From a virus: a stretch of 28,583 nucleotides of DNA. This document shows positions 1-28,583 of the stretch, one piece after another. How positions within the stretch are numbered: the first letter of the stretch is position 1; each line of letters starts with the position of its first letter. The stretch covers positions 1 through 28,583 of the IMG/VR virus record IMGVR_UViG_3300020162_003168; one strand, written 5' to 3'. Both the position numbers and the translations under genes were made by a program. The notes beneath the pieces are model-generated. The model made no database searches, was not told where the DNA came from, and worked only from the letters and a program-made list of their open reading frames with translations.

Positions 1-303
1 TAACACTTTTTTATGATAATCTTCAACTATTCTAATAGTATCACCTTTTAAATAAACAGGTACTTCAACACGTTTTTCTTTTTCAACTATAGTTTCATGA
101 TATATATCTTCACCTTTTAGATATTTCGTTTTCCAACGATCTACAACTACCGTATCTATTTTTTGAGATAATAATTCATATTTTTTACCATCAACTTTAA
201 TTATAGGTTTATCACTACCACTATCAGAAGTACATTGTTGTATTACAATTACACCAATTAATACTAATATTATAATTAAGAAAAAGTTCTGTTTCGTTAT
301 CAT
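1..303 (-). CDS. Membrane-anchored protein, 3' end outside window (spanin-like?)
   Basis: An open frame starts with ATG at 303 and stays open for 101 codons to the window edge, so the C-terminus is missing. Residues 1-6 are polar and basic (MITKQN), and residues 7-22 form one strongly hydrophobic segment. A Cys follows at position 24 (IQQC, not a good lipobox) and then a Ser/Asp-rich turn. The rest is charged and strand- or helix-prone, with alternating Val/Thr/Asp (DTVVVDRW; KEKRVEVPVY). This is the layout of a signal-anchored protein with a periplasmic domain. Inner-membrane spanin subunits look like this and a holin-like gene lies 2.4 kb upstream, but there is no sequence motif to prove it. 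Only a TTAT spacer separates it from the stop of the preceding gene, so the two are co-transcribed. Confidence 0.6.
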   Translation of the reverse strand, partial: MITKQNFFLIIILVLIGVIVIQQCTSDSGSDKPIIKVDGKKYELLSQKIDTVVVDRWKTKYLKGEDIYHETIVEKEKRVEVPVYLKGDTIRIVEDYHKKVL

Positions 304-307
304 ATAA

Positions 308-577
308 CTAATATTTATAAATTTTTAGTCGTAACTTACCATTTCCTTTAATTAAACGATGGTATTTGTGTCTAGGTATAAATATTGGTTGATTAAATGT
401 AATTGGCAATTCATCTTCTAATTGTATTTTCCAATCAGTTTCACCTTGAAGATATAATGTTCTATGTTCATCATCGCGATGCCAAAGAAGTTCGATGGGA
501 TCTACATTCTCATCGAACTCACGAATTGTATATTCTTCGGTTATTTCTAAATCAGTATATGGTTTACCAGAATCCAC
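308..577 (-). CDS. Small cupin-like conserved phage protein
   Basis: An 89-residue protein with a GTG start that overlaps the end of the preceding gene by 14 nt; no ATG is available after the upstream in-frame stop. The middle reads WHRDDEHRTLYLQGETDW followed by Gln-Leu-Glu-Asp-Glu-Leu-Pro, and the end has IFIPRHKYHRLIKG. This is the pattern of a small beta-barrel (cupin-type) protein: a W-H-R-D turn, a Gly-Glu turn, then an I-P-x-x-x-Y-H-R strand. I recognise similar short proteins in T4-like phages of aquatic bacteria, where their role is unknown. The histidines could bind a metal or simply be structural. Function not assigned. Confidence 0.72.
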   Translation of the reverse strand: MDSGKPYTDLEITEEYTIREFDENVDPIELLWHRDDEHRTLYLQGETDWKIQLEDELPITFNQPIFIPRHKYHRLIKGNGKLRLKIYKY

Positions 578-1211
578 TAAATGTTGTTTTAAAACCTAAT
601 AATTTAGCATATCGGGGTAAACGACATGACCAATATGATGCTTTAGTTCTATCTTTTTTATTTTTACAATCATGACGTGCAGCAAATGCTCTACGTGCTT
701 GAGGATTATTTAATTTAGCACGCAATCCAGTTGTATCACCAAATGATACTTTTTTAACTCCACCACCTGGTTTACGAACATAAACGTAGAATTTTTTAGA
801 ACCACCACGTTTTGGTTTTCCAATTGGAGGTGTTTTCTTTTTATCTACTTCAGATACTAATTCTTCTTCAGTTAAAATATAATCAAGAGGAAATTCTATT
901 CCGTTATGGATAAATGTTTCTCCAATATTTGATTCTAATATTTCAGCATCATCTTCAGTTACTGAAAGTAATCCTTCATTATATAATTTACGAGCTTCAT
1001 TAAATAATTCAAAATATTGTTTAGATAATGGTCTGTAAATATTATGGATTAATTGTAATCCTTCAGCAACATGATGTTTTAGTCCTTCAGATAATATAGG
1101 AGTATCTTGTCCTTCTTTTAACATTAATTTAGGACCATTACACCCACAATCTTCGTTTAAGGTATTTTTTAAAGTTTCTTTAATTAAAACACGGATTTGA
1201 CTTAATTTCAT
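564..1211 (-). CDS. Conserved phage protein with N-terminal (L/I)xE tag and C-terminal Cys/basic domain
   Basis: 215 residues in three parts. Residues 1-20 (MKLSQIRVLIKETLKNTLNE) form an amphipathic helix with IKE and LNE tripeptides, like a T4 capsid-targeting sequence. About residues 40-130 are an acidic helical domain containing LSEGLKHHVAEG and a later YFELFNEAR, a pattern I recognise from unannotated proteins of marine myoviruses. About residues 135-207 are a basic domain starting KFYVYVRKPGGGVKKVSFGD and including ARHDCKNKK and SYWSCRLPRY, which resembles a conserved phage domain of unknown function (DUF5872-type, from memory). The basic, two-Cys C-terminus could contact DNA. Its start overlaps the upstream gene by 4 nt (ATGA-type coupling). 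Possible head-packaged protein; this is inference. Confidence 0.8.
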   Translation of the reverse strand: MKLSQIRVLIKETLKNTLNEDCGCNGPKLMLKEGQDTPILSEGLKHHVAEGLQLIHNIYRPLSKQYFELFNEARKLYNEGLLSVTEDDAEILESNIGETFIHNGIEFPLDYILTEEELVSEVDKKKTPPIGKPKRGGSKKFYVYVRKPGGGVKKVSFGDTTGLRAKLNNPQARRAFAARHDCKNKKDRTKASYWSCRLPRYAKLLGFKTTFSGFW

Positions 1212-2401
1212 TTTCTAAATTTTACTTTTGCTTTATCTGTATTTGAAACAACACGATCACCTTTGCGATCAGCAGCTGCTTTTTTACGAGCAGTAGCAGC
1301 ACGTTCAACTTTAGTTAAACGATTTGCTTTAGCACGAGGTAAACAACGAGTAGTTGCTTTACCTTTTTTCATTGTGCCACAATCTCCAGTTATATTTCCT
1401 TGAGTATCGATTCGAACCCAATCTTCTTTATCAAACCAATCACGTAACGATTCGTCAATTTCACCTGTTACGTCTTGGTACGCCCATTTTGCTTTAGGTT
1501 CAATAGTAGCTAAAATAACTTGTGGGTTAATACCTTTAGCTCTATCAAACATTAAACGAGTATTACCACCTACTAAATAAAATTTATTTGGAGAATATTG
1601 CAGAATCAACGCAGGAGGAGTTTTTTCAGCGGCTAATATGCTTTGATAATCTTTACCGTATTGACGCGCTAATTCTATCGCTTCTTCCTCAGAATCTATG
1701 TCATATGAGTCAGTATTTTCTAAACGTGACCACATATCATTATTTAAAGTAACTTCTCGACCATTAACAAAAGCATCATATACCGTATCATAAGGTAGAT
1801 TTAAATCTTCTGCTGTACGTTCTATTTCTTCTGATTCGTCTTTAATGATTGGTTCCCATCCTAATGGATTAATAGCTTCATTCATATTCAAATAAAAATC
1901 TTCAGGTTTGAATCCTTTTTTTTCTACACCCCAAAGTATTTGATTATATTTTCCATTATATAGTAATTTATCTTGATCTTTTTGTATATAAGATATAGCT
2001 TTAGGTAGTGGTGTTTTTACTGCTTCTTTCATCCAAGGCTCAGCATTAGACATATTATATAATGTAATAATACTAGCATCACCTTCCCAATTTGGTTCAT
2101 CAACTCCTCCTTTACCGTCTCCTGGTTTAGTAATAAAGATAATGCCTTTATCAACTAATTTTTTAATATCAAATGGGTTTTGTTTAACTAAATCAAAATT
2201 AGAGGTATCATCATATTGACCTTCTTCTAAATCATCTTCTTCCATTAAACCTTTACATACTTTAACAGCACGGCCAGAAAGATAAGCTGATGGTACTTCA
2301 CCAGCAGCTATACGACGATTATAATAAGCTTTACCTTTAGGACATAATTTTTTTTCTATTATGACCTGTTCGATTATAGCTTTTATTTTATTTCGATCCA
2401 T
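1208..2401 (-). CDS. Conserved phage protein with (L/I)xE tag, GGNTR motif and Cys/basic tail
   Basis: I place the start at ATG 2401 (397 residues) rather than ATG 2470. The shorter form begins MDRNKIKAIIEQVIIEKKL, which matches the tagged N-termini of neighbouring proteins, and it overlaps the upstream gene by only 14 nt. After the tag comes LCPKGKAYYNRRIAAGE and SGRAVKVCKG, a Cys-containing basic segment seen in other phage proteins. Around residues 275-285 is LVGGNTRLMFDRAKG, the shape of the ParB/sulfiredoxin-type G-G-x-T-R loop. Residues about 337-352 (GDCGTMKKGKATTRCLP) begin a Lys/Arg/Ala-rich C-terminal helix, similar to a small phage domain of unknown function (DUF6321-type, from memory). 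No enzyme activity can be assigned. The basic Cys-containing ends suggest nucleic-acid contact. Confidence 0.78.
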   Translation of the reverse strand: MDRNKIKAIIEQVIIEKKLCPKGKAYYNRRIAAGEVPSAYLSGRAVKVCKGLMEEDDLEEGQYDDTSNFDLVKQNPFDIKKLVDKGIIFITKPGDGKGGVDEPNWEGDASIITLYNMSNAEPWMKEAVKTPLPKAISYIQKDQDKLLYNGKYNQILWGVEKKGFKPEDFYLNMNEAINPLGWEPIIKDESEEIERTAEDLNLPYDTVYDAFVNGREVTLNNDMWSRLENTDSYDIDSEEEAIELARQYGKDYQSILAAEKTPPALILQYSPNKFYLVGGNTRLMFDRAKGINPQVILATIEPKAKWAYQDVTGEIDESLRDWFDKEDWVRIDTQGNITGDCGTMKKGKATTRCLPRAKANRLTKVERAATARKKAAADRKGDRVVSNTDKAKVKFRK

Positions 2402-2645
2402 TATCTTCTTGTTTGGGTAAAAACCAATTTGAACACCATTTAGATGGGTCTTGGATTTGATTACCTTCATTATCTACTAATTCAGAAGTACCCATATACT
2501 CTTGGTAATCTTTACTAGCACACATATGTTTGTCGTCTTGTTTATAATAGAATTTACATACATGACATCCAAACCCTACAGGTGAGTACATGTACGGAGG
2601 AGATACCTCAGATACTTCACTTAATATATTAACTAATTTAATCAT
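2388..2645 (-). CDS. Small four-cysteine protein with (L/I)xE N-terminus (Fe-S or zinc binding?)
   Basis: 85 residues. The N-terminus MIKLVNILSEVSEV is almost the same as that of the kinase-phosphatase protein two genes upstream (MIKLFDLLKEITEK) and contains LSE. Four cysteines lie at 27, 30, 42 and 71 (CHVC, HMCAS, KWCSNW), with W70 and W74 beside the last one. The spacing Cx2C-x11-C-x28-C resembles small phage proteins often labelled high-potential iron-sulfur-like, but zinc binding would fit equally well. The gene starts 12 nt after the end of the holin-like gene and overlaps the next gene by 14 nt. If the N-terminus is a capsid-targeting tag, the mature domain would start near residue 11-14. 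Confidence 0.75.
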   Translation of the reverse strand: MIKLVNILSEVSEVSPPYMYSPVGFGCHVCKFYYKQDDKHMCASKDYQEYMGTSELVDNEGNQIQDPSKWCSNWFLPKQEDNGSK

Positions 2646-2657
2646 AACTTAAGCTAT

Positions 2658-2861
2658 TTATTTTCCGCCACGTTTTATCTTGTAATAAATCTGCACCCCT
2701 AACCATCCAATAGATAGTATATAAAATAGACCAGTAAGTACAGGATTTAACATGGAAAAAAAGCTATTGAACAAAGCAATACAAGTTGTTGCTACCCCAG
2801 CAGCGTTTAGTTCAGGTGACTGATGCATTTTATTGAGAAGTGATAAAAATGTTATGACCAT
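2658..2861 (-). CDS. Two-helix small membrane protein, holin-like
   Basis: 67 residues. A short N-terminal part is followed by two hydrophobic segments (about residues 20-37 and 41-60) and a positively charged end (YYKIKRGGK). The second segment reads LTGLFYILSIGWLGVQIYY. Size, two membrane helices and a basic C-terminus are those of class II holins, which open the inner membrane at the end of infection. No endolysin gene is visible in the window, so a lysis cassette cannot be confirmed and another small membrane role is possible. The start codon follows the stop of the preceding gene with only TATTT between them (TAATATTTATG). Confidence 0.65.
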   Translation of the reverse strand: MVITFLSLLNKMHQSPELNAAGVATTCIALFNSFFSMLNPVLTGLFYILSIGWLGVQIYYKIKRGGK

Positions 2862-2866
2862 AAATA

Positions 2867-3451
2867 TTAACTATTTAATTTAACACGTGATTCTTCTAAA
2901 TCTTTCATTACTTGTTCACGAATTTTTTGTTTATCTAATGCTTTTACATGCCAATCTTCAATATCTCCTTGTTCAGTAACAAATCCAGTAGCATCAAAAC
3001 TATTTAGAAAATCATCAAACCCATTCTCAAATTCATCTAACATAAAATTAGCATTATTTTTAATAATGTTGTTTTCGTATTCTTCGTATTTTCCTTCTAT
3101 TTTTAATTTAGTTTCCATATCAATAACACAATCTAAACACATGTTATGAATGTGGAACATTTTTTTATCATGTTGAACTTTCATAGGTTTAGAGCATGTA
3201 GGACAAAGAAGTGGAGTATAAGCATAAGTTTTAGCACGTTCTAATTTAGATATACTAATTCTTATACCATTTTTTAAAGTCCATGTTTTACCATTTTCTT
3301 CCCAAATATCTCCATCTTTACGTTCAATATGTTTACGAGAATACCCTACTTGAGTTTGTGTAGAATCTCCTTGATTACCTGAAACCAAATTTCGAATTCG
3401 TCGAATATCTTTTTCTCGGAATTCTTTTTGCAATAATGTTTCTTTTGCCAT
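2867..3451 (-). CDS. Zinc-finger conserved phage protein of unknown function
   Basis: 194 residues. The centre holds a treble-clef-like or ribbon zinc site: Cys83 and Cys86 (LCPTCSKPM), His100/His102, then Cys105 and Cys108 (NMCLDC). After it comes an acidic helical part (LKIEGKYEEYEN) and an acidic stretch rich in Phe and Asp (residues about 135-155). The N-terminal 80 residues are basic and polar and include DGDIWEENGKTWTLKNGI. I recognise the CP.C...C.dC plus GKYEEYE arrangement from unannotated genes of T4-like marine phages. It could be a transcription or assembly factor, but nothing visible decides this. Stop and start are 1 nt apart from the upstream kinase gene, so translation is probably coupled. 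Confidence 0.75.
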   Translation of the reverse strand: MAKETLLQKEFREKDIRRIRNLVSGNQGDSTQTQVGYSRKHIERKDGDIWEENGKTWTLKNGIRISISKLERAKTYAYTPLLCPTCSKPMKVQHDKKMFHIHNMCLDCVIDMETKLKIEGKYEEYENNIIKNNANFMLDEFENGFDDFLNSFDATGFVTEQGDIEDWHVKALDKQKIREQVMKDLEESRVKLNS

Positions 3452-3452
3452 T

Positions 3453-4688
3453 TTATAACCCTAATTGTTTTAGTTTTTTTATCGTTGAATCCGCTGATGT
3501 GTGGTGAATACCAACACCTCCAGCATCAATCCAGCGTTCAATATTATCTTCTCTGTCATCAATTAATATTGCATTTGGTTCTGCTAAATCTTGTTTATAT
3601 TTAGCTTGTTTAAATATTGCTTTAGTACCTGGGATATATTTTTGTACCCATTGTAATTTACCTTCTTTAGATGATGGGTCCATTGAAGGAGCGGTTAATA
3701 ATTTAGGATTAAATTGTTTAATATAATTCCATAATTGTTGACCATCTTCCATCCATTCTAGATCCGCCCAAAATTTAGCACCCGCTTTATCGATTGCTGA
3801 CCAAAATTCATTTTTATTATAAGGTGAACTAAAACCAGGTGCTTTACGACCTGTTAAATCATTATATCCACGTTCAAAATCAACAATAACACCATCCATA
3901 TCACAATATAATTTATATTGTTGTTCAGCTTCAGCTAACATTGAAATTTTAGATTTAGCTGAATCTAATGTATCTGTTTGAGGAATTGATTTAACTAATG
4001 ATATTATATCTTGATTTAATTGTTCAGCATCTGCTTTTGCCTTTGCTTGTTCCTCTGGTGTTTTAGGTTTACTTGAGAATTTAGCTGTATCGAAAAATAA
4101 TTTTTTAACTTCAACGGGGTCAAATGTTTTATTAGCATCTTCAGGATCATTATTAATTAAAATAAAACGATCACCAAATTCTTGACGATATAATTCAATA
4201 TTTTTATTTGTATCTCTCCAAGTACGTAATACAATTTGTGGTAATAATGAACGTTCGCGTTCAGCGTTACGTTTTAAAGATGTTATAGGTGAAACATACA
4301 ACATCAACATCATTATATCATATCCTAAAGCTTCTAATTCTGCTTTCTTTTTTAATAATGGTTTAGAAGCAGCACCTGTACCATCTATAATAATATTATT
4401 TAATCCTTCAAGTGCTTTAGCATACTTTTCTTTAGTTACTTTTTGAGCAGATCCCATTAACTTAGCGGCTTGGGATAAATCTTCAGGACCAAAATCTTTT
4501 ATATTAGTACCTAAACCTGATGATTTGAGTAATTCCTCGTATGTGTCGTCTACATTTATTACTTGATATTTTTCAACTGGGAGTAATTGTTTTAAAGTAT
4601 AAGTTTTACCTGAACCAGCAGGCCCAGCTAAAAATATAGCTTTAGGTTTTTCAGTTATTTCTTTTAATAAATCAAATAATTTTATCAT
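3453..4688 (-). CDS. Tagged P-loop kinase fused to HAD-type phosphatase (polynucleotide-kinase-like layout)
   Basis: 411 residues. Residues 1-14 (MIKLFDLLKEITEK) form an amphipathic segment with LKE and ITE. Residues 16-200 are a P-loop kinase: Walker A GPAGSGKT at 22-29, VDDTY at 46-50, IIIDGTGA at 99-106 and a basic lid region with RNAERER. This looks like the zeta-toxin/polynucleotide-kinase group. After an Ala/Lys/Gln linker (205-255), residues 258-411 are a HAD phosphatase of the 5'(3')-deoxyribonucleotidase type: DMDGV at 263-267 (two catalytic Asp), Thr332 as motif II, and IDDRED at 376-381 as motif III. T4 polynucleotide kinase has the same order (5' kinase then 3' phosphatase), so end-healing of DNA or RNA is the leading idea; nucleotide metabolism is an alternative. 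It overlaps the upstream fusion gene by 4 nt. Confidence 0.85.
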   Translation of the reverse strand: MIKLFDLLKEITEKPKAIFLAGPAGSGKTYTLKQLLPVEKYQVINVDDTYEELLKSSGLGTNIKDFGPEDLSQAAKLMGSAQKVTKEKYAKALEGLNNIIIDGTGAASKPLLKKKAELEALGYDIMMLMLYVSPITSLKRNAERERSLLPQIVLRTWRDTNKNIELYRQEFGDRFILINNDPEDANKTFDPVEVKKLFFDTAKFSSKPKTPEEQAKAKADAEQLNQDIISLVKSIPQTDTLDSAKSKISMLAEAEQQYKLYCDMDGVIVDFERGYNDLTGRKAPGFSSPYNKNEFWSAIDKAGAKFWADLEWMEDGQQLWNYIKQFNPKLLTAPSMDPSSKEGKLQWVQKYIPGTKAIFKQAKYKQDLAEPNAILIDDREDNIERWIDAGGVGIHHTSADSTIKKLKQLGL

Positions 4689-5563
4689 TTTACTGTAAAC
4701 ATTTCAGGTTTTATTTGAGCAAAATTTCTCATCATAATAGCGGCAGCTGCATTAGCTTCGTTTTCATGAGTATGACCTGTTTGGCCTGAATTTGGCTCTA
4801 ATCTATTTTGTACATCTTGTTTATAATGAACTAATTCATGAGCTAATGTTCTAAAAACATCTGCTTGATGACGATTAGCTATATTAATTTGAATACTTTT
4901 ATTATTTGGATTATAACCCCCAAATGAACGCATACCTTCAGCAGACATATTATCATATGATAATGTTAATGGAGGTAATGATTTTAATTTTAAATATTCT
5001 CTACAATAAGCAATAAATGGTTTTAGTAATGGTAAATGATTTTCGTATATTGGATGTTCATTTAGTGAGTTTGCATTTTTACGATACGTTCTAGTAAATG
5101 CATCAAAAAATTCTCTTGTTGAAACTCCATTAGGTAAAAAATTAGCTACTTGTTTAATATTACGACCACGAATGGCATCTCTAAAATCAGTAGCAGAAAT
5201 ATTATCTGCATTTCCTGCATTAAATATTTCTACGTTAGGTACTGATTGTAAATTAGAGAAACGGGTACCTTCTTCTTTACCGAATGCTGTTACATATTGG
5301 TTATCTGGGTTATTTTTTATTTGACTAAATGTATAACTAACAGGTGAACCAGGTACTAATACTGTTTCAACTTTAGGTCCTAATAAATTTTTATATATCT
5401 CCCAAACATCCAATGATTGTTCTGATGTTACACCACCACGGTCTTTTTGAGAAACCGCAATAATAACTTTATCAACATCAGATCTATCAACTAGTTGTTT
5501 AACAACAAAAAAATGTCCTTTGTGAGGTGGCTTAAAAGCACCAGGGTAAATAGCTATCTTCAT
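4685..5563 (-). CDS. Nucleotidyltransferase fused to HExxH metallopeptidase-like domain
   Basis: 292 residues. Residues 1-150 are a cytidylyltransferase-like Rossmann domain: His14-x-Gly16-His17 in PPHKGHF, and the second signature ISATDFR at 122-128. This family transfers AMP or CMP to phosphorylated substrates (NMN adenylyltransferase, CoaD, glycerol-phosphate types). The substrate cannot be read from sequence. Residues about 175-292 are a different domain with HELVH at 242-246 and Glu267 in HTHENEA, a zincin-type zinc site as in small phage metallopeptidases. The junction holds an LNE tripeptide at 167-169. The gene overlaps the kinase-phosphatase by 4 nt, so the two multi-domain enzymes are probably made together. 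The combination is unusual; NAD metabolism, end repair or modification of host proteins are open options. Confidence 0.85.
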   Translation of the reverse strand: MKIAIYPGAFKPPHKGHFFVVKQLVDRSDVDKVIIAVSQKDRGGVTSEQSLDVWEIYKNLLGPKVETVLVPGSPVSYTFSQIKNNPDNQYVTAFGKEEGTRFSNLQSVPNVEIFNAGNADNISATDFRDAIRGRNIKQVANFLPNGVSTREFFDAFTRTYRKNANSLNEHPIYENHLPLLKPFIAYCREYLKLKSLPPLTLSYDNMSAEGMRSFGGYNPNNKSIQINIANRHQADVFRTLAHELVHYKQDVQNRLEPNSGQTGHTHENEANAAAAIMMRNFAQIKPEMFTVK

Positions 5564-5587
5564 TTATAAAAAAACAGTATACTGCAT
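5564..5587 (-). other. Candidate 7-codon leader ORF abutting the next start
   Basis: In the 33-nt gap before the nucleotidyltransferase gene, an ATG at 5587 opens a mini-frame MQYTVFL whose TAA stop directly touches the real ATG at 5563. The ten bases TTTATAAATG occur twice on the coding strand, once around each ATG. This may be a chance duplication of the start region or a translational leader. The ATG at 5563 is kept as the true start because the Rossmann strand begins there. Confidence 0.25.
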
Positions 5588-5598
5588 TTATAAATATT
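5588..5598 (-). promoter_or_regulatory. Recurrent intergenic motif AATATTTATAA
   Basis: On the coding strand the stop codon TAA runs into TATTTATAAATG. The core AATATTTATAA is found at several other gene junctions of this window. A dyad CAGTATACTG lies just downstream at 5575-5584. The motif is a candidate promoter or initiation element; its role is unproven. Confidence 0.35.
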
Positions 5599-6388
5599 AC
5601 TCAGTTGCATCTAATTTAACTGTAGTAGGTAACTGTTCAACATAAGGAGTAAAACCCGGGTTTTCTAATTTAAATATATCCTGAATTTTAGTAAACATTT
5701 CAAAATTCTTTTCAATATTATCAACTACTTTAACTTGCCATCCTTTACCCTGCATTTGACCTTCTTTACCTTCTCTACGTGTTGATGATTTTAACCAAAT
5801 AATACCAGTACGGGTAACAGGTTCATTATGAGTTTCATTCCAAGCCTGCGCATAAGCCGCAAGTTGTAAGTCATATGACGTATGTAGTGAATTTGAAGTT
5901 TTAATGTCTAATAACCACATTTCCCCGTTGATTCTTACAATTAAATCCGCGGTGCCAGCATATTCATAATTGTCAGAAAATAAATGATATTCTGCTGATA
6001 TTAATTCAGGCTTTACTTGATTCCAAAAATCTGCAAATCGTAAAATCATTTTCCAAACATCTATCTGATATTTAGCATTACCCCACTCATCAATCCATTG
6101 AATTTCATTTCCGCTTAAAAAGCTTTCAATAGCATCATGTACTTGTGTTCCTTCGTGTGCTGCTTTTCTCATAATAATTTCTGAATTATGACCAACATCT
6201 TTTAACCACGAATGGAAAAAATTATTTTTAGGAAAGTAATTTAAAATTGAAGTAACTGACGGGTAGTATTTTCCATGTCTACTGTAAAATCTACTATCTA
6301 AAACATTAATCTGTTTAGAATCTGAAGAATATTCAACTATACGTTTAATTCTTGAATCTTTGATAATGTTTGAGTTTTGTTCTATCAT
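5597..6388 (-). CDS. PD-(D/E)XK nuclease, RecB/Cas4-like
   Basis: 263 residues. The nuclease signature is complete and in the usual order: His84 in AHEGTQVHDAIESFL, Glu133 in SAEYHLFS, Asp148 in YAGTADLIV, Asp161-x-Lys163 in LLDIKTS, and Gln175/Tyr179 in DLQLAAYAQAW. This arrangement is that of the RecB/lambda-exonuclease/Cas4 superfamily, which cuts DNA from ends with two metal ions. No Cys cluster is present, so it is not an iron-sulfur Cas4. The N-terminal 60 residues are specific to the phage form. It overlaps the primase gene upstream by 4 nt (ATGA), which points to a replication or recombination role, for example end processing. Confidence 0.85.
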   Translation of the reverse strand: MIEQNSNIIKDSRIKRIVEYSSDSKQINVLDSRFYSRHGKYYPSVTSILNYFPKNNFFHSWLKDVGHNSEIIMRKAAHEGTQVHDAIESFLSGNEIQWIDEWGNAKYQIDVWKMILRFADFWNQVKPELISAEYHLFSDNYEYAGTADLIVRINGEMWLLDIKTSNSLHTSYDLQLAAYAQAWNETHNEPVTRTGIIWLKSSTRREGKEGQMQGKGWQVKVVDNIEKNFEMFTKIQDIFKLENPGFTPYVEQLPTTVKLDATE

Positions 6389-7326
6389 GATAGTTTTAGT
6401 TTTATACTCATTATTTTCTCAAATGTTAATGGGTATGTGGTTTCAATTATATTTAAGAAATTCTTAAATCCGATTTCATTAGCATCTTTACCATCCATTT
6501 CAACTAAATAAACTTCTTTACCATAGTTCATTAATGTTTGGCAGTGCTGTAGTGCTTCACGTTGAGCATCTTTATCTAAAGCAACATATACTTTTTCAGT
6601 ATTAGATAATACTAATTTTTTCATTAGTGCTTCAGATAATGTTTTACCAAATAAAGGTATAACATTACGTTGAATTGTTAAAGCATCAAATATACCTTCA
6701 ACAAGTATAATTGGAGCTTCCCAATTTATAAAATATTCTAATCCTATTATATTTTTATTTTTAACTGATGGATTTTTATATTTTCGTACTGAATCAATCT
6801 CAAATGATCGAGCCATAAAATAATTTAATTTGCCATCAGCATCATACGAAGGAATAATAATTCGGTCAGCATATTCGCCCTCTAAACAAAATCCAATATT
6901 ATATTTTAATATTTGTGATTTACTTATTCCTCTATTTTTTAAAAAAGTAACAGCATGTTTTGCTTTAATCTGACCTAATTTATCTAACTTATCTACATCT
7001 TTAAATGGAATAAATTCTTTAGGTATTTGGATTTGTTCGTATTTTACTTCTTGTTGTTTGTTTGGTATAATAATGGTATCTAATTGTTCTAATTTAGAAC
7101 CATTTATTTTTAATGCTTTAAATAATGATTTAATTGTTTTACCTTTAGTATTACAAACCCAACAATGCCAAGGATTTTCCTTTTTTTCATTGGTAATAGC
7201 ATTAATTTCTAATTTTGGTTTATGATGATTACAGAATGGGCAATGAAATGAGTGATTGCCTCTAGATGTAGGTTTAGATTTACCCAACACATTTTCCAAT
7301 AAGTTTATCAAAACTAGGTTTTCCAT
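6385..7326 (-). CDS. DNA primase, DnaG/T4 gp61-like
   Basis: 313 residues. A zinc ribbon at the N-terminus has Cys29-x2-Cys32 (CPFC) and Cys55-x2-Cys58 (CWVC). The catalytic core includes FLKNRGISKSQILKYNIG and a Toprim domain with Glu in ILVEGIFDALTI (about residues 205-216) and the acidic D-x-D in YVALDKDAQREAL (about 247-259). The enzyme makes RNA primers at the replication fork with a hexameric helicase, which is not in this window. The length is close to T4 gp61 and much shorter than bacterial DnaG, with no C-terminal helicase-binding domain recognisable. It follows the GIY-YIG gene after 26 nt and is coupled to the nuclease gene downstream. Confidence 0.9.
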   Translation of the reverse strand: MENLVLINLLENVLGKSKPTSRGNHSFHCPFCNHHKPKLEINAITNEKKENPWHCWVCNTKGKTIKSLFKALKINGSKLEQLDTIIIPNKQQEVKYEQIQIPKEFIPFKDVDKLDKLGQIKAKHAVTFLKNRGISKSQILKYNIGFCLEGEYADRIIIPSYDADGKLNYFMARSFEIDSVRKYKNPSVKNKNIIGLEYFINWEAPIILVEGIFDALTIQRNVIPLFGKTLSEALMKKLVLSNTEKVYVALDKDAQREALQHCQTLMNYGKEVYLVEMDGKDANEIGFKNFLNIIETTYPLTFEKIMSIKLKLS

Positions 7327-7352
7327 AACAATAAATGTAATTAGGAAATAAG

Positions 7353-7799
7353 TTATATCAAATCCTTACGATAAAATTTACCTAATATATTATCATTTAT
7401 ATAACGATCATCTTCTAAAACATTATATTGAAACAAATATTTTGTTTCCCAATATGTTAACTGTTTACTAGTTTTACATAGTTTTAGAACATGACGTAAC
7501 ATTTCTTCTTTAGGTAATGATTTGATTTCAGTTGATGAACCGTAGTATGTTTTCCAATCACTTTCTTTTACTACTTGTTTTTTAGTAGGTCTTTTACCTC
7601 TAGTAATAGGAATTTCAAGTAATTCTTTTTTACCTAATTTTTTATTTATAGTATGGAAAAAATTTTTCTTACCAATATATTGACGCCCAGTAGGTATATG
7701 ACTTGTTACATAAATGTAACCTACATATTCATTGATATTAAAATTGGGATCATTAATTAAATCCTCCACTTTAGTAGTGGGGCCTATTACTTGCATCAT
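7353..7799 (-). CDS. GIY-YIG domain protein, SegE-like putative endonuclease
   Basis: 148 residues. The first motif reads VGYIYVTSHIPTGRQYIGKK (residues 26-45): a Y-I-Y strand, then Y-I-G 12 residues later, as in GIY-YIG nucleases. Further on are WKTYYGSS (82-89), a Glu in TYWETKYLF (Glu118, the likely metal ligand) and YINDNILG (133-140). The pattern matches the phage SegE-like GIY-YIG group. These are either homing endonucleases or fixed phage nucleases. The gene sits between structural and replication genes, has no DNA-binding C-terminal extension and is small, so a resident nuclease acting on host or phage DNA is as likely as a mobile one. A second Met lies directly after the first; either could be the start. 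Confidence 0.78.
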   Translation of the reverse strand: MMQVIGPTTKVEDLINDPNFNINEYVGYIYVTSHIPTGRQYIGKKNFFHTINKKLGKKELLEIPITRGKRPTKKQVVKESDWKTYYGSSTEIKSLPKEEMLRHVLKLCKTSKQLTYWETKYLFQYNVLEDDRYINDNILGKFYRKDLI

Positions 7800-7815
7800 A
7801 ACTTTTATTTTATTT

Positions 7816-8130
7816 TTAAGTATCGTAACGCACTAAGAATGTCATATCTGTTTCTGTTGATATAGGAACAGGCTGGCCAAATTTAGCAACCATTAATAAC
7901 TCATTACTATCATTATAAAAACCAATTGTTGTTGCATATGGGTGAAAATCAGATCCAGTAGCAAAGTTCTTTACTTCAGAGTAAGCATTTGAGCTAGTCT
8001 GAAGTAAAGATTTATTATATGTTAAATTAAATTCGTTTTCTTTAATTTTAGCAGTAATATAATTTTCATACACTGTATGTTGGTTAGTGAATGATAATTT
8101 AAAATTATTTTTGTTTATTATCGCTGCCAT
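7816..8130 (-). CDS. Small structural protein, paralogue of the C-terminal domain of the 323-residue protein
   Basis: 104 residues. Nearly the whole protein aligns by eye with the last ~95 residues of the 323-residue protein at 16595-17566. Here YATTIGFYNDSNELLMVAK, there YVTTVGMYNDNNELLAVAK; the preceding strands (ENEFNLTYNKSLL and NSDFNYTTNPSII) also correspond, and both end in a strand with Arg/Lys-Tyr-Asp or Lys-Leu-Asp-Tyr. The module is common in structural proteins of T4-like aquatic phages, and a tail or fibre connector role is inferred. It lies directly after the three Thr-Pro stalk genes. Together with the 323-residue gene it brackets them. Confidence 0.78.
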   Translation of the reverse strand: MAAIINKNNFKLSFTNQHTVYENYITAKIKENEFNLTYNKSLLQTSSNAYSEVKNFATGSDFHPYATTIGFYNDSNELLMVAKFGQPVPISTETDMTFLVRYDT

Positions 8131-8133
8131 ATA

Positions 8134-8144
8134 TTATAAATATA
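8134..8144 (-). promoter_or_regulatory. Recurrent intergenic motif (TATATTTATAA variant)
   Basis: The 14-nt gap between the 1525-residue gene and the 104-residue gene is almost wholly this A/T motif (coding strand TATATTTATAATATATG). It sits three bases from the ATG at 8130. Same core (ATATTTATAA) as at 5588, 12728 and 26734. Confidence 0.3.
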
Positions 8145-11100
8145 TTAAATACAAGTTGTTCCTTGAGATAATGAACCTACTAAAACAGATTGAGCACAAA
8201 TACTATCATATAAAGCTAAATTTCCAGTTACAAAACTACCGTTACAAGCTATATATTCGACATAAGTATTTGGTGAATAATCAGTATTAGTAAATGTGTA
8301 ACATGTTGGAACTGGTGTTGGTGTTGGAGTTGCAGTTGGTGGTGGTGGTGTAGGTGTAGGTGTTGCAGTTGGAGGTTCTGGTGTTGGTGTTGGAGTTGCT
8401 GTTGGAGGAACTGGGGTTGGTGTAGGAGTTGCTGTTGGAGCTACATATCCACAAGTAGGATCATTGAAAGCAATTACATCAGAATAAGTACCACATGAAC
8501 CATCAGCAAATACTCCAATTCTATTATAATCAGGGGCACCACCACAATAGTCATAAAGGAAAGTTCCATAAGACGGACAAGGTGTTGGTGTTGGAGTAGC
8601 TGTTGGAGGGATTGGAGTTGGTGTTGGAGTTGCAGTTGGTGGAATTGGAGTTGGAGTAACTGTTGGTGTTGAAGTTGGTTGTGGAGTTGGTGTTACTGTA
8701 GGAGTAGGTGTTGGGTCACTACAGTTATAGAATGATGTTTTCTGGAAGCTACTATCATATGTTGGAGGAGCTGGATATTGAGTTACTGAGTTACCATTAT
8801 ATAAGTAGTATACTCCTGGTTCTGCTGGTAGTACATATCTTTGATTTATTCCATCAGGTGGAATTGTAGTAAATTTATATAATACATCAATACATGAAGA
8901 TACTTCATAGTAAGTTGATGGAGTTGGCGTAGCTGTTGGTGTTGGAGTTAATGTAGGAGTTCGTGTTGGTGTTATAGTAGGTGTTGGAGTTGGTGTTGCT
9001 GTTGGTGCTGGGCAAGCACTATATACAGCAATAAATCCTGAATTATCTATTGTGAAATAATCACCGTATGGAGATGATTGAGTTTTAAAATATGTTCCAG
9101 CACCAGCATACGCTGTTTGAATAGCACTAGTAGTATATAAAACCTTACCATCAGTATATGCTTCAAATATTGAAGTATATCCAGTAGCATTTACATATAC
9201 TGTAACTAAAGTACCAGTTCCAGCACATGCATCTTGATATGTACTCCATCCTTGTAACGGACTAGTTCCTGAATCTGATCTAGCCCATATGTTTAAGGCA
9301 GTAAAAGGAACTGGGGTTGAAGTTGGTGTTACTGTTGGTGTAACAGTAGGGGTTGGAGTAATTGTCGGAGTTGGGGTTGGAGTGATTGTTAATGTTGGTG
9401 TTGGAGTAATTGTTGGGGTAACTGTAGGGGTTACTGTTGGTGTTGGAGTAATTGTTGGGGTAACTGTAGGAGTTACTGTTGGTGTTGGACTGATTGTTGG
9501 GGTAACTGTAGGTGTAGAGGTTAATGTTGGTGTAACAGTTGGAGTTGCAGTAATTGTTGGGGTAACAGTTGGAGTTGCAGTAATTGTTGGTGTAACAGTT
9601 GGAGTTGCAGTAATCGTAGGAGTTATTGTTGGAGTTACTGTTGGAGTTGAAGTCGGAGTAACTGTAGGGGTTGGGGTAATAGTAGGGGTTATTGTAGGAG
9701 TTGCAGTTAATGTCGGAGTAACTGTAGGAGTTGGGGTAATTGTTGGTGTAATAGTTGGTGTAGCAGTTACTGTAGGTGTAACAGTAGGAGTTATAGTTGG
9801 GGTTACTGTTGGAGTTGAAGTAGGAGTGGAAGTAACTGTTGGGGTTATAGTTGGGGTTACTGTTGGAGTAGCAGTTGGAGTAGCAGTAACTGTTGGAGTT
9901 GGTGTTGGAGTTGTATTAATACAATCAACAAAACTACCAGTTATATATAGAATTTTATTTATTGGATTTGTTGAATCTATAGAAGCTATTTTAATTAAAC
10001 TTACTTGAGTTGAAGCTGCAACTTCAGGTCCATAAGGTATATAAGTTTTACCATCATTAGCTGATGATGTAACTCCATAAGTAGCAAGTAATGTACTTCC
10101 AGAATATACTTCAGTTGTTAATTGAACTTCATTATATAAAGGAGTATTAATACTACTAGTATATCCTACTAAATAAAAACCATATAAACTGCCATTTATA
10201 GTTGCTGAAGTTAAACATATTTCTTCAGTATTAATTGAAATTATTTGTGGTCCATTAAAATAAAACGGATCATTTACTGCCCAGTTAGTTATTGATTGGT
10301 ACCAACCGGTTGAAGCTGATATTATCGAAGCTGTAGAAATATTTGATGAATATAATAAAAATGAACTTGAATCTGGTGTTACATATCCTCTTACTACTTT
10401 AGGATTAGTTGTTAATTCACTAGAATTAAAACATCTTGGAGTTGTAACACTTGTAACTAAACTAGTGATTTCATTATCATCTAATGAATAAAAATAAAAA
10501 TCACTAGTATGATCTAAATTAGTAGTAGATAATAGGTGAGTACTATTATCAGAAGCAGTAGCATGTGTACTACCAGATGAAGGAACTGTATATGTTTGAA
10601 ATACTGTTCCGTTATCTAATTCGTAAAAAGTAACATATGGATTTGAACCTGTAATATAGTAAAATCCATCTATAACTTCATATCTACCTTCTATATCAAA
10701 AAATGCTTTTTTATTTATAGTTAATCCACTTCCATTAGTATTATTAAAATATATGGGAGTTGGATTAGGGTTTGTTTCAATTCTTAATTCATTAACGAAA
10801 TAAGCATCTAATGTGCCTAAAGCACTTCCACTAAGACCAGAAGAATATTTATAAGTACTTCCAGTAGTAAATTGTTTTAATTTATTCCATTGGGCTAATG
10901 TTTTATTATTAGCATCCAATAAACTAACACAACTAAAAGATGAACTAGCATCTAAAGTAACAGTTACCGTTCCTGGGGTAGATACTAATTCGGCACAATC
11001 TGTTATGCTTAAAGTTTCTGTTCTTTCTTCACTATAGTATATAGGATTTCCTTCACCGCAGAATGGAACTGGTTTTCCTGAAGTATAGGGTAGAACTAAT

Positions 11101-12722
11101 AATTTATTTATAGTTTCTACTCTTGTAGGATTATCAACTTGTAATGCTGTTATTTTAGTTAATTTAAGAGGATCTTCACTAGTTAAACCAGTAATATTTG
11201 AAGGGATTTTAGAAGTAATTATACCCCCAGATTGTTGATAATGATATACTCCATCACTATAATACCCATTATTATTAGTTAATAAATCTACAGTTCTAGA
11301 TAAAGCACTACTAGTTTCAATATATGGGGTTGTAGTATAATGGTGTAAGAAATTTGGACATCCTGATTCTTCAAATGTTTTATCTATAGCCCAAAGAATC
11401 AATGCTATAATTAATATTGCAACAGCAATAATAATAAGTGTAGCAGAAATAGCAGTAACAGCAGCCGCTTTTAAAAGACTACTAGCAGCTACATATTGTG
11501 TTCCTGCTGCTACACATCCTCCTGTAACTGAAGCAGTATTTAAAACAACATACCATCCTAAAGCTTTTGCTACAGCTCCAAAAAATATCCCACTAAATAA
11601 AGGAAGGCCAGCTGATATAGCTAGCATAGTTTGTGGAGTAAAATTAAAACCAGAATCGGAATTTATATCTTTTAATACACCATCTGCTAATTTATACATA
11701 GCATGAGCATCTCCAGTTACTGGGTAGAATTTTTCTTGGGTTAATACAAATTTTTGAAAGGCACTATTATTAGCAGTTTCAGCATTACTAGCATTATACC
11801 CCATATAATATTTATACTTTAGGGGTTGGATTAATGTACCAGTATTAATAATTTCTTTAATTCTACCAATTCCAGTTGATAAAACCTCAACACATCCATT
11901 AGTACTATCAGAAACAGTTCCATTCCATTTTTGAGGACCCAAAGTTGTTTCTGTTGTTTGTGCTGGTTTACCTATGATTTTCATCCAGGCACTTCTGTAA
12001 ATTCGAATTCTTTTTTTAGTACCGTATGCTCTATCTAATTCATTTCCAACTTTATATACCTTAGTCCCGATACCGTAATAATAGGGATATGCTGGGAAGC
12101 TAAAATAAGGATCAGCCCATACTTTGGTATCAGTAGTCCATGAAGCTGTTGGGGATGTAGCACATAAAAAAGTAGTTAATTTTGGACTATTAGCAGCATC
12201 ATAAGGAGAATAAACATGAAGACCTGCAGTATACTTATATAATGGAGTATAACAATCATATTCACAAACTATACTACTACCTACAGCAGATGATAATCTA
12301 GAAGGGGTTGAACCAACTGTAGTATGAATTGTTATTGAAGAAGTTTTTAAATCATATCCATTTACAATAACATATATGCGTTTTGTTTGACCTGATGTTA
12401 GTTTTATATCATACCCATTTGGAGGGATTCCTGTAAGATAATAAGCAAATACATCATTTAGATCACTACCTACAGAAATGTCAGAACCATTTGGTGTTGT
12501 AAAAGTAATAGCAGTAATATCTGCGGTACCTGTATAAGTAATATCAAAGGTTAAATATCCATGGTTTGTATTAGTTAAATACAAATCTTTAGATATAGTA
12601 GCAAAACGTCGCCCAACATATGTTTTAGCTTTTTCACTATTAACCAGCACATAAGATGGTAAACTCTTATTGAATAGTGAATTACTATTAAAAGAAAACG
12701 TTGTTGTATTACTTAAGGGCAT
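8145..12722 (-). CDS. Giant Thr-Pro stalk adhesin / tail-fibre-like protein with internal hydrophobic block
   Basis: 1525 residues. Residues 1-930 are Ser/Thr/Tyr-rich, beta-type sequence. Within them, about residues 365-447 are very hydrophobic and contain [20 protein letters not shown] near residues 426-445, a classic membrane helix. About 937-1137 are an almost pure Thr-x-Thr-Pro tract. The last ~390 residues alternate short Thr-Pro linkers with four small Cys-containing modules, including [32 protein letters not shown] and a C-terminal one ending in TTCI. The linkers near the C-terminus use an 11-residue unit ([33 protein letters not shown]). Position after the baseplate genes and modular beads on a stiff stalk suggest a receptor-binding or surface-exposed fibre. 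The fold is not recognised. The Thr-rich stalk could be glycosylated; this is inference. Confidence 0.82.
8308..8442 (-). repeat. Thr-Pro linker with 33-nt unit ([11 protein letters not shown])
   Basis: The tract encodes three consecutive 11-residue units differing mainly at the first residue (V, E, P), preceded by a partial unit. The same unit recurs twice with Ile in the next linker at 8580-8717, so the two linkers share an origin. Confidence 0.85.
8580..8717 (-). repeat. Thr-Pro linker, second bead spacer
   Basis: Encodes [20 protein letters not shown] followed by two [11 protein letters not shown] units, between two Cys-containing modules of the 1525-residue protein. Confidence 0.8.
8920..9012 (-). 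repeat. Thr-Pro linker, third bead spacer
   Basis: About 30 residues of alternating Thr and Pro with occasional Ile, Leu, Ala and Arg, separating two Cys-containing modules. Confidence 0.8.
9310..9914 (-). repeat. Main Thr-x-Thr-Pro stalk tract of the 1525-residue protein
   Basis: About 200 residues in which every second residue is Thr and the others are Pro alternating with Val, Ile, Leu, Ala or Ser. A 10-residue unit ([10 protein letters not shown]) appears several times in succession. At DNA level the period is 6 nt with a 30-nt higher unit. Third codon positions vary from unit to unit. Confidence 0.95.
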
Positions 12723-12727
12723 ATCAG

Positions 12728-12738
12728 TTATAAATATT
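12728..12738 (-). promoter_or_regulatory. Recurrent intergenic motif AATATTTATAA
   Basis: Lies in the 24-nt gap before the 1525-residue gene; the coding strand reads AATATTTATAACTGATATG. It is the only recognisable element there and no ribosome-binding site is visible. Confidence 0.35.
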
Positions 12739-12746
12739 TAAAACTA

Positions 12747-15230
12747 CTAAACACAATATATTGATCCACTATTACATGTACCATACAAACTAGCAGTCCC
12801 ACTAGTTAATGAGTAAATGTTATTATTAATAGCCGAACCACTAAATGGTATTAATTTATAATACCCATTTGGAGTTGATCCAGTTAAACTTGAACTAACA
12901 TACCAGCTTGAACTTTCAAATCCACTACCTGATAATTGAGATAATGCAAAGTATACAGATGAAGTCGTAGTACAAGATGTACATAAACTACTTGTAACTG
13001 CTGATCCAGTATAATAACAGAATTTATATGTTGTTGTATTATTTTTCTTAACAGCAGCATATATAATCTCATTATTGTTTATAAACTGGTGAGAGTATTC
13101 ACTTCCAGTTGTTAGGTATGGGTTACTTTCTGCATTAGATCCAAATAAAGTCCATCCCAATAAATTACTTCCGCTAGTAGCACTTGCAGTTACTGGGTAT
13201 GTTGATCCATAAGATTGAGTTACATCAAACGAGCCACTTATATTACTTCCAGTAGAATTAGTAATATATCCTGTACCAGCACCGTCTACTGATAATAATA
13301 CAAATTTAACATTTACATTACAATTAATTTGAGGAGATGCTACTATTATACCTCTAGAATCTCTAACTTTAGGATTAATAGTTCCACTCACACCTGTAAA
13401 CACATATGTTGTACTAGAAGTAGCAGCAGTATATGTTACACCATCATTTATACTATATTCATATCCTGGAACACCACCTGCAGCAAATAAACTAGCTGTT
13501 GAGTTAGTACAATCAGCTGAAGCACTTAATGTGAATTCAGGAATTGGAGTAACTGTTGGGGTTGGTGTAACTGTAGGTGTTACAGTAGGAGTTGAAGTTG
13601 GAGTAACTGTTGGTGTAGCTGTTATTGTTGGTGTTGAAGTTGGAGTTATTGTTGGAGTAACTGTAGGAGTATTAGTTGGAGTAACTGTAGGAGTATTTGT
13701 AGGTGTTACAGTAGGGGTTGGGGTAATTGTTGGTGTAACAGTTGGAGTTGCAGTTACTGTTGGAGTAACTGTTGGTGTGGCTGTTACTGTTGGAGTAATT
13801 GTAGGAGTTGCAGTTAATGTCGGAGTAACTGTAGGAGTTGAAGTAAGAGTTGGAGTTACAGTTGGAGTTGCAGTTACTGTTGGAGTAACTGTTGGTGTAG
13901 CTGTTACTGTAGGGGTTGCTGTTGGAGTAAATGTTGGGGCACCTGTCTCTGTTGGTGTTGGTGTAGGAGTAACTGTTGGTGTTGGTGTTATAGTAGGAGT
14001 AACAGTAGGCGTAGCTGTTATAGTAGGAGTAACAGTAGGTGTAGCTGTTATTGTAGGAGTAACAGTAGGTGTAGCCGTTACAGTAGGTGTTACTGTAGGC
14101 GTAGCTGTTACTGTTGGAGTAACTGTTGGTGTAGCTGTTATTGTAGGCGTTACTGTTGGAGTTTCAGTTGGAGTTGATGTTGGAGTTGGAGTAAGAGTTG
14201 GAGTTACCGTTGGTGTAGCTGTAGGAGTTTCAGTTGGAGTTACAGTTGGGGTAACTGTTGGAGTTGAAGTTGGTGTTGCCGTTATTGTAGGAGTTGAAGT
14301 TGGAGTTACAGTTGGGGTTTCAGTTATAGTAGGAGTTGGAGTTGGAGTAAGAGTTGGAGTTACAGTTGGAGTACTAGTTGGAGTAATTGTTGGTGTAACT
14401 GTTGGTGTTGAAGTTAATGTAGGAGTAATCGTTGGCGTAACTGTTGGAGTCGCAGTTGCTGTTGGAGTTACTGTTGGTGTATGAGTAGGGGTAATTGTAG
14501 GTGTAGCAGTTGGAGTTACTGTTGGAGTTGCTGTTATAGTAGGAGTAACAGTAGGAGTAGCCGTTACAGTAGGTGTTACTGTAGGAGTTGCTGTTACTGT
14601 AGGAGTCGGTGTAGGAGTAAATGTTGGGTTACCTGTTGGAGTAACTGTCGGAGTTGGAGTAATAGTTGGAGTAGGTGTAATTGTTGGAGTTACTGTAGGT
14701 GTTGCAGTTATTGTAGGAGTAACTGTAGGGGTATTTGTAGGTGTTACTGTAGGTGTTGCAGTTGCGGTTGGAGTAACTGTTGGGGTATTAGTAGGAGTAA
14801 CGGTTGGAGTAGCAGTTGGAGTTACTGTTGGGGTAACTGTTGGAGTTACAGTAGAAGTAGGTGTTATTGTTGGTGTTGGAGTAACAGTTGGAGTACGTGT
14901 TGGAGTTACTGTTGGAGTTGATGTTGGAGTTGGTGAAGGAGTTACTGTTGGAGTAACAGTAGGAGTTGGAGTAGCTGTTGGAGGAACTAATGGATACGCA
15001 TATCTATTAGTTTCGTAACATTCTGGTTTTGTATTAATTATATCTATAAATTGAACAGTTTCACTTGTGTATATAGTAACTCCACTAATCAACTCTGTTG
15101 AGGTTATACCTACAGCAGGAGAAATTAAGTCTGATTTCAATGCTTCATAAGTCCCTGTTGGATCAATATAATATATATTGAAAGGACCTGTTGGCGAAAT
15201 CGGATTAAGTGTTACTGTGAACTGTTTCAT
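12747..15230 (-). CDS. Thr-Pro stalk protein with C-terminal Cys-rich beta modules, adhesin/fibre-like
   Basis: 827 residues. The N-terminal ~83 residues ([18 protein letters not shown], ending near PECYETNRY) form a small beta-type head. About 84-561 are an uninterrupted Thr-x-Thr-Pro stalk of roughly 480 residues, the longest in the window, with two landmarks ([14 protein letters not shown] and [14 protein letters not shown]). The last ~265 residues hold a domain like those of repetitive surface proteins ([29 protein letters not shown], recalling SprB-type repeats), a second domain ([14 protein letters not shown]) and a terminal Cys-bounded module (CYYTGSAV to [11 protein letters not shown]). 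It is 7 nt from the 448-residue gene and 24 nt from the 1525-residue gene, so the three should be co-expressed. Probable exposed tail appendage; receptor unknown. Confidence 0.82.
13541..14985 (-). repeat. 1.4-kb Thr-x-Thr-Pro repeat tract
   Basis: The longest repeat of the window: 6-nt basic period and many copies of a 10-residue unit ([10 protein letters not shown] or TI). Two G-x-PTF landmarks at about 13925-13945 and 14615-14635 divide it into thirds, suggesting block duplication. The same landmark occurs in the 448-residue gene. Use of ACN and CCN codons is mixed, so the DNA is more diverse than the protein. Confidence 0.95.
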
Positions 15231-15237
15231 TTATATA

Positions 15238-16584
15238 TTAATAGCATCCATCAGGACAATTATTTAAAGTACCATAAATTGGAGTTAATCCAGTTAAATC
15301 AGTTGTTTGACCTATTACAAAATAGCAATAATCTCCAGCAGACCAAACTTGATCAGCTCCACCTAAAGTTCCACCACCCGCCCAATACCATCCAGTACTA
15401 GCGTCAATACATCTTTGTAATAATGTATAAGGTATAGGAGTTGCTGTTGGTGTTGGAGTTACTGTTGGTGTAGGAGTAGGTGTATGAGTTGGTGTTGGTG
15501 TTGGAGTAACTGTTACTGTTGGGGTTGGAGTAGGAGTAAATGTTGGAGCACCAGTTGGAGTAACGGTTGGTGTTGGGGTAACTGTTGGTACACCTGTTGT
15601 TGTTGGAGTTGGTGTTGGGGTAATTGTTGGTGTAGGAGTTGGAGTAGGTGTAGATGCTATTTCGGTTATTATAGCATTAAACCCACAATTACATCTTATA
15701 ATTATTTCTAATGTTCCTGAATTACTTTTAAGTGTTTTATTTTCAGTCCCACAAGAAGAATCAACTACTATAGCATCAAATGTAAAATAAATAGTATAAA
15801 CTCCAGGATCAGTACCATTAAATGTTAAAACTCCAGCATTATTTACAGTACATAAACTAGCATAAGGACCACTAAGTTGATAAGATGAAACATCTATAGT
15901 TCCTCCCCTTCCATCACTAGAAGCTGTTAAATCTACTGTTTTAGATGGATTAGTATCTAAGAATGAAGTTTGAATAAATTGAGCTAATGGAGGTAAAGGC
16001 CACATTAACTGATAATCTTGATTGGTGATTATAGCTAAACCTTGAGAATAAAAAATATTACCTACGTGGTCATTATTATTTTTATAATCTATTAAGTTAC
16101 CTATACCATCATCTTTAATATAATAAACTGATGATGATAATTCAAAAGCATATGGTAAAATTTGTTCACCATATAAACCTTGATTAATAGATAATACACG
16201 AATACCTTGCATGGTACCCGTAGGGAAAGTTTTAATTAAATTTGGATTTTCATTATAATTAAAATAAGAACCTGTAGCTCTTATTTGAGAAGCACCCTCA
16301 TAATATAAAGAAGATAATAATGAACTAGTGTTAAGAAATTCAACACTAGAAGAATATTGTTGATAGTATAAGTGATTTATTTGAGAGTAGACTAATCTCT
16401 CATATTGTCCTTCAGTAATTGGATCTGTTTTAGATAAAAAGGAACCAGTTACGTTGGTTCCTTTATATATTACTATATTAGGATCGTTTTTAGGATAGGG
16501 GCAATATTCAAAAACCCAATTTTTATTGGCTACATACGGAACGGATATTACATCCGATCTTTTTAATCTTTTAAATGAAGCCAT
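15238..16584 (-). CDS. Tail-fibre-like protein with short Thr-Pro stalk and Cys module
   Basis: 448 residues. About 1-200 are a conserved-looking structural head ([59 protein letters not shown]), with the pattern of T4-like phage fibre or baseplate-attached proteins. About 215-305 resemble an Ig/cadherin-like beta domain ([20 protein letters not shown]). Residues about 310-384 are a Thr-Pro stalk with TGVPTV and [14 protein letters not shown] landmarks. The last ~64 residues are one Cys-containing module ([17 protein letters not shown] to NNCPDGCY). As the first of the three stalk genes, with a head that looks phage-structural, it may be the part that attaches the stalk proteins to the tail; this is inference. 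Confidence 0.82.
15433..15657 (-). repeat. Thr-Pro stalk tract of the 448-residue protein
   Basis: About 75 residues of Thr-Pro repeat, richer in plain TP dipeptides than the two longer tracts. It contains TGVPTV and [14 protein letters not shown] landmarks also seen in the 827-residue protein. Confidence 0.92.
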
Positions 16585-16594
16585 TTAAGTATTT

Positions 16595-17566
16595 TTAATA
16601 GTCTAATTTAATTCTAATCAAAGATTCTTTAGTAAAATCTTTAACTAACGGGCGAGATAATTTAGCTACAGCTAATAATTCATTATTATCATTATACATA
16701 CCCACAGTTGTAACATAAGTTTGTGGATTATTAATTAAAGTATCATATAATAAACTACCACTGTTATTAATAATAGATGGGTTAGTAGTGTAATTAAAAT
16801 CGCTATTTTTAACTCTAGTAAAGAAATAACGGGAAGACACGGTTTCTTCAGATTGAAGTGTAAATGATGAAGCTCCACTTCCTGATATTGAATTGTAAAG
16901 AGCTGTACTTCCGGTTGCTAAATTAATACCACCTTCTGATGAGGTCTGAGCTAGTGCTGATGAGTTTAATAGAATTACTCCTAAATCAGGAAATAATAAA
17001 CCATAACTACCACTTGCTCCGGCTCTTGAAGACGTTACAGCTCCAGCACTACCAGAAACTAAAGTATAGTAACGGTTAGATCCTATATAATTAGTTATTG
17101 AACCACTTGCTATACTATCATCAGTTAAAACTAATGTAGTTAAACCAGCACCTGAACCTGATAATCTTAATGTTAATGAACCTGGTTTAATTGATTCTTT
17201 GTAACGTGAACGAGAAATATTAATTACTGTAAAGTTAGGAGATGTTTGAGTTCCAAATACAAATGAAGCATTTTCATCATTGTAAATTAAACTTCTATAT
17301 TGTCCGTAAACAATACGAGTTGGAGTATTACTTGCTACACTAGTATTAAGTGGAGCAGAACCTGAACCACTTACATGTCCGTATTGAACGGCAAATTGTA
17401 ATGATGAAGTAGCTTGGGTATTATAAACATTTAGGTAGTATGAACTAGTAGAAGTACTAGAAGTAAAAAATGTTGTTAAACTAGCGGTGTCGTTAGTCCA
17501 CATTCCTCTTACTACTGTTTCCGAACTTATTACTGAATCATCAGTGGCGTATCTTACGAATGACAT
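16595..17566 (-). CDS. Conserved phage structural protein with C-terminal YVTTVGMYNDNNEL module
   Basis: 323 residues, rich in Ser, Thr, Gly and Tyr and without long helices. The N-terminus includes MSFVRYATDDSVISSETVVRG, a patterned start seen in structural genes of T4-like aquatic phages. The middle has strands separated by GSGSG-type turns (RLSGSGAG; SRYKESIKPGSLTLRL). The last ~95 residues form the module shared with the 104-residue protein at 7816-8130 (YVTTVGMYNDNNELLAVAK, then a final charged strand). The stop of the preceding gene is 1 nt from its ATG, so translation is coupled. A tail or fibre connector role is inferred from position and from the family. No enzymatic motif is seen. 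Confidence 0.8.
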   Translation of the reverse strand: MSFVRYATDDSVISSETVVRGMWTNDTASLTTFFTSSTSTSSYYLNVYNTQATSSLQFAVQYGHVSGSGSAPLNTSVASNTPTRIVYGQYRSLIYNDENASFVFGTQTSPNFTVINISRSRYKESIKPGSLTLRLSGSGAGLTTLVLTDDSIASGSITNYIGSNRYYTLVSGSAGAVTSSRAGASGSYGLLFPDLGVILLNSSALAQTSSEGGINLATGSTALYNSISGSGASSFTLQSEETVSSRYFFTRVKNSDFNYTTNPSIINNSGSLLYDTLINNPQTYVTTVGMYNDNNELLAVAKLSRPLVKDFTKESLIRIKLDY

Positions 17567-17567
17567 A

Positions 17568-18230
17568 TTATGCGTTATTTACTTTAATTATGTTTACCGG
17601 AATAGTAATTCTAGCACCTGAATCTCTACCAATTACTGTTAAAGTTGTTGATAATGAAGTAGCTGAAGTACCAAATAATGTATTAATTGTTGTACCAGTT
17701 AAGGTAAATGAAGTACCTAGAACAGATTTACTTAATACAGCTCCAGTAGTTGCATTTGCATCTGTAGGAGTAGTTGTATTATTAATTCCAGTACCATTGA
17801 ATGAAGATAATAATCTAATATCGGCAATAGTAGCTGTATAACCATTAGCTTCAAATGTTGAAGTAGCTCCTAAATAATTTAATGTTTGAGGAGTAATAGT
17901 TAAAGTAGCACCTTGACGTAATGAGATTATATTGTAACCTAAAGAAATAACAGGTAATTTTGAAGTACCACGAGGTAAAGTCACTAACTTATATCTCATA
18001 ATTTGAGTTTCATCAGGGAAAGCTTCAATTATAGGCATAGCTTCAATAGCTTCACCATAAAAAGCAGATCCAGATGGATGAGTTGGATTATATAAAGTAT
18101 AATCAATTTCATCATCAGCTAATGAAAATTGGGTAATTTGAAAAGAACCGTCATTTCGTGCTAATAATTCACGACCTTTAGTGGTTAATACAGCATCTAC
18201 GGTTACTGTTGTATTATTTAAAATTGCCAT
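17568..18230 (-). CDS. Conserved phage structural protein (K-GRELLA / DDEIDY type)
   Basis: 220 residues. The N-terminal half is well patterned: TTKGRELLARND, FSLADDEIDYTLYNP, SAFYGEAIEAMPIIEAFPDE and MRYKLVTLPRGT. I recognise this combination from structural genes beside the baseplate and fibre genes of T4-like marine phages, where the function is not established. The C-terminal ~110 residues are Thr/Ser-rich beta sequence (TLTITPQTLNYLG; TLTVIGRDSGARITIPVNII) that looks like an Ig-like domain. The gene follows the largest intergenic gap of the window (49 nt), so it may open the fibre transcription unit. It is tightly coupled to the 323-residue gene. Confidence 0.8.
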   Translation of the reverse strand: MAILNNTTVTVDAVLTTKGRELLARNDGSFQITQFSLADDEIDYTLYNPTHPSGSAFYGEAIEAMPIIEAFPDETQIMRYKLVTLPRGTSKLPVISLGYNIISLRQGATLTITPQTLNYLGATSTFEANGYTATIADIRLLSSFNGTGINNTTTPTDANATTGAVLSKSVLGTSFTLTGTTINTLFGTSATSLSTTLTVIGRDSGARITIPVNIIKVNNA

Positions 18231-18279
18231 AATTCTTTGTTATTTTCGTATAAATATATATATTTTATAAATTTTTTAA
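18231..18279 (-). promoter_or_regulatory. Largest intergenic gap; A/T-only candidate promoter
   Basis: A 49-nt almost purely A/T gap between the gpI-like gene and the 220-residue structural gene. It holds TATTTATA (18249-18256, coding strand) and ATTTATAAAAT. A perfect A/T palindrome TTTTTAATTAAAAA at 18273-18286 covers the stop codon of the upstream gene. No G/C-stem terminator is present. A promoter for the fibre genes would fit here; there is no direct proof. Confidence 0.35.
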
Positions 18280-21200
18280 TTAAAAACTACCTAAATCTGG
18301 AGTATTAAAATCAACTAATTTTTGTTTTACTTCTTTAGTTATACTATCTATATTAGCTAATACATCAGGATGTAAATTATTTGGTATAATAAATCCTAAA
18401 GATGTAGGTTGATCTACAGTTTTATTAAATTGTAATACTACATTAGTTTCATCATTTATTTTACTTAATAGTAGAAATTTAGTTACATCACCATCAACAT
18501 ATACAGATTTCTTTAAATAACTAGGTAATTCATTAGATAAATCTAAATTTAATTTTCCGCTACCATCGAAATAAACATTTGATATTGATGATTCAAAATA
18601 ACCATTAGGATAATATACTGCTACATAATCTCCAACTTTTGGAGAAAATGTATTTTCAACATTACCATATGTCTTATATAAAGTATTAGTAGAGGCGACA
18701 GGAGAAGAAACAGTAGGTAAAAATAAATAATCTCTAAAATAACTTAATGAACTATTTAACACTAAACTATTTAAATAAGAACCAGATATAAATGGTTTAG
18801 TACCTGAGCTGTCATTAGCTAAAGGATTATTTCCTAATTGGTCTTGTTGTAGTTGATTATATAATGTACCTACATTACTATTAGCATTATAACCTAGTAC
18901 AGAAGCTGTAAAGTTAGTAGTATTAAAACCTCCACTACCTGTTATAAATTCAAATCCAATTTTATCATTTATTGTAAATTGAGTATAATCCGTACTTACA
19001 TTAAAATATAAAGTATTTGATAATTCAGATTTTATATCTTCATATAATTTTTGTTGATCATTATTTAATTTACATACTTGTTCTGATGGATTACTATTAT
19101 CACATCCTGGAACAAGTACTGCAGAATCATAAGCAGCTGATGTTACATAAAATTGAGTATTAAGAATAAAATTACATGGATTGTTCTGATCATATTCTGT
19201 TAATTGAGGAGTAGCAACAATTTGTCTAAGAACAGTTCCTGAGGTTAATGTTTCTAAAAGAGCTCCGTTTCCGTCATATACTTTTACATCTTGAGGTAAA
19301 GTATAATATGCATCAGAAGGTGTTTTTTTTATGAATATATAAGAAGTGTTTCGTCTTGTAGAAAATCCAGAAACAGCAGCTTTTGTTTCAGATTTTAAAA
19401 GAGTAGAAGGAGTTCCTACTTTTGTAATATTAAAAGTAAATGAACCAGAAAGATTAATTGTTGGGAATGTTACTTCTACTGCAAAATTAGCTGTAAATCT
19501 TTGGTTACCTGTTTCTTGAATACTATAAGTTGAGAATGTATTAGGATTACCACCATTAGTTGAATAAAATACATTACCATCAGCATATATAGGATCAGCA
19601 TTATCAAGATTTTTTCTAAATAAATTATAAATTTTTCCGTCACTAATAGGATATTTATTACTACTGCTTCCACTTATAAACCCACCTGAAGTAGTTATTT
19701 TGAATAATTTAGATAATGTATTTCCTACATAATCAAAATATAATTCATTATCTGCTTGAGCTAGATATAATATTGGAGCATAAGAATAACCACTATCATA
19801 AATAGCTTTATTACCATCAACTGCTTTTTGGTCACCGTATTTTTGACTATCAAATTGACCAACAACTAAATTATTTCCTGCTTTAAAAATATTTTGAACT
19901 TCTTCCCAATGTTTATTTTTCTTATTCAATTCAGTCAAACTACCACTTTCATCTATAAGATATTTTAAAAATACATTGTTTCTTTTTGGATAGTTGAAAA
20001 ATAAATTTTCTTGAATTTGAGTAAATAAACCTATTTTTCTTGTATGGTGATCAATAACAGCTGTTTTACCATAAGAATTATCACCTATATATCCTAAAGA
20101 TGCTGATGAATAATCATTATATTTTAAACTAGATATTCTAGTTCCATCATAGCGGGAATTTTGATGACCTTTTAATGATAAATAACTATCTTGTAATTCA
20201 GTATTTGAATTTATTTCACTACCGCTTGAAAATATTTTACCATTAATATTAGTATATATAGTTTCAACTTTTTTTCTTGGTACTGAAACTACACTTGATG
20301 ATACATTATTTAAAGTAACATTAAAATCACTATGTAGATAATTATTATATGCAGTTGTATCTGTTTCTAAAGATGTAGTAGGAAATAAGTATGGATTAGG
20401 ATTTGAATTTTCAAAATAATCATATACATCTATATAAGAACCTGATATTTCACCTGTATAGAATGATGATTTATCACCTTGTAATTTAGAAAAATTATAA
20501 GTATTATCTTGTTTTATAGTAGGACCAGCATACTTAGCATCACGTGTTTCTTGATTAGTAACATCAGGTTGATATACAGGTACTTTATTTCTTTCTAGTA
20601 CTGGGGATTTGATTGTTATACCTGTTAAAGCATTTGTTCTTGCAGGAACAAAATCTTTTAACATTTTAAATAAACTATTATCAAAATATTTTACTAATTC
20701 AACAAATCCTTTATAATCTAAACGTTGTTCACTTCCTGAAACCGCGGCACTAGAAGAGATAAAGTGTAAATTTTGTTCAATTAAAGCATCATATGATGAT
20801 GATTCCATTAATCTAGGATCACCAATATATTGATCTATATTAAATGATGCAGTACCTAAAGCATTAGCAGCTATATTATGAGTAGCAATAGATGAAGATA
20901 CTCTAACATTTAGTTCGTTTTGAGGACTAAAGGATAAATCTACAAAGTGTAAATCTGTAGAAGTATAATCAGTAGAAGCAGTAGGTTCAAGTTGTAATGA
21001 TACAAATGGAGATAAAACACTACCTGTAATAGTATTGTTTTTAACTGTTATTTTATCATTATCAAATCCTTTTATTTCGTTTATTTTAGTTGAACCACCA
21101 AATTCTTTTGGTTGTAAAATACTACTTGTAATACCAAATGAAGTAATTAAATTTTGTAATCCAACAGATGTACCTTTACCTTTATTTAATAAAATTAAGT

Positions 21201-22773
21201 TATGATAAATTCTTTTATAACTTTCAGCTAATAAATCTTTTTTAGGTATGTTATTTAAGTAACTACTTGTAAAATCAAATGTAGGAAGAGCATCAACAAA
21301 TACTGAACTGCCACTATTTAATCCACCAATATAATTGTCAAAATCATCATCTCCTTTACTATTGTAAAGACTTACACCTAATGATTTTAAAGCATCGTAT
21401 ACTAAATCTTTAGATACTCCTTTTTCTAAATTATTGTCAGCGTTGTATAATTCATTGATTGAATTAATATAAATCCATATATTATCAAAATAATGACCAA
21501 TCATATCTACAAATGTATAATATGGTTGATAACTACTAGGATCATTCTTTACATAACCCGGAATTACATTATATAATCTATCTTGGTTTTCTGCGTCATA
21601 ATCGTTAGAAGATGTTAAAACAGAAGCAAACCAGTTTTTAGCTATTAAAGAACCAGTAGATAATAAAATATATGGTTTACTATTATTTAATTTAGGCCAA
21701 GCATATGAAGATGATTCAAAATACAAATAATTTTCATATCCATCAAAATTTTTAGTAATATTATCAATTTTTAATTTAATTGATGCTGTTTCACTATTTT
21801 TTAATGCACTTGTAGAACCTGTAAGAAGATTAATAGTATTATTATGATCTTCAATTTGTTTAGCTTTATCATAAAATAATTCTAAACGTTTTTCAGCTGA
21901 ACTAAAGTTAATGAAGTTACTAAAATCTGTATAATCAATATTTAAATCATATGAAGCATCGTTCATATAATTTAAAACTCGATAGTATGAAGATCCTGTT
22001 AATGATGAAACTAAGCTACTATAATTTTGATACCCTGTGGGTACATCTTGTTTAATATCAATATCGATATCGAAATTAGGACCCTTTAATTGAGGTAAAG
22101 GATCTGGAATTATGATACTATTTAAATCAATATTAAAAGTATAAGGATAAATAATTTCTTCAGCTAACCATAAAGTATCTTTTACTATTATACCATTATT
22201 TAATGGTTCATATAATTTCAATAATACCGAATTATCATCAATAGCCACATTAACAACTACTTGTTGTACATCTGGGTTGAAATTAATTAAATAATATTTT
22301 TGGTATGGAGAAGAATTTAAATCATTTATTAACTGTTGAGCTTGAGATAAAAAAGCATCTGTAGGTATATCAACAGAATTAATTCTTATTTCAGTTCTAT
22401 CAGAAGATATTTCACTTATGAATATATCATCTTGATTTTGTGAAAATTTTCTTCTAAAGAAATTATATTGAGTAAAGAAAATACCATTATTATAGCCAAA
22501 ATCCTGAATGTCTTTTACAGGATCTATTTCTATAACAGGTAGTGTAGAATTTGGATTTAAAAAAGAATTTGAAGGTAATTTAAAATTTCTATAGTTGTAA
22601 TCAGCATCAAGTATATTGTTGTTATTATCATATAAGAATAACTCTATATAATCTCCTTCAACCCCAAAATTTTCACTTAAATTTCCAGGGGTTAATAAAT
22701 TAGTATCTTCGGAATTAAATCGAGATACTTGTTGAGTATTTTCTACATTACCTATAATCTTAATCTCAGCCAT
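18280..22773 (-). CDS. Large baseplate protein with tail-protein-I (P2 gpI / T4 gp7-like) signature
   Basis: 1497 residues. After an N-terminal beta-rich part (MAEIKIIGNVENTQQVSRFN), residues about 400-560 carry the tail-protein-I pattern: FDNIWIYINSINELYN, DLVYDALKSLGVSLYN and then YHNLILLNKGKGTSVGLQNL followed by an FGI turn. The K-G-T after an aromatic-rich helix is the hallmark. In P2 the order gpW-gpJ-gpI equals T4 gp25-gp6-gp7, and this gene lies downstream of gp25- and gp6-like genes, so a baseplate wedge role is well supported. The remaining ~900 residues are Ser/Tyr/Asn-rich beta sequence, for example LKGHQNSRYDGTRISSLKYN, and may form wedge arms or fibre attachment. It is much longer than gp7 of T4. 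Its start overlaps the upstream stop by 1 nt. Confidence 0.8.
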   Translation of the reverse strand: MAEIKIIGNVENTQQVSRFNSEDTNLLTPGNLSENFGVEGDYIELFLYDNNNNILDADYNYRNFKLPSNSFLNPNSTLPVIEIDPVKDIQDFGYNNGIFFTQYNFFRRKFSQNQDDIFISEISSDRTEIRINSVDIPTDAFLSQAQQLINDLNSSPYQKYYLINFNPDVQQVVVNVAIDDNSVLLKLYEPLNNGIIVKDTLWLAEEIIYPYTFNIDLNSIIIPDPLPQLKGPNFDIDIDIKQDVPTGYQNYSSLVSSLTGSSYYRVLNYMNDASYDLNIDYTDFSNFINFSSAEKRLELFYDKAKQIEDHNNTINLLTGSTSALKNSETASIKLKIDNITKNFDGYENYLYFESSSYAWPKLNNSKPYILLSTGSLIAKNWFASVLTSSNDYDAENQDRLYNVIPGYVKNDPSSYQPYYTFVDMIGHYFDNIWIYINSINELYNADNNLEKGVSKDLVYDALKSLGVSLYNSKGDDDFDNYIGGLNSGSSVFVDALPTFDFTSSYLNNIPKKDLLAESYKRIYHNLILLNKGKGTSVGLQNLITSFGITSSILQPKEFGGSTKINEIKGFDNDKITVKNNTITGSVLSPFVSLQLEPTASTDYTSTDLHFVDLSFSPQNELNVRVSSSIATHNIAANALGTASFNIDQYIGDPRLMESSSYDALIEQNLHFISSSAAVSGSEQRLDYKGFVELVKYFDNSLFKMLKDFVPARTNALTGITIKSPVLERNKVPVYQPDVTNQETRDAKYAGPTIKQDNTYNFSKLQGDKSSFYTGEISGSYIDVYDYFENSNPNPYLFPTTSLETDTTAYNNYLHSDFNVTLNNVSSSVVSVPRKKVETIYTNINGKIFSSGSEINSNTELQDSYLSLKGHQNSRYDGTRISSLKYNDYSSASLGYIGDNSYGKTAVIDHHTRKIGLFTQIQENLFFNYPKRNNVFLKYLIDESGSLTELNKKNKHWEEVQNIFKAGNNLVVGQFDSQKYGDQKAVDGNKAIYDSGYSYAPILYLAQADNELYFDYVGNTLSKLFKITTSGGFISGSSSNKYPISDGKIYNLFRKNLDNADPIYADGNVFYSTNGGNPNTFSTYSIQETGNQRFTANFAVEVTFPTINLSGSFTFNITKVGTPSTLLKSETKAAVSGFSTRRNTSYIFIKKTPSDAYYTLPQDVKVYDGNGALLETLTSGTVLRQIVATPQLTEYDQNNPCNFILNTQFYVTSAAYDSAVLVPGCDNSNPSEQVCKLNNDQQKLYEDIKSELSNTLYFNVSTDYTQFTINDKIGFEFITGSGGFNTTNFTASVLGYNANSNVGTLYNQLQQDQLGNNPLANDSSGTKPFISGSYLNSLVLNSSLSYFRDYLFLPTVSSPVASTNTLYKTYGNVENTFSPKVGDYVAVYYPNGYFESSISNVYFDGSGKLNLDLSNELPSYLKKSVYVDGDVTKFLLLSKINDETNVVLQFNKTVDQPTSLGFIIPNNLHPDVLANIDSITKEVKQKLVDFNTPDLGSF

Positions 22774-23105
22774 TATTTTTTATTTAAATCTAATAATGTT
22801 TTATTAGCATCTAATAATTCTTGTCTTAAAGAAGTTATTTCATTTAACAATGCTTGAATATCTATATCTTCACTTATATTCACTCCTAAGTATTCAGCCG
22901 TTTTATTTAATATAAATCTATGAGAATTTAAATCTCCTTCTTTAGGGATTTCAAAAAATAAATTATCATAAAGTTCAAAAAAATCAGATAATGTAAAAGT
23001 AGTTTCAGTTGCAGGTTTTACTAATTGTTTAAAACTTTTATCTACTACTTTTTCAAAATCACCTTTCGAAAAAATTTGTTTATCTAATCTTATTACTTCA
23101 GACAT
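22773..23105 (-). CDS. Small baseplate-block protein with C-terminal coiled coil
   Basis: 110 residues, not recognised. The N-terminal part reads MSEVIRLDKQIFSKGDFEKV, followed by an acidic aromatic segment (FTLSDFFELYDNLFFEIP). The last ~35 residues are a heptad-like helix with Leu/Ile spacing (IDIQALLNEITSLRQELLDA), suggesting oligomerisation or binding to a partner coil. It is translationally coupled on both sides by 1-nt stop/start overlaps (TAATG type) between the DNRLRE-like gene and the large gpI-like gene. This suggests it is made in step with them and could be a chaperone or small connector of the baseplate wedge. Confidence 0.72.
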   Translation of the reverse strand: MSEVIRLDKQIFSKGDFEKVVDKSFKQLVKPATETTFTLSDFFELYDNLFFEIPKEGDLNSHRFILNKTAEYLGVNISEDIDIQALLNEITSLRQELLDANKTLLDLNKK

Positions 23106-24181
23106 TATTGTATAACTTTAAAGTAGTTGTTATCTTCAGTTACTATTGTATTTCCTCCTATAGTAGTTTTTACTAATACTTGATAATATCTTTCAGGTTG
23201 TAAACCATTCATATAAATGTCAAAATAGTTACCTGATGAATCACAAGATAATTTTGTGTATGTAGTATCAAAATCAATTACAAACTCATCAGTTTTAATA
23301 TCTTTTACAGCATAATATGATGATGTAGGTAATACTTTATTATTGGTATATACCGAAGACGTTTGGAAACTCCTAGCAGGATATTGATCTCTTACATTTA
23401 CTCTAAAACGATTTATAGAATCGACTTGAAATTCTCCTTTATTATTAGATAATGTAATTGTTGGATTTGTAGAAGTGATTGTAGATAATGAACCTGTACT
23501 ATATGAAAAATCATTCCATCTAAATTCTAAGCATGGAGGGTAAATAGTATGAGTATCTACGGAAAAATATTTAGTTTCAAATGGCGACCCAGTAGTAAAT
23601 TCTAAAGAACCAGAATGTTTAATTAAAAATCCGTACTGATAATAACTTGAACTAATAGCATTAGTTATATCTAATTCTATATCCTTACCCGTAGTATATG
23701 TAAATGATTGAGTAGCTGTAAAATTACTTGCAGTATACCAAGTACCCCCACCAGCATTACCTGAAAGATAAGAACTTGTAGTACCTGCTATAGATGAAGT
23801 AAATATACTTCCACTCATAGTATTACTATATTTCCAACTAACTCCATTAGTAGTATTAGGAATATTAGCTGCTCTACCAGTACCCATATTCCAAGGAGTA
23901 GCTACCGGATGACATTGTATAGTATAATCTAAAGGAATTTCAGTAGCATAAGCTTGAAATAATTTTAAATAAGCTTTATATCCCGCAGAACCAATCTTAT
24001 TAGTTAATATATCTTGGATTTCAGAATTAGTAAATGATAATAAAATACGAGATACATCTCCATCATTATCAATAGATTTATAGATACTTAAGTCTAATAT
24101 TTCATCTAATCCTGCGTTTTTACCAGGATAATATGAATATATTGCAGCATCTTTATCAGGAAATATTTTGTATATGGCCAT
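23105..24181 (-). CDS. DNRLRE-like structural protein of the baseplate region
   Basis: 358 residues. Residues about 1-190 look like a DNRLRE-type beta-sandwich: DKDAAIYSYYPGKNAGLDEI near the start, VSRILLSFTNSEIQDIL at about 44-60, then a late strand set around WNDFSYSTGS. DNRLRE domains occur in cell-surface and tail proteins and are thought to serve structural or carbohydrate contacts. Residues about 230-358 contain a second beta domain (RFRVNVRDQYPARSFQTSSV; LQPERYYQVLVKTTI) with fibronectin-like strand spacing. The gene sits between gp6-like and gpI-like genes, where phages often place wedge-associated or fibre-anchoring proteins. The domain call is from pattern only. Stop and start overlap or nearly touch those of both neighbours. 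Confidence 0.68.
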   Translation of the reverse strand: MAIYKIFPDKDAAIYSYYPGKNAGLDEILDLSIYKSIDNDGDVSRILLSFTNSEIQDILTNKIGSAGYKAYLKLFQAYATEIPLDYTIQCHPVATPWNMGTGRAANIPNTTNGVSWKYSNTMSGSIFTSSIAGTTSSYLSGNAGGGTWYTASNFTATQSFTYTTGKDIELDITNAISSSYYQYGFLIKHSGSLEFTTGSPFETKYFSVDTHTIYPPCLEFRWNDFSYSTGSLSTITSTNPTITLSNNKGEFQVDSINRFRVNVRDQYPARSFQTSSVYTNNKVLPTSSYYAVKDIKTDEFVIDFDTTYTKLSCDSSGNYFDIYMNGLQPERYYQVLVKTTIGGNTIVTEDNNYFKVIQ

Positions 24182-24183
24182 TT

Positions 24184-25998
24184 TTAATATGTAATAATTC
24201 TACCGTTTATATCAATATCAGGAAAACGTACTTCAAATATACTAGGATCTATTGATGGATAAATAATACCATTTCTAGTAGCACCAGTAACATCATATCC
24301 ATACGGAGAATAATCACCTCCTTGTTTATTTACAATTTCTACTTTTGATACCGAACGAACGCCCGGAACCTTTAAAATAAGCGCATCAATATCCGATAAA
24401 ACAATAGGTTGATTTATTTGCCAAGCGTCTATATTAAAATAATCTTTTAATTGAGAAATGCACGTAGATAATAATTCTTTATTATTGTAACTTGGATCAG
24501 CATTAATTTCAAAATTAACACCTAAATTAATATAAAATGCATTTTTAATATTAATAGCATCAGTAACCATTCTGTATTGGTTAAGATAAGTTTTTAAATT
24601 TGTTTTTAATGTTGAACTAGCTGATATTAATTTTTTATCGGAATCATATCCTAAAACATATAAATCTAAACTTAATGGATTGTTGGATACTAAATTACCT
24701 AATGAATTATATGTTTCTTGAGTTACATATGCTTTAGATATAGTACCATATGTTGATGGTAAACTTAAACTACGCATAACATAATCATCTTTAGTTACTG
24801 TTCTGTTTTGAGATGAATATGATGATAATGCATTTAAACGAACTTCTTCTATAGTATCTGCTCCTCTACCACCTACGGCAGGTGAAGTATTATTACAAGC
24901 TACACTAGCTAATACACTACCTGTTAATGCAGGATTAACTCCACCATATTTAAAATTAATATTAGTTGAATCAATAGTAGTTAAAGTATTTGCAGATAAA
25001 TTAGAAGATAAACCACCACCAACTAAATACTGAACTGTTAATGTAGTGTTTTGAGGTACTAAACCATAAGTTTGGGTAAAGAAAATTGAAGCTTTGTTAT
25101 AATCGTCTATATTAGTTTTAATACTTGGTATTAATCCTAAATCAATATTTTCTGGGGTTGGTAAAATTGTAGTATCAGAATTATTTACTGACATACCTGA
25201 ACCAAATTGTAATTCTAGTTTATCATCAGGTTTAACACGAGTAACAAAACGTCTAGTTACACGTTGGAAATTTAATAAATAATTAACTCCATCACTACCC
25301 GATGTTGGATTGCTTGCAGATACAGGAACTAAATCTTGTGCTAAATAAGGTACTTCATACCATATATTTCCACTACTATCAGTAACTTTTAATACTTGTA
25401 GTATATTAACGTCATCAATCGTAACTGAATTAAATTTTTGTGGGTTAGTAAAAGTAAAAGTAGCAGTTTTTATTTCAGCTGATATTGCTTTAACAGTTTT
25501 TTTAGCTAAAAAATAATTACTATCTACATAAGTAATTTCAGCTGAGCTAGTATCTGAAAAGTCTACACGTTCTGTAGTAACAAATTTACTAAAATCAGTA
25601 TTACTTGTTATTGTAGTATTTTCATTTACTATTAATGAATATAAAAGATCAGGAGTAACACTACTTCCTTCTATTCTAGTAGGAAATAATTGGTATACAT
25701 CTACATCAACATTAGAAGCATATGAAACTTTAGGACGATACCCAAATGAATAAGCTAAGTTATATAAACTTTCTTTTTCTTTAGCTAAATTTAAAAAGTT
25801 TTCCTGAATTTGAGAATCAATATAAAACGATGAAACGTCACCAACATATGATGCCATTTCAATAAACATATTTCCAGGTGATGCTTCTGAAAAGTCATTA
25901 TAAGTATCTGGAAAGTACGTTTTAGCAAACTCTTGTAGAGATGCTTTAAAATCACCGAATGATTTATTTAAATATTTTATTGATTTATCCTCAGCCAT
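24184..25998 (-). CDS. Baseplate wedge protein, gp6/gpJ-like (Baseplate_J family)
   Basis: 604 residues. The N-terminus KSIKYLNKSFGDFKASLQEF, followed by ASPGNMFIEMASYVGDVSSF, is the typical start of T4-like gp6. About residues 378-420 hold the Baseplate_J core: GGRGADTIEEVRLNALSSYS, then RTVTKDDYVMRSLSLPS. The C-terminus SDIDALILKVPGVRSVSKVE is the usual end strand pair. In contractile tails, gp6 subunits form the ring of wedges around the hub and drive the baseplate change on infection. T4 gp6 is of similar length. The gene is coupled by a 1-nt overlap to the gp25-like gene upstream and is 2 nt from the DNRLRE-like gene downstream. Confidence 0.92.
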   Translation of the reverse strand: MAEDKSIKYLNKSFGDFKASLQEFAKTYFPDTYNDFSEASPGNMFIEMASYVGDVSSFYIDSQIQENFLNLAKEKESLYNLAYSFGYRPKVSYASNVDVDVYQLFPTRIEGSSVTPDLLYSLIVNENTTITSNTDFSKFVTTERVDFSDTSSAEITYVDSNYFLAKKTVKAISAEIKTATFTFTNPQKFNSVTIDDVNILQVLKVTDSSGNIWYEVPYLAQDLVPVSASNPTSGSDGVNYLLNFQRVTRRFVTRVKPDDKLELQFGSGMSVNNSDTTILPTPENIDLGLIPSIKTNIDDYNKASIFFTQTYGLVPQNTTLTVQYLVGGGLSSNLSANTLTTIDSTNINFKYGGVNPALTGSVLASVACNNTSPAVGGRGADTIEEVRLNALSSYSSQNRTVTKDDYVMRSLSLPSTYGTISKAYVTQETYNSLGNLVSNNPLSLDLYVLGYDSDKKLISASSTLKTNLKTYLNQYRMVTDAINIKNAFYINLGVNFEINADPSYNNKELLSTCISQLKDYFNIDAWQINQPIVLSDIDALILKVPGVRSVSKVEIVNKQGGDYSPYGYDVTGATRNGIIYPSIDPSIFEVRFPDIDINGRIITY

Positions 25999-26408
25999 TA
26001 TTGTAAAGCAATTATGATATTATCTTGTTGTCCTGAAATATTCAGTTTGTAATCTATTCCTATAGATATTGTATTTCCATCCTCATCTGGTGTTAAATTA
26101 ATACTTAATAAAGTAACTTCAGGAACAAACCTATATACACTAGAAAATATTTCTTCTTGAATAACAGGATATAATTCTTCTGTTAGTTGTTCAAATATTA
26201 ATCTAGGTAAATTAGTACCAAATTCAGGATTTTCTATTCTTTCACCTCGTGAGGTTAATAATAGATTTATTAAATTAGATTTAATCTGATCTTTAGTCGA
26301 ATAAGTACTTCTAAATACACCTCCAGCATTAAAAGGAATAGAAACTCCTATTGCTCTATTTTTATCTAAATCTCTAGGATCTATTCTAACTACTTGAGGT
26401 ATTGGCAT
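25998..26408 (-). CDS. Baseplate wedge protein, gp25/gpW-like
   Basis: 136 residues, the usual length of gp25. The family pattern is clear: GVSIPFNAGGVFRSTYSTKD, then IKSNLINLLLTSRGERIENP, with the following residues FGTNLPRLIFEQL. The conserved T-x-x-G-E-R followed by P-x-F-G is the signature of the GPW/gp25 family. The protein sits in the wedge near the first sheath ring and, in related systems, starts sheath assembly. Despite the family's older lysozyme label it has no catalytic residues I can identify. Order upstream to downstream, gp25 then gp6 then gpI, is that of P2 and T4. Confidence 0.92.
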   Translation of the reverse strand: MPIPQVVRIDPRDLDKNRAIGVSIPFNAGGVFRSTYSTKDQIKSNLINLLLTSRGERIENPEFGTNLPRLIFEQLTEELYPVIQEEIFSSVYRFVPEVTLLSINLTPDEDGNTISIGIDYKLNISGQQDNIIIALQ

Positions 26409-26410
26409 AA

Positions 26411-26731
26411 TTATTCGCTATATTGTCTCATTTGGGCTAATTCCTGTGGACTCATAGTAGCTGCTGTTTCAGCAATAATATCTAGATATGGGTTCCCAGT
26501 TGATTGAACTTTAGGAGATGTTGGTTGATAACCACTATTTTGCATAGGAGGAGATTGTAAGCCCATCATACTAGCTAAATTTTTTCTATACGCGGTCATA
26601 TCAACATCTTGTGAAGTAAAAGATACGTTTCTATTCTCTTGAATAGGTTGTTGTTGAAGGTTTGCTAACTCTTCACGTAAAACTTCACGGACAGATTCTT
26701 TGATTAGTTTTTTAAATACGTCTACTTTCAT
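26411..26731 (-). CDS. Small tagged protein of the baseplate block
   Basis: 106 residues. It begins MKVDVFKKLIKESVREVLRE, an amphipathic basic/acidic helix with IKE and LRE, very similar to the start of the 215-residue protein at 564-1211 (MKLSQIRVLIKETLKNTLNE). The rest is low-complexity and Gln/Pro/Met-rich (NLQQQPIQENRN; MMGLQSPPMQNSGYQP), ending with a short helix LDIIAETAATMSPQELAQMR. No enzyme domain is visible. It may be a head-packaged or assembly-linked small protein, or the helix may bind a neighbouring baseplate protein. It lies 11 nt after the coiled-coil/membrane-type gene and 2 nt before the gp25-like gene. Confidence 0.75.
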   Translation of the reverse strand: MKVDVFKKLIKESVREVLREELANLQQQPIQENRNVSFTSQDVDMTAYRKNLASMMGLQSPPMQNSGYQPTSPKVQSTGNPYLDIIAETAATMSPQELAQMRQYSE

Positions 26732-26733
26732 GA

Positions 26734-26744
26734 TTATAAATATT
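26734..26744 (-). promoter_or_regulatory. Recurrent intergenic motif AATATTTATAA
   Basis: Fills the 11-nt gap: the TAA stop of the 405-residue gene continues as TATTTATAATCATG into the start at 26731. Same core as at 5588 and 12728. Confidence 0.35.
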
Positions 26745-27960
26745 AAGCCACGAGATTTTTCTCGTCTATTTTTAATTTTAATTCTTCAATTAATATATCG
26801 GGGGATAATGTAAACGAATATTCGCTTTGTAATATTTCATTTCCATCTTTATTTAATGCTACAGCATATCTACGTTTATTTCCTTTAACTACAAACTTAG
26901 AATTTTCTTCTTCTTTAATAAAGAATCTAAATCCTTTATAATCGTAACCTTTTAGATATCCTAACCCAGCTGATAAGTTAGCTATTTGAGCTGATGTTAA
27001 ATTATTTAATCCTGAATCTAATAAACCTTCAATAGGTAATAATCTACGTTCTTGAAAATTCAAATCATCAATTAATTTAGCTACAATTTGAGATATTATC
27101 GATAATATAACACTAGCTGCTAATTTTAAATCATCTAACGTTTTAGTTTTAGAATCTATAGTATTAATTACCCCTAATGGTACACCAACTCCCGGAGGAA
27201 CAGCGGATGGTACAGGATTACTTTTAAATAACCCTAATATTGTATCTAATAAAGGAATTAAAATTTCTAAAATTAAAAGTACAGTTTGTATAGTTTGTAA
27301 TTTTACTCTATTTTGATTTATAATTAATTTAGCTCTATTAACCGATAATTTAGCTTTTTGAATATCTTGTTCAGTTTTAATATTTTTTATTTGTTCGTTT
27401 ACTCTATCTACTAATTTTTCTATTCTTTTATTTCCAATAGTGATAGAACTAATTAAAAAATTAGATAACACTCCTACGGTAGTTATTACACTTCTACTAG
27501 ATATGCTAATCTTTTTACCATTTTTGATATCATTCAATTTAGCTGACGCTGTATCTGATGCTGATTTAGTTTTTGATCTAAGAAATTCAACTTCTTGGGG
27601 TAAATAAGATTTTAATTTGTTTGCTAATTCGGTTTTTTTAGCTTCAACATTTTTATTTATAAGAGCTTTTTCAGTCTCATAGTCTTTATTTAATTGATTT
27701 AATCTTTCCTGTTTTTCAGTATCTGTTAATTTTGAAAGTGATATTTTAGCTTCTTGAGCTTTATAATCAGTTTCTGCTTTAGCAACTTGTATTCCTAAAT
27801 CTTTAACATCTTCTTCTAACCGTTTTACATTTTCAGTTACTGAAGATTTTAAATTAGTTATAAATTTATCTTTTTGAGACGCAAGAGCTGCTTTAGCGGC
27901 ATCCACTAAAGTATCTTTATTTATATTAGCAAGACTAGATAAATTTTGTTCTAACGCCAT
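26743..27960 (-). CDS. Coiled-coil protein with hydrophobic helices, tail region, unknown function
   Basis: 405 residues. Residues about 1-135 are strongly helical and charged, with coiled-coil spacing (VKRLEEDVKDLGIQVAKAET; LNQLNKDYETEKALINKN). Around residues 155-170 is a short hydrophobic stretch (ITTVGVLSNFLISSITI). About 222-243 (TVLLILEILIPLLDTILGLF) and 278-298 (LAASVILSIISQIVAKLIDD) are hydrophobic helices, split by a Pro/Gly-rich loop (NPVPSAVPPGVGVPLG). The C-terminal ~80 residues are a beta-type domain with a repeated aromatic/Lys pattern (GYDYKGFRFFIKEEENSKFV). I do not recognise the family. Between the spike-like gene and gp25 it could be a tail-lumen or tape-measure-linked protein that meets the membrane; this is inference. 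It overlaps the preceding stop by 1 nt. Confidence 0.72.
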   Translation of the reverse strand: MALEQNLSSLANINKDTLVDAAKAALASQKDKFITNLKSSVTENVKRLEEDVKDLGIQVAKAETDYKAQEAKISLSKLTDTEKQERLNQLNKDYETEKALINKNVEAKKTELANKLKSYLPQEVEFLRSKTKSASDTASAKLNDIKNGKKISISSRSVITTVGVLSNFLISSITIGNKRIEKLVDRVNEQIKNIKTEQDIQKAKLSVNRAKLIINQNRVKLQTIQTVLLILEILIPLLDTILGLFKSNPVPSAVPPGVGVPLGVINTIDSKTKTLDDLKLAASVILSIISQIVAKLIDDLNFQERRLLPIEGLLDSGLNNLTSAQIANLSAGLGYLKGYDYKGFRFFIKEEENSKFVVKGNKRRYAVALNKDGNEILQSEYSFTLSPDILIEELKLKIDEKNLVA

Positions 27961-28583
27961 TATGATGTATAAGATTTATTCGATTTTAAAGAATTTAGAT
28001 TGTCGGTTGTAGAAGTTAAATCCTCTAAAGCCGCATATAAATTATTCCCGGCTTGATTAACTTGTAATAGAAGAGTACCTGCAGGAGTACTTTGAACAGT
28101 TTTTAATGCTGTAGCTAATTCTTTTAATTCTTTTATTAATGTACTTAAAATATCAACTGTTTTATTACCTAATAATAAAGGTTCAACTGCCATTCCACCT
28201 TCAGGATTTAATCCTAATGAAATTTTTGGAGCATTAACTACTACTTCAGTATCAGAATTTAAGTATATTGTATTTTCGGAAGATAATCCAACCCCATATC
28301 CATGAATTAATACTTCATCTTTCTTAGCATTTATTACTACACGATCCCCAGTTAAAACACCTTGAGAACGGTTAGAATATTCATTCCATTTAATTGGGCT
28401 AAACATTAAATTGTAAGAAAATTCTCTAATATTAAAAGGAATTCGTTGAGTTGAAGTTAAATATAAAGCAGATCTATCATTATTTATTTCTTCAACATAT
28501 GGTTTTAAAGACTTAGCATTATAATTATGACCATTAGTTAATAACGTAATAGGATCACCATTATTTCCTGTTAAACTCCACCA
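27960..28583 (-). CDS. Baseplate spike/hub-like protein, 5' end outside window
   Basis: The frame is open to the right edge, so the ATG at 28406 is internal. The 59 codons upstream of it are coding-like (WWSLTGNNGDPITLLTNGHN; RIPFNIREFSYNLMFSP) and end at the edge. The visible 207 residues contain short strand repeats typical of a beta-helix tip (GDRVVINAKKDEVLIHGYGV, LSSENTIYLNSDTEVVVNAP, KISLG), then a helical tail (VDILSTLIKELKELATALKT). This is the C-terminal arrangement of gp5/gpV-like needle proteins in aquatic myoviruses: short repeats of Ile/Val-x-Leu strands, then a helix. Position directly before gp25- and gp6-like genes agrees. The start and N-terminal domain (OB-fold or lysozyme) cannot be seen. 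Confidence 0.78.
   Translation of the reverse strand, partial: WWSLTGNNGDPITLLTNGHNYNAKSLKPYVEEINNDRSALYLTSTQRIPFNIREFSYNLMFSPIKWNEYSNRSQGVLTGDRVVINAKKDEVLIHGYGVGLSSENTIYLNSDTEVVVNAPKISLGLNPEGGMAVEPLLLGNKTVDILSTLIKELKELATALKTVQSTPAGTLLLQVNQAGNNLYAALEDLTSTTDNLNSLKSNKSYTS

Follow-up and report, generated by a model that had tools for sequence, protein, structure and literature searches.

The closest described system is the capsid-targeting sequence (CTS) of phage T4: residues 1–10 of IPIII are sufficient, and mutagenesis has shown that residues 4 and 7 decide targeting and residues 8 and 10 decide processing (review of T4 head assembly, PMC9026906). The internal proteins of T-even phages are diverse behind this conserved sequence (review, PMC3012670), and T4-like phages may be able to package a variety of proteins by means of the CTS (PMC9026906). 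In T4, gp24, IPII, IPIII and Alt are described as head proteins processed by gp21. The inner-head propeptides of phiKZ and SPN3US are also removed after Glu by a prohead protease, but they are mostly far longer than the tags described below, and the SPN3US motif is A-x-E (PMC5694885). On the basis of MuF or portal fusions and of gene context, head-packaged effectors have also been proposed in myoviruses; they include enzymes such as ARTs and NUDIX proteins, which are often packaged and are proposed to be injected (PMC9503650). Unlike those fusions, the proteins considered here carry a short address tag on separate polypeptides that are not joined to a head protein.

Two N-terminal tags in an uncultured T4-like myovirus

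The whole stretch of DNA that we analyzed (the window) comes from an uncultured T4-like myovirus; it is a fragment of 28,583 bases with its genes on the minus strand. The initial annotation had pointed to four proteins that begin with one shared basic segment ending in (L/I)xE, and had read that segment as a capsid-targeting tag. The four N-termini are exact as quoted there, in coordinates and in sequence, and each holds at least one (L/I)xE: IKE and LNE in 564-1211, IIE twice in 1208-2401, LSE in 2388-2645, and LKE and ITE in 3453-4688. They belong, however, to two related tag types rather than one: class A, MIKLxDILxE, and class B, KxxxLKxIIKE...VLNE, the latter exemplified by 564-1211 and, more loosely, by 1208-2401 (Table 1). 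Nor is the segment uniformly basic, since residues 1–20 of 2388-2645 carry a net charge of -1.5, and of the two proteins called basic and Cys-containing, 564-1211 deserves the name (pI 9.4) and 1208-2401 does not (pI 5.6). A fifth, class-B-like start at 26411-26731 had been overlooked; a head-tag role for that segment is doubtful.

Table 1. Tags and tagged proteins in the window
Feature	Position	Strand	Description
Class A tag	4659..4688	-	MIKLFDLLKE, 10 aa, of the kinase-phosphatase; predicted cut after E10
Tagged cargo	3453..4688	-	P-loop (zeta-toxin/polynucleotide-kinase-like) kinase fused to HAD 5'(3')-deoxyribonucleotidase-like domain
Class A tag	2616..2645	-	MIKLVNILSE, 10 aa; predicted cut after E10
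Tagged cargo	2388..2645	-	Acidic four-Cys protein, 85 aa, CxxC...C...WC
Class-B-like tag	2354..2401	-	MDRNKIKAIIEQVIIE, 16 aa; strict core absent here, present in orthologues
Tagged cargo	1208..2401	-	Multi-domain, with KLCPKG...PSAYLSGRAVKVC and SLRDWF (phrog_23735) modules
Class B tag	1152..1211	-	MKLSQIRVLIKETLKNTLNE, 20 aa; predicted final cut after LNE20
Tagged cargo	564..1211	-	Basic protein, phrog_7595 C-terminal domain
Class-B-like N-terminus	26672..26731	-	MKVDVFKKLIKESVREVLRE, of the small baseplate-cluster protein
Small protein	26411..26731	-	MKVDVFKKLIKESVREVLREEL, baseplate cluster, class-B-like start

Both classes share with T4 Alt, IPII, IPIII and gp24 a core of one hydrophobic residue, two variable residues, two hydrophobics, one variable residue and Glu. 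The agreement is closest for class A. The tags of 2388-2645 and 3453-4688 are 10 residues long, like the T4 CTS, and have hydrophobic residues at 4, 7 and 8 and Glu at 10, as do IPII and IPIII (MKTYQEFIAE/A, the slash marking the junction) and Alt. Among 51 non-redundant starts of the form MI[KRGS]L, residue 4 is L in 51 (by selection), residue 7 is I or L in 42, residue 8 is L or I in 42 and residue 10 is E in 35, with residues 5 and 9 variable; the constrained positions 4, 7, 8 and 10 are thus the very ones published for CTS targeting and cleavage. Run on T4 itself, the class A regex matches gp24 (MAKINELLRE), IPII, IPIII (MKTYQEFIAE) and gp61.1, and Alt (MELITELFDE) fits at its annotated start; all of these except gp61.1 are described as head proteins processed by gp21. 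In class B the core is shifted by about two residues in 564-1211 and is approximate only in 1208-2401, which fails the strict form (Q in place of E) but has its two IIE sites and orthologues with full tags. The system differs from T4 in the residues used, in the second class of ~20 residues and in having many more types of cargo.

We conclude that the N-terminal segments are probably capsid-targeting sequences of the T4 type, with high confidence for the two class A genes and moderate confidence for the two class B genes. To this extent the sequence evidence bears the earlier reading out well; that the proteins are packaged, cleaved and injected is carried over from T4 by analogy.

The kinase half of 3453-4688 resembles zeta toxin and polynucleotide kinase, with zeta toxins as best matches, and the HAD half is best matched by a 5'(3')-deoxyribonucleotidase. 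In architecture the protein matches Pnkp (a P-loop 5'-kinase with a HAD 3'-phosphatase), but the best matches of the two halves are those just named, and T4 Pnkp comes up at E 1.6e-5 with poor overall superposition (rmsd ~23). Across 23 kinase orthologues and the nucleotidase of a cultured relative, Flavobacterium phage vB_FspM_immuto (immuto), E10 is the sole invariant column, and in the modelled kinase-phosphatase residues 1–12 lie outside the confident fold. The immuto protein starts MGNLADLLLE if translation begins at Met5, and some kinase orthologues begin otherwise (MKIRIKE) or look untagged (L036, L037). For immuto, cleavage is predicted after ADLLLE (residue 14) in gp087, LLTE10 in gp231, ILKE10 in gp093 and IVSE59 in the capsid protein. 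For the four-Cys protein 2388-2645, an iron-sulfur (HiPIP-like) identity was considered and dropped, having no Pfam support.

Tags exceed chance expectation and precede diverse, exchangeable cargo

The strict core, defined as [LIVFYM]xx[LIVFM][LIVF]xE near residue 10, is present in four of the 24 window genes (564, 2388, 3453, 26411) against a background of ~1.2% (binomial P ~2e-4), and the two class A starts compare with 2 matches at 5415 internal Met (P ~4e-5); both values are after the fact, because sequences of this kind had served to define the motif. Genome counts and IMG/VR counts provide the independent tests. The core lies near residue 10 in 6.4% of the genes (81/1262) in contigs of relatives with the S77 protease, in 7.4% of immuto genes and in 4.0% of T4 genes, compared with 1.3% at internal offsets in the relatives, ~1.1% for shuffled N-termini and 1.3% in control contigs (7/529; P 9e-7 for relatives versus control contigs). 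The class A regex fits 37 gene starts against 2/5415 internal Met, the class B regex 31 against 15/5415. As a DNA pattern, class A matches 26 times in the 1.19 Mb of contigs from relatives, and none of 400 codon permutations matches there at all. In IMG/VR the class A pattern is found in at least 120 stretches, and one codon-permuted control, run over the whole collection, in 11; the class B pattern is likewise found in at least 120, against 0 for its control. Furthermore, a second (L/I)xE, which lay outside the class B search pattern, starts at residues 16–20 in 56/90 class B sequences, compared with ~4.5% at control offsets.

What follows the tags is varied. Among the matches listed, 231 of the 235 class A sequences begin ORFs of at least 50 aa, and with the tag removed these fall into up to 77 unlike cargo clusters; class B precedes up to 90, two of them common to class A, again among the matches listed. 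The clusters were drawn by BLASTP at E 1e-3, which leaves remote homology in, so that 77 and 90 are upper bounds on the number of unrelated families. As behind the T4 CTS, the same tag stands before otherwise unrelated proteins in class A and class B alike. By Pfam and PHROG, class A cargo includes zeta-toxin-like kinases, NUDIX proteins, RimK-like ATP-grasp proteins, an RNase_T-type exonuclease, LRR proteins, M23 together with phage lysozyme, a cell-wall hydrolase and a cyclase domain; kinase, NUDIX, ATP-grasp, exonuclease-like and peptidoglycan-hydrolase domains set this cargo apart from that of the T4 CTS. Single contigs can carry several class B genes, with six in L485 and five in L423. 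By eye, four proteins (L279, L269, L346, L233) look like ADP-ribosyltransferases, a lead for which none of the four gave a Pfam match to an ART domain.

The tags are also exchanged. Some orthologues of the 1208-2401 domain have a class A start (MIKLLNILNELLFEKKLCPKG) and others a class B start (MEDKLKKLIKEIITEKKLCKKG), relatives of the 564-1211 domain likewise have one or the other, and across relatives a given cargo domain may bear a tag of either class or none. Six relatives, near-duplicates among them, encode the homologue of 1208-2401 and, behind it, that of 564-1211 as a single polypeptide with one tag. In these fused proteins the 564-1211 tag lacks its first 17 residues and keeps LNE or LEE just before DCGC; the SLRDWF domain is similarly preceded by hydrophobic-x-E in 18/18 distinct contexts. 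This pattern suggests that the domain borders are cut sites, or alternatively the Glu may belong to the domain. The fusion in L131 could be an assembly deletion and carries no weight here.

Prohead protease and alternative readings

If the tags are removed as in T4, a gp21-type protease should accompany them. No S77 protease (PF03420) was found within the 28.6-kb window, a fragment that holds no head genes, but 12/19 related contigs have PF03420, including four (G005, G006, G010, G017) whose kinase-phosphatase is ~83–85% identical. Since these close relatives encode S77, the objection that such a phage might have no gp21-like protease, raised by the initial annotation against its own proposal, falls away. 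The relatives' proteases score 92–122 bits (cut-off 27) and lie within the head cluster, as expected for counterparts of T4 gp21; several share with T4 gp21 its QLLIET N-terminus, and some copies differ from gp21 in having intein-like inserts. Contigs found only through tags show the same association: S77 is present in 13/22 long contigs with class A and 17/20 with class B (30/42), and in 0/20 control contigs from permuted patterns, which are mostly 20–44 kb and mostly shorter than the tagged ones. Among tag-found contigs of 100 kb or more the count is 15/17, and at more similar lengths it is 14/24 for tagged contigs of 40–75 kb and 0/15 for controls of 33–44 kb.

The major capsid protein provides a site of the same kind. 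Its orthologues in relatives keep [LI][VLI]xE directly before the mature body (e.g., LVQE/ANVTG, LITE/GNVTG), where T4 has FLTE/AEIGG. Because P3 is V in many relatives, unlike the L/I of T4, their protease may be laxer than gp21. P1' is not limited to small residues, which, like the V at P3, counts against the T4-type reading.

The alternative that survives best concerns class B: only class A would be capsid-targeting, and class B would be another helix that joins proteins to a different partner, such as a virion or baseplate component, so that neither 564-1211 nor 1208-2401 would be head cargo. A class-B-like start does occur on a baseplate-cluster protein, the segment is internal in L131, the class B regex has the higher background (15/5415 internal Met), and only two cargo clusters are found with both tags in the pattern-based sets, among the matches listed. 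However, S77 is even commoner in class B contigs, (L/I)xE closes the class B tags, relatives have tags of both classes in front of the 1208 and 564 domains, and class-B-like starts adjoin the protease in the head cluster, all of which leaves this alternative unlikely. A clearly lower probability attaches to the idea that the tags direct proteins elsewhere, to the tail, the membrane or a phage-made intracellular compartment. Some of the tagged proteins (in L343 and L252) look like peptidoglycan hydrolases, which are more often tail or lysis proteins, but the tags agree with the T4 CTS in length, in position and in the residues under constraint, and this agreement and the association with the prohead protease argue for the head.

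A nucleic-acid feature, i.e., translation control or a recombination hot spot, would be an even more improbable source of the shared starts. Class A codons 6–7 are biased to GAC-ATA (z 7.7 and 9.3) and class B codons 2–4, 6 and 9–10 are biased as well, but the 77 representatives have 75 distinct 30-nt tags, codons 2, 3 and 10 match local usage, the upstream sequence is unconserved beyond A-richness, and the residue constraint fits CTS function. Codon usage mostly rejects an explanation at the nucleotide level; the bias at codons 6–7 remains. Chance or ordinary N-terminal composition has a negligible probability: the motif is short and built from common residues, and the approximate tag of 1208-2401, taken alone, could be chance, but the permutation, shuffle, internal-Met and permuted-pattern controls already refute it for class A and the exact class B pattern.

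Proposed head loading and its meaning

For capsid targeting, the T4 analogy lets us infer the following sequence of events. Propeptides of 10 (class A) or ~20 residues (class B) would dock unrelated late proteins on the prohead scaffold core; the phage's gp21-type S77 protease would then cut the tags off after hydrophobic-x-Glu, typically (L/I)xE; and the mature proteins would stay in the head and enter the host with the DNA. Injection is included solely on the T4 precedent, and we found no virion proteomics for immuto in the open-access literature searched. The sequence evidence as a whole suggests that related environmental phages carry varied protein cargo into bacteria. A broader generalization remains tentative, in our view falling a little short of an even chance: in this large group of T4-like phages, mostly uncultured, the two interchangeable tags may form a general code for loading the head with enzymes that make up a large and fast-changing set, some of them as polyproteins cut by the prohead protease at hydrophobic-x-Glu domain borders.

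The principle is known from the T4 CTS, but its use is apparently far wider. A narrow search of the open-access literature found no earlier report of such tags in metagenomes, and as far as that literature shows, what is new is the pair of tags, the scale on which environmental phages have them, and the pattern at the junctions. If this account is true, a tag of 10–20 residues would reveal, with nothing but the sequence at hand, the proteins that probably enter the host with a phage. Many uncharacterized genes of environmental phages would become candidate injected proteins (zeta-like kinases, NUDIX, RimK-like and cyclase-domain proteins, hydrolases), and phage heads might be loaded with proteins by means of alternative tags, for example MIKLFDLLKE or MKKSELKQIIKEEIRKVLNE. 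In T4 itself, gp61.1 would then be a candidate tagged protein.

Codon use and homologues of the window genes

Across 77 class A representatives, the codons of the tag follow local usage except at residues D6-I7 (codons 6-7), where there is a strong bias toward GAC-ATA.

The Cytidylyltransferase/NadR-like protein is untagged in the window, and its homologues in the stretches L049, L050, L054 and L055 begin with a tag-like MNLGQYIAxxLLE. L054 also encodes a tagged protein with a cyclase domain. In the L131 fusion, the class-B-like helix that opens the window's baseplate-cluster gene 26411-26731 lies internally; the fusion itself may be an assembly deletion. The Thr-Pro-repeat proteins are probably tail fibres.

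Features discussed, by stretch
Stretch	Position	Feature
Window	4685-5563	Cytidylyltransferase/NadR-like; C-terminal part metallopeptidase-like
Window	8145-16584	three consecutive large proteins, very long Thr-Pro repeats (TPTPTVTPT)
L054	14438-15088	residues 135-216 match adenylate/guanylate cyclase catalytic domain (PF00211), E 1.6e-23
L131	3602-5053	homologue of window 26743-27960, then of 26411-26731, fused
L535	258-1937	S77 prohead protease
L536	201-1304	S77 prohead protease
L537	143-760	S77 protease
L163 (Flavobacterium phage immuto)	3806-4354, 17631-18632, 18632-18931	three proteins, third recurring N-terminus
L374 (T4)	18966-19130	gene 61.1

Inserts and reading frame of the protease genes

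The L535 and L536 protease genes carry in-frame intein-like inserts, both at GELDHPD^S: one is long, with a LAGLIDADG-like motif, and the other is short. These inserts were recognized by eye. The L537 frame is uninterrupted only when TGA is translated as Trp, and one of its two TGA codons falls where Trp is conserved. The next gene begins MKKSELKQMIKEELLKEG, a class B tag.

Tag-like starts in immuto and T4

The three immuto N-termini are FDLKKFLVENKLT-like and contain the core that class A and class B tags share, here ending in LVE. In T4, gp61.1 begins with a full tag resembling a capsid-targeting sequence, MKTFKEFIKE; it is possibly a so far unrecognized internal head protein of T4.
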